A stretch of DNA of 64,000 nucleotides from Pseudarthrobacter polychromogenes (GTDB lineage: Bacteria > Actinomycetota > Actinomycetes > Actinomycetales > Micrococcaceae): the NCBI RefSeq assembly GCF_014644495.1, contig NZ_BMKU01000005.1, positions 277,011 to 341,010 on the forward strand, written 5' to 3'. Each line of letters opens with the position of its first letter. The first letter of the stretch is position 1. Positions 1-64,000 of the stretch are shown here, one piece after another. The notes beneath the pieces are model-generated. The model was given only the letters and a program-made list of their open reading frames with translations. It did not search any database and was not told the origin of the DNA. Made by a program: the position numbers and the translations under genes.

Positions 1-1
1 G

Positions 2-754
2 GTGCGTGCAGTGGCGAATTCTGCCTCGGGTGATTCGGTGGTGGACCGCATTGTCCGCTTGCTCTCCGCCTTCCCCGAGGACGTCAGCGCCCTGCAATTG
101 TCCGAACTGGCGGAGCGCGCGGGCCTTCCGCTCACCACTGCCCACCGGCTGGTACGCCAGCTTGCGCACCACGGCCTGCTGGACGCCGCTCCCGGCGGCC
201 TGGTGCGCCCCGGCCTGCGGCTCTGGGAACTGGTCAACCGCACCGCACCCACCCTTGCCCTGCGGCAGGCCGCCATGCCGTTCATGGAGGACATCCAGCA
301 GGTCCTCAACCAGAACGTGAACCTGGCCGTGCTGGACGGCTGGGACGCGCTTTTTGTGGAACGGCTGTCCCGCCGCGGATCCGTGGCCAACCGGGCGAGG
401 GTGGCCGGCCGGATGCCCGTCCATACCTCGTCCGCGGGACTGGCGCTGATGGCCCACCAGGACAGGCTGCTGCAAAGCCAATACCTGGACCAGTTCGCGG
501 ACCCGGACGGTAAGGTCGCCACCGACGCTGTCCGCTTGCTGCTCAGCGAGACGTTCCACCAGGGCTTTGCCCAGCTTAAGGGCGTGGTGGACCCGGACAC
601 GTGGGGGATCGCCGTCCCTGTGCTGGACGCCCGCCAGCGCGCGGTGGCGTCGCTCGGCGTCGTGGTCCCTTTGCGCGAGATGCGGCTGCAGGCACTGGTG
701 CCCGCACTGCAGACGGCCGCCAGGGGGATAGCCCGCAGGCTGAACGACTCGTAG
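2..754 (+). CDS. IclR family transcriptional regulator, probable regulator of pobA
   Basis: The product is 250 aa with the IclR layout: an N-terminal winged helix-turn-helix (about residues 10-75, containing LPLTTAHRLVRQL) and a C-terminal effector-binding domain (about 90-245). It lies directly upstream of, and on the same strand as, 4-hydroxybenzoate hydroxylase. IclR proteins commonly control aromatic pathways (PobR, PcaU, PcaR), so pobA is the obvious target. A perfect TTCCGTT-g-AACGGAA palindrome in the gap between the two genes is a plausible binding site. The GTG at base 2 touches the window edge, so an earlier start cannot be excluded; a second in-frame GTG is at 11. The family call is firm; the role in 4-hydroxybenzoate control is inferred from position. 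Confidence 0.85.
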   Translation: MRAVANSASGDSVVDRIVRLLSAFPEDVSALQLSELAERAGLPLTTAHRLVRQLAHHGLLDAAPGGLVRPGLRLWELVNRTAPTLALRQAAMPFMEDIQQVLNQNVNLAVLDGWDALFVERLSRRGSVANRARVAGRMPVHTSSAGLALMAHQDRLLQSQYLDQFADPDGKVATDAVRLLLSETFHQGFAQLKGVVDPDTWGIAVPVLDARQRAVASLGVVVPLREMRLQALVPALQTAARGIARRLNDS

Positions 755-768
755 GCCGGCACCAATTC

Positions 769-783
769 TTCCGTTGAACGGAA
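769..783. promoter_or_regulatory. Perfect 15-bp palindrome upstream of pobA, candidate IclR operator
   Basis: TTCCGTTGAACGGAA is a perfect dyad around a single central G. It sits between the IclR gene stop (754) and the pobA start (878). IclR-family sites are often of the TTCCG-N-CGGAA type. Binding is inferred. Confidence 0.55.
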
Positions 784-877
784 TTCATATAACGCCGCTC
801 ACCTGCCGGAGCGCACACTGTTGGCAGAAGCACCACACGGCCGCGCAGCTGCGGCCCCGCAACGAAGCGAGAACGCC

Positions 878-2065
878 ATGCCACGCACAATCATCACCAC
901 CCAGGTGGCCATCATGGGCGCAGGCCCGGCCGGCCTCATGCTGTCCCACCTGCTGGCCAAGGCCGGCATTGAGTCCACCGTCATTGAAGTCCGCAGCCAC
1001 AAGGACATCTCGGAGACCGTCCGCGCGGGCATCCTGGAGCACGGCACCGTCAACATGCTCGTGGACAGCGGGGTCTCGGACCGGGTGCTGCGCGACGGGG
1101 ACCGGCACGACGGCATCGAACTCCGGTTCAACGGGGAGAGCCATCGCGTGGATTTCAAGGACCTGGTGGGGGAGTCCGTCTGGCTCTACCCGCAGACCGA
1201 CGTGTTCCTGGACCTCGCCGCCCGCAGGAAGACCGACGGCGGGGACGTCCGCTACAGCGTCACGGACACCACCGTGCATGACCTGGAAGGCCGGCCAAAG
1301 GTCTGGTTTACGGACTCCGAAGGGGCGGAGTTTGAGATCCAGGCCGACTTCCTGGTGGGTGCAGACGGGTCCCGCAGCCACTGCCGCTTCCAGATTCCCG
1401 AGGCCAGCCGCAAGTGGTACTTCCACGAGTACCCGTTTGCCTGGTTCGGAATCCTGGCCGAGGCTCCGCGCAGCGCCGACGAACTGATCTACGCCAACTC
1501 CGCCAATGGCTTTGCCCTGATCAGCCAGCGGACCGAGACCGTCCAGCGCATGTACTTCCAGTGCGACCCCAAGGAGAACGTGGCGGAGTGGGATGACGAC
1601 CGGATCTGGGCGGAGTTCCGCAGCAGGGTCAACGGCAACGGCTTTGAGCTCAAGGAGGGGCCGGTGATCGACAAGATGGTCCTGCCGTTCCGCAGCTTCG
1701 TGCATACGCCCATGCGTCACGGCAACCTGTTCCTCGCCGGCGACGCCGCCCACACGGTCCCGCCCACCGGCGCCAAAGGCCTCAACCTCGCCATCCACGA
1801 CGTCAAGATGCTCTTCGAGGGTCTGGATACCCATTACAACTCTGGCTCGGACCACCTCCTGGACTCTTTCAGCGGCCGGGCCCTGGAGCGGGTGTGGAAA
1901 GCGCAGCAGTTCTCCTACTGGATGACCACCATGCTGCACACCTCCACCGATGCGGACGACTTCTCCCGGGCGCGCCAGCTCGGCGAGCTGAATTCCGTGG
2001 TGTCGTCAAGGCACGGCATGGCCTACCTGGCGGAGGCCTACACCGGCTGGCCGGGCCACGCCTGA
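878..2065 (+). CDS. pobA: 4-hydroxybenzoate 3-monooxygenase (p-hydroxybenzoate hydroxylase)
   Basis: This FAD enzyme hydroxylates 4-hydroxybenzoate to protocatechuate using NAD(P)H and O2, feeding the beta-ketoadipate pathway. The 395-aa length matches PobA (about 394). The N-terminal Rossmann motif GAGPAGLML is at residues 12-20, followed by the group A hydroxylase motif RAGILEHGTV. The DG motif is GADGSRS, and the GD motif GDAAHTVPPTGAKG carries the FAD ribityl contact. The start is the ATG at 878; an upstream in-frame ATG at 821 would add 19 residues before the Rossmann strand, with no homology expected. The pathway's ring-cleavage genes are not in this window. Control is probably by the IclR protein upstream. 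Confidence is high because motif spacing and length both fit. Confidence 0.95.
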   Translation: MPRTIITTQVAIMGAGPAGLMLSHLLAKAGIESTVIEVRSHKDISETVRAGILEHGTVNMLVDSGVSDRVLRDGDRHDGIELRFNGESHRVDFKDLVGESVWLYPQTDVFLDLAARRKTDGGDVRYSVTDTTVHDLEGRPKVWFTDSEGAEFEIQADFLVGADGSRSHCRFQIPEASRKWYFHEYPFAWFGILAEAPRSADELIYANSANGFALISQRTETVQRMYFQCDPKENVAEWDDDRIWAEFRSRVNGNGFELKEGPVIDKMVLPFRSFVHTPMRHGNLFLAGDAAHTVPPTGAKGLNLAIHDVKMLFEGLDTHYNSGSDHLLDSFSGRALERVWKAQQFSYWMTTMLHTSTDADDFSRARQLGELNSVVSSRHGMAYLAEAYTGWPGHA

Positions 2066-2069
2066 CGTG

Positions 2070-2136
2070 CAGAGTTTTTGTCCAGATATGCAGGGTAAAT
2101 AGCCCTTACACCCTGCATATCTGGACAAAAACTCTG
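2070..2136. terminator. 27-bp perfect inverted repeat between convergent pobA and tetR
   Basis: Two 27-nt arms (2070-2096 and 2110-2136) are exactly complementary around a 13-nt loop. The arms carry CAGAGTTTTTGTCC and its complement, so a T-run lies within one arm and an A-run within the other. The position between convergent genes fits a two-way terminator. The AT-rich, unusually long perfect arms also resemble a small palindromic repeat element. Confidence 0.7.
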
Positions 2137-2163
2137 TGGGGAGGGGCGACGGCGGGAGGCGCC

Positions 2164-2703
2164 TTAGGGGGCGAGCAGCCGGCGGACTGCGGCTGCGATG
2201 GACGCGGCCTCAGGCCGCTCGTCCCGCCTGACCGTGAGCAGGTGGAGCAGGACACCGTCGCCATAATCCGCCAGGTCCCGTGCCCGGGCGGCCGCATCGG
2301 CCACCCCCAGCGCGGTGAGGGCCGGGACCAGGCCGCCCACCAGCCGGAAATGCCCGGCAGTTACCGCTTCCGGCCGGTCCAGCGAAAGGGCCAGCCGGGC
2401 GCGGGTCAGGCCCGCGTGCTCGCCGGCCAGCGCCAGCAGCATGGAAGCCAGTTGGCCCGCAAGTTCCTCGAGGTTCCGCGGCGGACCAGCCGCTCCCTGG
2501 TCCCGGAGCAGCTGGGTGTCCAGGTGCTCCAGGCGGTCCAGCACCGCTTCCACCAGGGCGGTTCGGTTGCGGAAATAGTTGGAGGTGGTCCCTTCCGCCA
2601 CCTGCGCGGCGGCGTCCACGGCCCGGTGGGTAAGGCCCTTCATTCCCTTGTCAGCCACGAGGGCGAGGGCGGCATCAAGGAGCTGGGTCCGGCGGTCAGG
2701 CAT
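2164..2703 (-). CDS. TetR family transcriptional regulator
   Basis: The product is 179 aa. The N-terminal TetR helix-turn-helix is clear (about residues 5-50: LLDAALALVADKGMKGLTHR, then VAEGTTSNYFRNR). The helical ligand-binding domain behind it is not diagnostic. The gene diverges from the FAD monooxygenase at 2760, with only 56 bp between the starts, and that gap holds two overlapping palindromes. It therefore probably represses itself and the monooxygenase. The ATG at 2703 is the natural start, because the HTH begins a few residues later. The ligand cannot be deduced. Confidence 0.88.
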   Translation of the reverse strand: MPDRRTQLLDAALALVADKGMKGLTHRAVDAAAQVAEGTTSNYFRNRTALVEAVLDRLEHLDTQLLRDQGAAGPPRNLEELAGQLASMLLALAGEHAGLTRARLALSLDRPEAVTAGHFRLVGGLVPALTALGVADAAARARDLADYGDGVLLHLLTVRRDERPEAASIAAAVRRLLAP

Positions 2704-2733
2704 GCGCCCAGTGTAATTGAGCCCTTCCGGATC

Positions 2734-2755
2734 ACTACAAAAGTAGTAAATTTAC
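2734..2755. promoter_or_regulatory. Overlapping palindromes in the tetR/monooxygenase gap, candidate TetR operator
   Basis: ACTAC-aaaa-GTAGT (2734-2747) and the 10-bp palindrome GTAAATTTAC (2746-2755) share two bases. They end five bases before the monooxygenase ATG at 2760, which has no Shine-Dalgarno sequence. The monooxygenase mRNA may therefore be leaderless, with the operator over the promoter. Inference. Confidence 0.5.
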
Positions 2756-2759
2756 GTGC

Positions 2760-3815
2760 ATGGACACAATCTCGATTGTTGGCGGCGGCATTGCCGGCCT
2801 GGCGCTGGCCGCGGGCCTGGACTCCAGCCGGTTCCTGGTGACGTTGTACGAGAAACGGCCCGAGCTGCCGGCAGTGGGCCACGCGCTGGGGATGTGGCCC
2901 AACGCCCAACGTGCGCTTGCGAGGCTGGGAATCCTTGAAGAGGCCCGGGCGGTCAGCCCGATGATCGGCAGCGGATCGGTCCGTGACGCCCAGGGAGAGC
3001 CCTGGATCACCATCAACGCGGGGGAGATGTTCGGCATCTCCCGGGTTGACCTGCTGCGGTTGCTGGACGGTGCCGTCCCGGGAACCGTCCGCCGGATCAC
3101 CAGCACCGTCAGGTCACTTCCCGACGACGGCAGCCTGGTGGTCGGTGCTGACGGCGTGCACAGCGCAGTCCGGCGGGATGTCTGGGGCGCCGGAACGGAT
3201 GCACGCCTCACCCCGTACCTCGCCCTCCGCGGGACCCTGCCTGCTCCGGTCAGCCAGGACGAGGTGGGCGAGTACTGGGGCCGCGGCGACCTGTTCGGCA
3301 TGGCTGCCGCCCGGGGAGGGTCCTTCTGGTGGGCCAGCTACCGGTCCGGGATGGGCCCGTACGGGATTGACGCAGCGTCAGCCCTGGAATACGCCCGGGA
3401 GCGCTATTCCGGCCACGCGCCCGCCATCCGCCGCACGCTGGCCGCAGCCACGCCCGAAGCATGCCTTGTCCAGCGGATCTGGACAGTTCCGCATCTTGGC
3501 TCCTACGTCCGCGGGCGGACCGTGCTCATCGGCGATGCCGCCCACGCCATGCTGCCCACCCTGGGGCGCGGCGCCTGCGAGTCTCTGGTGGATGCCGTAA
3601 CACTGGCTGACCTCCTCAACACGCTGCCCGAAGGCCAGGCACTGCGTGCCTACGACCGGCAGCGTCGGCCAAGGACCCGCGCCCTCAGCCTGGCGTCCTC
3701 TGCCATGGGGCGCGTCGCCTTTGCGGACGGTGCCCAGCCGCTGCGTGACGGCGTCCTCAAGCTGGCCCGGCGGCGGAACGCCCGCGCCGCCGTCGTCAGC
3801 GGTTCCGCTGGCTGA
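2760..3815 (+). CDS. FAD-dependent aromatic monooxygenase (salicylate hydroxylase-like)
   Basis: The product is 351 aa, a group A flavoprotein monooxygenase. The FAD Rossmann motif GGGIAGLALAAGL is at residues 8-20, the DG motif is VVGADGVHSAVRRDVWG, and the GD motif is VLIGDAAHAMLPTLGRGACE. It is shorter than typical salicylate or 3-hydroxybenzoate hydroxylases (about 390-400 aa); the shortfall is between the first Rossmann unit and the DG motif. It diverges from a TetR regulator and ends one base before the convergent ABC permease gene. The substrate is unknown. Oxidation of a small aromatic, or of a drug-like compound sensed by the TetR protein, is the likely job. No ribosome-binding site is visible before the ATG. 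Confidence 0.8.
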   Translation: MDTISIVGGGIAGLALAAGLDSSRFLVTLYEKRPELPAVGHALGMWPNAQRALARLGILEEARAVSPMIGSGSVRDAQGEPWITINAGEMFGISRVDLLRLLDGAVPGTVRRITSTVRSLPDDGSLVVGADGVHSAVRRDVWGAGTDARLTPYLALRGTLPAPVSQDEVGEYWGRGDLFGMAAARGGSFWWASYRSGMGPYGIDAASALEYARERYSGHAPAIRRTLAAATPEACLVQRIWTVPHLGSYVRGRTVLIGDAAHAMLPTLGRGACESLVDAVTLADLLNTLPEGQALRAYDRQRRPRTRALSLASSAMGRVAFADGAQPLRDGVLKLARRRNARAAVVSGSAG

Positions 3816-5636
3816 TCAGCGCACGGGAGCTGCAGGCTGCGCGGCGTCCTCCCCGGCCACCGGCGTTCCCGGAAGCCCCGGACCGGGAACCTGGGAGGCC
3901 GGCGGGACGGCCGGCAGCTTCTTCTTCCGGGACCGCTCCCTGCTGGAGCGGCCATAGACGAGATACATGGTCACACCGGTGATGACCATCAGCAGCACCG
4001 TGTAGACGAACGTGTTGGCGACTCCGTCAACGCCCTCCGCGCCGTCGGTATTGGCCTTGATGACCAGGCCCAGCGGCTGGACCAGGGGGTGGGCCAGGAA
4101 GATCGCGGTGTCGTAGTCGTCCAGCAGGCTGTTGAAGTTCAGCGCCGTGATGGCGGCGGCCGCCGGGAGCACCAGCGGCAGGAGGATCCGCCGGAAGACG
4201 TACAAGGTCTTGGCGCCCATGATGGCCGCAGCCTCCTCCAAGGAGGAGTTGACCGAGGCGAAGGACGCCTTGAGCATGCGCAGCGTGAACGGGATCTTCA
4301 CCGTGACGAACGCGATCAGCAGGATCACGGTGGTCCCGGTGAGGACTGCCCCCCCCACCAGGGGATTGGGGTGGTCGTAGCTGATGATGAGGCCCAGGGC
4401 CAGGAGCGCGGACGGCAGGATCCACGGAATGTGGAGCAGGTATTCGAAGACTGAGGCCACCCAGTTCTTGTACTTCTGCAGCAGCCGGGCCACAAACAGC
4501 AGCCCGCCCACGGCGATCAACGCCGCCAGGGCGCTGTACACCACGCTCACGATGAACGGCCGCAGCCCGGACGGCTGGGTCAGGACCCGCTGGTAGTTCT
4601 CCAGCGTGAGGCTGCCGAACACCAGCTCGCCCGTCTGGATCGCGGCGCCGTCGGCAAAGGAGTACAGCACAATCAGCACCACCGGCAGCGTGTACACCGC
4701 AAACAGCAGATAGGCCACCGCGTGGACCACCACGTTGGCCACAGGGTTGGTGATGTCCTGCTTCTGCAGCGCCGAGGAAACTTTGGACACCGAAAAATAC
4801 GTGCCGCCCTTTTCCAGCCGGGACATCACGGCGAGCATCAGTATGGTGGCCAAACCCAGGATCACGGCCAGCAGCGCCGCCAGGTCCCGCGAGGTGGGGC
4901 TGTTGGTGAACGTCAGGATCATCGGGGTGATGGTCTGGAAGTCTCGTCCTCCGAGCACCTGCGGAGCGCTCAGGGCGCCGAGCCCGGTCAGGAAAGACAG
5001 GATGGTGACGGCGAACAGGGTCGGCTTGAGCATCGGCAGCACGATCCGCCGCAGGATGGTCCAGGTGGACGCCCCCAGGTTCCGGGCCGCTTCAATGGTC
5101 TGGTAGTCAACGCCTTTCAGGGCGTTGGCCACGAACAGCATGTGGTTGGTGGTGGTGGCGAACGTCATCACCACCAGGACGGCGAAGAAACCCGAGAACC
5201 ACGCGGGGTCCATGCCGGGAAACACCTTGACCAGCAGGGACGTGACAATTCCCTTGTCCCCGTAGATGAACTTGTACCCGGCAGCCAGGACGATGCCGCC
5301 GTAGATGAAGGTGGACGCGTAGCCCAGGAACAGGATCCTGGAACCGCGGATCTGGAAGTAGTGCGTCACCAGGACAATGAACACACCCACCAGGTTCACC
5401 GTGATGGACAGGGCCACCGCCAGCAGGAAACTGTTGCCCAGCGCCTTCATGGCGCGTTGGGACGAGAAGAGCTTTTCCGCGGCCCGCCCGGAGAAGCTGC
5501 CGTCCGGGAAGAAGGTGGCGATCAGGACGTTGATGTTGGGCCAGACCAGGAATGCCGCGATGAACCAGGTCAGGACGGCCCCCACGATCAGTACGAAGGG
5601 GGAGCGGACCATGGCGCGAACCGCCGTGCTGCTCAT
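3816..5636 (-). CDS. ABC transporter permease, two fused permease modules (Fe3+/2-aminoethylphosphonate type)
   Basis: This 606-aa membrane protein carries two tandem binding-protein-dependent permease domains. The first half holds an EAA-type loop (EAARNLGASTWTILRRIVLP). The second half repeats it (EEAAAIMGAKTLYVFRRILLP). About twelve membrane segments are visible, and the C-terminal tail is cytoplasmic and Pro/Ala-rich. Single-chain double permeases of this kind are known from the FbpB, ThiP and PhnV/U transporters. Its ATG overlaps the ATPase stop (ATGA, 5633-5636), so the two are translationally coupled. The substrate is not determinable from the permease; ferric iron, aminoethylphosphonate, thiamine and polyamine importers share the fold. 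Confidence 0.88.
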   Translation of the reverse strand: MSSTAVRAMVRSPFVLIVGAVLTWFIAAFLVWPNINVLIATFFPDGSFSGRAAEKLFSSQRAMKALGNSFLLAVALSITVNLVGVFIVLVTHYFQIRGSRILFLGYASTFIYGGIVLAAGYKFIYGDKGIVTSLLVKVFPGMDPAWFSGFFAVLVVMTFATTTNHMLFVANALKGVDYQTIEAARNLGASTWTILRRIVLPMLKPTLFAVTILSFLTGLGALSAPQVLGGRDFQTITPMILTFTNSPTSRDLAALLAVILGLATILMLAVMSRLEKGGTYFSVSKVSSALQKQDITNPVANVVVHAVAYLLFAVYTLPVVLIVLYSFADGAAIQTGELVFGSLTLENYQRVLTQPSGLRPFIVSVVYSALAALIAVGGLLFVARLLQKYKNWVASVFEYLLHIPWILPSALLALGLIISYDHPNPLVGGAVLTGTTVILLIAFVTVKIPFTLRMLKASFASVNSSLEEAAAIMGAKTLYVFRRILLPLVLPAAAAITALNFNSLLDDYDTAIFLAHPLVQPLGLVIKANTDGAEGVDGVANTFVYTVLLMVITGVTMYLVYGRSSRERSRKKKLPAVPPASQVPGPGLPGTPVAGEDAAQPAAPVR

Positions 5637-6700
5637 GGCAGGACTGCTGCCGGGTCCCGCTGCCGAAGGGCGGCGCCTGTGTCCGGGTGGTATTGCAGAA
5701 CGTGGGCAGGCTGGAGGTAGACGGTGGTTTCCGTGCCGGGGTCGTGGTGGGCGCCGCCTTCTTCCTTCACCAGGAGGCGGATGTCGGCGCCGTGGCTGCG
5801 CACCACGTACCGGCTGTGCAGGCCGTGGTAGGTGCGGGACACCACCGTGCCGGGAAGTCCGACGGCGGCTCCCCCTTCAGGCGCGGGGCTCAGGGACGCC
5901 TTTTCCACCCGCAGGTAGGAATTGGCGTCCGGGCTGAGCCCCGCCCCTGAGAGCCGGTTCAGCTCCGCCACGAACTCCGGCGTCAGGGCCGAGCTGTCCC
6001 CGATGAAGTTGCAGACGAATTCGGTGGCCGAATGGTCGTAGATCTCCTGCGGGGTCCCCACCTGCTCCACCGCGCCCTTGTTGAACACGGCTACACGGTC
6101 GCTCATGGCCAGGGCCTCGTCCTGGTCATGGGTGACGTACACCGTGGTGATCCCGAATTCGCTCTGCAGGTCCTTGAGCTGCTGGCGGAGCTGGTGGCGC
6201 AGCTTGGCATCCAGGTTGGACAGCGGCTCATCCAGCAGCAGGATTTTGGGCCGCAGCACCAGGGCCCGCGCCACCGCCACGCGCTGCTGCTGCCCGCCGG
6301 ACAGCTCGGCGACGTTCTTGGACAGCTGCTCATCGCTGAGTTCCACCCGCCGGGCAATGTCCCGGACCAGGCGGTCGCTGTCCGCGGGTTTCTCCTTCCG
6401 GACCCGCAGCCCGAAGGCGATGTTTTCCCACACGCTCATGCTGGGGAAGAGGGCATAGTTCTGGAACACCATGCCCACCTGCCTTTTGTCGCTGGGAAGC
6501 CGGGTGACGTCCTTGCCGTCAACGTGCACTGTGCCGTTGGAAGGCTGGATGAAGCCCGCCAGCGTGCGCAGCGCCGTCGTCTTCCCGCAGCCGGACGGCC
6601 CCAGGAGGGTGAAGAACTCCCCCGGGAGCACGTGCAGGTCAAGGCCCGGGATGGCGGTGAAATCACCAAAGGAAACTTCGATGTTGTCCAAGCGGATCAT
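5633..6700 (-). CDS. ABC transporter ATP-binding protein (Fe3+/polyamine/AEP importer type)
   Basis: The 355-aa protein has a complete ABC ATPase core in its first 240 residues: Walker A GPSGCGKTTA, Q-loop VFQNYALFP, signature LSGGQQQRVAVARAL, Walker B ILLLDEP and H-loop VYVTHDQDEALAMSD. The remaining 115 residues form a TOBE-type regulatory domain, as in PotA/FbpC importers. It lies between the binding-protein gene (59 bp upstream) and the fused permease (4-bp overlap) in one minus-strand operon. It powers uptake through the fused permease. Confidence 0.92.
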   Translation of the reverse strand: MIRLDNIEVSFGDFTAIPGLDLHVLPGEFFTLLGPSGCGKTTALRTLAGFIQPSNGTVHVDGKDVTRLPSDKRQVGMVFQNYALFPSMSVWENIAFGLRVRKEKPADSDRLVRDIARRVELSDEQLSKNVAELSGGQQQRVAVARALVLRPKILLLDEPLSNLDAKLRHQLRQQLKDLQSEFGITTVYVTHDQDEALAMSDRVAVFNKGAVEQVGTPQEIYDHSATEFVCNFIGDSSALTPEFVAELNRLSGAGLSPDANSYLRVEKASLSPAPEGGAAVGLPGTVVSRTYHGLHSRYVVRSHGADIRLLVKEEGGAHHDPGTETTVYLQPAHVLQYHPDTGAALRQRDPAAVLP

Positions 6701-6758
6701 GGCAAACCTGTCTGATGAAGCAAACGGCTGGGTGGACGGGGACCGGCAGTGTGCCGGG

Positions 6759-7832
6759 TTACGTCATGTACTCCAGCTCGATCTTTTCCACCCAGGCGCC
6801 CATGTTTTCCTGCACGAAGTCCCAGTCGATGTCCTGCTGCTTGAGGTCCGCGAAGAAGTCCACCACCTCGGGATTGGCCTGGGCTTCGGCCTCCTTGTTC
6901 ACCGGCATCGCGTTGAACTGCTGGGCAAACTCGCCCTGGACTTCGGCGCTGCCGAACCAGTCGATGAACTTCTGCGCCTGTTCCTTCTTTTCTGTGCCCT
7001 TCACCAGCGCGATCTGTTCCACGGCCAGCGGGACGCCAACGGACGGGACCACTGTTTCCACGTTGACGTTGAAGGACTTCTCGCGTTCGGCGATGATCGA
7101 GGACGGCATCTGGCCCATGTCCACTTCACCGGCCGCGATCCGGGCAAAGAGGTCGGTCTTCGCAACTGCAGGGCTGCCGTTCTGGAAGTACTGCTCCACC
7201 TGCTCCCAGCCTTCGTCCGAGACGCCAAGGTCGCCGGAGTCGTCCTGGTAGCGGCTGAGGATTCCGGCGAAGACCAGCTGTGCCGTGGCGGTGCCCAGGC
7301 CGGTTACCCGCTCGTAGCGGTCTTTGAAGTCGTCCTTGGTCCACAGGTCGGTCCAGTCCTGCGGGGCGTTGTCCGCGGGGATCTTGTCCGAGTTGTAGCC
7401 GAGGAGGATGGCCTGCTTGACCAGCGGCCAGTACGTTTCGCCGTCGCCCAGTTCCTTGTCCACCTCGCCCGCCCACGACGGTTCGTAGGCCTCCAGGGCG
7501 TCCTCGGCCTGGATCTGCGAGAAGTACATGTTGTTGAGCCCGAAAGCGACGTCGGCGATGGGGTTGTTCTTTTCCGCGATCAGCTTGTTGGTGGCGTCCG
7601 CACCGCCCGCGCCGACGATCTCGATCTTGAAGCCGGCCTCGGCGGCCTTGGCGGTCCACCATTCCCCGCGGCCCTCACCGTTGGAGTTGGTGTAAACCAC
7701 CAGGGTGTCCCCGGAACCGCCTGCCGGGGCTGAGGCATCACCGGACGCTCCCGGCGATGCTTCACCTCCTCCGCATCCGGCAAGAAGGGTGACGGCGACG
7801 GCGGCGGCAACCAAAGTCTTCAAAGTACGCAC
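6759..7832 (-). CDS. ABC transporter substrate-binding lipoprotein (AfuA/PhnS-like)
   Basis: The 357-aa protein begins with a lipoprotein signal peptide; the lipobox LLAGC places the lipidated Cys at about residue 20. A short Gly/Ser/Ala linker follows, then a class II periplasmic-binding fold opening with LVVYTNSNGEG. Such openings are typical of COG1840 proteins that bind Fe3+ or 2-aminoethylphosphonate. It is the first gene of the operon, and the GTG start at 7832 is the only one preceding the signal peptide. A dyad about 70 bp upstream may be its operator. Cannot tell iron from phosphonate; no phosphonate-degrading gene is adjacent. Confidence 0.85.
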   Translation of the reverse strand: MRTLKTLVAAAVAVTLLAGCGGGEASPGASGDASAPAGGSGDTLVVYTNSNGEGRGEWWTAKAAEAGFKIEIVGAGGADATNKLIAEKNNPIADVAFGLNNMYFSQIQAEDALEAYEPSWAGEVDKELGDGETYWPLVKQAILLGYNSDKIPADNAPQDWTDLWTKDDFKDRYERVTGLGTATAQLVFAGILSRYQDDSGDLGVSDEGWEQVEQYFQNGSPAVAKTDLFARIAAGEVDMGQMPSSIIAEREKSFNVNVETVVPSVGVPLAVEQIALVKGTEKKEQAQKFIDWFGSAEVQGEFAQQFNAMPVNKEAEAQANPEVVDFFADLKQQDIDWDFVQENMGAWVEKIELEYMT

Positions 7833-7903
7833 GATCTGGACTCATTTCTGGACTGGAATCGGAGCATGTCCGGCAAGCCTAACGCCGGGCAGGCGGAATT
7901 CAC

Positions 7904-7935
7904 GGCTGTTATGGCTATCGATTCGATAAACAGCC
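7904..7935. promoter_or_regulatory. Nested dyad upstream of the ABC importer operon, candidate operator
   Basis: Outer arms GGCTGTT (7904-7910) and AACAGCC (7929-7935) enclose an inner TATCG-att-CGATA (7916-7928). The element lies in the 176-bp gap before the binding-protein GTG, on the side where its promoter must be. The rest of the gap shows nothing clear. The regulator is unknown. Confidence 0.45.
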
Positions 7936-8008
7936 CGGCTGGTTACTCTGGTCCAGTCAAAGGAACGGCCGGGGGCGTGCGGGTAAACAGGCGGTAAAGC
8001 GTCAGCCG

Positions 8009-8449
8009 CTACTGTGCGTCTCCGCTGAGCGTCTCCGTCAGGTGGTGGGTGGGGATCCTGTCCCGGTCGTAGGTGATTTCCGTGTAGCCGTGAGGCTCCG
8101 GCCTGCCTGATGGGTTGAGGTTCACGAAGACGATTTCCTCGATGGTGAGGATGCTCTGGCGGGTGATCATGTTGCGGACCTCGGCGCGCATGGTCAGGGA
8201 TGTCCGGCCGAAGCGCGTGGCAGTCAGCCCCATTTCGATCAGGTCGCCCTGCACTGCTGAGCTGACGAAGTTGATCTCCGAGATGTACTTGGTGACGGCG
8301 CGCCCGTTGCCCAGCTGGAGGATCGCATAGATGGCCGCTTCCTCATCGATCCACTTCAGCAGGCTGCCGCCGAACAGCGTCCCATTTGCGTTCAGGTCCT
8401 CGGGCCGGACCCACTTGCGGGTACGGAAAGTGATGTCTGCTGTCTCCAT
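8009..8449 (-). CDS. Acyl-CoA thioesterase, hotdog fold (YciA/BACH type)
   Basis: The product is 146 aa, one hotdog domain. The segment LNANGTLFGGSLLKWIDEEA matches the N-x-x-G-x-x-x-G-G-x-x-x-x-x-x-D signature of YciA-like acyl-CoA thioesterases. The Asp is catalytic, and the helix after it packs in the hotdog core. It would hydrolyse acyl-CoA to free fatty acid and CoA in the cytoplasm, probably as a hexamer of single-domain chains. The gene stands alone, between the ABC operon and an acetyltransferase gene on the same strand. The acyl-chain preference cannot be read from sequence. Confidence 0.87.
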   Translation of the reverse strand: METADITFRTRKWVRPEDLNANGTLFGGSLLKWIDEEAAIYAILQLGNGRAVTKYISEINFVSSAVQGDLIEMGLTATRFGRTSLTMRAEVRNMITRQSILTIEEIVFVNLNPSGRPEPHGYTEITYDRDRIPTHHLTETLSGDAQ

Positions 8450-8522
8450 AGGCCGAGGTTAGCCGAGGCGCTGCGGCCGCACCCACTGTGACGAAGCCCG
8501 CCCCGGAAGCCGGGACGCCTGC

Positions 8523-9026
8523 CTAGGCCATTGCGGTCTGCGCGGCGCTGCGGGCATTGATGCTCTTGGCGTAGCAGTACGAGTGCGCCACCCCAATGTA
8601 GTGGCCAAAGTTGGGCACACCCTCAAATCCGGAGTTTTCGTAAAAGTTCCGGCCGTCCGGCTGGGCAGATCCCGCTTCGGCCTTGATGCGCGTGTATCCA
8701 AGTTTGAAAGCTTCCGCCTCGAGGGCCGCCAGTATCGAGCTGGCCACGCCTGAGCCGCGGGTGTAGGGAAGGACGTACAGGCGCTTGATCTCTGCAGTGG
8801 TGGCGTCGATCATCCGCAGGCCGCCGCAGCCCACGGGCTGGCCCGAGCCTTTGTCATAAGCCACCAGGAAGACGGCACAGTCCGCGCTCGACGGCGGCGG
8901 GCCGGGTTCGTGGTCAGGGGTGCCAAAGCGGGCGTCGAGTTCGGCCTGCTGCGCGCGCCGCAGGTCGGCGCCTACGGGGTTGGACCAGGGCACCTGCCTG
9001 ATGTTCAACCGCGGGTTGGTCTGCAT
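8523..9026 (-). CDS. GNAT family N-acetyltransferase
   Basis: The product is 167 aa from the ATG at 9026, chosen because GAGGC sits just upstream; an in-frame ATG 30 bases earlier is the alternative. The acetyl-CoA site is clear: the beta4 strand IKRLYVLPYTRGSGVASSI carries the R/Q-x-x-G-x-G/A loop (RGSGVA). The following helix and the NFYENSGF segment near residue 138 are typical GNAT features. It should transfer an acetyl group to an amine of unknown identity. It is monocistronic, 60-70 bp from the thioesterase gene. Confidence 0.85.
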   Translation of the reverse strand: MQTNPRLNIRQVPWSNPVGADLRRAQQAELDARFGTPDHEPGPPPSSADCAVFLVAYDKGSGQPVGCGGLRMIDATTAEIKRLYVLPYTRGSGVASSILAALEAEAFKLGYTRIKAEAGSAQPDGRNFYENSGFEGVPNFGHYIGVAHSYCYAKSINARSAAQTAMA

Positions 9027-9143
9027 TCTGCCTCGCTTCGCCGAAGGGTTATGCAAACTTAGGCTACGAGGAGGCGGTTACGCCGGTGTTTCCTGCCGGT
9101 TAGTTCCCGGAGAACGCATCAGGACTCGCCTGCCGCAACTTAC

Positions 9144-9174
9144 TTGGCTGCCTAGTTATTAGCTGGTCTAATAT
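9144..9174 (+). promoter_or_regulatory. Probable marR promoter giving a leaderless transcript
   Basis: TTGGCT (9144-9149) and TAATAT (9169-9174) are separated by 19 bp. The ATG at 9181 follows only seven bases later, without a Shine-Dalgarno sequence. The spacer contains CTAGTTATTAG, related to the ACTAGC repeats behind the gene, so the MarR protein may bind here. Inference; the spacer is long. Confidence 0.4.
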
Positions 9175-9180
9175 GATTGC

Positions 9181-9693
9181 ATGCGTTCTACGGGTAATGA
9201 GGGGTCCGGTTATTGGTACGGGCCCGACGGTCAGTTGGATTACAGCGCCGCGGTGTTGAAGTCCCTGCGGGACTACCGGACCGCTGAAACGGCGGTGCGC
9301 CGCTCCACCCGGGACTCCATGGGCATGGGGGAGACGGATATCCTGGCCCTCCGCTACCTGCTGCGCGTCCAGGCCTCCGGAAAGTCGGTGGTACCCAAGG
9401 ACATCAGCCAGTTCCTCGGCATCACCAGCGCTTCCACCACATCCCTTATTGACCGGCTCGTGGCCAGCGGGCATGTCCGCCGCGAGGCCCACCCCACCGA
9501 CAGGCGCTCCGTCGTTGTGGTTCCCACCGTTGAGTCCGACAGGGAGGTGCGCCTGACCCTTGGCAACATGCACCGCGAAATGATGGCGGTAGCCGAGGGC
9601 CTCTCGGTAGACGAGGCGAGGGTGGTGGTGGAGTTCCTGAGCCGGATGACCGAAGCGCTGCAGAAATCGCACCATGAGGAAAAAAGTAACTAG
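9181..9693 (+). CDS. MarR family transcriptional regulator
   Basis: The product is 170 aa. The central winged helix-turn-helix (about residues 55-125) contains DISQFLGITSASTTSLIDRL and the wing HPTDRRSVVVVPT, both standard for MarR. The N-terminus (GYWYGPDGQLDYSAAVL) is longer than in small MarR proteins. It is followed by a gap with three ACTAGC repeats, then a small Cys-containing protein and a Ser/Thr kinase on the same strand. It may govern both its own promoter and that pair. The ligand is unknown. The ATG at 9181 has no ribosome-binding site, consistent with leaderless expression. Confidence 0.88.
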   Translation: MRSTGNEGSGYWYGPDGQLDYSAAVLKSLRDYRTAETAVRRSTRDSMGMGETDILALRYLLRVQASGKSVVPKDISQFLGITSASTTSLIDRLVASGHVRREAHPTDRRSVVVVPTVESDREVRLTLGNMHREMMAVAEGLSVDEARVVVEFLSRMTEALQKSHHEEKSN

Positions 9694-9716
9694 CCTGACT
9701 AGCTAGATGGACTAGC
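9689..9716. repeat. Three ACTAGC direct repeats after marR, candidate operator
   Basis: ACTAGC occurs at 9689-9694, 9698-9703 and 9711-9716, giving four CTAG tetramers in 26 bp, including a CTAGCTAG palindrome. The first copy overlaps the marR stop codon. CTAG is normally rare in high-GC genomes, so the cluster is unlikely to be chance. It precedes the small protein gene at 9762. Confidence 0.5.
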
Positions 9717-9761
9717 AATATGTATGCTTACGAATAATCCCGAACATTTACAGCCGGAGTC

Positions 9762-10094
9762 GTGAGCGTGTTGGTTACCTTTACTGAGCTTTTGCCCCTG
9801 GATTCCCCTGCATCCAACCCTGACTCCAGCGCACCGTGTCCGTCGGACGGCACTGGCAGCGGCGCTGCCCTCCATTGCGGAACGGCCATGGACCTCGTCA
9901 CCCCCGCCGTGGGGCCGGCCGCCGTCGGCTACTCGTTTGAACCTGAGGGCGGCGGTCCCGTCCAGCTTCCGCCCGTGTGGCGCTGCGGGTGCGGCTTCCA
10001 GTTGGACGCATGGATCCGGTCCCCCTACGCCCGCGCATCCCGGGCCGGTGCCGCTGTGCAGGATGCGCCGCACTCCGCTGCCCTCTCAGCGTGA
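9762..10094 (+). CDS. Small Cys-containing protein translationally coupled to a Ser/Thr kinase (function unknown)
   Basis: I do not recognise this 110-aa protein. It starts at a GTG (9762) with GGAG a few bases upstream. The middle is low-complexity Ala/Gly/Pro; a Cys pair, CGCGF, lies at about residues 75-79 after a Trp. There is no signal peptide or membrane segment. The best evidence that it is real is its end: its TGA (10092-10094) overlaps the GTG start of the kinase gene (10091-10093) in a GTGA junction, typical of coupled genes. It could be a partner or substrate of the kinase. Alternatively, the kinase might start upstream inside this region and this reading frame would be spurious; its codon use is not decisive. 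Confidence 0.5.
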   Translation: MSVLVTFTELLPLDSPASNPDSSAPCPSDGTGSGAALHCGTAMDLVTPAVGPAAVGYSFEPEGGGPVQLPPVWRCGCGFQLDAWIRSPYARASRAGAAVQDAPHSAALSA

Positions 10095-11017
10095 GCATCC
10101 CGTCCCCGGCGCACAGGCAGCCGCCTGGTGCGCTCACCCCCGGCGGGGCCGTGGTGGCCGGCCGCTACCAGTTCAAGGACCTCCTGGGCCGCGGCACACT
10201 GGCCCAGGTTTTCCGGGCCGCCGACCTTGACGGCGGACCGGATGTGGCCGTCAAAGTGGCGGTGGACGATTCCGTGAAGCATTTCGAGCGGATCAGCAGT
10301 GAGGCCGCCGTCCTGGCTGCCCTCAGCCACCCCTCGATTGTCAGGTATATCGGACTGGGCGTAGTCCCCAGCGGAACGCCGCTGGCCGGGCGGCCGTTCC
10401 TGGTGGAGGAGCTGGCCCTGGGCCCGAGCCTCTCGGAGGCCGCCCGTAGCAGCCGGCACCATCCCGACGCCATAGCCGGCTGGGCGCGGGGGCTCTTCGA
10501 GGCCCTGGCCCATCTCCATGGAGAAGGGCTGGTCCACCGGGATATCAAACCCGCCAACCTGATGCTGAGCGGGCTGCGGCGGAGCCCGGTGCGCATCGTG
10601 GATTTCGGCATCGTGGCGGCTGCCGGCTCACCTGCGGAACCAGGGGTTTCCTCAGGAACCGTGCACTACATGAGCCCGGAACAGGCCTCGGGAGGTCCCG
10701 TCTGTCCTTCCTGGGACGTCTATGCGATGGGTTTGGTCCTCCTGGAACTCCTCACCGGATCCAAGGCGTTTCCCGGGACGGCCATCGAGTCGCTCGTGGC
10801 CAGGACCCTTCGCAGTCCCCAGGTGCCGGACTCCCTGGGTCCAGGGTGGTCTTCCTTCCTCCGGTCCCTGACGGCCATGGACAGTGCGGAACGGCCGACG
10901 GCGGCGGAGGCCGCAGGCATGGCCGCGGGGCTCGTGCCCGTACCTGTGGACGAAGCCAGCAGCCCCTGCCGCAGAATGGCGGTTTTTCCCGCCCGCCGGA
11001 TCCGGCAGCTGACCTAA
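10091..11017 (+). CDS. Soluble serine/threonine protein kinase (Hanks type)
   Basis: From the GTG at 10091 the product is 308 aa, essentially one kinase domain. The Gly-rich loop LLGRGTLAQVF, catalytic Lys in VAVKVA (K55), catalytic loop HRDIKPANL and DFG motif (DFGIVA) are intact. The activation segment GTVHYMSPEQ is intact too, so it should be active. No membrane segment or PASTA or other sensor domain follows, unlike PknA/PknB; it should be cytoplasmic. The frame is open 38 codons further upstream, but the GTGA overlap with the preceding small gene favours this start. Its stop overlaps the convergent phosphatase gene by four bases. Substrates are unknown. Confidence 0.85.
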   Translation: MSIPSPAHRQPPGALTPGGAVVAGRYQFKDLLGRGTLAQVFRAADLDGGPDVAVKVAVDDSVKHFERISSEAAVLAALSHPSIVRYIGLGVVPSGTPLAGRPFLVEELALGPSLSEAARSSRHHPDAIAGWARGLFEALAHLHGEGLVHRDIKPANLMLSGLRRSPVRIVDFGIVAAAGSPAEPGVSSGTVHYMSPEQASGGPVCPSWDVYAMGLVLLELLTGSKAFPGTAIESLVARTLRSPQVPDSLGPGWSSFLRSLTAMDSAERPTAAEAAGMAAGLVPVPVDEASSPCRRMAVFPARRIRQLT

Positions 11018-11691
11018 GCCCCGGCGGTGTCCTGCCCGGTGGGGTCCTCCGCAGTTGGATCAGCCAGGGCGAGTCCGCCTACCGGGCTGCCGTCCCAGTG
11101 GAGCAGTTTCCAGCCGCGGTCCGGGTCGCCTTCCAGCGCCACGATTCCGGTGTTGGCCAGCACATGCCGGGCCGCGAACTCATGGTCCGCATCCTCCGCC
11201 CGGCGCCCCGCCCAGGTCCGGATGGCTGCGCCGTGGCTCACGACGGCCGCCGCCTCATGCCGGTGGTCGAGCGCCTGTTCAACCACCCGGCGGATGGCGG
11301 CGTCAAAGCGTTCAAAGAAGGTATGGCCGTCAGGGCCGGCCGGCATCCTCCGGTCCAGGTCCCCTGCCGCCCAGGCGAAGACCGTTCCCATGTAGCGCTT
11401 GTGGGACTCCTCGTCCGTCAGTTTCTCCAGGGACCCGGCTTCAATCTCGTGCAGGCCGTCCAGCACCTCGACCTCCAGACTGTGCACCCGGCCCAACGGT
11501 GCGGCGGTGATCTGCGTCCTGATCAGTGTGGACGCATACAGGGCGCCGATGGGTTCGTTCGCCAGCGAGCGGGCCATTGCCTCGGCCTGGCGTTCACCCA
11601 GTTCTGTAAGGCCGGGCCCCGGGTGCTCAGTGTCCAGCTGGCCGAGCACGTTACCGGGGGTCTGTCCGTGGCGGATGAGCAGCAACTTCAT
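11014..11691 (-). CDS. Histidine phosphatase family protein (phosphoglycerate mutase-like)
   Basis: The 225-aa protein starts MKLLLIRHGQTPGN, the RHG motif holding the phosphorylated catalytic His (residue 8). A second core His is in VVSHGAAIRTW, and the acidic partner lies in the DGLHEIEAGSLE segment. The fold is the cofactor-dependent mutase/phosphatase fold, but the sequence is of the broad-specificity phosphatase type rather than glycolytic GpmA. Its 3' end overlaps the convergent kinase gene by four bases, so the two transcripts are antisense at their ends. The substrate is undetermined. Confidence 0.87.
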   Translation of the reverse strand: MKLLLIRHGQTPGNVLGQLDTEHPGPGLTELGERQAEAMARSLANEPIGALYASTLIRTQITAAPLGRVHSLEVEVLDGLHEIEAGSLEKLTDEESHKRYMGTVFAWAAGDLDRRMPAGPDGHTFFERFDAAIRRVVEQALDHRHEAAAVVSHGAAIRTWAGRRAEDADHEFAARHVLANTGIVALEGDPDRGWKLLHWDGSPVGGLALADPTAEDPTGQDTAGA

Positions 11692-11737
11692 GCTTCCAGT
11701 TTCGCACTCCCGGCACGGCCGGGTGACCGCAACAGAA

Positions 11738-11766
11738 GGCGCCGGACCCCTTGGGAGCCCGGCGCC
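11738..11766 (-). terminator. Hairpin downstream of purB
   Basis: Perfect 8-bp arms, GGCGCCGG (11738-11745) and CCGGCGCC (11759-11766), surround a 13-nt loop. It lies 46 bp past the purB stop on the minus strand and before the phosphatase ATG. There is no long T-run, so termination is likely but unproven. Confidence 0.6.
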
Positions 11767-11812
11767 GCCGTCGTACTTTACTGCCGTACCGTCCGCGGAA
11801 CGGGAGCGGGAG

Positions 11813-13255
11813 CTACTTCAGGTGGTCCACCAGCTGGTCCGCGATGCCGGTGTACTTGCCGGGCGTCAGCGCCAGCAGCCGGGCCTCGGCTTCAGGTGAC
11901 AGGCCCAGGCTCTGCACGAATTCCTGCATGCGGCCGGCGTCCACCCGCTGGCCGCGGGTAAGGTCCTTGAGGCGCTCGTAGGGGTTTTCCATGCCTTCGA
12001 CGCCGGCAATCGCTTCTGCGCGCATGACCATCTGGATGGCTTCACCCAGGACTTCCCAGTTGGTGTCCAGGTCTCCGGCCAGCACATCCTCAGCCACATC
12101 CAGGCGGTCCAGGCCCTTGGCAACGTTCGAGATTGCCAGCAGTGAGTGGCCGAATGCCACGCCGATGTTTCGCTGGCTGGAGGAGTCGGTGAGGTCCCGC
12201 TGCCAGCGGGACGTCACCAGCGTGGAACCCAGGACGTCCAGCAGCCCGCACGAGATTTCGAGGTTGGCCTCCGCGTTCTCGAAGCGGATCGGGTTGACCT
12301 TGTGCGGCATGGTGGAGGAGCCGGTGGCACCCGCAACCGGGATCTGCGCGAAGTAGCCGATGGAGATATAGCTCCAGATGTCCGTGCAGACGTTGTGCAG
12401 GATCCGGTTGAAACGCGCGACGTCGGCGTACAGTTCCGCCTGCCAGTCGTGGCTTTCGATCTGGGTGGTGAGCGGGTTCCAGGTCAGCCCCAGTCCCTCG
12501 ACGAAGGACTTGGACACCTGCTGCCAGTCGGCGCTGGGCACGGATGCCACATGGGCGGCGTAGGTGCCGGTGGCGCCGTTGATCTTGCCCAGGTACTCCG
12601 TCCGGGCGATCCGGTCCAGCTGGCGGGTCAGGCGGTGCGCGATGACCGCAAGTTCCTTGCCCAGGGTGGTGGGCGTCGCGGGCTGGCCGTGCGTGCGGGA
12701 CAGCATGGGGACGGCGCGGTTGTCCTCCGCCATCCTGCTGATCTGGGCCACCAGGGCGCGCGCGGCGGGCAGCCACACGTCCTCCACAGAGCCCTTGACG
12801 CCGAGCGCGTAGGAGAGGTTGTTGATGTCCTCGGAGGTGCAGCCGAAGTGGACCAGGGCGGTCAGGTTTTCGATGCCGATGGCGGGCAGGCGGCGGCCGA
12901 TGTAGTACTCCACGGCCTTGACGTCGTGGACCGTGACGGCTTCGATATCCGCGAGTTCGGCCACCGAGCCTGCGTCGAATTCGGTCACGATGGCCCGCAG
13001 CTGGTCCTGCTGTGCAGAGGTCAGCGGCCCGGCACCCGGAAGGACGTTGTTGCTGGTGAGGTGGATCAGCCATTCAACTTCCACAGCCACACGGTCACGG
13101 TTGAGAGCCGCCTCGGAGAGGTAGTCCACCAGGGGCGCGACGGCTGACTGGTAGCGGCCGTCCAGCGGGCCGATCGCAATCTTTTCCGGGGACGCGGCAA
13201 GGGCCAGGCGTCCTGAGGGCGTACGGGTGTCAGCTGTGGCGGCAGTTTCAGGCAT
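11813..13255 (-). CDS. purB: Adenylosuccinate lyase
   Basis: PurB removes fumarate from SAICAR and from adenylosuccinate, two steps of purine synthesis. The 480-aa length and the fumarase/aspartase-superfamily signature GSSTMPHKVNP (flexible catalytic loop) identify it. Further family blocks are the TSEDINNLSYAL segment and SRTHGQPATPTT with its catalytic His. The N-terminus IGPLDGRYQ is the classic PurB opening; the first 25 residues are a non-conserved extension. It is monocistronic, with a hairpin behind it. Confidence 0.96.
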   Translation of the reverse strand: MPETAATADTRTPSGRLALAASPEKIAIGPLDGRYQSAVAPLVDYLSEAALNRDRVAVEVEWLIHLTSNNVLPGAGPLTSAQQDQLRAIVTEFDAGSVAELADIEAVTVHDVKAVEYYIGRRLPAIGIENLTALVHFGCTSEDINNLSYALGVKGSVEDVWLPAARALVAQISRMAEDNRAVPMLSRTHGQPATPTTLGKELAVIAHRLTRQLDRIARTEYLGKINGATGTYAAHVASVPSADWQQVSKSFVEGLGLTWNPLTTQIESHDWQAELYADVARFNRILHNVCTDIWSYISIGYFAQIPVAGATGSSTMPHKVNPIRFENAEANLEISCGLLDVLGSTLVTSRWQRDLTDSSSQRNIGVAFGHSLLAISNVAKGLDRLDVAEDVLAGDLDTNWEVLGEAIQMVMRAEAIAGVEGMENPYERLKDLTRGQRVDAGRMQEFVQSLGLSPEAEARLLALTPGKYTGIADQLVDHLK

Positions 13256-13491
13256 GTGCTGATTCTTTCACGAACTCCGGCGGCCCCTTAAGCGGCGGCC
13301 TGCACGTTACTTGTCCACATAGCCGACGGCGGCCCTACAGCCCGGGACAGTCCTTTCGTAGCGTCGGGGTAGGGAAGAGGGCCGGGCGGTGTGTCTTGGC
13401 GGGGTGCTACGGAAGTGGGGCGGCATGGAAGGGGAAGCTGAGGGATGGGAACGGGACTGGCGGCGGTGCGGGGCGTCCGTGGGGCGGAAGG

Positions 13492-13794
13492 GTGAGCAGT
13501 GAGCTGGCAGGGGCGGACCTGCAGGCCGACTTGCGCCGGGTTTCCCAGGTGGACCAGCTGGCTGCTCGTGTGGCGGCCTGCGTGGTTCGGGGAGAGGAAG
13601 TGCTTGCGGGATTCAGGGACATCCAGCTCCTGCAGTGGGAGTCGCCGGCAGGGCGGGCCTACCGGGACACCGTGGCTCTGCAGGCGTCGGCCCTGCGGCG
13701 CGCCCTCGAATCATTGATGGAAGCAAAGGCAGCCGTGGAACGGCACAGCCGGGAGACCCTGGTTGCCGGCTGCTCCTACGGCGGCAGGTTCTAG
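13492..13794 (+). CDS. WXG100-like small helical protein
   Basis: The product is 100 aa from the GTG at 13492; the frame is open 32 codons further upstream, but that part is Gly/Arg-rich with no protein character. Two predicted helices flank the turn LQWESPAGRAYRD, a W-x-x-x-x-G variant of the WXG100 (ESAT-6-like) hairpin, and the length is exactly that of the family. No signal peptide is present, as expected for type VII substrates. It ends at 13794 and the next gene's GTG begins at 13795, so they form one unit. No EccC/EssC-type type VII secretion component is in this window. The assignment rests on architecture, not on a recognised subfamily. Confidence 0.65.
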   Translation: MSSELAGADLQADLRRVSQVDQLAARVAACVVRGEEVLAGFRDIQLLQWESPAGRAYRDTVALQASALRRALESLMEAKAAVERHSRETLVAGCSYGGRF

Positions 13795-15165
13795 GTGGCC
13801 GAGGCCACGCCGTCCGGCACCGGCGGCCCTGTCCGGGTTACCGGCCCGGAACAGGACGGCCCCCTCACAATCCGGGGCGGGGTGGGCGGCATCAGCTTCC
13901 AGCTGGAGGAGCTGGCCGCGGGTGCGGAAAAAGTGGATGCCCTGGCGGGACGGCTTGCCGGGGTGGAGGCCGAGGTCCGCCGCATCTGGGAAGAGCTTAT
14001 TCCGTTCCAGGACCAGCCCCGGTGGACCGGGACCATGGCCCTGAGCGCGGTGGGCGAGTCAGAGCGGAGCCTCCAGGCCGTGCGGACCGAACTCCAGCGC
14101 ATCAGCAGCCAGGTCCGGGCGTGCAGGCAGGAGTACGAAATGGCGGAGGCAAGGGCAGCCGCTGAGCGGTCCCTTGGGATGATGGGCATTGGAGACCTCG
14201 GCAATGCTCTTGTGAACGTGTCCGTCACAGGCGCCGCTGACGAGAGAACGATGGAAACACTCGTCGCGTCCCTCGGGCTCGATGCCCCGGGAGTGAAGAA
14301 GCGCATTGAAAAGGAACCCTGGCCGTGGGAGGTGCTGGAGGACGCGGGCGCGTTCAACCGTCCCCTCGTTCTGGACCGCCAAGAGACGGTTTCCATTGAT
14401 CTCGATTCCTCCCCGGCCGGCCTGCTGGAGCGCATCCGGCTCATCGATGCCCGCGGCCCGGGATTCATCGAGGTCATCCAGGTCCACGGGGGAGGAAAAA
14501 GTGCCTATGTGGTGGTGATTCCGGGCACGCAGCCGGAACTACTGAGCGCCGGCGGCAACAACCCCCTGGACGAGGTAGGGGTGGGTGAAGCGATGCTCTA
14601 CGACTCTGACGAAATGAACATGGCGGCCCTGCAGGCTTTGAATGCCGCAGGTGCCGGGCAGGGAGACCCGGTGGTTGCCGTGGGATACAGCCAAGGTGGG
14701 ATTCACGCCATGAACCTGGCTGCAGATCCCAGGTTTCTCCGGCAATATGACCTGAGGTACGTCCTGACGGCGGGTTCCCCCGTCGCAGGGATCAACGCCG
14801 CGCCGGGGGTGCAGTCTCTTCACCTCGAGCATCGCGCAGACTGGGTGCCCGGCTCCGACGGTGCACCCAATCCGGACACAAAGGACCGTGTCACCGTGTC
14901 CATGGGCCATGCCCCGAGGGCAGCGGAGGGGGAGGGCGGCCTCGGTACCGGCCACACCCTCACTACGTACCAGGACGGCGCCCGGCTGGTCTCAGCAAGC
15001 GACGACCCTTCACTGGTGCAGTCCACTGCGGCGCTGGGCGCTGTCCTGGGCGCCGGGGGCACAGCAACGGCCATGCGGTTTTCCCTGGCACGGACACCGG
15101 CGCCTGCATCACATCTCCACGCCGCGGACCTCCGCCGGCGGGAACGCGGGCATGGCGGGCGGTAG
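13795..15165 (+). CDS. WXG100-like N-terminal domain fused to an alpha/beta-hydrolase (lipase-like) domain
   Basis: The 456-aa product has two parts. Residues about 30-130 form a helical hairpin with a WTG turn (QPRWTGTMALS), again WXG100-like, followed by a long helix rich in Arg/Glu. Residues about 200-400 look like an alpha/beta hydrolase: strand YVVVIPGTQP (oxyanion side), then nucleophile elbow GYSQGG (Ser about 302), and later Asp and His candidates (HRADWVPG and MGHAPRA). There is no signal peptide. It follows the previous WXG100-like gene without a gap. Such pairs suggest a type VII-exported enzyme with a small helper, but secretion is inference. Confidence 0.7.
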   Translation: MAEATPSGTGGPVRVTGPEQDGPLTIRGGVGGISFQLEELAAGAEKVDALAGRLAGVEAEVRRIWEELIPFQDQPRWTGTMALSAVGESERSLQAVRTELQRISSQVRACRQEYEMAEARAAAERSLGMMGIGDLGNALVNVSVTGAADERTMETLVASLGLDAPGVKKRIEKEPWPWEVLEDAGAFNRPLVLDRQETVSIDLDSSPAGLLERIRLIDARGPGFIEVIQVHGGGKSAYVVVIPGTQPELLSAGGNNPLDEVGVGEAMLYDSDEMNMAALQALNAAGAGQGDPVVAVGYSQGGIHAMNLAADPRFLRQYDLRYVLTAGSPVAGINAAPGVQSLHLEHRADWVPGSDGAPNPDTKDRVTVSMGHAPRAAEGEGGLGTGHTLTTYQDGARLVSASDDPSLVQSTAALGAVLGAGGTATAMRFSLARTPAPASHLHAADLRRRERGHGGR

Positions 15166-15174
15166 GCCGGTCTG

Positions 15175-15600
15175 CTAGCGGCGGACTCCGGTGATCCGGC
15201 CTGCCACCAGCGAGATCAGGGTGATGATGATGGCAGCGAACACGGCCGTCCAGAAGAACGAATCGATGGTGAAGTGCACCGGCGTGAAACTGCTGATCCA
15301 GGAGGTCAGGTACAGCATGGCGGCGCTGATGACGATGGTGAAGAGGCCCAGCGTGAGGATGGTGATCGGAAGGGACAGGAAGCTCACCAGCGGGCGGATG
15401 AACGCATTCACCAAACCAAAGATCAGGCCGATGAACACATACGCCAAAGCCGTGCCGGCCACATCCGTTCCCTGCGAGACACCCGTCTGGGCTACCGCGT
15501 CTGTTGTTGCCGATGTGGAGATTTCCAGCCCGGGAAGGATCCAGCTTGCAATCCACAGCGCCAACCCGTTGATGAGGACCCGGCCAATGAAAGAGAGCAT
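15175..15600 (-). CDS. Phage holin family (YvlD/DUF360-type) membrane protein
   Basis: The 141-aa protein has four membrane helices: residues about 5-22, 48-66, 76-97 and 116-136. The segment FGLVNAFIRPLVSFLSLPIT is the recognisable core of the YvlD/holin_4_2 family, which is widespread in bacterial chromosomes and not tied to phages. Its function is not established. Its stop is nine bases from the end of the convergent hydrolase gene. The ATG at 15600 is followed directly by the first helix. Confidence 0.83.
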   Translation of the reverse strand: MLSFIGRVLINGLALWIASWILPGLEISTSATTDAVAQTGVSQGTDVAGTALAYVFIGLIFGLVNAFIRPLVSFLSLPITILTLGLFTIVISAAMLYLTSWISSFTPVHFTIDSFFWTAVFAAIIITLISLVAGRITGVRR

Positions 15601-15681
15601 GCGCCCATGCTTTCACACCTGCCTGTGAGCCAGGTGCAGGAGACGGTTCGATTGGGCAGTCGGCCGGAGTCGGCCCGGCGG

Positions 15682-15703
15682 CACCCGCCTCCTTCGGCGG
15701 GTG
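15682..15703. terminator. Hairpin in the holin/pectate lyase divergent gap
   Basis: Arms CACCCGCC (15682-15689) and GGCGGGTG (15696-15703) are perfect around six bases. It lies upstream of both divergent genes, so it ends neither; it may block readthrough or be a structured leader. The rest of the gap up to 15765 shows nothing clear. Confidence 0.4.
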
Positions 15704-15765
15704 TCACACGTTTGCTTCCGGTATGACATCGGTGCAATGGATCTTGTCAATCTCCGACTGAAGCC

Positions 15766-15794
15766 TTGACATTCGGAAAGCGGTTTCTCATAGT
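15766..15794 (+). promoter_or_regulatory. Sigma70-type promoter of the pectin operon
   Basis: TTGACA (15766-15771) matches the -35 consensus exactly. After a 17-bp spacer comes CATAGT (15789-15794) as -10. It stands about 75 bp before the pectate lyase ATG and is overlapped by the operator pair. Confidence 0.7.
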
Positions 15795-15810
15795 AGAGAA
15801 ATCGCTTTCC
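15775..15810. promoter_or_regulatory. Two LacI/CcpA-type operators bracketing the -10 box
   Basis: GGAAAGCGGTTTCT (15775-15788) and AGAAATCGCTTTCC (15797-15810) are each GAAA-nCGn-TTTC sites, the LacI-family pattern with a central CG. They are also inverted copies of each other, so the whole 36 bp is a near-perfect palindrome. One copy fills the promoter spacer, the other starts just past the -10 box. Occupancy would block initiation. No LacI gene is in the window. Confidence 0.65.
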
Positions 15811-15869
15811 GACGTGCAGGCCGTCGCCTGCGCCGAAGCGTGGTTCATTCCAATGGAGGAAGAGAGATC

Positions 15870-17243
15870 ATGCGTCATAAGAAGCCCCTAACACCCGTGT
15901 CTGTGGTGGCGGCCCTTGCCGTTTCACTGCTCGCAGCGCCAGCCCCCGCGTTGGCATCGCCCGCGCCGCAGGCGGACCCAACAGCCCAGACGGCCCGGCA
16001 GCCGCTCGAACGCCAGGTACTGCCGGAAAACGACGGCTGGGCGGCGGCGGGTGCCGGCACCACCGGCGGGTCCGCCGCCGGCGCTGACCGCGTGTACGAC
16101 GTTTCCAGCAAAACCGAACTCCTGGCCGCCTTCGCAAGTGGCGGCGCGGACCCGAAGATCATCCGGGTCCACGGGGACATCGCGGCCAACGTGGACGCGA
16201 GCGGCTCTCCGCTCAGCTGTGAAGACTATGCCAGTGGCACCGGCTATTCCCTGGCGCAGTACCTTTACGATTTTGATCCCGCCCGGTATGGGACAACCAG
16301 GGAACCTGAGGGCGCCCAGGAAACTGCGCGGCGCGCAGCAGCGGCCAAGCAGGCTGCCAACATCCGCTGGGACATCCCCAGCAACACCACCATTGTGGGC
16401 GCCGGCCCGGACAGCAGCATCACGGGTGCAGCACTGCGGATCAACCGCGCCGGAAACGTGATTTTCCGGAACCTCACCGTGCGCGATGCCGCCGACTGCT
16501 TTCCGGCCTGGGATCCGACCGACGGCACCACCGGCAACTGGAACAGTGAGTATGACCTGCTGCAGATCATTAACGGTTCCACCAACGTCTGGGTTGACCA
16601 TTCCCACTTCACCGACGCCCCCAACCTGGACAGCGCCCAGCCCAGCTACTTCGGCCGGCCCTACCAGGTCCATGACGGAGCGGTTGACGTCACCAATGGC
16701 TCGGACCTCGTCACCATGTCCTACAACCGGTTCTCCGACCATGACAAGCTCCTGCTCATCGGATCCACGGATTCCACCAACCGGGGTGACGCCGGCAAGC
16801 TGCGCGTAACAATCCACCACAACGTGTTTGAGAACGTGGGCCAGCGGGCACCGCGGGTCCGCTACGGCCAGGTGGACGTCTATAACAACCACTTCAAGAC
16901 CTCCGCTGACTCCGACGTCCCCTACGGATATACCTTTGGGGCAGGGGTGGAATCGCACCTCTACGCCGAGGCAAACGCTTTTACCCTTCCCGCAGGTACC
17001 CCAGTCGCCTCGCTCATCGCATATTTCAAGGGCAAGGTCATCGCCACCACCGGGAACGCGGTCAACGGCAAAATCGTCGATCTCCGGGCAGCCTACAACG
17101 CAGCTGCTCCGGCGGACCGGCAGCTGGGTGCCGACGACAGCTGGACGCCGGTGCTGCGGACCCATGTGAACGCCGCCCAGGCCGTTCCCGCCCTCCTCGC
17201 GGACGCCGTCGGGCCCGTCTTTACGGCAGGGGCGGCCAACTGA
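15870..17243 (+). CDS. Secreted pectate lyase, polysaccharide lyase family 1
   Basis: From the ATG at 15870 (preceded by GGAGGAAGAGAG) the product is 457 aa. A Sec signal peptide covers about residues 1-30, ending APALASPAP. The parallel beta-helix region carries PL1 hallmarks: IWVDHS-type strand VWVDHSHFTD, the calcium-site region YFGRPYQVHDGAVDVTNGSD, and the catalytic Arg block GQRAPRVRYG. It cleaves polygalacturonate by beta-elimination outside the cell with Ca2+. Its TGA overlaps the ATG of the downstream esterase by one base. Expression should be controlled by the LacI-type operators upstream. Confidence 0.9.
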   Translation: MRHKKPLTPVSVVAALAVSLLAAPAPALASPAPQADPTAQTARQPLERQVLPENDGWAAAGAGTTGGSAAGADRVYDVSSKTELLAAFASGGADPKIIRVHGDIAANVDASGSPLSCEDYASGTGYSLAQYLYDFDPARYGTTREPEGAQETARRAAAAKQAANIRWDIPSNTTIVGAGPDSSITGAALRINRAGNVIFRNLTVRDAADCFPAWDPTDGTTGNWNSEYDLLQIINGSTNVWVDHSHFTDAPNLDSAQPSYFGRPYQVHDGAVDVTNGSDLVTMSYNRFSDHDKLLLIGSTDSTNRGDAGKLRVTIHHNVFENVGQRAPRVRYGQVDVYNNHFKTSADSDVPYGYTFGAGVESHLYAEANAFTLPAGTPVASLIAYFKGKVIATTGNAVNGKIVDLRAAYNAAAPADRQLGADDSWTPVLRTHVNAAQAVPALLADAVGPVFTAGAAN

Positions 17244-19129
17244 TGCGCCGCCTCAAACCCAGCCGCCGTTCCATCCTGGCTGCTGTTGCGGCTGGAGCAG
17301 CGACGGCCGCGGCGGGACTCTCCGGACCGGGCGCTGCGCGCTCGCAGGCCGCCGTCCGCCCCGCCAATGCGTCCCCGCAGGACCGGACCCGTCCGGTGAT
17401 CTTCGTGGTGGGGGACTCAACCTCGTCGGCCTACCAGCAGTCGGAACGGCCCCGCGCAGGCTGGGGCCAGGCGCTCCCCCTGCTGCTGGGGCCGCAGGCA
17501 GGGGTATTCGACTACGCATGGTCCGGCGCTTCGTCCAAGAGTTTCGCCGACGCCGGCCTCCTCGATGAGGTGGCGGCCATGCTCCAGCCGGGGGATTACC
17601 TGCTGATTTCCTTCGGGCACAATGACGAAAAGGTCCAGGACCCGGCCAGGGGCACAGACCCCCAGACCACGTTCAAGGAATACCTGCAGAAGTACATCGA
17701 CAGTGCCAGGGTCCGCGGCGCAAAAGCCGTGCTGGTCACACCGGTGGAACGCCGGCGGTTCAGCGCCCTCGGCGTTGCCCAGGATTCGCACGGCGCCTAC
17801 CCCCAGGCTGTCCGGGAGCTTGCCGCTGCGACGGGGACGCCCCTCGTGGATCTCACCGCCTCCTCCAAGGACCTGTGGCAGAAGCTCGGCCCGGAAGGGA
17901 CGAAGTCGCACTTCCTTTACGCGTCGCCCGGCCACTATCCGCAGTACCCGGAGGGCGTGGCGGACAACACCCACTTCCAGGCGGAAGGTGCCCTTGCCGT
18001 GGCCCGGCTGGTGGCCTCGGAGCTGCAGGCGCAGCAGGCAGGCCCGCCGGGATACTTCCAGCATGTTGATGCCCAGCTGGACCCCCTTGACGGAATCCAC
18101 TGGCCCAGCGAACGTCCCATCGACAAGCCCGTGGTCCTGGAGGTCGGGGCAGGATCCGTGTTCCGGACAGTGCAGGCCGCCGTGGACGCCGTGCCGGCCG
18201 GAAGCACCCACCGCACGCAGATACGCATCGCTCCCGGAACCTACCGGGAACTCATCAGGGTGCCGGCCAACAAGCCAAGGATTTCGTTCATTGGTCTGGG
18301 GGAGAGGGCCGAGGATGTTGTGCTGGTCTACAACAACGCCTCCGGCACTCCGAAACCTGACGGCACCGGACCTTATGGCACGGGTGGAAGCGCCAGCGTG
18401 CGGATTGACGGACCGGACTTCGCAGCCGCGAACCTCACGTTCAGCAACGACTTCGACGAGGCCGCCAACCAGGAGATGAAGAACCGGCAGGCGGTGGCCC
18501 TCTTCCTGACAGGAGACCGGGCCGTCCTGCGCAATGTCCGGTGCCTGGGGAACCAGGACACCCTGCTGGTTGATTCGCCTTCCCGGGGGGTGCAGTCACG
18601 GTTCTTCTTCAATCACTGCTACGTGGAAGGGGACGTGGACTTCATCTTCGGCCGGGGAACGGCGGTGTTTTCCGGCTGCGAGATCCGGTCCCTGGACCGG
18701 GGGTCTGACAGCAACAACGGCTACGTGTCGGCCGGCAGCCTCAACATCCAGATCAAACACGGCTACCTGTTCACCGGCTGCCGGTTCGTCTCGGATGCCG
18801 CGGCCGGCACGGTTCACTTGGGCCGCCCCTGGCACCCGAGCGGCGACGTGGAGGCGATTGCCCAGGTGCTCATCAGGGACTCCTGGCTAGGTGCCCACAT
18901 CTCCGGCACGCCCTGGACGGATATGAGCGGGTTCTCCTGGCAGGAAGCGCGGTTCCACGAACTCAACAACAACGGCCCCGGATCACGGGTGGCCCCCACC
19001 CGGCCCCAGCTCGACCCGGCCCTGGCCGGGGAGTACACGCTGGAGGCCTACCTGCGCGGCGCAGACGGCTGGGCGCCGCAGCTGGCAGGCACCAGGGCGG
19101 ACAGCACCGCAGCACCGTCCGGCGCCTAG
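17243..19129 (+). CDS. Two-domain pectin esterase: SGNH acetylesterase (CE12-like) fused to pectin methylesterase (CE8)
   Basis: The 628-aa product opens with a Tat-type signal (RRSILAAVAAGAA). Residues about 50-260 form a rhamnogalacturonan acetylesterase-like SGNH domain: block I VVGDSTSSAYQ with nucleophile Ser59, block III LISFGHNDEK, and the Asp-His block DNTHFQAEGA. Residues about 290-610 are pectinesterase: FRTVQAAVDAVP, then LGNQDTLLVDS (catalytic Asp), then DFIFGRGTAVF (second Asp), then LGRPWHP (Arg). One protein could thus remove both acetyl and methyl groups from pectin, preparing it for the upstream lyase. It is coupled to the lyase gene by a TGATG junction. Confidence 0.9.
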   Translation: MRRLKPSRRSILAAVAAGAATAAAGLSGPGAARSQAAVRPANASPQDRTRPVIFVVGDSTSSAYQQSERPRAGWGQALPLLLGPQAGVFDYAWSGASSKSFADAGLLDEVAAMLQPGDYLLISFGHNDEKVQDPARGTDPQTTFKEYLQKYIDSARVRGAKAVLVTPVERRRFSALGVAQDSHGAYPQAVRELAAATGTPLVDLTASSKDLWQKLGPEGTKSHFLYASPGHYPQYPEGVADNTHFQAEGALAVARLVASELQAQQAGPPGYFQHVDAQLDPLDGIHWPSERPIDKPVVLEVGAGSVFRTVQAAVDAVPAGSTHRTQIRIAPGTYRELIRVPANKPRISFIGLGERAEDVVLVYNNASGTPKPDGTGPYGTGGSASVRIDGPDFAAANLTFSNDFDEAANQEMKNRQAVALFLTGDRAVLRNVRCLGNQDTLLVDSPSRGVQSRFFFNHCYVEGDVDFIFGRGTAVFSGCEIRSLDRGSDSNNGYVSAGSLNIQIKHGYLFTGCRFVSDAAAGTVHLGRPWHPSGDVEAIAQVLIRDSWLGAHISGTPWTDMSGFSWQEARFHELNNNGPGSRVAPTRPQLDPALAGEYTLEAYLRGADGWAPQLAGTRADSTAAPSGA

Positions 19130-19188
19130 GCCAACAGCGTGTGACCAGCCTGCTTCCCTCCTGCAGCACGGGAAGTAGGCTGGTCTGC

Positions 19189-20307
19189 ATGACGTCTTCT
19201 GAGACCCTCACGGGTGGTGTCCAGCCCCGTCCCGTGGTGGCTGGCCTGCCCCGCTATGCCGCTGGGAAGCCACCCGCCGCCGTTGACGGGATGGCCAGCT
19301 ACAAGCTGTCCTCCAATGAAAATCCGCTGCCCCCGCTTCCTGCCGTCCTTGAGGCCATAGCGCACCAGGCCGACTTCAACCGGTACCCCGATCCGCTCAG
19401 CAGCAGGCTGCGTGCGGAGTTGTCCGGCTTCCTGGGCGTGCCCGCCGAGGACATCGTCACCGGCGCGGGCAGCCTGGGCGCACTGAACCAGCTGCTGGCC
19501 ACGTTTGCCGGACGGAACGACGACGGGACGCCGGACGAAGTGGTCTACGCCTGGCGCTCCTTTGAGGCGTACCCGATCAGCGTGGGGCTCGCCGGGGCCG
19601 AAAGCGTGCGCGTTCCCGTTACTGCCGACGGCAGGCATGACCTCCGGGCCATGGCGGCTGCCGTGACCGCCCGGACCAAAATGGTCCTCCTGTGCACGCC
19701 CAACAATCCCACCGGACCCGTCCTGGGCACTGCCGAAACAGAGGATTTCATCAGGCGCGTCCCACCGCACGTGGTGGTGGTGATCGATGAGGCCTACCAG
19801 GAATTCGTCAGGGCTGAAGGTGCCGTGGACGGGATCGCCATGTACCGCAAATATCCCAATGTGGTGGTGCTCCGTACGTTCTCGAAAGCACATGGCCTGG
19901 CCGGGCTCAGGGTTGGCTACAGCGTGTCCAACCCCGCGCTGACGCAGCACCTCAGGGTCGCAGCAACGCCCTTTGCCGTGTCCCAGATTGCCGAGAAGGC
20001 CGCTATTGTTTCGCTGCAGAACTACCCCCAGGTTGTAGAAAGGGTACAAAGCCTGGTGGACGAACGCGAGCGTGTCACGGCAGGGCTGCGGAGCCTTGGC
20101 TGGGCTGTTCCTGATGCGCAGGGAAACTTCGTGTGGCTGGACCTGGGCGAACACAGCGCCGGATTTGCTGAACTTGCGGGCGCCCAGGCGCTGTCAGTGC
20201 GGGCGTTCCCCGGCGAAGGGGTACGGGTGAGCATCGGCGAGGTGGAGGCCAACACCAGGTTCCTCCAGCTGTGTGCGAACTATACAAACGCGCCACGGGC
20301 TTCCTAG
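19189..20307 (+). CDS. hisC: Histidinol-phosphate / aromatic amino acid aminotransferase
   Basis: This fold-type I PLP enzyme is 372 aa from the ATG at 19189. KLSSNENPLPPLPAVLEA is the HisC opening. The NNPTG motif (LLCTPNNPTGPV), DEAYQEF and the Schiff-base Lys in RTFSKAHGLAGLRVGY are all present. HisC-like enzymes transaminate histidinol phosphate; closely related ones act on phenylalanine. The gene is outside any his operon, which favours the second-copy aromatic type. It precedes the 2-oxoacid dehydrogenase operon on the same strand, with a 150-bp gap holding an operator. Confidence 0.87.
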   Translation: MTSSETLTGGVQPRPVVAGLPRYAAGKPPAAVDGMASYKLSSNENPLPPLPAVLEAIAHQADFNRYPDPLSSRLRAELSGFLGVPAEDIVTGAGSLGALNQLLATFAGRNDDGTPDEVVYAWRSFEAYPISVGLAGAESVRVPVTADGRHDLRAMAAAVTARTKMVLLCTPNNPTGPVLGTAETEDFIRRVPPHVVVVIDEAYQEFVRAEGAVDGIAMYRKYPNVVVLRTFSKAHGLAGLRVGYSVSNPALTQHLRVAATPFAVSQIAEKAAIVSLQNYPQVVERVQSLVDERERVTAGLRSLGWAVPDAQGNFVWLDLGEHSAGFAELAGAQALSVRAFPGEGVRVSIGEVEANTRFLQLCANYTNAPRAS

Positions 20308-20367
20308 CGCTTAACAAGTAGCTCGGCGCGTACCTACTGAAGATAAAGTTAGGATCAGTAAAGCAAT

Positions 20368-20409
20368 ATATATGCCGCGCCGGGAATCTATTCCTCTTGA
20401 GGCATATAT
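20368..20409. promoter_or_regulatory. Coaxial nested dyads upstream of the E1alpha-E1beta-E2 operon
   Basis: Outer arms ATATATGCC (20368-20376) and GGCATATAT (20401-20409) and the inner GGAAT-ct-ATTCC (20383-20394) share one symmetry centre at 20388.5, each separated by exactly six bases. This fits a multimeric operator, for instance Lrp/AsnC type. It lies about 50-90 bp before the E1alpha ATG. Confidence 0.6.
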
Positions 20410-20456
20410 CCCAGCGACATTGCACTGCATCCGCATGCGGCAAGCGAGGAGACGGT

Positions 20457-21692
20457 ATGGGCACACATCTGCCTTCCACCGAGTTCGACGGAACAGCGGT
20501 AGACGACCAGCGTGAGGCTGATGCCGAGGCGGTCATGGGCGAGCCCCCCGCGCAGATGGTCCAGCTCCTGGGCCCCGACGGGAAGCTCGGTTTCGACCCC
20601 GTCTTCACCGAGTACGCGGAGAAGGTTACCCCCGAGGTTCTTCGCGGCCTCTACGCGGACATGGCCGCCATCCGGCGCTTCGACGTGGAAGCTACTGCGC
20701 TGCAGCGGCAGGGACAGCTCGCGCTCTGGGTCCCGCTGACCGGCCAGGAAGCCGCGCAGATCGGCTCCGGCAGGGCCAGCCGGCCGCAGGACTACATCTT
20801 CCCCACCTACCGTGAGCACGGCGTCGCCTACACCCGCAACGTGGACCTTGCCGAACTCCTCCGGCAGTTCCGCGGAGTGTCGAACGGCGGCTGGAACCCC
20901 AAGGACACGAACTTCCACCTCTACACCCTGGTCCTGGCCGCCCAGACGCTCCACGCCGTCGGCTATGCAATGGGCATCCAGCGCGACCAGAAACTTTCGG
21001 CAGCGCACGGCAGCGGGGAGGAAGCCGCGGTCATCGCCTACTTCGGTGACGGTGCAAGCTCCGAGGGTGACGTCCACGAGTCAATGGTCTTCGCCTCCTC
21101 CTACAACGCGCCCGTGGTGTTCTTCTGCCAGAACAACCACTGGGCCATCTCCGTCCCCACCAACGTCCAGACCCGCGTGCCGCTGTCCAACCGCGCCAAG
21201 GGCTACGGCTTCCCGGGGATCAGGGTTGACGGCAACGACGTCATCGCCGTCCACGCCGTCACCGAATGGGCGCTGGAACACGCACGCCAGGGCAAGGGCC
21301 CGGTCCTGATCGAGGCCTTCACCTACCGGGTGGGCGCCCACACCACCGCGGACGACCCCACAAAGTACCGCCAGTCCGCCGAGGAAGACGCGTGGCGGGC
21401 AAAGGACCCCCTGGCCCGCGTGGAAAAGTACCTGCGCGCCGAAGGCCTGGCCGACGACGCGTTCTTCGCCAAGGTCAAGGCCGACGGCGATGAACTCGCC
21501 GCGTACGTCCGCCGCACCACCCATGACCTTGAAACCCCGGACATCCGCTCCGCGTTCGCCAACACCTACGCCGAGGCTCATCCCCTGGTGGCGGAGGAGC
21601 TCGCATGGTTTGAGGAATACACCGCAGGGTTCGAAGGCGGAGACCTGCCGGCCGGATCTTCCGGACAGCCCGCAGCAAAGGCAGGCCACTGA
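20457..21692 (+). CDS. pdhA: 2-oxoacid dehydrogenase E1 component, alpha subunit (pyruvate or branched-chain)
   Basis: The 411-aa protein binds thiamine diphosphate: GDGASSEGDVHESM begins the GDG-x-NN motif, which ends in FFCQNNHW. The RDHG-like YREHGVAYTR and GQEAAQ blocks are typical of E1alpha. The start is the ATG at 20457, with GAGGAGACGG just upstream. With E1beta it decarboxylates a 2-oxoacid and acylates the E2 lipoyl arm. The protein-family style is PdhA-like. Because actinobacteria usually run pyruvate dehydrogenase with a homodimeric AceE, the physiological substrate may be branched-chain 2-oxoacids. No E3 gene is present here. TGATG overlap joins it to E1beta. Confidence 0.9.
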   Translation: MGTHLPSTEFDGTAVDDQREADAEAVMGEPPAQMVQLLGPDGKLGFDPVFTEYAEKVTPEVLRGLYADMAAIRRFDVEATALQRQGQLALWVPLTGQEAAQIGSGRASRPQDYIFPTYREHGVAYTRNVDLAELLRQFRGVSNGGWNPKDTNFHLYTLVLAAQTLHAVGYAMGIQRDQKLSAAHGSGEEAAVIAYFGDGASSEGDVHESMVFASSYNAPVVFFCQNNHWAISVPTNVQTRVPLSNRAKGYGFPGIRVDGNDVIAVHAVTEWALEHARQGKGPVLIEAFTYRVGAHTTADDPTKYRQSAEEDAWRAKDPLARVEKYLRAEGLADDAFFAKVKADGDELAAYVRRTTHDLETPDIRSAFANTYAEAHPLVAEELAWFEEYTAGFEGGDLPAGSSGQPAAKAGH

Positions 21693-22672
21693 TGACAACC
21701 ATGACCATCGCCAAGGCCATCAACGAGGGCCTGCGCGAGACACTCGCCAGCAATCCAAAGTCCCTGCTGATGGGGGAGGACATTGGCCCGCTGGGCGGTG
21801 TCTACCGCGTCACGGACGGCTTGATCGGCGAGTTCGGCCCCGACCGGGTGGTTGACACGCCGCTGGCTGAATCCGGGATCATCGGAACCGCTATTGGCCT
21901 TGCGCTCCGCGGGTACCGGCCGGTCTGCGAAATCCAGTTCGACGGGTTTGTCTTCCCCGGCTTCAACCAGATCACCACGCAATTGGCCAAGATGCATGCG
22001 CGCAGCAATGGCAACCTCACGGTCCCGGTAGTTATCCGCATCCCCTATGGCGGCGGTATCGGTTCCGTTGAGCACCACTCCGAATCGCCGGAGGCGCTGT
22101 TTGCCCACACTGCCGGCCTGCGCATCATCACTCCCTCCAACGCTCATGACGCCTACTGGATGGTCCAGCAGGCCGTGGAATGCCAGGATCCGGTGATCAT
22201 TTTCGAGCCCAAGCGCCGCTACTGGCTCAAGGGTGAGGTGGACACCGCCGCGCCGGGCCGGGCAGAGGATCCCTTCAAGGCGCACGTCCTCCGCGAGGGG
22301 ACAGACGCCACCGTCGTGGCATACGGCCCCCTGGTGCCGGTTGCGCTGGCGGCCGCGAACGCCGCGGAGGAGGACGGCCGGAGCGTGGAGGTGATCGACC
22401 TGCGGTCCATCTCCCCGCTGGACTTCGACACCGTCACAGCCTCCGTGCAAAAAACCGGGCGGCTGGTGGTGGCCCATGAGGCGCCCACCTTCGGCGGAAT
22501 CGGCGGAGAGATCGCTGCCCGGATCAGTGAGCGGGCCTTCCACTCGCTCGAGGCGCCGGTCATCCGGGTAGGCGGCTTCCACATGCCCTACCCGGTTGCC
22601 AAGGTGGAGGAAGACTACCTTCCGGACATCGACCGCATCCTGGAGGCGCTGGACCGCGCCCTTTCCTACTGA
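21692..22672 (+). CDS. 2-oxoacid dehydrogenase E1 component, beta subunit
   Basis: The 326-aa product is a transketolase-like E1beta. MTIAKAINEGLRE is the family opening, GEDIGPLGGVYRVTDGL and DTPLAESGIIGTAIGLA are pyrimidine-domain blocks, and the C-terminal domain holds IDLRSISPLD. It forms the alpha2beta2 E1 with the upstream gene, completing the ThDP site at the subunit interface. The A of its ATG is the last base of the E1alpha TGA, so the subunits are made in equal amounts by coupling. Confidence 0.92.
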   Translation: MTTMTIAKAINEGLRETLASNPKSLLMGEDIGPLGGVYRVTDGLIGEFGPDRVVDTPLAESGIIGTAIGLALRGYRPVCEIQFDGFVFPGFNQITTQLAKMHARSNGNLTVPVVIRIPYGGGIGSVEHHSESPEALFAHTAGLRIITPSNAHDAYWMVQQAVECQDPVIIFEPKRRYWLKGEVDTAAPGRAEDPFKAHVLREGTDATVVAYGPLVPVALAAANAAEEDGRSVEVIDLRSISPLDFDTVTASVQKTGRLVVAHEAPTFGGIGGEIAARISERAFHSLEAPVIRVGGFHMPYPVAKVEEDYLPDIDRILEALDRALSY

Positions 22673-22693
22673 GGCTTCCCAACCGAGGACACC

Positions 22694-24181
22694 ATGACTC
22701 TCAACAAGTTCAACCTGCCTGACGTCGGCGAAGGGCTCACCGAGGCCGAAATCGTCTCCTGGAAGGTCAAGCCGGGCGACGCCGTCGCCATCAACGACGT
22801 CCTCTGCGAGATCGAGACGGCCAAGTCCCTTGTGGAACTTCCCTCGCCCTTCGCCGGGACCGTCACTGACCTGCTGGTCCCGGAAGGGGTGACCATCGAC
22901 GTCGGCACCGCCATCATCAGCGTCAGCGACGACCTGTCCGGAGACCCCACCCCTGCGGATGTCCGGGCGCCTGAGGCTCCCGCGCAGCCGCTCTACGGCA
23001 AGCTTCCAGCGTCCGACGGCGGCACAGCAGACAGTGCCCAGGCCACGGAAAGTGCCCTGGCGGGAGGGCCCCTCGTGGGCTCCGGCCCCAAGGCCGACGC
23101 CATCAAACGCCGGCCGCGGAGGACGTCCCCCGCCTCTGCCCTGTCGCCCAACGCCCCGGAAGTGGAGCCCGTCCAGCCCCATTCGCCGGCCGAAGTGACC
23201 CAGGATCCGGGCCCGGCAACAAGCCCGGCCGCCGACGTCGACAACCGTCCCACCTTGGGCGGCACCATCACCGGCCTGGTCAACCGCGTGCTCGCAAAGC
23301 CCCCCGTCCGCAAAATCGCCCGCGACCTGGGCATCGACCTGGCAGACGTGGTGGCCACGGGATCCCGCGGCGAGGTGACCCGCGAGGACCTGGTGAGCTA
23401 CCAGGCCCAGCGGGACGCGGAACTGGACAAGGCTGACGGGTTCTGGGGCAAGGCGGGCAAGCCGCAGGACCAGCGCATCGAGCGTATTCCCGTCAAGGGC
23501 GTCCGGAAGGCCACCGCAAAAGCCATGGTGGATTCCGCGTTCGCGGCACCGCACGTCAGCATCTTTGTGGATGTGGACGCCAGCCGCACCATGGAGTTCG
23601 TCAAGAGGCTCAAAGCGTCCCGGGACTTCGAAGGCATCAAGGTTTCGCCGCTGCTCATCCTGGCCAAAGCAGTGATCTGGGCGGCCGCCCGGAACCCCAG
23701 CGTCAATGCCACGTGGGTGGACAACGCCGACGGAACCGACGGAGCGGAGATCCAGGTCAAGCACTACATGAACCTGGGCATTGCAGCGGCCACACCGCGC
23801 GGGCTGATGGTGCCGAACATCAAGAACGCCCAGGACCTCTCCCTGAAGGAACTGGCGCTGGCGCTCAACAACCTGGCCGTTACCGCCCGGTCCGGCAAGA
23901 CGAAGCCCGCCGAAATGCAGGGCGGCACGCTGACCATCACCAACATCGGAGCCCTGGGGATCGATACCGGCACACCCATCATCAACCCCGGCGAGGTTGC
24001 CATCGTGGCCTTCGGAACCATCAAGCAGAAGCCGTGGGTCCTTGACGGGGAAGTCATCCCCCGCTGGATCACCACGCTGGGCGGATCGTTCGACCACCGC
24101 GTGGTGGACGGCGACCTGTCCGCGCGCTTCATGGCCGACGTCGCCGCCATCCTGGAAGAGCCTGCGCTCCTCCTCGACTAG
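22694..24181 (+). CDS. 2-oxoacid dehydrogenase E2, dihydrolipoamide acyltransferase
   Basis: The 495-aa protein has one lipoyl domain (residues 3-80), with the lipoylated Lys in [10 protein letters not shown] (Lys44). A long Ala/Pro-rich linker with a basic patch follows, then an E3-binding domain (about 200-235; [15 protein letters not shown]). The C-terminal catalytic domain carries [10 protein letters not shown] with the active-site His at about residue 468. It passes the acyl group from E1 to CoA. It starts 21 bp after E1beta, with GAGGAC upstream. With one lipoyl domain it resembles BCKDH E2 at least as much as pyruvate E2. Confidence 0.92.
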
Positions 24182-24217
24182 GACAGGACACTGGCAATCA
24201 ACGGCAGCACCCTCCGG

Positions 24218-24808
24218 GTGAAGAACAGGGCCGCGCGGTGGGTGACGGAGGTATTCCAGCCGCCCGTGGTAGTCAGCATCCAGCTGCTGCTCAGTCCCAT
24301 AACGCAGCCCGGCTTTCCCGGAACAATGGGGTACGGTGCGCTGGCCGCCCTGTTCGTCTGCGTGCTTCCGCTGTTCCTGCTGCTGATGCTGGTACGGCGG
24401 GGGAAAGTCACTGACCACCATGTCAGCGACCGCCGGCAGCGTGCCCCCGTGCTGCTGATGGCGCTGGCTTCCATCCTGGCCGGGCTCCTGGTGCTGGCGG
24501 CAGCGGGTGCCCCGCAAAGTGTGGTGGTGATGGTCCTCGCCGTGGTGGCGGGCGTAGTGGTGCTGGCGGGAGTCAGCCCGTTCTGGAAGATCAGCGGGCA
24601 TGCAGCGGCGATGTCCTCGGCGGCAGTGATCAGCGTGCTCATGCTTGGCCCGGCGTGGCTTCCGCTGCTGCTCCTGATACCCGCCGTCGGCTGGTCCAGG
24701 GTGGTGCTGCGCGCCCACACCGTGGCGCAGGTGATCGCCGGTTCGCTCTTCGGCGGCGTGGTGATGGCCGGGATCTGGTGGGCCCTCCAGGGCCGGATGG
24801 TGGCTTAG
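24218..24808 (+). CDS. PAP2-superfamily-like integral membrane phosphatase
   Basis: The 196-aa protein has about six membrane helices. Near the C-terminus, KISGHAAAMSSAAVISVL and, about 50 residues on, WSRVVLRAHTVAQVIAGSL match the SGH and SR-x5-H motifs of PAP2 lipid phosphatases; the first K-x6-RP motif is degenerate (around HHVSDRRQRAPV). It probably dephosphorylates a lipid phosphate or pyrophosphate outside the membrane. It begins at a GTG, 36 bp after the E2 stop, with no strong ribosome-binding site, so it may be cotranscribed with the dehydrogenase genes. Confidence 0.78.
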   Translation: MKNRAARWVTEVFQPPVVVSIQLLLSPITQPGFPGTMGYGALAALFVCVLPLFLLLMLVRRGKVTDHHVSDRRQRAPVLLMALASILAGLLVLAAAGAPQSVVVMVLAVVAGVVVLAGVSPFWKISGHAAAMSSAAVISVLMLGPAWLPLLLLIPAVGWSRVVLRAHTVAQVIAGSLFGGVVMAGIWWALQGRMVA

Positions 24809-24814
24809 CCGGTC

Positions 24815-25189
24815 TCAGTAGGCAGTGTATGCGGTCAGCATCTCAAGGGTGGCGGGGTCCGCGGTGGTACCCAGGGCCACGGCAGCGCCCGTCATGAGGA
24901 CAGCCATGGCCGCTGCCATCCCGCCCCAGGCCGTCAGGAGCTTCCAGTCCTCCCGCAGCACGCTGCCCACCGTCTCGGGGAGCTTGATCCCCGGCGCGAT
25001 GAGGTTGGGGGCGCTGTCCATGCTGCCATCATCCAGTAAAGCCACGACCCGGTCGTTGCTGCGGTCAACGCGCATGGAGCAGATGTGGTTGCCATGGCGG
25101 GCGAGGAGGATATCGTGGCCGGCAAGCTGGCGGCGCTGGAGGGTGATCAATGGGGCCCCTTGATGGTGGTGGATGCTGGGTGTCCGCAC
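24815..25189 (-). CDS. Small membrane-anchored protein of unknown function
   Basis: I do not recognise this 124-aa protein. The first two thirds are soluble, and one hydrophobic segment (AAAMAVLMTGAAVALG, about residues 90-107) lies near the C-terminus. The GTG at 25189 is preferred over a TTG 18 bases upstream because GGAGGAG lies about ten bases before it. The gene converges on the PAP2 gene with six bases between stops. Coding character is fair, but no partner or motif gives a role. Confidence 0.5.
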   Translation of the reverse strand: MRTPSIHHHQGAPLITLQRRQLAGHDILLARHGNHICSMRVDRSNDRVVALLDDGSMDSAPNLIAPGIKLPETVGSVLREDWKLLTAWGGMAAAMAVLMTGAAVALGTTADPATLEMLTAYTAY

Positions 25190-25252
25190 CGTTGGGGGCT
25201 CCTCCAATTTTATCGCCGGGGCGGAGCCGGGAACGCGTTTTTGGGCGTGAGA

Positions 25253-25292
25253 ACGGACACCATGCGGGGCGCGCCTTCCGCATGGTGTCCGT
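25253..25292 (-). terminator. 15-bp perfect hairpin after the universal stress protein gene
   Basis: Arms 25253-25267 and 25278-25292 are exactly complementary (ACGGACACCATGCGG and its reverse complement) around ten bases. It begins nine bases past the stress-protein stop on the minus strand. There is no T-run, but stem strength and position fit a terminator. Confidence 0.7.
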
Positions 25293-25300
25293 AAAGTCTG

Positions 25301-25729
25301 CTACTCGGCGTCGTACGTATTGGCGATGTAGACGTCGCAGGGCGCGTTGTGGGCCACGCTGTTGGCAACGCTGCCAAGCACGCGCCCGATGCCGTGCATC
25401 CTGCGGTTTCCCACCACGATGATCCGTGCGTCCATCCGCAGGGCTTCCTTGATGAGGGCGTCGGCCGGCCTGCCGCGGGCGGCGGAGTAAGTGACCTTGA
25501 TGTCCCTGCCCAGCGATTCCGCAACTGTCCGCGCCACATGCTCCGCTGCATCGGCGTCGGATACGATCCAACGGTCACTGCCGCTGCCGAACACCTCGGT
25601 GCGGTCGCTGTCGAAGGCGGACACCACGTGGAGCGAGGCGCCAAGGGCTGCTGCGAGGTCGCGGGCCGATTCGGCTGCCTTCTTGGCAGTTGCGCTGCCG
25701 TCAACCCCTACAACGATGATTCCGCTCAT
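25301..25729 (-). CDS. Universal stress protein (UspA family, ATP-binding type)
   Basis: The 142-aa product is a single Usp domain. It opens IIVVGVDGSATAKKAAE, and the C-terminal VVVGNRRMHGIGRVLGSVAN follows the G-2x-G-9x-G-S/T pattern of ATP-binding Usp proteins. It lies in the cytoplasm and is usually induced in stasis or hypoxia; its target is unknown. It is monocistronic, between two hairpin or gap regions, and its ATG at 25729 is preceded by GGAGCAC. Confidence 0.93.
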   Translation of the reverse strand: MSGIIVVGVDGSATAKKAAESARDLAAALGASLHVVSAFDSDRTEVFGSGSDRWIVSDADAAEHVARTVAESLGRDIKVTYSAARGRPADALIKEALRMDARIIVVGNRRMHGIGRVLGSVANSVAHNAPCDVYIANTYDAE

Positions 25730-25773
25730 GTGTGCTCCTTTGCTTGGTTTCAGTAGCGCTGGTCAGGCCAAGG

Positions 25774-27066
25774 CTACAGCGCGGCGATGGCTTGCTGAAG
25801 CACCGGCGCAAGGCGGCGTACCCCTTCGGTGATGGCCTCGGGCGGGACGGCGCTGAAGGCGAGGCGCAGCTTGTTGGAAGGATCGTCCGACGGCGTGAAG
25901 GCGGCTCCCGGGATGAACACGACGCCGGCGTCGATCGCCTTGCGCAGCAGAGGGTAGGTGTCCACACCCTCGGGGAGGGTCACCCACACGAAGAAGCCGC
26001 CTTCCGGACGGGTCCACGTGGTGCCCGGTGGCATGTGTTCCTCCAGGGCTGCCAGCAGTGCGGCGCAGCGCTCGGCATACAGCCCGCGGTACGTTTCGAT
26101 CTGGCCCTTCCAGTCGTAGTCGCGGAGGTAGGCCGAGACCAGCATCTGGTTGAAGGCCGGCGGGCAGAGCGTTACGGCCTCGGCTGCCAGGTAGTAGCGG
26201 CGCTGGAGGTGTTCCGGGACGAGCGCCCAGCCGATCCGCAGGCCCGGGGCGAAAATCTTGGAGAAGGACCCCATGTAGATGACGTCGTCCGGGTTCGCAG
26301 CCCGCAGTGGGGCCAGCGGTTCACCGCTGAAGCGCAGCAGTCCGTAGGGGTTGTCCTCCACCACTAGAATATTCGCATTGCGGCATATATCGACGATCTT
26401 TTGGCGCCGGTCCGCCGCCAATGTAATTCCCGAAGGGTTGTTGAAGTTGGGGATGGTGTAGAGGAACTTGATGTTCTTGCCGGCCAGTTGAAGGGCGGCA
26501 ATGCGTGCCTCCAGCTGCTCCGGAACCAGGCCGTCGTCGTCCATCTCCACGGTTTCCACCTGGACCTGGTATGCCTCGAAGGTGTTGAGGGCGCCCACAT
26601 AGGTGGGATCCTCCACCAGGACCACATCGCCGGGGTTGCAGAAGACTTTTGTGGCCACGTCCTGGGCGGACTGCGAACCGGCGGTGATGACCACGTTCTG
26701 CGGAAGCGCGTCCATGATGCCTTCCGCGGCCATCACGTCGCAGATCTGCGTGCGGAGTTCCTCCGACCCCTGCCCACTGCCGTACTGCAGGGCGGTCAAT
26801 CCGTCCTCCGCGATGATCCTCGCGGCTGTAGCGGCAAGGCGTTCCAGCGGAAGGGACTGCAGGTAGGGGCTTCCGCCGGCGAGCGAGACGAGTCCCGGCC
26901 GCAGGGAGATGTCGAAGACGTCCCGCACTGCTGACTGCCGGATATTCGCGGCCCGCTCCGAGAAGAGTTCTTCGTGGCGGTGCGCGGAGGTCGCCGCCCG
27001 CTCGATGGCATCAATGGCTTCTGCTGGCAGCGTCCCTGCTGCGGCGTCGAGTGTTTCGTGGCTCAC
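25774..27066 (-). CDS. PLP-dependent aminotransferase (2-aminoadipate transaminase/LysN-like)
   Basis: The 430-aa enzyme is fold-type I, subgroup Igamma. It shows ISLRPGLVSLAGGSPY, the PNFNNPSGI substrate-carboxylate block, VVEDNPYGLLRF, and the PLP Lys in YMGSFSKIFAPGLRIGW. There is no N-terminal GntR domain, so it is a metabolic enzyme and not a MocR regulator. LysN and KAT-type relatives act on 2-aminoadipate, aromatic or branched-chain amino acids. The GTG start at 27066 is close behind a dyad and an AT-rich palindrome that probably hold its promoter. Confidence 0.87.
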   Translation of the reverse strand: MSHETLDAAAGTLPAEAIDAIERAATSAHRHEELFSERAANIRQSAVRDVFDISLRPGLVSLAGGSPYLQSLPLERLAATAARIIAEDGLTALQYGSGQGSEELRTQICDVMAAEGIMDALPQNVVITAGSQSAQDVATKVFCNPGDVVLVEDPTYVGALNTFEAYQVQVETVEMDDDGLVPEQLEARIAALQLAGKNIKFLYTIPNFNNPSGITLAADRRQKIVDICRNANILVVEDNPYGLLRFSGEPLAPLRAANPDDVIYMGSFSKIFAPGLRIGWALVPEHLQRRYYLAAEAVTLCPPAFNQMLVSAYLRDYDWKGQIETYRGLYAERCAALLAALEEHMPPGTTWTRPEGGFFVWVTLPEGVDTYPLLRKAIDAGVVFIPGAAFTPSDDPSNKLRLAFSAVPPEAITEGVRRLAPVLQQAIAAL

Positions 27067-27083
27067 ACCTTCAGGATACAGCG

Positions 27084-27120
27084 AGGTGTTGCCCTAAAAG
27101 CAACACCTGTTTATATATAA
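27084..27120. promoter_or_regulatory. Dyad and AT palindrome upstream of the aminotransferase gene
   Basis: AGGTGTTGC (27084-27092) and GCAACACCT (27100-27108) are perfect 9-bp arms. TTATATATAA (27111-27120) is a palindrome two bases further on and may hold the minus-strand -10 box. Absence of a T-run argues against a terminator for the GerMN gene. An operator for the aminotransferase gene is likeliest. Confidence 0.5.
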
Positions 27121-27150
27121 GCCACAGCTGGAGGCTTAGGCCCGCGCCCG

Positions 27151-27993
27151 CTAATCGAGGCTCAGCACTTCCGCGAGGGTGAGGCCATTGACGTAGATTT
27201 CTGCCCGGATTGCACCGACGGCAGCCACCGCTGTTTGCGTGAGCTGCGCTTCCAGGCGCGGGAGGTCGCACGCTCCGCCGGGGCGGAGGGAGCCGGCCAG
27301 GTAGACCGTCACCGTGGTCCCGTCAAAGCTGCCCGAGAGGAACTTCAGGCGCGAACTGGCGAGGGCGTTGTAGAGATCGGGTTCGTGCGCCCCCACCGCT
27401 GCGCTGCCTGGCGAGTCAAGCAGCGCACCGACTGCGGCAGGAAGGGCCTCATCGGCAGCGGAAGTTTCATGGGGGACGCCCACCAGGCTGTCGTTGCATC
27501 CAAAACGCACACCGTTCCGGCCGCCGTCGTCCAGGAGCACGTAGTACGCCGTCACCGTGTGCGGCGCGGCCCGAGTGTTGGTGGGCCCGGGCTTGTCGGA
27601 AGCCCGCAGCACCGCAGCATCGCCAAGGTCCTGGGGGGCTGCGGTGATGGGGCCCGGGTTGGGCGGACCCGGGGTACTTGGCGTGGAGGAATCCGCTGCC
27701 GGGGAGCTTGGCCCGCCGGCCCCGGCGGAGAAGCCGGCGGTTGCCTGGTTCAGCGATCGGGCAGGGGGAGCGGCCGCCTCCGTTCGGGCGGGATCCTGCA
27801 GTTGTGGGGCGGGCGTAACGGGCGGCGGGGCGGCCGGTGTGCTTCTGCTGATGGCAAGCGGAGCGGACGGTGCGGGCGTGGACTCCGGGGGCGCCGCTGC
27901 CACGCAGGCGCCGAGCCACAGCGGAAGCGCCAGGCTGGCTGCTGCTGTAATCCGCAGCCTTGCCCCGCGCTTTCCTGCCCCCCGTGCCCGCAT
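27151..27993 (-). CDS. GerMN-domain lipoprotein
   Basis: The 280-aa product has a signal peptide ending in a lipobox, WLGAC (Cys about 29). About 110 residues of Pro/Ala/Ser/Thr-rich linker follow, then a C-terminal GerMN domain (about residues 140-275; TAYYVLLDDGGRNGVRFG, later FDGTTVTVYLAGSL). GerMN domains occur in spore-germination GerM and in LpqB, partner of the actinobacterial MtrB sensor; no mtrAB genes are nearby here. It should be anchored outside the membrane. The GGAGG just before the ATG is rather close (one base). Confidence 0.77.
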   Translation of the reverse strand: MRARGAGKRGARLRITAAASLALPLWLGACVAAAPPESTPAPSAPLAISRSTPAAPPPVTPAPQLQDPARTEAAAPPARSLNQATAGFSAGAGGPSSPAADSSTPSTPGPPNPGPITAAPQDLGDAAVLRASDKPGPTNTRAAPHTVTAYYVLLDDGGRNGVRFGCNDSLVGVPHETSAADEALPAAVGALLDSPGSAAVGAHEPDLYNALASSRLKFLSGSFDGTTVTVYLAGSLRPGGACDLPRLEAQLTQTAVAAVGAIRAEIYVNGLTLAEVLSLD

Positions 27994-28145
27994 GCCTCCA
28001 CCGCAATCCCGTTCCGGTTTGGTGGATTAACGTTACGGCTGGCGCCCCGGCCCGGGAATGCCGGGAATGTACCGGTTGGGACAAGACTTGATCACGGGAG
28101 CAGTGCCTGCCGGGCCTGCGCCACGTTCGCGGCCGCTGCCCGCCA

Positions 28146-29389
28146 TCAGGACGTCGGCCGGGCCGGCCACTCTTTACCCGCCCAGGGATCGTAATCGGCA
28201 ATAAGGTCCTCCTGCGGCGGACGCTCGCCCTCTGGGACGTGCTGCAGGTTCACCCGCACCCGGTACCAGAGCGAGCTCGATCCGCGCATTCCGTCCACCA
28301 GCACATCGGCCGGATGCAGGGCCGGGACAAGGTCCGCGTGCCGGGATTTCCATTCGTCGAGGGCGGCTTCCGCTTCGGGCTTTGTCCTGGTCCGGGCAAC
28401 TTCAATGAGCGGCATCACCGACTGCCGGCGGCCGGAGCCGTCGCCGCTGCGAGGTGGTTTTTCCGCAGGGCCGAGCTCCGCGGCCAGTCTCAGGAGTCCA
28501 TCCAGGGTGCCTGCCGCGTCATCAATACCGGCGTGCGGGTCGCCCATGTCCGCGAAGCGCCGGGGCACGGTGGGCACCGTGAACTGGTCCGGCCTGGCGG
28601 TCTGGACCTCGTCCCAGGTCAGGGGGGTGGAGACCCGGGCGTCGGGCAGTGGCCGCACTGAGTACGCGGACGCCACGGTGCGGTCCTTGGCGTTCTGGTT
28701 GAAGTCAACGAACACGCTCTCGCCGCGCTCCTCCTTCCACCACCGTGCGGTGGCAAGGCCGGGCGCGCGGTTCTCCACCTCGCGGGCAAGGGTCTCGGCG
28801 GCGAGCCGGACCTCCCGGTAGGTCCACTGCGGCGCGATGCGCACCAGGATGTGAAGCCGCGCGAGCCGCTGGTCTTCGGCCACCCCACCAGGCCGGCGTC
28901 ATCGAGCACGTCCCGCGCCACAAAGGCGGCGTCCACGATCTGGGACCACTCCACGCCCGGCATCGGATCGAGGTCCACCCGGAGTTCGTCGGGGTGTTCC
29001 AGGTCCTCCGCGCGCACGGGGTGGGGGTTCAGGTCGAGGCAGCCGAGGTTCACCACCCAGGCCAGTCCGGCGGCGTCCCGGATGACGGCTTCTTCCGCTG
29101 AGGTTCCCGAGGCGTAGTGCAGGGTGGCGGTGTCGATGAAGTCCGGGTGGTTTTCGGGCACCCGTTTCTGGAAAAACGGCTCGGCGTCGATGCCTTTGGG
29201 AAAGCGCTTGAGGACCATCGGCCGGCCCCCGGCGCCGCGGAGTGCCCCGTCGGCGACGGCCAGGTAGTACCTCACCAGGTCGAGCTTCGTCAGCCCGGGT
29301 TCGGGAAACAGCACCTTGTCCGGGCTCGAGATGCGGACCTCGGTCCCGGCGATGGTGAGGATCTCGGCCGGGGTCTTTGAGGGACTCAT
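28146..29389 (-). pseudogene. ligD: LigD-type DNA polymerase/primase domain gene with a frameshift
   Basis: Two overlapping minus-strand frames make one protein. The first (from the ATG at 29389) gives the N-terminal half: VRISSPDKVLFPEPGLTKLD, VNLGCLDLNPHPVR, and the metal-binding Asp pair in RVDLDPMPG, ending SGSRGF. The second frame resumes at HILVRIAPQWTYREV and runs to a stop at 28146. In intact LigD polymerase domains GF is followed directly by H-[IL], so one base (a G of a GTGG run on the plus strand) is missing at about 28853. Restored, the protein would be about 414 aa, a stand-alone NHEJ polymerase domain without the ligase domain. It may be a true mutation or an assembly error. Confidence 0.85.
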
Positions 29390-29482
29390 GCGGTCACGGT
29401 AGCAACGATCGGGTGCGGCAGCCAGAGCAGCACTGGCGCGGTCGGGCGCCGGGATCAGGCGTCCGGGCGGGCTTAAAAAGCA

Positions 29483-29511
29483 GTACCCGGCGCGTTGGCT
29501 GCGCCGGGTAC
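29483..29511 (-). terminator. Rho-independent terminator of the FMN reductase gene
   Basis: Perfect 11-bp arms GTACCCGGCGC (29483-29493) and GCGCCGGGTAC (29501-29511) surround seven bases. On the minus strand the stem is followed by TGCTTTTTAAG, the T-run expected of an intrinsic terminator. It begins 13 bases after the stop. Confidence 0.88.
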
Positions 29512-29523
29512 CGGGGGCGGCGG

Positions 29524-30081
29524 CTAAGCCGCGGGCTGGGACGCGGTGATTGCGTCGAACACGCCCTTGATCTGCTCCACAACCTCTGCGTCGTCTTTCG
29601 GGTGGACCTCGGCGAAGCGGACCATGGATCCCGGCACGGCGAGCTTGACGTCCTCGAGGATCTGCGCGCCGGCGATGCCTGCTGCCTTGCGGGCCTCGTC
29701 CTGGGCCCAGACCCCACCGTACTGGCCGAACGCGGTGCCGACGACGGCGGTGGGCTTGCCGGCGAGGGCGCCGGCGCCGAACGGGCGGGACAGCCAGTCG
29801 ATGGCGTTCTTCAGTGCGGCGGGAACGGTGCCGTTGTGCTCAGGAGTGACGAGCAGCAGCGTGTCTGCCTCACTGGCCGCAGCGCGCAGGGCGGCCGCTG
29901 CCTCGGGGACCTGGCCCTCGACGTCGATGTCCTCGTTGTAGAACGGGATGTTGCCAAGGTTCCCGTGGATCACCACGTCAACCTGCTCCGGCGCGTTCAG
30001 CTGGATGGCTTCGGCCAGCTTCTGGTTAGTGGACTCGGCGCGGAGGCTGCCGACGAGGGTAAGGACGGTGCTCTTGGTCAT
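29524..30081 (-). CDS. NADPH-dependent FMN reductase (azoreductase/quinone reductase type)
   Basis: From the ATG at 30081 (GGAG nine bases upstream) the product is 185 aa, a flavodoxin-fold reductase. LTLVGSLRAESTNQKLAEA is the phosphate-binding loop of the family, TPEHNGTVPAALKNAIDWLSR the second diagnostic block, and VGTAFGQYGG follows. Such enzymes reduce FMN, quinones, azo dyes or chromate with NADPH. It diverges from a TetR regulator, with a dyad at 30159-30180 between, so it is probably derepressed by an electrophile or quinone. Confidence 0.92.
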   Translation of the reverse strand: MTKSTVLTLVGSLRAESTNQKLAEAIQLNAPEQVDVVIHGNLGNIPFYNEDIDVEGQVPEAAAALRAAASEADTLLLVTPEHNGTVPAALKNAIDWLSRPFGAGALAGKPTAVVGTAFGQYGGVWAQDEARKAAGIAGAQILEDVKLAVPGSMVRFAEVHPKDDAEVVEQIKGVFDAITASQPAA

Positions 30082-30158
30082 GGGAACTCCTGGGGTCTGG
30101 GTCCGCGGGAGGGCCGCGGGCCGGTCTAAGCTGAGGCTTGTCAGTGCCTTCACCCATC

Positions 30159-30180
30159 TAAACGGACTACGGTCCGCTTA
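30159..30180. promoter_or_regulatory. Dyad between FMN reductase and tetR, candidate TetR operator
   Basis: The arms pair at eight of nine positions around a TACG centre; the core is CGGAC-tacg-GTCCG (30163-30176). It lies between two divergent starts, 18 bp before the TetR ATG and about 80 bp from the reductase ATG. This is a typical shared TetR operator position. Confidence 0.55.
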
Positions 30181-30198
30181 AAATTCCCGAGGTCTGAA

Positions 30199-30816
30199 AT
30201 GTCGGATGTGAGTTCCATCCCGCCGCGGCCCGGCCTGCCGGTGGGAACGGCGGCAGAGCGCCGGGACGCCGCACGGAACCGGGAGCGCCTCCTTGCTGCT
30301 GCCCGGGAGCTCATCGCTGACTGCGGGGCGGAGGGGCTGACCATGGACCGGCTGGCCGAGCATGCCGGGGTGGGCAAGGGCACGGTCTTCCGCCGGTTCG
30401 GCAGCCGGGCAGGGCTGATGCTGACGCTGCTGAGCGAGTCCGAGGCCGTCTTCCAGTCCCGGTTCATGTTCGGGCCGCCACCGCTGGGCCCCGGCGCGCC
30501 CGGGCTGGAACGCCTCATCGCCTTCGGGGTGGAGCGGATCTCCTACGTCATGGAGTTCGGGGACCTGGTGCTGGCCGCCGAGCATGCCTCGCACGGGCGT
30601 TTTGAAGCCCCCGCCGCCGTCCTGTGGCACCGCCATATCGAGATCCTCCTGCGGGAAGAAGGCTTTGGGTCCGACCCCTGGCTGATGGCCTGGTCCCTGG
30701 CGGCCACCCTAGATCCGGAGCGGCTGTTAAGCCTTGTCAAAGTCCACGGGATCACGCCTGACAGGCTTGCCGCTTCCTGGCGGGATCTTGTCACACGGGT
30801 GGTCCGCGGCGCGTAG
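30199..30816 (+). CDS. TetR family transcriptional regulator
   Basis: The 205-aa protein carries a TetR HTH at about residues 20-65 (AARELIADCGAEGLTMDRLA, then VGKGTVFRRFGSRAGLM). The N-terminal 15 residues are an unstructured Pro/Arg extension. GAGG lies six bases before the ATG. It is divergent from the FMN reductase and probably represses it. The C-terminal domain ends with a typical TetR helix and gives no ligand clue. Confidence 0.9.
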   Translation: MSDVSSIPPRPGLPVGTAAERRDAARNRERLLAAARELIADCGAEGLTMDRLAEHAGVGKGTVFRRFGSRAGLMLTLLSESEAVFQSRFMFGPPPLGPGAPGLERLIAFGVERISYVMEFGDLVLAAEHASHGRFEAPAAVLWHRHIEILLREEGFGSDPWLMAWSLAATLDPERLLSLVKVHGITPDRLAASWRDLVTRVVRGA

Positions 30817-30981
30817 AGTAGGCCACACACCGAATGTGTGTCCAGTCACACCAACTTCACAGAAGTATTCATAACGATCTGATACGGGCGGGTAGCTTTC
30901 CGGGCATTCGCCCGCATTTTCGGTTCCGGCTTGTGATAGTTTCCTCTGGAATGTGACCCGCGACATAGTCCACAAGGGCTA

Positions 30982-31059
30982 AGCCTGAAAGGCTGCGGGA
31001 CGCCAGCTACCCGCTGGCAAGGACCCGGTGAGGCGGCGCAACCCCCCGCTGATCAGGGG
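30982..31059 (+). ncRNA. Structured 5' leader of the oligopeptide ABC operon (possible riboswitch, class unknown)
   Basis: Three hairpins can form: AGCC-tgaaa-GGCT (30982-30994), GCCAGC-taccc-GCTGGC (31002-31018), and CCCC/GGGG closing 31042-31059. GCGGG (30995-30999) can instead pair with CCCGC (31045-31049), which would break the last hairpin, so two exclusive folds are possible. A small ORF with its own ribosome-binding site follows. Upstream (30817-30980) there is a weak hairpin behind tetR (ACACA/TGTGT near 30825-30840) and a -10-like TGTGATAGT ending at 30940. No known riboswitch class is recognised with confidence; part of the sequence vaguely recalls SAM-type leaders. Confidence 0.45.
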
Positions 31060-31079
31060 AAAACGGAAGGATCCAGCAC

Positions 31080-31169
31080 GTGATTGTTGATTTGCCTAGC
31101 AGCCTGGCCCGCCTGCGGATGACGCGGTGTCTGACCGTCCAGCTGCCGGCGGCGACGATCCAGAAGTAG
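31080..31169 (+). CDS. Upstream ORF, 29-residue possible leader peptide
   Basis: A GTG at 31080 follows GGAAGG (31065-31070) by nine bases and opens a 29-codon frame starting VIVDLPSSLARLRMTR and ending in QLPAATIQK, with TAG at 31167-31169. The permease ATG comes seven bases after the stop, so ribosomes ending here could restart there. The permease itself lacks a good Shine-Dalgarno sequence (GCTGCGGC precedes it), which strengthens the idea of coupling. It contains a single Cys and no run of one amino acid, so classic amino-acid attenuation is not obvious. Function unknown; may be a leader peptide or the start of a previously missed small protein. Confidence 0.5.
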   Translation: MIVDLPSSLARLRMTRCLTVQLPAATIQK

Positions 31170-31176
31170 CTGCGGC

Positions 31177-32160
31177 ATGCTCAGGTACCTCGCCAAGCGC
31201 GGCATCACGTACGTCTTCATGATCTTCCTGACAACGTCGGCGGGATATTTCCTTGCCGTCAGTTCCCTCAAGCCCGCGCTGCTTGAACAGGAACGGATTC
31301 CCCGTCCCACCCCGGAGCAGGTGGCAAACTCGATGCGCCTGAAGGGCCTCGACCCCGACCTCAGCCCCTGGGAACGCTATGTCGAATGGCTTACTGCCAT
31401 TCTCACGCGTTGGGACTGGGGCCGCAGCCCCAACGGCGCCTTCATCAACGCGGAGTTCGGGGACCGCGTCTGGATCTCCACCCGCCTTTTCCTGGCCTCC
31501 ATCATCCTCACCCTGGTGATTGGGGTGGCCCTCGGCGTCTATTCGGCCGCCCGGCAGTACAAGTTCCAGGACCGCGTCATCACCTCGTACAGCTACCTTG
31601 CGTACATCGTGCCGGCCCCTATTGCCTACTTCCTGGTGCAGTTGGGCGCCATCAACATCAACGAGACTGTGGGCGAACGCATCTTCTTTGTCACCGGCAT
31701 TTCCACCCCGGGGATGGAACCGGGCTGGGCCCAGTTCATCGACATGCTGGCGCACTACGCCGTCCCCACTGTTGCCATCACGCTGGTGGGCTGGGGGTCC
31801 TACCAGATTGCCCAACGCCAGTACCTCCTGGACAACGTCAATGCCGACTTCGTCCGGACCGCCCGGGCCAAGGGACTCACCAGGAACCAGGCAATCTCGC
31901 GGCATGCGCTGCGGGTCTCGTTCATACCCGTGGCCCAAAGCATTGCCTTCACCATCCCGGCCATCTTTGCCGGCGGCTTCTTCGCGGAGAAAATCTTCGC
32001 CTGGCCCGGCGTGGGTTCCTGGAGCATCGACGCCATCTCCCTCCAGGACGTCAACGCCGCCACGGCCACGCTGGCCTACGGTTCCGTGATCTTCGCCCTG
32101 GGAGCCATTCTGGCGGATTTCGCCACCACCCTTGTTGACCCGAGAGTGCGGGTGCAGTAG
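31177..32160 (+). CDS. Oligopeptide/dipeptide ABC transporter permease (DppB/OppB type)
   Basis: The 327-aa membrane protein has a first helix at residues about 9-29 and a periplasmic loop of about 70 residues, followed by five further helices. The permease signature is FVRTARAKGLTRNQAISRHA, and the C-terminal end PGVGSWSIDAIS is typical of DppB. It pairs with the DppC-like permease two bases downstream. Opp/Dpp systems import peptides, but relatives carry nickel, sugars and opines, so the substrate is open. The ATG is seven bases after the upstream ORF. Confidence 0.9.
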   Translation: MLRYLAKRGITYVFMIFLTTSAGYFLAVSSLKPALLEQERIPRPTPEQVANSMRLKGLDPDLSPWERYVEWLTAILTRWDWGRSPNGAFINAEFGDRVWISTRLFLASIILTLVIGVALGVYSAARQYKFQDRVITSYSYLAYIVPAPIAYFLVQLGAININETVGERIFFVTGISTPGMEPGWAQFIDMLAHYAVPTVAITLVGWGSYQIAQRQYLLDNVNADFVRTARAKGLTRNQAISRHALRVSFIPVAQSIAFTIPAIFAGGFFAEKIFAWPGVGSWSIDAISLQDVNAATATLAYGSVIFALGAILADFATTLVDPRVRVQ

Positions 32161-32162
32161 CC

Positions 32163-33148
32163 GTGACCAACCTCAATGCAGTAGACCCCGCCGCCGTCGC
32201 GCAGGACGCCCACCTGGAGGGCGCCGACGTCGTCATTGGCAAAAACACCATCATCTTCCGCCGCTTCATGCGGAACAAGACAGCCGTGGCAGGGCTTGCC
32301 ATCTTCCTCGCCCTGACCGTTTTCTCCTTCGTGGGCGGGTACTTCACCCAGTGGGACAAGCAAACCATCGACCCCTTCAACATCGGCATGCCGCCGTCGG
32401 CCGAACACTACCTGGGCACCTCCCAGGCCGGGATCGACCTCTACGCAATGACGGTGGAAGGCACCAGGATCTCCATCCTGATCGGACTTATCGTCGGGCT
32501 CGTGTCCGTCCTCGTCGCCGCCGTCTACGGGTGCACCATGGCCTACTTCGGCGGCAAGGTGGACAAGGTGATGCTCTTCATCCTCGAAGCGCTCATCATG
32601 ATGCCGGCCCTCCTGGTGGTGGCTGTGGCCACCAGCGGCGGAGGCGAAGGGCTCAGGCGGGACCTGCCGTCCTGGCTGCTGCTGATCATTGTGCTGCTCG
32701 TCTTCAGCTGGATGGGAACTGCGAGGCTCATCCGGTCCCTCTCCATGTCCCTCATGCAGCGGGATTTCGTCAAGGCCGCCCAGTACATGGGTGTGCCGGC
32801 GCGGAGGATCGTGTGGCGCCACCTGGTGCCCAACATCGGATCGCTGCTGGTCCTGGACATCACCCGTGGAGTCACCGGTGCCATCCTCGCGGAAGTTGCC
32901 TTCTCCTTCATCGGCATCGGCATCAAGGTTCCGGATGTGAGCCTCGGCGTGCTGATCGGCGGCGCCACATCCCAGGTGCAGACCTTTCCCTGGATGTTCT
33001 GGGTGCCGTTGACCGTTATGTTCCTGCTCACGGGCTCGCTCGCCATGATGAACGACGGACTGCGCGACGCCTTCGATCCAAGCTCAAGCTCCTCCGGCAG
33101 CGCCAAAAAGCGCACCGCCCTGAAAGCCCGTGTTAAGGGGAACGCCTC

Positions 33149-33152
<4 letters not shown>
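32163..33152 (+). CDS. Oligopeptide/dipeptide ABC transporter permease (DppC/OppC type)
   Basis: The 329-aa product begins with a cytoplasmic stretch of about 40 residues, FRRFMRNKTAVAGL before the first helix, which is the OppC N-terminal domain. The permease loop is FVKAAQYMGVPARRIVWRHL. Six membrane helices are visible, and a Ser-rich basic tail ends the chain. It starts at a GTG two bases after the DppB stop and overlaps the ATPase gene by four bases (ATGA), so the three are translated as a unit. Confidence 0.92.
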
Positions 33153-35386
<2,234 letters not shown>

Positions 35387-35438
35387 GTTTCTTCGACCCA
35401 TCACAAGCACCACCACTCGCACCAACGAAGGGAACACC

Positions 35439-37157
35439 ATGAGGAATCTGAACAGGATCGGCGGAGCGGCGGCCATCACCGCAGCTCTGGCGCTGACGGC
35501 CTGCGGCGGCGGTGGCGGGTCCACCGGCCCGGAAACGGCCAAGGGACAGGAGGCAGGCAGCGACCTGTCCAAGCTCATCAGCGTCAACGAGAAGCCTGCT
35601 GCGGACCTTGAACAGGGCGGCAAGGTCACTCTTCCGCTGGGCAACATCGGCCCCGACTTCAACGGGTTCTCCAACAACGGCAACAGCGCTGACAACTCCG
35701 CGCTACAAATCCCAATGAACCCGGTCGCTGTGAACAGTGGCGGCATCGGGGGCTGCTGGAAGCTCGACTTCGAGGGCAAGGCGTCCCCTAACAAGGACTT
35801 TTGCGAGACCGTGGAAAACGAAGTCGAGGATGGCAAGCAGACCATCACCATCAAGGTCAACGAGAAGGCCACCTACAACGACGGCACCCCGATCGACGTC
35901 AAGGCCTTCCAGAACACCTGGAACATCCTGAAGAGCCCGGATGCGGGCTACGACATCGTCAGCTCGGGGGCCTATGAATTCGTGGAATCCGTCGAGGCAG
36001 GCAGCAGCGACAAGGAAATTATCGTTAAGACCAGCCAGCCGGTCTACCCGCTGGAGGACCTGTTCTTTGGCCTGATCCACCCCGCCGTGAACAGCCCCGA
36101 GATCTTCAACGAGGGCTTCAACGGCGAGCTGCACCCGGAATGGATGGCCGGTCCGTTCAAGCTGGACCAGTACGACACCGCGGCCAAGACCGTCACGCTG
36201 GTGCCCAACGAGAAGTGGTGGGGCAACAAGCCGGTCCTGGAGAATGTGGTGTTCCGCCAGCTGGAGACCAGCGCCCAGATCGCTGCCTTCAAGAACGGTG
36301 AGATCGACGCCATGTCCGCCAACACCATCTCCCTGTACAAGCAGCTTGAGGGCACCAGCAACTCCGAGGTCCGCCGCGGCCAGCGCCTGTTTGCCGGCGG
36401 TATGAACCTCAACGCCCAGCGCATCACCGACGTTGCCGTCCGCGAGGCCATCTTCGCCGCGGTTGACCGTGAAGCCCTCCGCAAGGTGCGCTTCAACGGC
36501 CTGAACTGGGAAGAGCCCAGCTCCGGTTCCATGATGCTCCTGCCCTTCTCCGAGTACTACCAGGACAACTACCCCGTGAAGGAAACCGGACCGGAAGCCG
36601 CCAAGAAGGTGCTGACGGACGCCGGCTACACCGAGAACGCGAACGGCATCATGGAGAAGGACGGCAAGCCCGCGGCCTTCAAGATCAGCAACTTCGGTGA
36701 CGATCCCACCACCCTCGCCTTCACCCAGACCCTGCAGCAGCAGCTCCAGGCCGGCGGCATGGATGTTGGAATTGACCAGCGCGCCTCGGCCGACTTCGGT
36801 AAGGTCCTGGGTTCACGCGAGTTCGACATGAGCGTCTCCGGCTACACCGTGGGCGCGGACGCCACGTCCGCCGTCAAGCAGTACTACGACTCCAAGACCA
36901 ACGAGAACCAGCTGGGCGACGCCGAGCTGGACAAGAAGATCGCTGATCTGGCCTCCATCGAGGACAACGCCGAGCGTAACAAGGCGGCCATGGAAGTGGA
37001 GAAGGAGCACATGGCGAAGTACTTCTCCATGGGTGTGGTCATGAACGGCCCGCAGATCTCCTTCGTCCGCACGGGCCTGGCCAACTACGGCCCGTCCCTG
37101 TTCCAGAGCCTCTCCCAGGTTCCGGACTGGACCACCCTCGGCTGGGAAAAGAAGTAA
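35439..37157 (+). CDS. Peptide ABC transporter substrate-binding lipoprotein (SBP family 5)
   Basis: From the ATG at 35439 (AGGGAACACC upstream) the product is 572 aa. The signal peptide ends in lipobox ALTAC (Cys about 23), followed by a Gly-rich spacer. The family 5 domain shows DVKAFQNTWNILKSP and ERNKAAMEVEKEHMAKY near the end. It captures the solute outside the membrane and hands it to the DppBC-like permeases. It is last in the operon, unlike the usual order with the binding protein first. The upstream end of the fused ATPase is 52 bp away. Confidence 0.92.
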   Translation: MRNLNRIGGAAAITAALALTACGGGGGSTGPETAKGQEAGSDLSKLISVNEKPAADLEQGGKVTLPLGNIGPDFNGFSNNGNSADNSALQIPMNPVAVNSGGIGGCWKLDFEGKASPNKDFCETVENEVEDGKQTITIKVNEKATYNDGTPIDVKAFQNTWNILKSPDAGYDIVSSGAYEFVESVEAGSSDKEIIVKTSQPVYPLEDLFFGLIHPAVNSPEIFNEGFNGELHPEWMAGPFKLDQYDTAAKTVTLVPNEKWWGNKPVLENVVFRQLETSAQIAAFKNGEIDAMSANTISLYKQLEGTSNSEVRRGQRLFAGGMNLNAQRITDVAVREAIFAAVDREALRKVRFNGLNWEEPSSGSMMLLPFSEYYQDNYPVKETGPEAAKKVLTDAGYTENANGIMEKDGKPAAFKISNFGDDPTTLAFTQTLQQQLQAGGMDVGIDQRASADFGKVLGSREFDMSVSGYTVGADATSAVKQYYDSKTNENQLGDAELDKKIADLASIEDNAERNKAAMEVEKEHMAKYFSMGVVMNGPQISFVRTGLANYGPSLFQSLSQVPDWTTLGWEKK

Positions 37158-37169
37158 CCCCACCCAGTA

Positions 37170-37281
37170 ACGCTCTCTCACTTACTGCAGGTTTTCCTGC
37201 GACGCTCTCTCACTTTCCCGGTGATCCTTACCGGAAAGTGAGAGAGCGTTCGTGTTTTTGGGGCAGCAACTGAGAGAGCGT
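37170..37281. repeat. Intergenic repeat: two 32-bp units followed by two inverted 32-bp units
   Basis: ACGCTCTCTCA begins at 37170 and again at 37202. The complement TGAGAGAGCGT ends at 37249 and 37281. Each pair is spaced exactly 32 bp. The inner units form a long hairpin (ACGCTCTCTCACTTTC at 37202 against its complement ending at 37249). The unit head ACSCTCTYKCASTTRMTGC recurs at 48257-48340. Located between the binding-protein stop and the oxidoreductase start; the hairpin could also terminate transcription. Confidence 0.75.
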
Positions 37282-37299
37282 CCGGAGTACGGTAGCCCT

Positions 37300-38376
37300 A
37301 TGACCGGGACTGAAGCATCAGCACGCACTATTCGCACCGCCGTCGTGGGTTTCGGGTTGTCCGGGAGCGTGTTCCACGCGCCCCTGATAGCAGCGGACCC
37401 GCGGTACTCACTCAGCATGATTGCCACGTCCAACGCCGGGAGGGAAGCCGCCGCGGCCGCGCAGTACCAGGATGTGAAGACCGTGCCGGACGGCGAGGCA
37501 GTCCTGGAACACGCCAACGATGTGGACCTGGTGGTGCTGGGGACTCCGCCCGCCACCCATTACCCGCTTGCCAAGGCCGCCCTGGAAGCAGGCCTGGATG
37601 TGGTGGTGGACAAGCCTTTCGCCGTGACCAGCGTGCAGGGGCAGGAACTCATCACGCTGGCCCGGCAACTGGGCCGGGTCCTGACGGTGTTCCAGAACCG
37701 GCGCTGGGACGGCGACTTCCTGACCCTGCGCAAGCTCCTGGCAGCTGATGCCCTGGGTAACGTGACACGGTTTGAATCGCGCTTTAAGCGGTGGTCGCCC
37801 GCTATCGCCAAGGCCTGGAAGGCCCGCTCCACTGCGGCCGACGGCGGCGGAACGCTGTTCGACCTTGGCAGCCACCTGATCGACCAGGCCCTTCAGCTTT
37901 TCGGGCCGGCCGCCGTGGTCCACGCGGAGCTGAAGGCACGCCGCTCCGATGAGCGGGCGGACGACGACGTTTTCCTGGTCCTGCGCCATGAGTCCGGCGT
38001 GATCAGCCACCTCACCATGAACATGCTCTGCGCGCAGCAGGCTCCGCGGTTCCGCGTGCTGGGTTCCGTGGGCGGTTTCACCAAGAACGGGGTGGACCCG
38101 CAGGAGCCGTACATCGCCGCCGGCGGCAGCCCCGTGGACGCGGAATACGGCCAGGAGGCGCCCGAGTGGGCAGGCCTCCTGGGCCGCGATGGACACCTGG
38201 ACGCCCTGCCCACCGAGCGCGGCGCGTACCCGGAGTTCTACCGGCTCCTGGCAGAGAAGATCCTCGACGGCGGCGCAGCGTCAGACCTGCCCCTCCCCGT
38301 AGACCCAACAGACGCCGTCGAGTCCCTGAAAATCATTGAACAAGCACGGGAACTGGCTTCGGCGCAGAGGCATTAA
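37300..38376 (+). CDS. Gfo/Idh/MocA family NAD(P)-dependent oxidoreductase
   Basis: The 358-aa protein starts at the ATG at 37300. The Rossmann motif is VVGFGLSGSVFHAPLI (GxGxxG-type), and the cofactor-binding EKP-like block reads VVDKPFAVTS. The C-terminal alpha/beta domain contains RWSPAIAKAWKAR and GGGTLFDLGSHLIDQA, close to the YdgJ/IolX-like sugar oxidoreductases. It probably oxidises an inositol- or sugar-like substrate; the exact one cannot be told. The start is 19 bp past the 32-bp repeat element, so the repeat lies on its promoter. A long hairpin follows it. Confidence 0.9.
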   Translation: MTGTEASARTIRTAVVGFGLSGSVFHAPLIAADPRYSLSMIATSNAGREAAAAAQYQDVKTVPDGEAVLEHANDVDLVVLGTPPATHYPLAKAALEAGLDVVVDKPFAVTSVQGQELITLARQLGRVLTVFQNRRWDGDFLTLRKLLAADALGNVTRFESRFKRWSPAIAKAWKARSTAADGGGTLFDLGSHLIDQALQLFGPAAVVHAELKARRSDERADDDVFLVLRHESGVISHLTMNMLCAQQAPRFRVLGSVGGFTKNGVDPQEPYIAAGGSPVDAEYGQEAPEWAGLLGRDGHLDALPTERGAYPEFYRLLAEKILDGGAASDLPLPVDPTDAVESLKIIEQARELASAQRH

Positions 38377-38380
38377 AGGA

Positions 38381-38454
38381 CGGAACGGCAGTCATCCAGA
38401 AAGCGTGCGTCAGAGCGACGAAGGAGCAGCACGCGTTGGATGACTGCCGTTCCG
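38381..38454. terminator. Long bidirectional terminator hairpin between oxidoreductase and ald
   Basis: Perfect 18-bp arms (38381-38398 and 38437-38454, reading CGGAACGGCAGTCATCCA and its complement) enclose inner arms GCGTGC (38403-38408) and GCACGC (38429-38434). It fills the gap between convergent stops at 38376 and 38468. Confidence 0.8.
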
Positions 38455-38467
38455 GCAGCTCAGAGAC

Positions 38468-39586
38468 CTACGCCGAAACCAGTTCGTGCCAGTCCGCTAC
38501 GAGGGGCAGGTTGTGGGCCTCGGACACGGAGTGGTGCGCCACGTGGCCGGCGGCGATGTTGAGGCCGGCTGCGAGGGCGGGGTCGCGGTCGAATGCTGCC
38601 CTGACGCCCAGGTTGGCGAGGGCCACCGCGTGCCGCAGGGTGACGTTGGTCAGCGCGTAGGTGGAGGTGTTGGGTACGGCGCCGGGCATGTTGGCCACGC
38701 AGTAGAAGATGGTGTTGTGCACCTTGTACGTGGGTTCCTGGTGCGTGGTGGGGTGGGTGTCCTCGAAGCAGCCGCCCTGGTCCACGGCGATGTCCACCAG
38801 GACTGAGCCGGGCTTCATGCGGGCCACGAGGTCGTTGGTGACCAGCTTGGGGGCCTTGGCGCCGGGGATGAGGACGGATCCGATCACCAGGTCCGCGTCC
38901 ACCACGGATTTTTCGATCTCGTACTTGTTGGAGGCCACGGTCTTGAGCCGGCCCTGGTACTGGGCGTCCAGTTCGCGCAGGCGGTTGATGTTGATGTCCA
39001 GGATGGTGACGTCGGCGCCCAGGCCCAGGGCCATGGCGGCGGCGTTGGTGCCGGCCACGCCGGCGCCGAGGACAACGACCTTGGCGGGCCGGACGCCGGG
39101 AACGCCGCCGAGCAGCACGCCCTTCCCGCCTGCGGGGGCCATGAGCGAGGATGCGCCCACCTGCACGGAAAGCCGGCCCGCAACCTCTGACATGGGGGCG
39201 AGCAGCGGAAGGGTGCGGCCCTCCTGGACGGTTTCGTAGGCGATGGCGGTGACGCCGGAGTTGATGAGCTCGCGGGTGAGTTCGGGCTCGGCGGCCAGGT
39301 GGAGGTAGGTGAAGAGGATCAGGCCCTTGCGGAAGCGGTGGTACTCGGCTTTGACCGGTTCCTTGACCTTCATGACCATGTCCGCGCGTGCCCAGACGTC
39401 GTCCGCCTCGTTGACGATCTCGGCACCGGCGATGGAGTATTCCTCATCGGTGATGCCGGAGCCCAGCCCCGCGCCGCGCTCCACCAGCACGGTGTGGCCG
39501 TTGCTGCGGAATTCGTGGACGCCGGCGGCGGTGATGGCCACCCGGAACTCGTTGTTTTTGATTTCTTTGGGGACGCCGATGATCAT
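38468..39586 (-). CDS. ald: Alanine dehydrogenase
   Basis: Ald reversibly converts L-alanine to pyruvate and ammonia with NAD+. The start at 39586 gives MIIGVPKEIKNNEFRVA, the exact family opening, and 372 aa, the usual length; GGAG lies seven bases before it. An upstream in-frame extension of 30 residues is ignored. Catalytic Lys is in VMKVKEPVKAEY and His in TYLHLAAEPELT. The NAD fold is KVVVLGAGVAGTNAAAMA. It diverges from a PucR-type regulator that resembles the Bacillus AdeR activator of ald, so control by alanine supply is likely. Confidence 0.96.
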   Translation of the reverse strand: MIIGVPKEIKNNEFRVAITAAGVHEFRSNGHTVLVERGAGLGSGITDEEYSIAGAEIVNEADDVWARADMVMKVKEPVKAEYHRFRKGLILFTYLHLAAEPELTRELINSGVTAIAYETVQEGRTLPLLAPMSEVAGRLSVQVGASSLMAPAGGKGVLLGGVPGVRPAKVVVLGAGVAGTNAAAMALGLGADVTILDININRLRELDAQYQGRLKTVASNKYEIEKSVVDADLVIGSVLIPGAKAPKLVTNDLVARMKPGSVLVDIAVDQGGCFEDTHPTTHQEPTYKVHNTIFYCVANMPGAVPNTSTYALTNVTLRHAVALANLGVRAAFDRDPALAAGLNIAAGHVAHHSVSEAHNLPLVADWHELVSA

Positions 39587-39819
39587 CGTGGGCTCCATAT
39601 CTTCGGCCTGGTCAGCCGGAAAGTGCGGAAGGATTTCGTGTATCAACGATAAATCCGGTTGTGAGCCAGCTGACATGAAAGCAAGGTGGGGGCGGAGGCA
39701 GATCCCCGTCGTTGCGCGGATCCCGCCGTCCTCAGCTGGACGTTTGTCGAGCCGGAGGGCGGCAGGTGTCGCCTCATGTCCGTTCGTCCACGGGACCTTC
39801 CGGGCAGTAGTGTTGGCGC

Positions 39820-41040
39820 ATGCAGCTGCAGGGTGTGGAACAACTGGTTGAGCAGGTGGCGCAGAAGCTGGGCCGTGGCCTGTCGCTCGAGGACCTGGAC
39901 GGTGTGCTGCTTGCCTACAGCTCCAACCAGTCCCACGCAGACCGCGTCCGGGTGAACTTCCTGCTGAGCAAGAAAGTCCCGGCGGACGTCAGCGCGTGGC
40001 AGCTCTCGCACGGCATTGCCACGGCGGTGCGGCCGGTGGTGGTTCCCGCCAACCAGGACCTTGGCATGCTGGGCCGGGTCTGCGTTCCCCTGATGGTGCG
40101 CGGCTTCCGGGTGGGATACCTGTGGGTGCAGCAGGACTCGGCGGATGAAAGCCCGACGGCGATCCTCACCCAGCTGCCGGCCGTCAACCACGAGCTCGAG
40201 ATGCTCTCAGGGCTCCTGCTGGACTCGAACACTGCGGAATCGGAGTTTCGGCGCGGACGGGAGCGGGAGTTCCTGGCCGCCTGCGCCGGCGAACCCAATG
40301 CGGTGGCCGCTGTCGCGGGCTGGAAGGAGGTCCAGGGCCGTGGCCCCTGGCAGGTGGTTACGGTGCTCGACGCCGACGGCTGGTCCGGCGGGCCGGACCC
40401 CATCGCGTCCACCCTGATCCACCGGGCCGCCGCCCTGCAGGCGACCATTGGTGTGGACTCTGCCCTGTTCAGCGCCGGCACGGAGACGCATTCGGTGGTC
40501 CTTTTCCGTGAGTTGTCCGGCAGGGCCAACCACGCCCAGGTCCTGGTGCACTACCAGCTGGAACTCGCCAAGCGCTCCGGACGTCCGGTCCACCGCATCA
40601 TCCTGGGCCTCAGCGAGGGCTTTGGCCGGCCGCGGGAGCTCGCCTCGGCGTACCGCCAATCGAAGGTGGCGGCCCAGGCCGCAGCCGTGGACCCGCAGCT
40701 CGGCGAACTCGTCGACTGCCGGGCCGCCGGCGTCTACCAGCTCCTCGCATCCGCAGGGGGCGGCGCCAGTGCCTGGGCTGACTCGGGTTCGGTCTACGTC
40801 CGCATGCTTGAGGACCACGACCGCAACGGGGAGCTTTTGCCGGTACTGGAACTCCTCTACGACAATGACGGCTCCGTCCAGGACGTGGCCACCAAACTCC
40901 ACCTTCACCGCAGCAGCATCTACAACAGGCTGGGCCGGATCCGGCAGCTGCTCGGCGTGGATCCGCTCAAGGGGATGCCCCGCCTGGAGCTGCACGCCGC
41001 GCTGAAGATGCGCCGCTGGGCAGGCAGGCCCAGGATCTAG
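39820..41040 (+). CDS. PucR/CdaR family transcriptional regulator, probable activator of ald
   Basis: The 406-aa protein has an N-terminal sensory region (about 1-170), a GGDEF-like middle segment, and the C-terminal PucR HTH_30 (about residues 335-400: YDNDGSVQDVATKLHLHRSS, then IYNRLGRIRQLLG). The family includes PucR, CdaR and AdeR; AdeR activates alanine dehydrogenase in Bacillus subtilis. Divergence from ald across a 233-bp gap supports the same role. No clear palindrome was seen in that gap. Its stop overlaps the convergent excisionase-like gene by four bases. Confidence 0.88.
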   Translation: MQLQGVEQLVEQVAQKLGRGLSLEDLDGVLLAYSSNQSHADRVRVNFLLSKKVPADVSAWQLSHGIATAVRPVVVPANQDLGMLGRVCVPLMVRGFRVGYLWVQQDSADESPTAILTQLPAVNHELEMLSGLLLDSNTAESEFRRGREREFLAACAGEPNAVAAVAGWKEVQGRGPWQVVTVLDADGWSGGPDPIASTLIHRAAALQATIGVDSALFSAGTETHSVVLFRELSGRANHAQVLVHYQLELAKRSGRPVHRIILGLSEGFGRPRELASAYRQSKVAAQAAAVDPQLGELVDCRAAGVYQLLASAGGGASAWADSGSVYVRMLEDHDRNGELLPVLELLYDNDGSVQDVATKLHLHRSSIYNRLGRIRQLLGVDPLKGMPRLELHAALKMRRWAGRPRI

Positions 41041-41444
41041 CCGCCCGCCCCGGGGTCCTTGCCCACGTCGCGCAGCTCGGATTTTTTCTGCCCCTCCAGC
41101 CACGCCATGATGGCGGCCCGCGGAATCCGCCGGTGGGTGCCGCGGTACTCCACGGGGATCTCGCCGCGGTCCGTCATGTTCCGCAGGTAGGTGTGCGAGA
41201 TGCCGGCCAGCTCCGCTGCCTTGGATGTGGTGAGCATGTCCTCCACGCTGCTGACCGTCACCGCGTCGCCGCGGCTGAAGCGGTGCAGGAGATCGACGAC
41301 GGCGTCCCTCGCCTGGGGCGGCAGCCGGTGGACCGTGCCGTCCACGAAGACGGTGATGTCGTCGCTGCCGGCCAGTGCACGGCCCAGCTTCTCGGCATCC
41401 TCCGACGGGAGCGCGCCAGTGATCCGGGGAGCTATCAGTGCCAT
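41037..41444 (-). CDS. Excisionase-type (HTH_17, MerR-like) DNA-binding protein
   Basis: The 135-aa protein has an N-terminal helical part (about 1-65) and a C-terminal excisionase-family domain: SVEDMLTTSKAAELAGISHT, YLRNMTDRGEIPVEY, then TGxHRR-like RGTHRRIPRAAIMAWLEGQ. Similar two-part proteins often act as antitoxins paired with PIN-domain toxins. Here no toxin gene is beside it: downstream lies the convergent PucR gene (4-bp overlap), upstream the divergent hydrolase gene. So it is an orphan, either a free regulator or a stray antitoxin. No phage or integrase genes are near. Confidence 0.8.
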   Translation of the reverse strand: MALIAPRITGALPSEDAEKLGRALAGSDDITVFVDGTVHRLPPQARDAVVDLLHRFSRGDAVTVSSVEDMLTTSKAAELAGISHTYLRNMTDRGEIPVEYRGTHRRIPRAAIMAWLEGQKKSELRDVGKDPGAGG

Positions 41445-41494
41445 GCACCCAGCCTACCGGCGGCCACCCCGCCCCGGGCGGGTATGCTCGGCTG

Positions 41495-42277
41495 ATGGAA
41501 CTTAGTGGCGGCCGGGACGTCGAGGCGGGCGGACTCCGGGGCAAGTTGTACGCCTCGGTAAAGCCCGCAGGAGCCCAGCCCAGGCCCGCCTACGTCCTGC
41601 TGCACGGCATCGGAGTGTCCCACCGGTACCTCGCCCGGCTGCATCTGAAACTGGCCAGGGAAGCGGACGTCTACACCTTCGACCTCCCGGGCTTCGGAAA
41701 GGCTTCGAGGCCCCCGCGCCAGCTGCAGATCGGGGACTTTGCGGCGTTCGTGGGCGCTGTACTGGCGGAGTCAGGAGTTTCCAGCTATGTGGTGGTGGGC
41801 CACTCCATGGGGACGCAGTCAGCGGTGGAGCTCGCACTCCTGGAACCCGGCCGGGTGGCGGGCGCCGTGCTGATGGGACCCGTGGTGGACTCCCCCCGGA
41901 AGACAGTCACCAGGCAGGCGCTGGCACTCACGCGTGATGCCCTGTTCAGGGAGAGCCTGACCTCGAACGCCCTCGTGTTCAGCGACTACTTCAGGGCCGG
42001 CCCGCGCTGGTACCTGACCGAGCTTCCCGTGATGATGGACTACCCCATGGAGGAAAAGGTGGCCGCCGTCAGCCAGTCCGTCCTGGTCCTTCGGGGCGCC
42101 AGGGACCCCATCGCGCGCCGCCCCTGGTGCGAACACCTTGCCGCAGTCGCCCGTCAGGGCACCATGGCCGAAGTCCCGGGGCAGGGCCACGTCCTGCAGC
42201 ACACCGCCCCGGGCGCATCGGCCGAAGCCATCAGCGGCTGGGTCCGCGCCCTGGACGGCTTCGGCGTCACCGCCTAG
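41495..42277 (+). CDS. Alpha/beta hydrolase
   Basis: The product is 260 aa. The oxyanion strand is YVLLHGIGVSHRYLA, the nucleophile elbow is VGHSMGTQSA (Ser about 109), the Asp follows SVLVLRGARDPIA, and the His is in GQGHVLQHTAPG. No signal peptide. The fold covers esterases, haloperoxidase-like enzymes and C-C hydrolases; nothing here selects one. The ATG at 41495 is chosen because conserved sequence begins soon after. It is monocistronic, divergent from the excisionase-like gene and convergent on ptsI. Confidence 0.85.
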   Translation: MELSGGRDVEAGGLRGKLYASVKPAGAQPRPAYVLLHGIGVSHRYLARLHLKLAREADVYTFDLPGFGKASRPPRQLQIGDFAAFVGAVLAESGVSSYVVVGHSMGTQSAVELALLEPGRVAGAVLMGPVVDSPRKTVTRQALALTRDALFRESLTSNALVFSDYFRAGPRWYLTELPVMMDYPMEEKVAAVSQSVLVLRGARDPIARRPWCEHLAAVARQGTMAEVPGQGHVLQHTAPGASAEAISGWVRALDGFGVTA

Positions 42278-42310
42278 GCCGGGCGACTCCAGCCCAGGCG
42301 GGCGTCGCCC

Positions 42311-43996
42311 CTAGAGTCCGAGTTCGTCCAGGACGGGCAGCTTCTCCCGAACCCACGCCCGCGCTTCCGTGGCGCTGGGAGCGGACAATGCCAGCTTGGC
42401 CAGCTGCTGCGCTTCCTCGAGCGTGACGGTCTTCAGGACGGCGGCCACGGCAGCGAGGGAGCGGGCTGTCATGGACAGGGTGCTGACGCCCAGGCCGGTA
42501 AGGACGACGGCGAGGGCGGGGTCGGCGGCTGCCTCCCCACAGACGCCCACGGGTTTGGTGTTGCCTTCCGCCCGGGAGCCTTCCACTGTCAGGCCCACGA
42601 GGCGCAGGACGGCAGGCTGCCACGGGGTGTTGAGGTTGGCGAGCGGGCCGAGCTGGCGGTCCGCGGCCATGGCGTACTGGGTGAGGTCGTTGGTGCCGAG
42701 GCTGGCGAAGGCCACCTCCCGAAGGATGGCTTCCGCGGTCAGGGCGGCGGAGGGAACCTCAACCATGACGCCGGGGGTCTTGATGCCCGCATCGGCGCAC
42801 ATCGAGGCAAAGCGTGCGGCTTCTTCTGCGGTGGAGATCATGGGCGCCATGACCCAGACGTCCGCCTCCGACTGCTTCTCGGCCAGGGCGATTGCCTCGA
42901 GCTGGCGGTCCAGGACCCCGGGGGTGGTGAAGTCGGTGCGGTAGCCGCGGACGCCCAGGGCCGGATTGGGCTCGGTGGAGTCGGTCAGGAACGGAAGCGG
43001 CTTGTCCGCGCCGGCATCGAGCGTTCGCAGGACCACTTTCTTGCCCGGGAAGGCATCAAAAACACTCTTGTAGGCTGCGGCCTGTTCTTCGACGCTGGGC
43101 TCGGTGTCCCGCTCGAGGAAGCAGAATTCGGTGCGGAACAGGCCGACGCCCTGGGCGCCCAGCTTGGCGGCCGCCTCGGCATCCTTGCCGCCGCCCACGT
43201 TGGCAAGCAAAGGCACCAGGTGGCCGTCCGCCGTCGCTCCCGTTCCGCTGAAGTCGGCCAGCAGGGACGCGGTGGCAGCCCACGCTTCCGCAGCTGCGCG
43301 CAGGGATTCGTCGGGTTCGGAGGTGATGCTGCCGGCGGCGCCGTCCACATAGACTTCGGTGCCGTCGGGGAGCTCGTCCACGCCGACTGCGGCCACAACG
43401 GCGGGAAGGCCCAGGGACCGGGCGATGATGGCGGTGTGGGACTGCGGACCTCCGCCGGCCGTGACCAGTGCCAGGACCTTGTTGGGGTCCAGGGTGGCGG
43501 TGTCAGCGGGGGCCAGGTCCTCGGCCACCAGGACGAACGGGGTGCTGGAGGCGGGGATGCCGGGGGCGGGCACGCCCCGCAGTTCGGCAACGATCCGGGC
43601 GCGGACGTCCAGGACGTCGGTGGCGCGTTCGGCCATGTAGCCGCCCAGGTTGTGGAGCATCTCTGACACTGAGGAGCCGGACTCCCAGATAGCGCGCTCT
43701 GCGGACATTCCGCGTGCCACAAGCTTGGCCGCACCCTTGATGAGCATGGTGTCCTTGGCCATCAGTGCGGTGGCTTCCAGGACAGCCTTGCCGTCTCCGG
43801 TGGCGTGGGCGGCGCGGGCCTTCAGTTCATCGTGCACCGCCTGGGAGGCTGCCTTCAGCGCTGCAGTTGCTTCCTCGGCGGTGGTCCCTGGCGCCAGCTG
43901 CTCGCCGGCGGGAGGTTCGCTGATGGGTTTGGGCATCTGCCGGACGGTGCCGATGACGCGGCCTGGGCTGACGCCTACTCCTGGGAAGTTCTGCAC
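42311..43996 (-). CDS. ptsI: Phosphoenolpyruvate-protein phosphotransferase, PTS enzyme I
   Basis: Enzyme I takes the phosphoryl group from PEP and passes it to HPr at the head of the PTS. The 561-aa length fits. The phospho-His is in GGGPQSHTAIIARS (His187). The PEP-binding barrel shows LFRTEFCFLERD, the SLGTNDLTQYAMAADR signature, and the catalytic Cys in GVCGEAAADP. It begins with GTG, with GAGGACC upstream. It is divergent from a TetR gene and the mannitol PTS genes follow; ptsH for HPr is not in the window. Confidence 0.96.
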   Translation of the reverse strand: MQNFPGVGVSPGRVIGTVRQMPKPISEPPAGEQLAPGTTAEEATAALKAASQAVHDELKARAAHATGDGKAVLEATALMAKDTMLIKGAAKLVARGMSAERAIWESGSSVSEMLHNLGGYMAERATDVLDVRARIVAELRGVPAPGIPASSTPFVLVAEDLAPADTATLDPNKVLALVTAGGGPQSHTAIIARSLGLPAVVAAVGVDELPDGTEVYVDGAAGSITSEPDESLRAAAEAWAATASLLADFSGTGATADGHLVPLLANVGGGKDAEAAAKLGAQGVGLFRTEFCFLERDTEPSVEEQAAAYKSVFDAFPGKKVVLRTLDAGADKPLPFLTDSTEPNPALGVRGYRTDFTTPGVLDRQLEAIALAEKQSEADVWVMAPMISTAEEAARFASMCADAGIKTPGVMVEVPSAALTAEAILREVAFASLGTNDLTQYAMAADRQLGPLANLNTPWQPAVLRLVGLTVEGSRAEGNTKPVGVCGEAAADPALAVVLTGLGVSTLSMTARSLAAVAAVLKTVTLEEAQQLAKLALSAPSATEARAWVREKLPVLDELGL

Positions 43997-44125
43997 TGAA
44001 GGTCCTCATTCTCTGCCGGTTGCCAGGCCCGCCCGATATGTCCGGCGCCATGCCGGTCCGCCGGAAGACTGCTGCGTCCGGAGGCGTGAAACGTGCCTGA
44101 AAAAAATTGTATGTGATTCAGTTCA

Positions 44126-44140
44126 TATAGCAATGCTATA
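44126..44140. promoter_or_regulatory. Perfect palindrome in the ptsI/tetR gap, candidate TetR operator
   Basis: TATAGC-aat-GCTATA is a perfect 15-bp dyad, 18 bp before the TetR ATG in a 162-bp divergent gap. It may regulate both tetR and ptsI. The neighbouring AT-rich stretch (44104-44125) could hold the promoters. Confidence 0.6.
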
Positions 44141-44158
44141 GGTGCTAGGGTAGCGGTT

Positions 44159-44887
44159 ATGAGTTTGGATGGCCAGCTTCCCCCCAAAATGCGGCTGCTC
44201 CGTGCTGCCGCGGAGCTGCTGGCAAACTCCGGGGGAGCACCCGTCTCCACCCGCCAGATCACCCAGCTGGCGGGGGTCACAGCCCCCACGCTGTACCACC
44301 ACTTCGGTGACAAGGAAGGTCTGTTCGACGCCGTCGTCGCCGCAGGGTTTGAAGAGTATGTTGCGGGCGAAAGGGATTTCGCCCCCTCCGGACAGCCGCT
44401 CGAGGATATCCGGAGAATGTGGGACAACCATGTCCAGTTCGGGCTGAACCAGCCGGAGCTGTACCTGGTGATGTTCGGCAACATCCGCCCGGAAAGCCGC
44501 CCGGCAATCGTCGCAGATGCCGAGGCACTCATGGAGGAGATGCTGAATAAGGCAGCGGTGGCGGGCCAGCTGAACGTCCAGCCCCGGGAAGCAGCCAGGT
44601 CCATCCTGGCGGCCAACGTGGGCGTGACGCTGATGCTGATCGCGGAGCCCGCCTCCGAACGGAACCTCGAACTGTCCACCATGACCCGGGACGCCATGAT
44701 CTTTGCGGTGTCCGCCGAGCCCGCCGGCGGCGCGGCTCCGGGCGACGCCGGGAAGTCCTCGGTAGTGGTGGCCGCGATCGCCCTGAACGCCGCACTTCAG
44801 GCCTCGCACTCTGACCAGCTTTCAAGCTCGGAACTCAAGCTTTTCCTCGAATGGCTTCACCGCATCTCCACCAGCCCGGCGGGCTGA
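44159..44887 (+). CDS. TetR family transcriptional regulator of the PTS region
   Basis: The 242-aa protein has the TetR HTH at about residues 12-58 (LLRAAAELLANSGG, TRQITQLAGVTAPTLYHHFG). The C-terminal domain is of the TetR_C_33 style, with an Ala/Gly-rich loop at about 190-210. It sits between divergent ptsI and the mannitol genes 80 bp downstream. It probably controls mannitol PTS expression, although mannitol operons usually use MtlR, which is absent here. Assignment of its targets is inference. Confidence 0.88.
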   Translation: MSLDGQLPPKMRLLRAAAELLANSGGAPVSTRQITQLAGVTAPTLYHHFGDKEGLFDAVVAAGFEEYVAGERDFAPSGQPLEDIRRMWDNHVQFGLNQPELYLVMFGNIRPESRPAIVADAEALMEEMLNKAAVAGQLNVQPREAARSILAANVGVTLMLIAEPASERNLELSTMTRDAMIFAVSAEPAGGAAPGDAGKSSVVVAAIALNAALQASHSDQLSSSELKLFLEWLHRISTSPAG

Positions 44888-44929
44888 ACCCGCACATTCC
44901 GGCAGTACGTCGTCGTAAGTATCGGACCA

Positions 44930-44947
44930 TCCTGCGGAGCCGCAGGA
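44930..44947. promoter_or_regulatory. Perfect 18-bp dyad before mtlA
   Basis: TCCTGCGG-ag-CCGCAGGA lies 19 bp before the mtlA ATG, immediately ahead of the ribosome-binding region GGTTAGGAAA. It may be an operator or, as RNA, a tight hairpin next to the ribosome-binding site. Confidence 0.5.
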
Positions 44948-44966
44948 ATGACGGTTAGGAAATCAC

Positions 44967-47075
44967 ATGGCAACAGAGACAGTTGCAAAACCCCGCACCA
45001 GCGCACGCGTGCACGTCCAAAAGTTCGGGACGTTCCTGTCCGGCATGATCATGCCCAACATCGGCGCCTTTATTGCCTGGGGCCTCATTACCGCACTCTT
45101 TATTGAAAAGGGATGGTTCCCCGTTCCCCAGCTGGGCGGCTTTGGGGAGACGGACGGGGTGGCGAACACCGGCCTAGTGGGGCCGATGATCACCTACCTG
45201 CTGCCGCTCCTGATCGCCTACACCGGCGGCCGGATGGTTTATGACGTCCGCGGCGGCGTTGTCGGTGCCATCGGCACCATGGGCGTGATTGTGGGTGCCG
45301 GCATCCCGATGTTCATCGGCGCCATGATCATGGGCCCGCTGGGCGGCTGGACCATGAAGAAGATCGACTCCATCTGGGACGGCAAGATCCGTCCCGGCTT
45401 TGAGATGCTGGTCAACAACTTTTCTGCCGGCATCTGGGGTGCCCTGTTGGCCATGCTGGGCTTCTATGGCATCGCCCCACTGGTTTCGGCGTTCAGCACA
45501 GGCGCCGGCAACGTGGTCCAGTTCCTGGTGGACAACGGACTGCTGCCGCTCACCAGCATCTTCATCGAACCGGCCAAGGTGCTCTTCCTGAATAACGCCA
45601 TTAACCACGGCGTGCTCACTCCGCTGGGTGTCCAGCAGTCGCTGGAGCAGGGAAAGTCCATCCTGTTCCTGCTTGAGGCCAACCCCGGACCCGGTTTTGG
45701 CATCCTGCTGGCTTATATGGTGTTTGGCCGCGGTGCCGCCAAGGCGTCCGCCCCGGGTGCCGCCATCATCCACTTCCTCGGCGGTATCCACGAGATCTAC
45801 TTCCCCTACGTTTTGATGCGCCCGCTGCTGATCCTCGCTGCCATCGCCGGCGGAATGACCGGCATCGCCACCCTGGCCATCACTGGTGCGGGCCTGGTGG
45901 CGCCGGCCGCCCCCGGCTCCATTTTCGCCGTGCTCGCCCAGACCTCCCGGGACAGCTACATCGGCGTGATCCTTGCGGTCCTGCTGGCGACGGCCGCCTC
46001 CTTCCTGGTGGCCTCGGTCATCATGAAGACCACCAAGCACAGCGATGAGGTGGACCTCAACGATGCCACCTCGCGGATGGAGCAGATGAAGGGCAAGAAG
46101 AGCTCTGTGGCCTCCACCCTGACGGGCACCGGGGCAGGTGCTGCAGCGGGCGGCGGTGTTGGCGTCCTGGCCGGGCCGGTGCGCAACATCGTGTTCGCGT
46201 GCGACGCCGGCATGGGCTCCAGTGCCATGGGCGCCTCGGTGCTGCGCAACAAGATCAAGGCGGCCGGCTTCCCGGACGTCAAGGTCACCAACGCGGCCAT
46301 CGCCAACCTCAGCGACACCTACGACGTCGTGATCACCCACCAGGACCTGACGGAACGGGCCAAGCCCGCCACGTCCAGTGCCGTCCACTACTCCGTTGAC
46401 AACTTCATGAGCAGCCCGCGCTACGACGAAATCGTGGAGCTGGTCAGGGAGAGCAATACCGAGGGTGCTGTGACAGCGGAAGGTCCGGACACCGGTGCCG
46501 GAACACCCGGCGGAGCATCCGCCTCCGGGCCCGCAACTGCCGCTGCAGCAGGGGCCGGGGCAGGGGCTGCCGCCGCCAGCCACGGCGCCCACGCGGCCGA
46601 CGCCCCCGTGGACGCGGCTCCCGCCGCCGGAACCGCCGGCGCGCCGGAGATCCTGGCCCGTGAGAGCGTGGTGCTGGACGGTTCAGCCACAACCCGCGAC
46701 GCCGCAATCGACGAGGCCGGCAGGCTGCTGCTGGCGCGCGGCGCCGTGGATGAGGGCTACATTGCCGCCATGCACGAGCGCGAGGAATCCGTGTCCACCT
46801 ACATGGGCAGCTTCCTGGCCATCCCGCACGGCACCAACGCCGCCAAGGACCACATCCGGAAGTCCGCGGTGTCCGTGATCCGCTACCCCCAGGGCATCGA
46901 CTGGAACGGTAAGCAGGTCAAGTTCGTGGTGGGCGTGGCAGGGGTCAACAACGAGCACCTGCACATCCTGTCCTCCATCGCGAAGGTCTTCACCAGCAAG
47001 GAGCAGGTTGCCCGGCTGGAGGCAGCCACCTCGGTGGATGAAGTCCTGGAACTCTTCGGAAAGGTCAACGCATAG
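44967..47075 (+). CDS. mtlA: Mannitol-specific PTS transporter, EIICBA fusion
   Basis: The 702-aa protein imports mannitol with phosphorylation. EIIC (about 1-350) opens VQKFGTFLSGMIMPNIGAFI and contains the GGIHEIYFPYVLM block with the substrate-binding Glu. EIIB (about 400-490) has the phospho-Cys in IVFACDAGMGSSAMGA. An Ala/Gly-rich linker (about 505-555) leads to EIIA (about 560-700), with its phospho-His in FLAIPHGTNAAKDH. All three parts are complete, so only EI and HPr are needed. Its stop codon shares a base with the mtlD GTG. Confidence 0.96.
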   Translation: MATETVAKPRTSARVHVQKFGTFLSGMIMPNIGAFIAWGLITALFIEKGWFPVPQLGGFGETDGVANTGLVGPMITYLLPLLIAYTGGRMVYDVRGGVVGAIGTMGVIVGAGIPMFIGAMIMGPLGGWTMKKIDSIWDGKIRPGFEMLVNNFSAGIWGALLAMLGFYGIAPLVSAFSTGAGNVVQFLVDNGLLPLTSIFIEPAKVLFLNNAINHGVLTPLGVQQSLEQGKSILFLLEANPGPGFGILLAYMVFGRGAAKASAPGAAIIHFLGGIHEIYFPYVLMRPLLILAAIAGGMTGIATLAITGAGLVAPAAPGSIFAVLAQTSRDSYIGVILAVLLATAASFLVASVIMKTTKHSDEVDLNDATSRMEQMKGKKSSVASTLTGTGAGAAAGGGVGVLAGPVRNIVFACDAGMGSSAMGASVLRNKIKAAGFPDVKVTNAAIANLSDTYDVVITHQDLTERAKPATSSAVHYSVDNFMSSPRYDEIVELVRESNTEGAVTAEGPDTGAGTPGGASASGPATAAAAGAGAGAAAASHGAHAADAPVDAAPAAGTAGAPEILARESVVLDGSATTRDAAIDEAGRLLLARGAVDEGYIAAMHEREESVSTYMGSFLAIPHGTNAAKDHIRKSAVSVIRYPQGIDWNGKQVKFVVGVAGVNNEHLHILSSIAKVFTSKEQVARLEAATSVDEVLELFGKVNA

Positions 47076-48238
47076 TGAAGGCTGTTCATTTCGGGGCCGG
47101 GAACATCGGCCGTGGCTTTGTGGGCCTGCTCCTACATGATGCCGGGTACGAGGTGGTGTTCGCCGACGTGGCGGAGGAACTCATCGCCCAGCTGGCAGCG
47201 GCGGACGGCTACTCCGTGCACGAGGTGGGGGAGAACCCTGCAGTGCGGACGGTCAACAACTTCCGGGCGATGAACTCCACCACGCAGGAAGCGGAGCTCA
47301 TCGCAGAGATTGCGACGGCGGACATCGTCACCACCGCCGTGGGCCCCCACATCCTGAAGTTCGTGGCCCCTGCCATCGCCAAAGGCATTGCGGCGAGGGA
47401 CTCGGGCCTGGCCCCGCTGCAGGTCATGGCCTGCGAGAACGCCATCAACGCCACGGACATCCTGGCCAAGGAGGTGGCCTCCCAGCCGGGGGCTGCCGCC
47501 AGCGCGCTGGACGGGAAGGCTGTGTTCGCCAATACCGCCGTGGACCGGATCGTTCCCAACCAGGAAGCCGGGCAGGGCCTGGACGTCACCGTGGAGACCT
47601 TCTACGAGTGGGTCATCGACCGCACCGCCTTTGCAGGGGCGGCACCGGCCATCCCGGGTGCCACGTTCGTGGACGATCTCTCGCCGTACATCGAGCGGAA
47701 GCTGTTCACGGTGAACACCGGCCATGCCTCGGCAGCGTACTTCGGGTTCGAGGCGGGCCTGGAGAAGATCTCCGAGGCCATGGCCGACCAGGACGTGGCC
47801 GAGGATGTTCGGGCGGTGCTGGAGGAGACCAAGCAGCTGCTGGTCTCCAAGCACGGCTTCAGCAACGACGAGCAGGAGGCCTATGTCCAGAAGATCCTGG
47901 TCCGGTTCTCCAACCCCTACCTTCCTGACACGGTGAACCGGGTGGGCCGCGCTCCGCTGCGGAAGCTGAGCCGGCATGAACGGTTCATCGGTCCGGCCGC
48001 TGAACTGGCGGAACGGGGCATTGTGCCGGAGGCGCTCCTGGGCGCCATCGCCGCGGCCCTGCGCTTCACCGATCCGGCCGACGCCGAGGCAACGGAGCTG
48101 GCCGGCATCCTGGCCTCCTCCAGCCCGGCGGACGCCACTGCCCGCATCACCGGGCTGGAGCCCGGCCACCCACTGTTCAACGCGGTGGCAACCCTGGTGG
48201 AGGAGCGGCAGGCGGAGGCTGCCAAGGCCCCGGCCTAA
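47075..48238 (+). CDS. mtlD: Mannitol-1-phosphate 5-dehydrogenase
   Basis: MtlD oxidises mannitol 1-phosphate to fructose 6-phosphate with NAD+. The 387-aa product starts with the NAD motif VHFGAGNIGRGFVG. Family blocks follow: ACENAINATD, NTAVDRIVP, and the catalytic Lys region LSPYIERKLFTVNTGHA. The GTG overlaps the mtlA stop by one base. With mtlA it completes mannitol entry into glycolysis. A region of 32-bp repeats and a strong hairpin follow. Confidence 0.96.
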   Translation: MKAVHFGAGNIGRGFVGLLLHDAGYEVVFADVAEELIAQLAAADGYSVHEVGENPAVRTVNNFRAMNSTTQEAELIAEIATADIVTTAVGPHILKFVAPAIAKGIAARDSGLAPLQVMACENAINATDILAKEVASQPGAAASALDGKAVFANTAVDRIVPNQEAGQGLDVTVETFYEWVIDRTAFAGAAPAIPGATFVDDLSPYIERKLFTVNTGHASAAYFGFEAGLEKISEAMADQDVAEDVRAVLEETKQLLVSKHGFSNDEQEAYVQKILVRFSNPYLPDTVNRVGRAPLRKLSRHERFIGPAAELAERGIVPEALLGAIAAALRFTDPADAEATELAGILASSSPADATARITGLEPGHPLFNAVATLVEERQAEAAKAPA

Positions 48239-48256
48239 TCCTCCCGCACTGACTGC

Positions 48257-48340
48257 ACCCTCTTGCACTTGCTGCAGCCTTTTCGGGAACCCTCTCGCAG
48301 TTGATGCGGTTTTTTCCCCAACCCTCCTGCAATCACGACG
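48257..48340. repeat. Tandem degenerate 32-bp repeats after mtlD, same family as 37170-37281
   Basis: Units begin at 48257 (ACCCTCTTGCACTTGCTGC), 48289 (ACCCTCTCGCAGTTGATGC) and 48321 (ACCCTCCTGCA), exactly 32 bp apart. A shortened copy (CCTCCCGCACTGACTGC) precedes them at about 48240. Heads are conserved and the 12-13-base tails vary. The last unit runs into the terminator hairpin. Confidence 0.75.
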
Positions 48341-48369
48341 CCGGCACTCACCTGGGTGCCGGCGTCGTG
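48334..48369 (+). terminator. Terminator hairpin after mtlD
   Basis: Perfect 14-bp arms CACGACGCCGGCAC (48334-48347) and GTGCCGGCGTCGTG (48356-48369) surround eight bases. It lies about 95 bp past the mtlD stop and before the iron box of the next operon. Confidence 0.75.
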
Positions 48370-48415
48370 CGTTGTGATGTCCCCCACTTGTGACGGAATA
48401 CTGCCCCTCCCGCTT

Positions 48416-48434
48416 TGAAGTTAGCCTTCCCTTA
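48416..48434. promoter_or_regulatory. IdeR/DtxR iron box upstream of the siderophore transport operon
   Basis: On the minus strand the 19 bases read TAAGGGAAGGCTAACTTCA. Against the classic DtxR/IdeR box TTAGGTTAGGCTAACCTAA this matches 14 of 19 positions (16 if the A/T-degenerate positions are allowed), including the central AGGCTAAC. It stands 62 bp before the binding-protein GTG, at promoter distance. Fe2+-IdeR would repress the operon. Confidence 0.7.
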
Positions 48435-48495
48435 CTTATAGGCTCTGGGCTATTAGGCAACGAACTTGTGACGTATTATCCGAGCGGAGAACAAA

Positions 48496-49443
48496 GTGAA
48501 GAAGAGGCTGTCGAGCTACCTGGGGGCACTTGCGGCGGGAGCGGCGCTCCTGACCGTCACGGCGTGCGGCGGGAGCGCGACGGCGACGCCCGCTGGTGAG
48601 GCGGCCACCATCACCGTGGAGCACGCCCAGGGCAGCACCGCCAACGTTCCCGTCAACCCGGAGAGGGTCTTCACGTTCGACCTCGGCGTCCTGGACACCC
48701 TTGACGCGCTGGGCGTTGAGCCCGCCGGCGTGCCCGAGGCTGCCTACCCGGACGCGCTCAACAAGTACGCCGACGCGAAGTACACCAAGATCGGTTCCCT
48801 GAAGGAGCCCGACTTCGAAGCCGTCAGCGCCGGCGACCCCGACCTCATCATCATCTCCGGCCGGACCGCCGGAGCCTACGAGGAACTGAGCAAGATCGCC
48901 CCCACCATCGACCTGTCCATCGACGCCGCCGGGCCGATGGAAAGCTTCAAGGAGCAGGCCGGGAAGCTGGGAACCATCTTCGGCAAGTCCGCCGAGGTGG
49001 AGGAGAAGCTGGGCGCGGTGGACGCCACCATCGAAGAAACCAAAACCAAGGCGGCCGGCGCCGGCAAGGGTCTCATTGTCCTGACCTCCGGCGGCGAGGT
49101 CACCGCCTACGGCGCAGGCTCCAGGTTCGGCATCATCCACGACGTCCTGGGCGTCCCCACCGCGGCAGACGTCAAGGTTGAGGGCAGCCACGGCGAGGCT
49201 GTGTCCTTCGAGTACATCAAGCAGGTCAACCCGGACATCCTGTATGTCATCAACCGCGACACCGCGGTGGGCACCGAAGGCGCCGACGCCAACCCCATCC
49301 TGGACAACGAACTCGTCCGGTCCACCAACGCCGTCCAGAACAACAAGGTCATCAACCTTGACCCTGCCGGCTGGTACATCGTGGGCTACGGCCTCAACAA
49401 CGTCGAAGCAATGGTGGACGCCGTTGCCGACTCCGTGGCCTAG
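48496..49443 (+). CDS. Iron-siderophore ABC transporter substrate-binding lipoprotein
   Basis: The 315-aa protein has a lipobox TVTAC (Cys about 24) and a class III periplasmic-binding (TroA/BtuF) fold. PERVFTFDLGVLDTLDALG and DPDLIIISGRTAGAYEELS are typical of the CeuA/FatB/YclQ group that binds catecholate or petrobactin-type ferric siderophores. It is first in a four-gene operon with two FecCD permeases and an ATPase. The IdeR-type box upstream supports an iron role. Exact siderophore unknown; no siderophore synthesis genes are here. Confidence 0.9.
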   Translation: MKKRLSSYLGALAAGAALLTVTACGGSATATPAGEAATITVEHAQGSTANVPVNPERVFTFDLGVLDTLDALGVEPAGVPEAAYPDALNKYADAKYTKIGSLKEPDFEAVSAGDPDLIIISGRTAGAYEELSKIAPTIDLSIDAAGPMESFKEQAGKLGTIFGKSAEVEEKLGAVDATIEETKTKAAGAGKGLIVLTSGGEVTAYGAGSRFGIIHDVLGVPTAADVKVEGSHGEAVSFEYIKQVNPDILYVINRDTAVGTEGADANPILDNELVRSTNAVQNNKVINLDPAGWYIVGYGLNNVEAMVDAVADSVA

Positions 49444-49469
49444 AGCCTCCAACCGGGCTCCACACACCC

Positions 49470-50477
49470 ATGACCGCCACCGCCGTGCGCCCGCTTGCGC
49501 CGGCAACCCGCAGCCGGGCCCGCCACAGTGCCGGCCTGGCTGCGGCCGCAACTTCCGTCCTTGCCCTTGCCATCGCCAGCATGTTCGTGGGCGTCAGCGA
49601 CGTCTCCCTGCCGGGCCTTTTATCCGGCGATCCCGCGACGACTGACGTTTTCTGGATTTCCCGCGTTCCCAGGACACTTGCCGTGGTCCTGGCCGGGATG
49701 GCGGTGGCGGTTGCCGGGCTCATCATGCAGCTCATGGCCCGCAATCGCTTCGTGGAGCCTTCCACCGTAGGTACTGTCGAGTCCGCCACCCTGGGAATCC
49801 TGGTAGTGACGGTTTTCGCACCGCAGGCCCCGGTGCTGGCCAAAATGCTGGTGGCCAGCACCTTCGCGATGCTGGGGACGGCCCTTTTCCTGGCCATCCT
49901 GCGCCGCCTGCCGGCACGCAACACCCTCCTCATCCCGCTGGTGGGCATCATGCTGGGTGGGGTGATTGCCGCCGTCACCACCTTCTTTGCCTACCGCTAT
50001 GACCTGCTGCAGACCTTGAGCAACTGGATGATCGGCGACTTCTCCGGTGTCCTCCGGGGCCGGTATGAGCTGCTGTGGATTGTCGCCCTCCTGATGCTCC
50101 TGGGGCTGCTGGCCGCGGACCGGTTCACCGTGGCCGGGATGGGCCAGGACTTCACCACCAACCTGGGACTGAACTACGGCAGGACCATGAGGCTGGGGCT
50201 CATCATCGTCTCGCTGATCTCTGCCGTGGTGGTCACCACCGTGGGGGCCGTACCCTTCCTGGGACTCGTGGTGCCCAACATCGTGTCCCTCATCTTCGGC
50301 GACAACCTCCGCCGCGCCGTTCCGTGGACAGCATTGTTCGGGGCCGCTTTCGTGCTGGTGTGCGACATCATCGGCCGCACCATCCGCTACCCCTACGAGG
50401 TCCCGGTGGGCATGGTGATGTCCGTGCTGGGCGCTGTCCTGTTCCTCGTCCTGATCCTGAGGAAACGCAATGCCTGA
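49470..50477 (+). CDS. Iron-siderophore ABC transporter permease (FecCD family), first subunit
   Basis: The 335-aa membrane protein has nine to ten helices. The FecCD core PRTLAVVLAGMAVAVAGLIM is near residue 70, and the C-terminal VVTTVGAVPFLGLVVPNIVS block is diagnostic. It pairs with the next permease (8-bp overlap) to form the channel. YclN-like order (binding protein, two permeases, ATPase) fits a petrobactin/catecholate importer. The N-terminal 25 residues are cytoplasmic. Confidence 0.92.
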   Translation: MTATAVRPLAPATRSRARHSAGLAAAATSVLALAIASMFVGVSDVSLPGLLSGDPATTDVFWISRVPRTLAVVLAGMAVAVAGLIMQLMARNRFVEPSTVGTVESATLGILVVTVFAPQAPVLAKMLVASTFAMLGTALFLAILRRLPARNTLLIPLVGIMLGGVIAAVTTFFAYRYDLLQTLSNWMIGDFSGVLRGRYELLWIVALLMLLGLLAADRFTVAGMGQDFTTNLGLNYGRTMRLGLIIVSLISAVVVTTVGAVPFLGLVVPNIVSLIFGDNLRRAVPWTALFGAAFVLVCDIIGRTIRYPYEVPVGMVMSVLGAVLFLVLILRKRNA

Positions 50478-51525
50478 CAGCACAACACTGCGGCCGCCGG
50501 AAGATCCTGCCGCCGCCCAGCTGCCGGCCGCAGTGCAGCGCCCGGTTCCCCGGAAACTCAAAGCCGCCATCCGCAATGCCCCGCCGCGCATGGTGGCAGG
50601 CATCCTGCTGGCGGTGGCTGCCGCCGTCGTCTGCTTCTTCCTGTTCTTCGACCTGAAGGGCAACGTGGGCTACATCCTGCCGCGCCGGGCCATCAAGCTG
50701 GCCGCCATGCTGCTGGTGGCCGTTGCCGTGGGCGTATCCACGCTCCTGTTCCAGACCGTCACGGCCAACCGCATCCTGACGCCGTCCATCATGGGCTTCG
50801 ATTCGCTCTACATCCTGGTCCAGACGGTGCTGGCATTCACCCTCGGAGCCGCCGCAGTGGTGGCCGCCCCGCCCACGCTGCAGTTCGGCCTCGAAGTGCT
50901 GCTGATGGTGGCGTTCAGCGCGCTGCTGTACCGCTGGATGTTCACCGGTGCCACCCGTTCGCTGCATCTTCTCCTGCTGGTGGGGGTGGTCCTCGGCAGC
51001 CTCTTCCGCGGCCTGTCCTCCCTGCTGCAGCGGCTGATGGAACCCAGCGAGTTCATCATCCTCCAGGACCTGTTCTTCGCGAGCTTCAACAACGTGGATC
51101 CGGCACTGCTGGGTGTCTCGGCGGTGATCGTTGCGGCTGTCTGTGCTGTGGTGTGGCGGGCACGGCACACCCTGGACGTGCTGGCGCTGGGGCGGGACGT
51201 AGCCATCAACGTGGGCGTCGACCACCGGAAGGTGGTGATGCGCGTGCTGCTGGGATGCTCGCTGCTCGTGGCCGTGTCCACCGCGCTGGTGGGGCCCGTT
51301 ACGTTCTTCGGCCTGCTGGTGGTGAGCCTGGGCTACCAGCTGTGCCGCGGGTTCAGCCATGCCTGGCTGCTGCCCATCGTGGTGCTGATCGGCGCTGTGG
51401 CCCTGGTGGGCGGGCAGCTGCTGCTGGAGCAGGTCTTCGGCTTCAGCACCGCCCTCAGCGTGGTCATCGAGTTCGCGGGCGGCATCCTGTTCCTCTACCT
51501 CCTTTTGAAAGGCTCCCTGAAATGA
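50470..51525 (+). CDS. Iron-siderophore ABC transporter permease (FecCD family), second subunit
   Basis: The 351-aa protein has a cytoplasmic N-terminus of about 45 residues, then FecCD helices. Core blocks are LFQTVTANRILTPSIMGFDS and LVAVSTALVGPVTFFGLLVVS. Its start lies inside the preceding permease gene (8-bp overlap), implying coupled translation and equal subunit amounts. The two permeases are paralogous but clearly different, as in YclN/YclO. Confidence 0.92.
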   Translation: MPDSTTLRPPEDPAAAQLPAAVQRPVPRKLKAAIRNAPPRMVAGILLAVAAAVVCFFLFFDLKGNVGYILPRRAIKLAAMLLVAVAVGVSTLLFQTVTANRILTPSIMGFDSLYILVQTVLAFTLGAAAVVAAPPTLQFGLEVLLMVAFSALLYRWMFTGATRSLHLLLLVGVVLGSLFRGLSSLLQRLMEPSEFIILQDLFFASFNNVDPALLGVSAVIVAAVCAVVWRARHTLDVLALGRDVAINVGVDHRKVVMRVLLGCSLLVAVSTALVGPVTFFGLLVVSLGYQLCRGFSHAWLLPIVVLIGAVALVGGQLLLEQVFGFSTALSVVIEFAGGILFLYLLLKGSLK

Positions 51526-51565
51526 CCCGCCCAACTCCTGACACCGTGGCCGGGGGAGTCCGGCC

Positions 51566-52324
51566 ATGATCGACGTCCGGAACGTCTCCAAGAGCTACGG
51601 CAGCCAGGCCGTCCTGGACGGCGTCAGCTGCGTCATCCCCGCCGGCGGCATCACTTCCATCATCGGCCCCAACGGGGCCGGGAAATCCACGCTGCTCTCG
51701 CTCATCAGCAGGCTCCAGCCTCTTGAGTCCGGTTCCGTCTCCGTTGCCGGACTGGATGTCGCCGCCACGGACAGCCGGGAACTCGCCCGGACCATGGCCA
51801 TCCTGCGGCAGGAGAACCACCTCACCATGCGCCTCACGGTCCGGGACCTCGTGGCCTTCGGCCGGTTCCCGCACTCCGGCGGCCGGCCCACCGTGGAGGA
51901 CCTGGCCAAGGTGGAAGAGGCGATCGGCCACCTGGACCTGGCGGCCATGGCGGACAAGTTCGTGGACGAGCTCTCGGGCGGCCAGCGCCAGCGGGCCTTC
52001 ATTGCCATGGTGCTCGCGCAGGACACCCGCTACCTGCTGCTCGATGAGCCGCTGAACAACCTGGACATGAAGCACTCCGTGGAGATGATGCGGCTCCTCC
52101 GGCGCCTGGCTGACGAGTTCGGGAAGACAATCGTCCTGGTGGTCCACGACATCAACTTCGCATCCTGCTATTCGGACACCATCCTGGCCATGAAGGACGG
52201 GCGGCTGGTCCATCAGGGCAGCCCCCGGCAGATCATGCAGCAGGCCATGCTCCGCGACGTCTACGACATCGACATCCGCATCGAGGACATCGACGGCAAC
52301 CGGATCGGCGTCTACTTCGCCTGA
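51566..52324 (+). CDS. Iron-siderophore ABC transporter ATP-binding protein (FecE type)
   Basis: The 252-aa ATPase has Walker A GPNGAGKSTL, Q-loop LRQENH, signature LSGGQRQRAFIAMVLAQ, Walker B YLLLDEPLNNLD and the switch His in VLVVHDINFAS. The Walker A with GPNGAGK and the overall length are standard for FecE/FepC importers. It ends the operon; its last 13 bases overlap the convergent small membrane gene. The ATG at 51566 lies 40 bp after the second permease. Confidence 0.94.
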   Translation: MIDVRNVSKSYGSQAVLDGVSCVIPAGGITSIIGPNGAGKSTLLSLISRLQPLESGSVSVAGLDVAATDSRELARTMAILRQENHLTMRLTVRDLVAFGRFPHSGGRPTVEDLAKVEEAIGHLDLAAMADKFVDELSGGQRQRAFIAMVLAQDTRYLLLDEPLNNLDMKHSVEMMRLLRRLADEFGKTIVLVVHDINFASCYSDTILAMKDGRLVHQGSPRQIMQQAMLRDVYDIDIRIEDIDGNRIGVYFA

Positions 52325-52596
52325 CCAGCCGCTGCGGCCCCGGTGAGCACTGAGCCCACGTACCGCATCACCAGGGATCCGGCGATCAGCGCCGCGGAGA
52401 ACGGCAGGAAGAACAGGGTGACCAGCTGGAACACCACACTGAGGAGCGTGCCCACTGCCTGCGAGTAGGACGGCCCCAGCTGCAGTGACTGGAGGATCTG
52501 GGGAGCAAGGATGACCGCGACCGCGCCGGCCGCACCAATGATGATTCCTGCCCTCAGGGTTGTTTTAGGCAGGGCTGACAAAGTTTTCTGATCCAT
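52312..52596 (-). CDS. Small two-helix membrane protein of unknown function
   Basis: From the ATG at 52596 the product is 94 aa. The start is set by a strong GGGGGAGG ribosome-binding site seven bases upstream; a longer reading to 52794 is Arg/Gly junk. Two membrane segments are clear: AGIIIGAAGAVAVILAP (about 15-33) and LLSVVFQLVTLFFLPFSAALIAGS (about 50-75; here only its outer residues matter). I do not recognise a family. Its 3' end overlaps the siderophore ATPase gene by 13 bp, so antisense effects on iron transport mRNA are possible. Confidence 0.65.
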   Translation of the reverse strand: MDQKTLSALPKTTLRAGIIIGAAGAVAVILAPQILQSLQLGPSYSQAVGTLLSVVFQLVTLFFLPFSAALIAGSLVMRYVGSVLTGAAAAGQAK

Positions 52597-52703
52597 GGCG
52601 AACCTCCCCCAATCAGGTAATTCATTCCAACGCTCGTCCCCAAGCCAAACATGGGGCGCGGCTGAGGGCAGGGACGCAGGCGAGGCCGTGGAATGCTGGT
52701 TCC

Positions 52704-53234
52704 GTGACAACGCAACCCACTTCTTCCGGTACCCCGCCCTTTTTGATGACTGCCGACGTCGGCAGCGGAACCTTCCGCCTCCGCCCCGCCACACGCGGAG
52801 ACCTGCCTGCCATCGTGGAGCTCCTTGCGGACGATTCCATGGGTGCCGCGCGCGAAAGTCATGGGGACATGGAACCGTATGAGCGGGCCTTTGAAGCGAT
52901 CGACGCCGACCCCTGCCACCTGCTCGTCGTGGGGGAGTTGGTGCGTCAAGGGTCAGCGGACAGTCACGTGGTGGCCACCTTCCAGGTCAGCTTCCTGCCC
53001 GGCATTTCGCGGCGGGGCGCCTGGCGCTCGCAGATCGAGGGCGTTCGGGTGGCGGCCGGCGTCCGGGGCCAGGGCCTCGGCAACCTCATGGTGCAGTGGG
53101 CCATCGACGAGTCCCGGCGCCGCGGCTGCACACTGTTGCAGCTGACCACCCACAAATCGCGGACGGCGGCGCACCGTTTCTATGGGCGCCTCGGCTTCAC
53201 GGCGGACCACGAAGGCATGAAGCTTCCGCTCTGA
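52704..53234 (+). CDS. GNAT family N-acetyltransferase
   Basis: The 176-aa product has the acetyl-CoA loop VRGQGLGNLMV (R-G-x-G-L-G) at about residues 122-132, after the strand IEGVRVAAG, and the C-terminal HRFYGRLGFTADHEGMKL typical of GNAT enzymes. FRLRPATRGDLPAIVELLAD is the conserved opening. A GTG at 52704 is used; an ATG at 52746 is possible and would leave the whole domain intact. The substrate is unknown. It is convergent with the sugar transporter gene across a long hairpin. Confidence 0.85.
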   Translation: MTTQPTSSGTPPFLMTADVGSGTFRLRPATRGDLPAIVELLADDSMGAARESHGDMEPYERAFEAIDADPCHLLVVGELVRQGSADSHVVATFQVSFLPGISRRGAWRSQIEGVRVAAGVRGQGLGNLMVQWAIDESRRRGCTLLQLTTHKSRTAAHRFYGRLGFTADHEGMKLPL

Positions 53235-53237
53235 CCG

Positions 53238-53301
53238 CTGCACCCACAAACGGGCACTGCACCCGGGAGTTCCGGGGTGCAATGCCCGTTGAAGGGTGCA
53301 G
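53238..53301. terminator. Double-layered bidirectional terminator hairpin
   Basis: Outer arms CTGCACCC (53238-53245) and GGGTGCAG (53294-53301) enclose a long inner stem. The inner stem starts AACGGGCA at 53249 and ends TGCCCGTT at 53290, with two mismatches over 19 pairs. It fills the gap between convergent genes ending at 53234 and 53316. Confidence 0.75.
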
Positions 53302-53315
53302 AACGGAGGCGGGCG

Positions 53316-54755
53316 CTAGGCCTTCTTCGAGCCCTTGGCCACGAACAGCGTTTCGGCCTGCTCCAGGGACATCCCGTTGGTCTCCGGCACCTTGAACATC
53401 ACGAAGAAGAAGGACGCCGCGGCAAACAGGGCGTACATGGCGTAGGTGAGCGGCAGCGAGCCGGCGGCCATCACCGGGAAGCTGAGCGTGATCACAAAGT
53501 TGGCCACCCACTGGGCTGCCGCGGCCAGGCCCAGGGCCCGGGCACGGATCCGCGACGGGAAGATCTCACCCAGCAGGACCCACACCAGCGGACCCCACGA
53601 GGCGCCGAAGCTGACCACAAAGACGTTGGCCGCCACCAGTGCCACCGGACCCCACGCGCCGGGCAGGGAAATGTCCTCACCGGAGCCAACGGCGGTGGAG
53701 AAGGCTACGGCCATGGCTCCCAGGGACACGGCCATGCCCACGGAGCCGGCCAGCAGGATGGGCCGGCGCCCGATGCGGTCCACCAGGGCGATCGCCACCA
53801 GCGTGACCAGGATATTGGTGACGGACGTGGCCACGGAGATGGTGAGCGAGTCCTTCTCCTGGAAGCCCACGGCCTTCCAAAGGGTGGTGGAGTAGTAGAA
53901 GATCACGTTGATGCCCACGAACTGCTGCAGGACGGACAGGGTGATGCCCACCCACACCACTGCCTGCAGGCCGAACGTCTTGCCGCGCACGGAGCCTTTT
54001 TGGCCGGCCAGCTTGTCCTCTTCGATGGCGTCCTGGATTTCCCGGATGTGGCGGTCCGTTTCTCCGGCGGGGACGATGGAGTCGAAGACCTTCCGGGCTT
54101 CGTCTTCCTTGCCCTGGAACACCAGGAAGCGCGGGGATTCGGGAAGGGTGAAGGCGATCCAGCCGTACACCACTGCGGGCAGCGCTGCGGCCAGGAACAT
54201 CCAGCGCCACGCCTCGATCCCCAGCCAGTAGGCCTGGTCGGCGCCGCCGGCGCTGGTTGCCAGGAGCGCGTCGGACAGCAGCGCGGCAAAGATGCCTGTG
54301 GTGATGGCCAGCTGCTGCAGCGAGGCCAGTCGGCCGCGGACGTGCCGCGGCGAAATCTCGGAGATGTAGGCGGGGGCGATAACCGAGGCGAGGCCGATCC
54401 CCAGGCCGCCCACCAGGCGCCAGAAGACCAGGTCCCAGACGCCGAAGGCGAAGCCCGTGCCCAGGGCGCTGACCAGGAAGAGCAGCGCACCCAGCTTCAT
54501 GGCAGGGATGCGCCCGTAGTGGTCTGCCACCTTGCCAGCGAGGTAGGCGCCGGCAGCGCAGCCAAGCAGCGCGACGGCCACCGCGAAGCCGGTCACGGCC
54601 TCTGACAGCGCGAACTCGTCCTTCATGGCATCCACGGCGCCGTTGACCACCGACGAATCAAAGCCAAACAGGAATCCGCCCACCGCGCCCGCGAGCGCCA
54701 GCCAGATCACCCGCTGCGGTATTTGGGCGGTTGTCTGCTCCTGTGCAGTGGGCAT
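53316..54755 (-). CDS. MFS sugar porter (sugar:H+ symporter)
   Basis: The 479-aa protein has 12 helices and all sugar-porter signatures: GGFLFGFDSSVVNGA in helix 1, D-x-x-G-R-R-like ADHYGRIPAMK, the PESPRFLVFQG sequence after helix 6, QQFVGINVIFYYS in helix 7, and PETNGMSLEQ after helix 12. These match the XylE/GalP/IolT group, which imports xylose, glucose, galactose or inositol with protons. No catabolic gene is adjacent, so the sugar is open. It is preceded by a terminator and faces the acetyltransferase gene. Confidence 0.93.
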   Translation of the reverse strand: MPTAQEQTTAQIPQRVIWLALAGAVGGFLFGFDSSVVNGAVDAMKDEFALSEAVTGFAVAVALLGCAAGAYLAGKVADHYGRIPAMKLGALLFLVSALGTGFAFGVWDLVFWRLVGGLGIGLASVIAPAYISEISPRHVRGRLASLQQLAITTGIFAALLSDALLATSAGGADQAYWLGIEAWRWMFLAAALPAVVYGWIAFTLPESPRFLVFQGKEDEARKVFDSIVPAGETDRHIREIQDAIEEDKLAGQKGSVRGKTFGLQAVVWVGITLSVLQQFVGINVIFYYSTTLWKAVGFQEKDSLTISVATSVTNILVTLVAIALVDRIGRRPILLAGSVGMAVSLGAMAVAFSTAVGSGEDISLPGAWGPVALVAANVFVVSFGASWGPLVWVLLGEIFPSRIRARALGLAAAAQWVANFVITLSFPVMAAGSLPLTYAMYALFAAASFFFVMFKVPETNGMSLEQAETLFVAKGSKKA

Positions 54756-54894
54756 GGGTCTCCCTAGGTCTGGGTTTTGGTGGATGCGGTGCGGACGTCG
54801 TCGGCTGCGGAACCGGCCCTGGGCCGGCGCACACGCGTTACACAGTGTTCCATGCCACGGAGCGCCGTTCCAGTCGGGCGGGACCGCTTGGCAG

Positions 54895-54946
54895 CAAACA
54901 GGGGACGACGACGGCGGGAGTCGCCGCCGTCGTCGTCCCCTGTTTG
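54895..54946 (-). terminator. 23-bp perfect hairpin after the DHA2 transporter gene
   Basis: Arms 54895-54917 and 54924-54946 are exact complements around six bases (the arms contain GGGGACGACGACGGCGG and its complement). It lies 13 bp beyond the stop of the minus-strand exporter gene. This is one of the strongest stems in the window. Confidence 0.8.
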
Positions 54947-54958
54947 GAGCGGGCTGGC

Positions 54959-56611
54959 TTAGTGGGCCGGCACCGGCTCCTGGGAGGCCGCCTTGGAGTC
55001 CGTGAGCTTCTTGTTGGGCAGCGCGAAACTGATCAGGAACGCCAGTCCGGTGAGCACGGCCGCCGTGAGCATGACGGCGTCGATGGCGTACGCGAAGCCC
55101 TCCGTGATGGGGCGCGTCAGCGTGCTGTTGGCTGTGTGGAGCCAGCTGGTGTCATTGAGGGATTCGTTGGAGGCGCCGTTCTGGAAGAACTCGTACAGCT
55201 TGGCGTTGGCCGGGTCCGTTGCAACGGCCGGGTCCTGCAGGACGGCCTGGTACTCCGGGCTTCCCATCGCCGACTTCATGGTGTCGGCAATCCGGGCCGC
55301 CGCCAGGCTGAACAGCATGGAGATGAACACGGCCGTGCCCACGGCACCGCCCATGGAGCGGAAGAACGCAGCTGAGGAAGTGCCCACGCCCATGTCGCGG
55401 CGCGGCACGGACACCTGCATGGCCAGGGTGAGCGGCTGCATGCAGAAGCCCAGGCCCATTCCGAAGAACACCGCGATCACGCCGGGAACCCAGAGGCCCG
55501 TGTCCACGCCCAGGGAGAGCCCCATGGCGGTGGCGGCCGCCGTGAGGATGGCCGTGCCCATGATGGGGAAGATCCGGTACGTGCCGGACGCCGAGATGAT
55601 GCGGCCCGCCGTGATGGAGCCGGTGAGGATGCCCACGGTGAAGGTGATCATCATCAGGCCCGCTTCCGTGGGCGTGAGGCCCTTCACCAGCTGCAGGTAC
55701 AGCGGGAGCATGGCGATGGCCCCGAACATGCCGATGCCGATGATGAAGTTCAGCAGCGAGGACAGGCCGAACGTGACGTTCCGGAAGAGGCGCAGGGGAA
55801 TGAGGGCGTAGTCGCCGGCACGTTTCTCGGCCAGCAGGAACCAGGCGATGCCCACCACGCCCAGGCCATAGCAGAGGAAGGAGTGGAAGGACGCCCAGCC
55901 CCAGCTGCGGCCCTGCTCCGCCACCAGCAGCAGCGGCACGATGGCCAGCGTGATGGCCGCCGCGCCAAAGTAGTCGATCTTCTGCTTCACGTGCTTGGCT
56001 GGCAGGTGCAGGAACAGGAACACTACGGTGAGCGCGGCCAGGCCGATGGGGAGGTTGATGAAGAACACCCATCGCCAGCCTTCAAAACCGAGGATGTTGG
56101 CGGAACCGGCAAACGCGCCGCCCACCACCGGGCCCAGCACGGAGGAGATACCGAACACGGACATGAAGTAGCCCTGGTACTTTGCCCGGTCCTTGAGCGA
56201 TACGATGTCGCCGATGATGGTCAGCGCGAGGGCCAGCAGGCCGCCCGCCCCGAGCCCCTGGACGCCGCGGGCCAGCGCCAGTTCGGTCATGGAGTGCACC
56301 GACCCCGCATACAGCGAGCCCGCAAGGAAGATCACGATGGCGGTCAGGTACAGCGGGCGGCGGCCGAAAATGTCGCTCAGCTTGCCGTACAACGGGGTGC
56401 TGACCGTGGAGGTGATCAGGTAGGCAGTGGTTGCCCAGGCCTGGAGCGAGAGCCCGTCCAGGTCGTTGGCGATGGTGTAGATGGACGTGGACACGATGGT
56501 CTGGTCCAGCGATGCCAGGAACATGCCCAGCATCAGGCCCACCATGACGGTGACGATCTGGCGCTGTGTCAGGGTTTCTCCGGCAGGGCGCGCGGCAGGT
56601 GCTGTGGACAT
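54959..56611 (-). CDS. MFS multidrug exporter, DHA2 family (EmrB/QacA type, 14 helices)
   Basis: From the ATG at 56611 (GGAG eight bases upstream) the product is 550 aa. DHA2 landmarks: MLGMFLASLDQTIVSTSIYT (motif D1 in helix 1), GKLSDIFGRRPLYLT (motif A), and ARGVQGLGAGGLLALALTII (motif C antiporter signature, after helix 4). About 14 helices are present. Such pumps export drugs, dyes or toxic metabolites in exchange for protons. A near-perfect dyad 36-58 bp upstream suggests MarR-type control, although no marR gene is adjacent. Confidence 0.93.
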   Translation of the reverse strand: MSTAPAARPAGETLTQRQIVTVMVGLMLGMFLASLDQTIVSTSIYTIANDLDGLSLQAWATTAYLITSTVSTPLYGKLSDIFGRRPLYLTAIVIFLAGSLYAGSVHSMTELALARGVQGLGAGGLLALALTIIGDIVSLKDRAKYQGYFMSVFGISSVLGPVVGGAFAGSANILGFEGWRWVFFINLPIGLAALTVVFLFLHLPAKHVKQKIDYFGAAAITLAIVPLLLVAEQGRSWGWASFHSFLCYGLGVVGIAWFLLAEKRAGDYALIPLRLFRNVTFGLSSLLNFIIGIGMFGAIAMLPLYLQLVKGLTPTEAGLMMITFTVGILTGSITAGRIISASGTYRIFPIMGTAILTAAATAMGLSLGVDTGLWVPGVIAVFFGMGLGFCMQPLTLAMQVSVPRRDMGVGTSSAAFFRSMGGAVGTAVFISMLFSLAAARIADTMKSAMGSPEYQAVLQDPAVATDPANAKLYEFFQNGASNESLNDTSWLHTANSTLTRPITEGFAYAIDAVMLTAAVLTGLAFLISFALPNKKLTDSKAASQEPVPAH

Positions 56612-56646
56612 GGGTACTCCAGGGGGAAGGAAAGGGATCACGCGTT

Positions 56647-56669
56647 GATAGTTGCTTTCAGTAACTATC
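56647..56669. promoter_or_regulatory. Dyad upstream of the DHA2 exporter, candidate MarR-type operator
   Basis: Arms GATAGTTGCT (56647-56656) and AGTAACTATC (56660-56669) pair at nine of ten positions around TTC. The 23-bp size and AACTATC ends are usual for MarR-family sites. It lies 36 bp before the exporter ATG. Confidence 0.55.
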
Positions 56670-56718
56670 CTAGGTGCAGTCCTATTCCTCCCCCCGGAGA
56701 AATATTCCAGGCGGGGGA

Positions 56719-57219
56719 CTACCGCTCCACGAGGATCCCGTCCGGGTCGCACCAGATCATGGACCCGGGGTGGATGGTCACGCCGTCGATTTCCACGTCA
56801 ACATCCACCTCGCCGGCGCCGGCCTTGGCGCTCTTGCGGGGGTTGCTGCCCAGGGCCTTCACTCCGAGGTCCAGTGCGGCGATTGCCTCACGGTCGCGGA
56901 TTGCGCCGTTGATGACGACGCCGGCCCAGCCGTTTGCCACGGCGCTTTCGGCGATCATGTCCCCCATCAGGGCGGTGTCCAGCGAGCCTGCGCCGTCCAC
57001 CACCAGCACGTTGCCGTTGCCGGGCGTGGCCAGCGTGGACTTCACCAGGGCGTTGTCCTGGAAGCAGCGGATGGTCCGCACCTGTCCGCTGAAGTGGGAG
57101 CGGCCGCCCAGGGTCTGGAACTGCAGCGATACGGACGCCAGTTCGTCTCCGCGTTCGTCGTACAGGTCCGCCGTGTTGACGGCGGCGGTGCCCTCCGCCG
57201 GCGTTGGCGCTGCGCTCAT
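56719..57219 (-). CDS. RraA family protein (4-hydroxy-4-methyl-2-oxoglutarate aldolase / RNase E inhibitor-like)
   Basis: From the ATG at 57219 (AGGAGA upstream) the product is 166 aa, the usual RraA size. Conserved blocks are NTADLYDERGDEL, VDGAGSLDTALMGDMIAESA (the G-GD-metal loop), and NGWAGVVINGAIRDREAIAA with the aldolase Arg-Asp pair (IRDRE). Many bacterial RraA homologues are HMG/CHA aldolases in aromatic breakdown; in E. coli RraA inhibits RNase E. With 4-hydroxybenzoate genes far away at the left end, the role here is undecided. Confidence 0.88.
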   Translation of the reverse strand: MSAAPTPAEGTAAVNTADLYDERGDELASVSLQFQTLGGRSHFSGQVRTIRCFQDNALVKSTLATPGNGNVLVVDGAGSLDTALMGDMIAESAVANGWAGVVINGAIRDREAIAALDLGVKALGSNPRKSAKAGAGEVDVDVEIDGVTIHPGSMIWCDPDGILVER

Positions 57220-57338
57220 GGTGTTCTCCTCGGTGCTGGTGGCCGTCCTGGTGACCGCGGCCGTCTTACAAGCCGGCACGGTACCGCCCACGATAGTCTG
57301 ACTCCGTCGCCATTTAGCCGCAGCCGGGGGAACACGTC

Positions 57339-58643
57339 ATGAGTCTGTCCGATACGCCCGCACCCCTTGGCCCCTCACCCCAGGGCCACAGTGCCGTTCC
57401 CCCGGACGGTCCGGCGGCGGCGCTCGCCGAACCAACGCGGCAGGTCAGCGCGCGGTGGGTGACCGGGCTGGTCCTGGTGAACGTGGGCATCAACGCCGCC
57501 TTCTTCGGCCCCATCAACGTCTTCATTGGGCAGCAGGCCATCAGTATCGACGAGCCCAGCAAGGAAGCCATCCTGTCCCTTGCCACGGCATGCGGGGCTG
57601 CGGTCTCGCTGGTGGCAAACCCCCTCTTCGGCGCCCTCTCGGACCGCACCACGTCCCGCTTTGGCCGCCGCTCGCCGTGGGTACTGGCGGGTGCCGTGCT
57701 GGCGGCTGTCGCCCTCCTGGCCATGTCCGGGGCGGGCACCGTGGCCCTCATGGTGCTGTTCTGGTGCCTGGTCCAGTTGGGGGCAAACGCGGCGTACGCT
57801 GCGATTACCGCCGCGGTCCCGGACAGGGTGCCCGTGCCCCAGCGCGGGAAGGTAGGCGGACTGGCCGCCATGGGCCAGACGCTGGGTATCCTCACGGGCG
57901 CTGTCTTCGGAGCCGTGGTATCCGGCAACTTCATGGTGGGCTACTGGCTCTGCGCCGCCGCCCTTCTTCTGTCCGTGCTGCCATACCTCTTCCACCGGGA
58001 CGATCCCGTGCTCCACAGGGGCGTCCTGCCCCGCTTCCGTCCGGGGCTGTTCCTCCGGGGATTCTGGATCAGTCCGCGGCGGTACCCTGATTTCGCGTGG
58101 GCCTGGCTTACCCGCTTCCTCGTGAACGTGGGCAACCAACTGACCATCGTCTACCTGCTCTTCTTCCTCCGCGACATCCTGAAGCAGGAGGATCCCGCGG
58201 TGGGCGTGCTGGTCCTCACGGGCATCTACGCGGTGATGGTGATGATCACCGCGGTGGCTGCCGGCCCGTGGAGTGACAGGGTTGGCCGCCGCAAGCCGTT
58301 CGTGATCGGCTCCTCGGCCACCATTGCCATGGCGGCGCTGATCATGGCGTTCTTCCCCGTGTGGCCCGGAGCCCTGGCGGGCGCAGCCGTCCTGGGGATC
58401 GGGTTCGGCGCATACCTGGCGGTCGACTTCGCCCTGCTGACGCAGGTCCTGCCCCTGGCGGCGGACCGGGGCAAGGACATGGGCATCATCAACGTGGCCA
58501 ACTCCCTTCCGCAGGTGGTGGCCCCGGCGCTGGCCCTGGCCGCCGTCACCTACTGGGGCGGGTACCGCTCCCTGTTCATCACCGCTGCCGTCATCGGCCT
58601 GCTGGGTGCCGTCTTTGTGGTGAAGATCAAGAGCGTCCGCTGA
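57339..58643 (+). CDS. MFS transporter (GPH/SLC45-like group)
   Basis: The 434-aa protein has 12 helices. The loop 2-3 motif FGALSDRTTSRFGRRSPWVL and its partner GPWSDRVGRRKPFVIG are the GPH/SLC45-type double motif found in sucrose and glycoside symporters. The N-terminal 45 residues are cytoplasmic. The substrate is unknown. It is divergent from rraA and sits 73-100 bp before a TetR gene on the same strand, which could control it. Confidence 0.87.
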   Translation: MSLSDTPAPLGPSPQGHSAVPPDGPAAALAEPTRQVSARWVTGLVLVNVGINAAFFGPINVFIGQQAISIDEPSKEAILSLATACGAAVSLVANPLFGALSDRTTSRFGRRSPWVLAGAVLAAVALLAMSGAGTVALMVLFWCLVQLGANAAYAAITAAVPDRVPVPQRGKVGGLAAMGQTLGILTGAVFGAVVSGNFMVGYWLCAAALLLSVLPYLFHRDDPVLHRGVLPRFRPGLFLRGFWISPRRYPDFAWAWLTRFLVNVGNQLTIVYLLFFLRDILKQEDPAVGVLVLTGIYAVMVMITAVAAGPWSDRVGRRKPFVIGSSATIAMAALIMAFFPVWPGALAGAAVLGIGFGAYLAVDFALLTQVLPLAADRGKDMGIINVANSLPQVVAPALALAAVTYWGGYRSLFITAAVIGLLGAVFVVKIKSVR

Positions 58644-58742
58644 CCTGCCGGGCGCCCGGAACTAAGGCCGCTGACTAATTACGCCACACTGCCGTGCCGT
58701 ATAGTTGATCCGGATTTGGCGGCGGTCCGGCAGGGGACGATC

Positions 58743-59390
58743 GTGGCTGCTGCACCATTGGAACACAACCCCGGAACGCTGATGCCCGACACCATTTCAG
58801 ACCATCCGCCCATGGCCCCGAGGCCCTCCGCACCGCGCCAGAGGCACCGGTATACCAAGATCCTGGAGGCTGCAGGAGGGGTTGCGCGCAAGGGGCTGGA
58901 GTCCGTGGACATGGCGGAAGTGGCGGCGAGGGCGGACGTGCCGCTGGGGACGCTCTACCGGTACTTTCCTTCCCTGGTGCACCTGATGCTCGCGCTCTAC
59001 CGCCACCAGCTGGAGGAACTCCAAGGGACCGGACGGACCACGGCGGCCCGCTTCCGCGGCAGGGCCCTCGGGAACCTGGTGATGGAAATGTTCCATATGC
59101 GCGTGATGCAGCCTGCCGTGGAACAGTGCCTCAGCCGCGGCGTCTACCTCCCGGACCGGGACACCACCGTACTCCTGCGTGAAATCGACGCGCTGAGTGA
59201 AAAAGCGGTTGCTTCAGCCTCCGGTGACGCCACTGCCGCCCGTGTGCTGCTGCTGGCGATCACTGGTCTGGTCCAGTCCGTCCGGAATCGCCGGCTGTCC
59301 CTCTTCGAGGCGGAGGAAGACCTCAAAAAGGCGTGCGCGCGCCTCTCGCCGGCCAGCGAGCCCGGCTACACACTCCACCACAGCGCGTAA
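58743..59390 (+). CDS. TetR family transcriptional regulator
   Basis: Depending on start the protein is about 200-220 aa; the GTG at 58743 gives 215, an ATG at 58782 gives 202. The HTH lies in RYTKILEAAGGVARKGLESV, then VPLGTLYRYFPSLVHLM. It resembles the KstR-type TetR proteins in its helix 2-3 region, but no steroid genes are near. TATAGT near 58697-58702 could be a -10 box. It follows the MFS gene and may regulate it or the malic enzyme downstream. Confidence 0.85.
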   Translation: MAAAPLEHNPGTLMPDTISDHPPMAPRPSAPRQRHRYTKILEAAGGVARKGLESVDMAEVAARADVPLGTLYRYFPSLVHLMLALYRHQLEELQGTGRTTAARFRGRALGNLVMEMFHMRVMQPAVEQCLSRGVYLPDRDTTVLLREIDALSEKAVASASGDATAARVLLLAITGLVQSVRNRRLSLFEAEEDLKKACARLSPASEPGYTLHHSA

Positions 59391-59669
59391 CAGGTCTAGA
59401 CCAATCCGGCCTTAAATCAGCCATAATGCCGTGACGTGGACCACATATCCGCACGGTAAAACGCTTAGGCAGCAGCTGGCCCGTGTCAAGCCGGAGGCTG
59501 TCCCGTGTGGCGGGCCCTACGATTGTCCAAATGGAGCAGCGGGGACCAATCCCCCAGGCTCCCACGGGCCCGCCACCCCTGGGTATCCGGCCGCACCCTA
59601 GCCACCGCCGAGCCATTGGCTCATGCCCCACGAGCCGTGCGCCCACGGCCAGCACCAGGAGACAACGAC

Positions 59670-60869
59670 GTGTCCATTGACGCACTTGCAGCAACTGACA
59701 ATTCCGCAGCCACCGCCCTGACCGAAGCCGAGATCTTTGACGCCCACCAGGGCGGCAAACTCTCCATCGCCAGCACCGTCCCGCTCTCCAACAAGCGGGA
59801 TCTGTCCATCGCCTACACGCCGGGCGTAGCAGAGGTCAGCCGGGCCATCCACGCCAAGCCCGAGCTTGCCCGTACGCTCACCTGGGCCGAGCGGCTCGTC
59901 GTCGTGGTCAGTGATGGGACAGCTGTCCTGGGCCTGGGCAACATCGGAGCCAGCGCCTCGCTCCCCGTCATGGAGGGCAAGTCCGCCCTGTTCAAGACCT
60001 TCGGCGACCTCGACTCGATCCCCCTGGTCCTCAACACCACCGACGTGGACGAAATCGTGGAGACCCTGGTCCGCCTGCGCCCCAGCTTCGGCGCCGTCAA
60101 CCTCGAGGACATCTCTGCGCCCCGCTGCTTCGAGCTGGAGGAAAAGCTGATCGAGGCGCTGGACTGCCCCGTCATGCACGATGACCAGCACGGCACCGCC
60201 GTCGTTGCCCTCGCCGCCTTGACCAACGCCGCCAAGGTGACCGGCCGCGGCCTGGAGGGCTTGCGTGTGGTGGTTTCCGGCGCGGGCGCCGCGGGCATCG
60301 CCGTCGCCGAGATCCTGCTCGCGGCCGGCATCACCGACGTCGTCCTGCTGGATTCCCGGGGCGTCATCAACAGTGCACGCGGGGATCTTGCCGCGGACAC
60401 CGCCAGCAAGAAGGCGGACATCGCCGGACGCAGCAACCCCCGCGGCGTGGAAGGCGGCCCGGCCGAAGCCCTCGACGGCGCCGACGTCTTCATCGGCGTC
60501 TCCTCCTCCAAGCTGGACGAGGAGCACCTGAAGCTCATGAACCGGGACGCCATTGTGTTCGCGCTCTCCAACCCGGATCCCGAGGTGCTGCCCGAGGTCG
60601 CCGTGAAGTACGCCGCCGTGGTGGCCACCGGGCGCAGCGATTTCCCCAACCAGATCAACAACGTCCTGGCCTTCCCGGGAATCTTCCGCGGCGCCCTGGA
60701 CGCCGGCGCCCGCCGCATCACCCCGGCCATGAAGCTCGCCGCAGCCTACGCCATCGCCGACCTTGCGGCGGAGGACCTGTCGGCGGACTACATCGTCCCC
60801 AGCCCCCTGGATCCGCGGGTTGCCCCCGCCGTGACGGCGGCAGTGGCGGCCGCGGTGGTAGCCGAGTAG
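59670..60869 (+). CDS. NAD-dependent malic enzyme (malate dehydrogenase, decarboxylating)
   Basis: The 399-aa enzyme converts malate to pyruvate and CO2. The start is GTG at 59670, with AGGAGAC eight bases upstream; an open frame to 59505 is not used. Catalytic Tyr and Lys lie in LSIAYTPGVAEVSR and GNIGASASLPVMEGKSAL. Metal-binding acidic residues are in MHDDQHGTAV, and the NAD motif is VVVSGAGAAGIAVAEIL. The size matches the short bacterial SfcA/MaeB N-domain type without the phosphotransacetylase tail. The 280-bp gap upstream (59391-59669) shows no clear dyad. Confidence 0.94.
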   Translation: MSIDALAATDNSAATALTEAEIFDAHQGGKLSIASTVPLSNKRDLSIAYTPGVAEVSRAIHAKPELARTLTWAERLVVVVSDGTAVLGLGNIGASASLPVMEGKSALFKTFGDLDSIPLVLNTTDVDEIVETLVRLRPSFGAVNLEDISAPRCFELEEKLIEALDCPVMHDDQHGTAVVALAALTNAAKVTGRGLEGLRVVVSGAGAAGIAVAEILLAAGITDVVLLDSRGVINSARGDLAADTASKKADIAGRSNPRGVEGGPAEALDGADVFIGVSSSKLDEEHLKLMNRDAIVFALSNPDPEVLPEVAVKYAAVVATGRSDFPNQINNVLAFPGIFRGALDAGARRITPAMKLAAAYAIADLAAEDLSADYIVPSPLDPRVAPAVTAAVAAAVVAE

Positions 60870-60892
60870 CGCCCCTTCCCTCAAGGAACGTA

Positions 60893-60932
60893 CGACGGCG
60901 GTGCCTCCCCTGCGCGGGAGGCGCCGCCGTCG
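60893..60932 (+). terminator. Terminator hairpin after malic enzyme
   Basis: CGACGGCGG (60893-60901) pairs with CCGCCGTCG (60924-60932), and GCCTCCC (60903-60909) with GGGAGGC (60916-60922), giving a 17-pair stem with one G-T pair. It starts 24 bp past the stop. Confidence 0.8.
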
Positions 60933-60967
60933 GGGGTTAAGCGGGCGCCAACCATAGACTGGGACCC

Positions 60968-61471
60968 ATGAACTCGGAAACCGTGGTGACCATCCTGTGC
61001 GGCCTGGCAATCCTTGTGGGCGTGGCGGGAACGGTGATTCCGGTCCTCCCGGGAAGCATACTCATCGGCGCGGGGCTGCTCGCCTGGGCCATCTGGGGCG
61101 GGGCCGGGACTGCGGGCTGGGTGGTGTTCGCGGTTGCCATGGTGTTCGTGGTGGCAGGCATGGCCGCCAGTGCAGTACTCACCGGCAGGAAGCTCAAGGA
61201 GCACGCCATTCCGAGCCGGAGCATCGCCGTTGCCCTGGTTGCGGGTGTGGTGGGCATGTTCATCATTCCCGTGGTGGGGCTCTTTGTGGGTTTTGCCGCG
61301 GGCCTGCTGCTGAGTGAATTCCTGCGCACCCGGAACATTGGCTCCGCAACAACCTCCAGTTGGGCCGCCCTCAAAGCCACCGGGCTTGGCATGCTTGCCG
61401 AGTTCGGCCTGGCCTGCCTGGCCGCCAGCACCTGGGTGATCGGCGTCTGGGTGGCCGCCTCCAACGGCTGA
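60968..61471 (+). CDS. DUF456 family membrane protein
   Basis: The 167-aa protein has five or so membrane helices with many Gly residues. VGVAGTVIPVLPGSILIGAG near residue 20 and the later LVAGVVGMFIIPVVGLFVGF with GLLLSEFL are the recognisable DUF456 blocks, glycine-zipper helices of unknown function. It sits between the malic enzyme terminator and a small SnoaL-like gene 41 bp downstream, which may be cotranscribed. Confidence 0.85.
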   Translation: MNSETVVTILCGLAILVGVAGTVIPVLPGSILIGAGLLAWAIWGGAGTAGWVVFAVAMVFVVAGMAASAVLTGRKLKEHAIPSRSIAVALVAGVVGMFIIPVVGLFVGFAAGLLLSEFLRTRNIGSATTSSWAALKATGLGMLAEFGLACLAASTWVIGVWVAASNG

Positions 61472-61512
61472 AAGTGCTTGCGCCTGCATGCCTCAGGGCG
61501 TACAACGGCACC

Positions 61513-61887
61513 ATGACGGACCAACCTTCAGCCCGGGACCACGTGCACGCCTGGATGGAAAAATACCAGGCCGCCTGGGCCAGCAACCAGCCCGGGGACA
61601 TCCGGGACCTCTTTACGGAGGACGCGCGGTACGAGAAGCGGCCGGGCGATCCGGAGGCGTGGATGGGCCAGGACGGCATCGTGGACGGCTGGCTTGCGGC
61701 CCGGGACGAACCGGCAGACTGGACCTTCATGTGGAAGCTCCTCGGAGCGGACGCGGACACCGCCTTCGTCCAGGGCGTGACCACCTACTCGGCCGGACGG
61801 CCCTCCTACGACAACCTGTGGGTTATCCGGTTCGACGGGGAAGGCCGTGCCGCCGCCTTCACCGAGTGGTTCATGGAGCGGGCCTAA
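61513..61887 (+). CDS. SnoaL-like / NTF2-fold protein
   Basis: The 124-aa product is one NTF2-like cone domain: HVHAWMEKYQAAWASNQPGD, IRDLFTEDARYEKRPGD, then WVIRFDGEGRAAAFTEWFME, the family's closing strand. The YxAAWxSxDxxxxxxLF pattern is usual for SnoaL-like proteins, which include polyketide cyclases, isomerases and carriers. No substrate can be assigned. The start at 61513 is the ATG immediately before the domain. Confidence 0.85.
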   Translation: MTDQPSARDHVHAWMEKYQAAWASNQPGDIRDLFTEDARYEKRPGDPEAWMGQDGIVDGWLAARDEPADWTFMWKLLGADADTAFVQGVTTYSAGRPSYDNLWVIRFDGEGRAAAFTEWFMERA

Positions 61888-61924
61888 GCCGGTCTGTGCT
61901 GCCGTGCACGGCTAGCATGGAAAG

Positions 61925-62902
61925 ATGACCGCCGGGGACACTGCACCGATCTATTGGGACAGCCGCGACCTCACACCCTTCGGCCAGCCGCAGCTGCGTA
62001 CGCCCGTCCATGACCTCGCCGGGGGAGTGGGCGAACTGCTCACCGGCGTGCTTGGCGGGCGCCACCCCTCGCTGCTCTCGGTGGACGGTGAGATCCCCCG
62101 CCTGAAGCGCATGATGCCCAAGCCGGCCAAGGCTGTGCACGACGCCGTGTTCACCAGCCGCCAGCCCGAGCAACTGATCACGCTCGCCAGGGCGTACCCG
62201 GGGTGGGCCGGGCTCTGCTACCTCATGTCCGGACTGCTGGTCTACAAGCAGGGCGGCTACCTCCGCGCATCGGAGCTTCTCCAGCGTGGCCTCACCACCA
62301 GGAACGAGGACGAAGCCAACCGCTACTCGTCCACTTACCTCACCAGGATCGTTACACGGATCGAGCTGGTCGAGCGAGTGGAAATCCCTGTCCTGTTCAG
62401 CGAGGAGTCGGTCTTTCTGGCACTGGCGCACTCGCTGCGGGAGACGGGGCGCACGGAAGCTGCACTGGACGCCCTCTCGGGACTGCCGCCGTCGCTTCCT
62501 ATGGCCCTGGCGCGCTGTTCGCTGGCGCTGACCTTGGGCAGGAGCCGGACAGTCATCGACTGGACCGACGGGCTGCTCAACGCGGATGATCTCTCCGCCG
62601 CGCTGCTCCTGGTCCGGGCCCGGGCACTGCGGCGGGAAGGGCGCCTGGAGGCCGCGAACCAGACCCTCGCCGAGGTCCTGCGCCGGCGGAAGACGCACCT
62701 GACGCTGCGGAACGACGCCCTCACGGACAGGGCGCTGCTGCTCCTTGACTCCAGCCGGAGGTCGCTTAACCCACGGGACTGGGGACGGCGGCACGAGGAC
62801 CCGGTGCCGCAGAGGGAGATCGCCGCGCCGGTGCCCATCCGCAAGGACGAGGAGATGCGCCGGATCTGGGAACAGGACTGGAAGAAGCTCAGCGACGACT
62901 AG
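61925..62902 (+). CDS. Uncharacterised helical-repeat (TPR-like) protein
   Basis: I do not recognise this 325-aa protein. It has no signal peptide. Residues about 85-270 form paired helices with A-L spacing (YLRASELLQRGL, LALAHSLRETGRTEAALDAL, LRREGRLEAANQTLAEVLRR) that look like tetratricopeptide repeats. The charged C-terminus ends with DEEMRRIWEQDWKKLSDD. TPR proteins act as scaffolds, so a partner is likely but not visible. It stands between the SnoaL-like gene and the convergent LysE exporter gene (six bases apart). Confidence 0.7.
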   Translation: MTAGDTAPIYWDSRDLTPFGQPQLRTPVHDLAGGVGELLTGVLGGRHPSLLSVDGEIPRLKRMMPKPAKAVHDAVFTSRQPEQLITLARAYPGWAGLCYLMSGLLVYKQGGYLRASELLQRGLTTRNEDEANRYSSTYLTRIVTRIELVERVEIPVLFSEESVFLALAHSLRETGRTEAALDALSGLPPSLPMALARCSLALTLGRSRTVIDWTDGLLNADDLSAALLLVRARALRREGRLEAANQTLAEVLRRRKTHLTLRNDALTDRALLLLDSSRRSLNPRDWGRRHEDPVPQREIAAPVPIRKDEEMRRIWEQDWKKLSDD

Positions 62903-62908
62903 GGTGGC

Positions 62909-63565
62909 CTACCCGGCTGCAGCGAAGTTGCTGGCCGTGAGGACCGGCAGCAGCTGCTCGGCAAGCAGCGCCAGCGCCAGGACCACCATGATGATACCGC
63001 TGGCCAGGGTCACCGTCCGGGCTGCGCCGGGGCGGGTCTGCAGCAGGGTGCGGGACAGCAGGGCGACGGCGGTGTACACGAGTCCCGCGAGCAGCACGAA
63101 CGTCATGCCCAGCAGGCCCGACTGCACCGGGACCGGCAGGGAGGCATCCGCGCTGACGAACTGGGGAACGAGCGCCACGTAGAACAGCAGGCCCTTGGGA
63201 TTAATGCCACTGGTGCCCATCCCCTGGAGGAAGGTGCGGAGCCCCGTGCTGCCGCCGCTGCCGTCCCCGGCCGTGAAGCTCGCCGCCCGCCAGGAGCGGA
63301 GGGTGCTGACACCGAGCCACATCAGGTACCCGGCGCCGGCCAGGGTGATCCAGCCGAGAACCCCCGGCGCGCCCGTGAGGACCGCAGCCAGTCCCGCCAC
63401 CAGCAGGACCGTGTGCAGGACGTATCCGCCGCAGAGCCCCGCCACCGCCGGCACAAAGCTGCGCTGCCTGAGGCCGGCAGCGATGGAGTAGGCCCAGTCC
63501 ACGCCGGGGGTGCAGGCAAGGGCGGCGGCCACCAGTACAAAGGCCAAAAAGAGCTCGGGGTTCAT
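62909..63565 (-). CDS. LysE/RhtB family amino acid exporter
   Basis: From the ATG at 63565 (AGGAGGAACC upstream) the product is 218 aa with six helices. It opens NPELFLAFVLVAAALACTPG, the RhtB/LysE N-terminus ending in the P-G motif, and has GFLQGMGTSGINPKGLLFY-type FLQGMGTSGINPKGLLFYVA, the second signature. It exports amino acids such as threonine, homoserine or lysine. It is divergent from an Lrp/AsnC regulator; LysE-type exporters are commonly controlled by such a neighbour. Confidence 0.9.
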   Translation of the reverse strand: MNPELFLAFVLVAAALACTPGVDWAYSIAAGLRQRSFVPAVAGLCGGYVLHTVLLVAGLAAVLTGAPGVLGWITLAGAGYLMWLGVSTLRSWRAASFTAGDGSGGSTGLRTFLQGMGTSGINPKGLLFYVALVPQFVSADASLPVPVQSGLLGMTFVLLAGLVYTAVALLSRTLLQTRPGAARTVTLASGIIMVVLALALLAEQLLPVLTASNFAAAG

Positions 63566-63670
63566 GGTTCCTCCTGCTGCGCGATCCAACAGGGGAAACA
63601 CTAGATACTTTGGGTGCGGAAGTGCTGTCCTTTTTCGCTGGTCGGACACCCTGAACGGTAAGATTCTTGC

Positions 63671-64000
63671 GTGATTGACCATGTTGACAGAAATATCTTG
63701 CGGCACCTCAAAGAGGACGGCCGCATGACCGCCACTGCGCTCGCCGGAAAGGTGGGCCTGACGGTTGCTCCCTGCCACCGGCGGCTGCGCGAACTGGAAC
63801 GGGCAGGCGTCATCCGGGGCTACAAGGCGGACATCGACCCCGCAGCCGTGGGCCTGGGGTTCGAGGCGATCGTTTTTGTCACGCTCCGCCAGGTGGACCA
63901 GGCAACCATGGAGATCTTCGAGAACCGCGTGGCGGACAATCCCAACATCGTGGAGGCCCAGCGGCTCTTCGGTTCCCCGGACTACCTGCTGAAGGTCATC
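63671..64000 (+). CDS. Lrp/AsnC family regulator (3' end beyond the window)
   Basis: The first 110 codons are present and the frame is open at the right edge. The N-terminal HTH reads VDRNILRHLKEDGRMTATAL, then AGKVGLTVAPCHRRLRELER, standard for AsnC proteins. The start of the RAM ligand-binding domain follows (FEAIVFVTLRQVD). It begins with GTG at 63671, 105 bp from the divergent LysE gene, which it probably controls in response to an amino acid. The remaining 40 or so residues lie outside. Confidence 0.9.
   Translation, partial: MIDHVDRNILRHLKEDGRMTATALAGKVGLTVAPCHRRLRELERAGVIRGYKADIDPAAVGLGFEAIVFVTLRQVDQATMEIFENRVADNPNIVEAQRLFGSPDYLLKVI

Follow-up and report, generated by a model that had tools for sequence, protein, structure and literature searches.

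The opp locus and its leader

The window, a 64,000-nt stretch of Pseudarthrobacter polychromogenes DNA, carries an oppB-oppC-oppDF-oppA operon encoding a BPD permease, a second permease, a fused double ATPase, and a family-5 binding protein. By sequence search, the closest solved relative of OppB is M. tuberculosis Rv1283c (8j5q_B, E 8.9e-59), and that of the binding protein is Rv1280c of the same importer. The likeness to this importer, OppABCD (Rv1280c-Rv1283c; PDB 8j5q), lies in its homologous permease and binding protein. The features of the locus are as follows:

30199-30816, plus strand: TetR-family gene (PF00440), a candidate local regulator
30870-30881, plus strand: upstream DNA element CATAACGATCTG, a probable regulator site at about -73, conserved at fixed spacing
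30932-30942, plus strand: putative extended -10 promoter TRTGNTANNNT (TGTGATAGTTT), from comparison, with a predicted transcription start at about 30949-30951
30951-30956, plus strand: AUG-UGA start-stop where the transcript is predicted to begin, from a comparison of 150 leaders
31065-31070, plus strand: Shine-Dalgarno (SD) sequence GGAAGG, exact in 135 of 137 scanned leaders
31080-31169, plus strand: mini-ORF of 29 codons, with a GTG start at 31080 and a TAG stop at 31167-31169
31177-32160, plus strand: oppB, with its ATG at 31177, heading the operon (PF00528, E 5.7e-31)

The TetR-family gene is a regular neighbor: of the 61 loci that carry the leader and exceed 2300 nt, 60 have it, each on the same strand and 197 to 504 nt upstream of oppB. 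A preliminary description of 30982-31169 had read the letters and coordinates of its landmarks correctly: GCGGG at 30995-30999, GGGG at 31056-31059, GGAAGG at 31065-31070, and seven bases between the TAG and the oppB ATG. Its C-run at 31042-31049 is CCCCCCGC. The best-conserved part of the leader, 30932-30966, lies just 5' of that interval and was absent from that description.

We searched for related leaders with a 20-base block, TAGYTTCCTCTKGAATGTGA, allowing up to two mismatches. The block is present in 156 of the 206 genomes of the window's genus; oppB is present in 164, and 10 have oppB without the block. A related leader was recognized by eye in 11 of 11 genomes inspected (nine of the 10 block-less genomes, all but G659, and two block-bearing ones), nine of them with a diverged block. 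Family matches outside the genus carried three mismatches to the block (7 genomes), with no oppB in the fetched piece. An independent 20-base pattern returned 66 records from a named sequence collection: 62 from Arthrobacter or Pseudarthrobacter, one from a Micrococcaceae bacterium, and three unrelated (Thalassospira, an acidobacterium, and a Binatia MAG). The fetched piece contained oppB in 61 of these records, within 300 nt in 60 of them; the five without it were the three unrelated records and two slices ending just past the leader.

Across the order, a covariance model of the leader RNA matched in 5 of 297 genomes, each from the window's genus; this search scored 11 candidates per genome and missed class-2 genomes of that same genus (G100 and G174), and distant versions could escape it. 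Another genus of the same family has two orthologous oppB genes, 70 and 74% identical, at which the leader model found no match and which have strong SDs of their own (-12.0 and -11.7 kcal/mol). As far as searched, the leader appears to be confined to Arthrobacter and Pseudarthrobacter, and the titles and abstract openings covered by our literature search contained no description of it. At one of these two loci (L064, G096), even though oppB carries its strong SD, a possible unrelated 15-codon ATG frame lies 40 nt before oppB and overlaps its GTG start. Mini-ORFs at this position may thus predate the leader.

Removal of duplicates by the last 150 nt reduced 157 oppB-matched loci to 139 distinct leaders; nine fetched loci had no oppB match in the piece covered (L050-L057, three-mismatch pattern hits in other genera, and L108). 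Comparison of these 139 leaders indicates that the leader, with its GGAAGG-GTG mini-ORF before oppB, is conserved across Arthrobacter and Pseudarthrobacter. The preliminary description had staked its reading on conservation of stems and ORF in related genomes, and both are conserved. For the mini-ORF count we excluded L014 and L183, in which the oppB start was unaligned (leaving 137), and L019 and L087, which lack GGAAGG (leaving 135). With L082 counted as having a 13-codon mini-ORF and L018 as having none (the scan had taken a wrong GGAAGG), 121 of the 135 have a mini-ORF and 14 do not.

Predicted promoter and leader RNA structure

The -10 hexamer is TAGTTT in 120 of the 139 leaders, TAGCTT in 8, TAATTT in 4, TACTTT in 2, and TAGTCT, TAGTGT, and TAGTAT in 1 each; the remaining two rows are one GAGTTT and one that was mis-anchored. 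It is preceded by the five bases TGTGR or TATGR in 138 of 139 leaders, and TRTGNTANNNT is found in 148 of 150 (the 139 plus eleven inspected separately). Variation within the -10 is restricted to its three middle positions. Since only these NNN positions vary, we take the block at 30932-30942 to be an extended -10. A sigma-70 scan requiring a -35 found no promoter, as expected for this type. An extended -10 here would place the transcription start at about 30949-30951, and thus the whole leader would be RNA; judged from the promoter, the leader is presumably transcribed. The preliminary description had hinged on transcription not starting downstream of 31080, and the predicted promoter lies upstream of that position. 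Farther upstream, 129 of 139 leaders carry ATAACnATCnG at a distance of 64 to 67 nt from the -10, and the DNA between the two has diverged. The window's copy, CATAACGATCTG, is unique in its own genome at up to two mismatches, and the element is probably a regulator site.

We drew six helices from 40 diverse leaders aligned without structure. Together with a further pairing, P0, they are, in this genome:

P0, plus strand: AUGU 30951-30954 with ACAU 30963-30966, near-invariant by pairing count
P1, plus strand: CCCGCG 30957-30962 with UGCGGG 30994-30999, enclosing H1 and H2, with 90.3% of cells paired
H1, plus strand: AGUCC 30967-30971 with GGGCU 30976-30980, with UA-to-CG both-side changes in 8 rows
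H2, plus strand: GCC 30983-30985 with GGC 30991-30993, swap test 1/400 against the phylogenetic null
H3, plus strand: GCCAGC 31002-31007 with GCUGGC 31013-31018, with 92.8% of cells paired, swap test 12/400
P5, plus strand: CCCGG 31024-31028 with CAGGG 31054-31058, enclosing H4, with both-side changes in 4 of 5 pairs
H4, plus strand: GGCGG 31032-31036 with CCGCU 31046-31050, swap test 0/400

P5 has one mismatch in this genome (31027/31055), and P5/H4 ends 6 nt upstream of GGAAGG. Helix register differs between subclades.

Single-sequence folding of the window was not exceptional against shuffles (z -0.63), and the best fold used DNA upstream of the predicted start; the case for structure therefore rests on comparison. 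In the structure-blind alignment (40 of 41 chosen representatives), 82.9% of cells pair, compared with at most 49.8% when the alignment is slid, and 14 pairs have changes on both sides, compared with 9.2 in shuffles. Under a phylogenetic null on the same 40 leaders, 500 simulations reached the percentage paired 15 times and the pair count 4 times; they reached the other two measures 80 and 51 times, and no helix stood out singly. This result is only moderate, perhaps through misalignment of H2, H4, and P5 by MAFFT. Realignment of 100 leaders with a covariance model, which leans to the structure, yielded 18 pairs changed on both sides where shuffles gave 10.3, and 84 cells with such changes against 31.5 (0 of 500). 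These leaders were taken from the 108 class-1 rows remaining after L019, L086, L087, L160, and L091 were omitted.

A G-test of covariation with APC on a 109-row alignment gave no pair with E below 3.6. Phylogeny swamped the signal, so a swap test was used in its place. This test compares the duplex energy of a leader's own two strands with that of strands exchanged among 38 leaders less than 85% alike, and it needs only the segment borders. By permutation, exchanged strands were as good in 0 of 5000 for H3 and H4, 2 for H2, 53 for H1, and 154 for P5; P1, at 348 of 5000, was not significant. Against evolution simulated along the tree of the 38 leaders, the six-helix sum was -4.58, where the null gave -0.46 +/- 0.82 (0 of 400). 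Singly, H4 was matched in 0, H2 in 1, and H3 in 12 of 400, and P5, H1, and P1 failed this phylogeny-aware test (41, 45, and 57 of 400). P1 varies as CCUGC:GCAGG and UCCGCA:UGCGGA, and class-2 leaders keep it through different sequences, CGCA:UGCG and CCCAAG:CUUGGG (swap 222 of 5000, 14 leaders). The structured leader of the preliminary description is thus conserved, its six helices jointly supported by the phylogeny-aware swap test. With conserved helices and compensatory changes beyond those expected from phylogeny, the leader appears to be a structured cis-regulatory RNA.

The four pairs of P0 form in 98, 100, 100, and 99 of the 100 covariance-aligned rows, and AUG:CAU forms in 14 of 14 class-2 rows. 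P0 and P1 together have the geometry of an H-type pseudoknot, with a 2-nt first loop and stems without a gap. P0 is near-invariant and thus offers little covariation in favor of this putative pseudoknot. GCGGG and the H3 loop pair better than swapped strands by permutation (30 of 5000) and weakly under the phylogenetic null (32 of 400); this is a possible alternative conformer that we do not claim. RNAalifold on 21 leaders paired the SD with UCCUCUG in the promoter region. We dropped this candidate, as it uses DNA upstream of the predicted start, and among the rows listed the block variants L109, L142, and L177 are uncompensated at the SD.

The preliminary description could assign the leader to no known riboswitch class, and the Rfam covariance models agree: at the gathering threshold, there were no matches in the window or in the loci of 13 relatives. 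At E values up to 10, 30815-31180 gave only sul1 (14 bits) and a minus-strand match to SpR20 sRNA (13.6 bits). The sul1 RNA (RF03058) is weakly similar to 31018-31065 in sequence and fold; at E 3.9, its 14 bits fall short of the gathering score of 36.2, and membership was rejected.

Conservation could also lie in the DNA only, as promoter and operator, with the RNA folds incidental. In favor of this, conservation is highest in and around the -10, and the TetR gene adjoins. Against it stand the pairs changed on both sides far downstream of the promoter, the phylogeny-aware swap test, and the retention of the mini-ORF, and we consider it very unlikely.

The mini-ORF and its probable coupling to oppB

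In the 121 leaders that have it, the mini-ORF starts 3 to 11 nt past GGAAGG and ends between -12 and +7 of oppB. It is 26 to 35 codons long in 96 leaders and 13 codons in 25, and the 120 scanned starts are GTG in 84, TTG in 28, and ATG in 8. Of 97 long gaps between SD and oppB, 96 hold an open mini-ORF, compared with 5.2% of dinucleotide shuffles; the sole miss, L082, was misassigned and really has a 13-codon mini-ORF. Stops cluster at -4 to -7, and in the 13-codon class they lie at +7, overlapping the oppB start.

Anti-SD energies follow this arrangement. They average -9.1 kcal/mol at mini-ORF starts (120 leaders). At oppB, the mean is -2.8 kcal/mol behind a long mini-ORF (-4 or lower in 16 of 96), -5.1 behind a 13-codon mini-ORF (-4 or lower in 21 of 25), and -9.2 in the 14 leaders that have none. 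In these 14 of 135 leaders, the same GGAAGG lies 7 to 14 nt before oppB, where comparison suggests it serves oppB directly. The absence of an SD at the permease start, as first described, thus holds in the long-gap leaders, including the window, and does not clearly hold where the mini-ORF has 13 codons (25 leaders).

The window's mini-ORF encodes the 29-codon product VIVDLPSSLARLRMTRCLTVQLPAATIQK. Selection on it, for which dN/dS had been proposed, was gauged as pN/pS. The value was 0.80 in frame and 0.98 and 0.80 in the other two frames (161 pairs), and the peptide is nearly unconstrained. The mini-ORF could in principle be a sensing leader peptide, an attenuator or arrest peptide, and some C-terminal residues do recur (AIQK/AIQN-like). 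However, only these recur, pN/pS is no lower than in one wrong frame, and class 2 has an unrelated 13-codon version while 14 leaders have no mini-ORF. We found neither a conserved peptide nor a regulatory codon run, and the window's copy has no one-codon run, in line with the preliminary description. No intrinsic terminator was found within 30949-31177; the single terminator-like site in 30800-31300 is at 30901-30914, with none after the mini-ORF up to 31300. We give a sensing peptide next to no weight.

Instead, selection seems to keep the act of translation and not the peptide. A frame that begins at the SD, ends at oppB, and is free in its peptide fits the needs of termination-reinitiation. 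The long mini-ORFs have the layout of a translationally coupled uORF, led by an SD and with a stop adjoining a start that lacks one. The moderate oppB SD of the 13-codon class makes coupling there less forced. Most likely, then, the mini-ORF is a translational relay to oppB, as the preliminary description had it when it had the ORF hand ribosomes to the permease; the 96 of 97 open long-gap frames and the weak oppB SD behind long mini-ORFs argue for this role. In one genome (G017; L014 and L025), a one-base shift of the oppB frame near codon 7 leaves a 13-codon ORF from the usual ATG, which is either a sequencing error or a new mini-ORF.

Possible control of ribosome loading

We regard a structured leader plus termination-reinitiation coupling through the mini-ORF as the probable arrangement. 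Transcription would begin at the TRTGNTANNNT promoter, about 130 nt 5' of the mini-ORF. The first ~110 nt would fold into a pseudoknot-like P0/P1 5' domain with H1 and H2, followed by H3 and then P5/H4. Ribosomes would load at GGAAGG, translate a mini-ORF of nearly irrelevant sequence, terminate no more than ~12 nt from the oppB start, and begin again at oppB, and control of loading at one site would set OppB synthesis. The structure would act on loading by way of a ligand or a protein, or serve as a fixed platform for loading or stability; that it is a regulated gate is at best an even proposition.

The preliminary description had proposed such a gate, a switch in which GCGGG and GGGG compete for one C-run. 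The swap tests speak against it. For GCGGG with the C-run, own strands were worse than swapped ones (equaled or bettered in 4946 of 5000 permutations and in 378 of 400 null simulations), and the C-run with GGGG was no better than chance (1413 of 5000 and 133 of 400). For these two pairings the phylogenetic null supplies counts only, its mean and spread being spoilt by failed duplex energies. The partners also differ: GCGGG serves as the 3' strand of P1 (partner CCCGCG, 30957-30962), and the C-run mainly supplies that of H4 (partner GGCGG, 31032-31036). Folding of 95 leaders gave an SD accessibility of 0.414, compared with 0.399 with a shuffled leader, and a value above the shuffled one in 48 of 95; accessibility of the oppB start was the same as in shuffled controls. 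A search for a conserved leader segment complementary to the SD found none. No alternative pairing that masks the SD emerged from these analyses, and a protein- or ligand-dependent mask could escape them.

A new class of metabolite riboswitch, in which a small molecule tied to peptide uptake opens or closes the GGAAGG site, would account for a conserved structured domain of riboswitch size and pseudoknot-like geometry, with near-invariant unpaired ACAU and GAAUGUGA segments, placed just before an SD and upstream of a transporter operon. But the leader occurs, as far as searched, in a single gene context and a single related bacterial group, and no alternative pairing with the SD was found. We consider a riboswitch unlikely.

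The structure may instead be a fixed element for mRNA stability or ribosome standby that senses nothing, with control at the promoter (TetR and the upstream element) and the mini-ORF only relaying translation. We hold this to be a serious possibility, somewhat short of even. The TetR-leader-opp synteny in 60 of 61 loci, the constant spacing of the upstream element, the varying helix register between subclades, and the lack of SD sequestration are consistent with it, whereas the invariant 5' segment seems to show more sequence identity than stability alone would need. One leader (L160, G599) has lost H1 to H4; besides the 5' end it retains a short P1-like hairpin and a GGAAGG placed directly ahead of oppB. 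It appears from its sequence to be a natural deletion of the leader structure. That it has lost nearly all structure and yet keeps GGAAGG-oppB counts against the arrangement we favor.

Structured leader plus mini-ORF relay, the arrangement we favor, resembles the M. tuberculosis ppe2 leader (a B12 riboswitch and a uORF). There, ppe2 has no SD, overlaps a uORF under riboswitch control, and is reported to depend on translation of that uORF, mainly by termination-reinitiation (PMC11260477). Both have a structured leader, an SD-bearing uORF, and an SD-less downstream gene, with the uORF stop and downstream start adjoining or overlapping. Compared with the ppe2 leader (PMC11260477), the opp leader has no Rfam match and precedes another operon, and its mini-ORF usually stops 4 to 7 nt before the start, overlapping only in class-2 leaders. 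Neighboring genes coupled by termination-reinitiation (PMC11260477; PMC12548453) likewise have a stop near the downstream start and a missing or weak downstream SD, whereas the upstream frame here is only 13 to 35 codons long and nearly unconstrained, with coupling as its only apparent role. The opp leader would add a structured leader outside Rfam to those acting through a mini-ORF relay. Within one group of related soil bacteria, the relay is in places naturally missing, overlapping, or replaced, which would let termination-reinitiation be tested by comparing natural leaders.

The 5' end offers a further feature. NTG-TGA occurs 7 to 9 nt past the -10 in 148 of 150 leaders (ATGTGA 146, GTGTGA 1, CTGTGA 1), at a spacing of 8 nt in 141, 9 in 6, and 7 in 1. 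The two misses, L086 and L204, have ATGTGA with a poor -10, and the nine leaders with a diverged block retain ATGTGA. The AUG would sit at about +1 to +3 of the predicted transcript. UGA is never replaced by UAA or UAG, a swap that a mere stop codon would allow, and its U stays U in the 14 aligned class-2 rows, where the P0 partner of this U is C. We also considered a frame starting at the GUG within AUGUGA and rejected it as not conserved, since it runs open past the SD in only 85 of 135 leaders.

Reports from E. coli describe 5'-terminal AUGs that bind 70S ribosomes and raise or lower expression of a downstream SD-led gene (PMC4965119), and AUGUGA sites that can terminate and reinitiate (PMC9841429). 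The opp leader shares with the former an AUG at the (here predicted) 5' end and an internal SD-led start; unlike the E. coli uAUGs (PMC4965119), its AUG is directly followed by UGA and is conserved across a genus. It is conceivable, and in our judgment quite unlikely, that a 70S ribosome binds this near-leaderless AUG-UGA, stops at once, holds or releases the P0/P1 pseudoknot, and so sets the ribosome supply of the GGAAGG mini-ORF and oppB. One 230-nt leader would then, just as doubtfully, contain three ribosome-handling steps with no peptide that matters. AUGUGA is equally explicable as P0, whose strand contains the AUG, as a protein-binding DNA site, or as an RNA tertiary motif. Leaderless starts are said to be common in this phylum, and the AUG-UGA, if used, would be a 5'-terminal minimal ORF in such a setting.

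Several leaders diverge further. L019, L087, and L091 form a divergent class whose 5' end, by eye, can form a 7-bp GGAUGUG:CACAUCC or an alternative UUCGAAG:CUUCGAA; L091 also has a 12-bp hairpin ahead of its SD. The far-diverged leaders L203 and L205 (G603, G608) have a TATTTT -10 and an ATGTGA 5' end, and in L203, by eye, P1 is rewritten as CCCCCG:CGGGGG.
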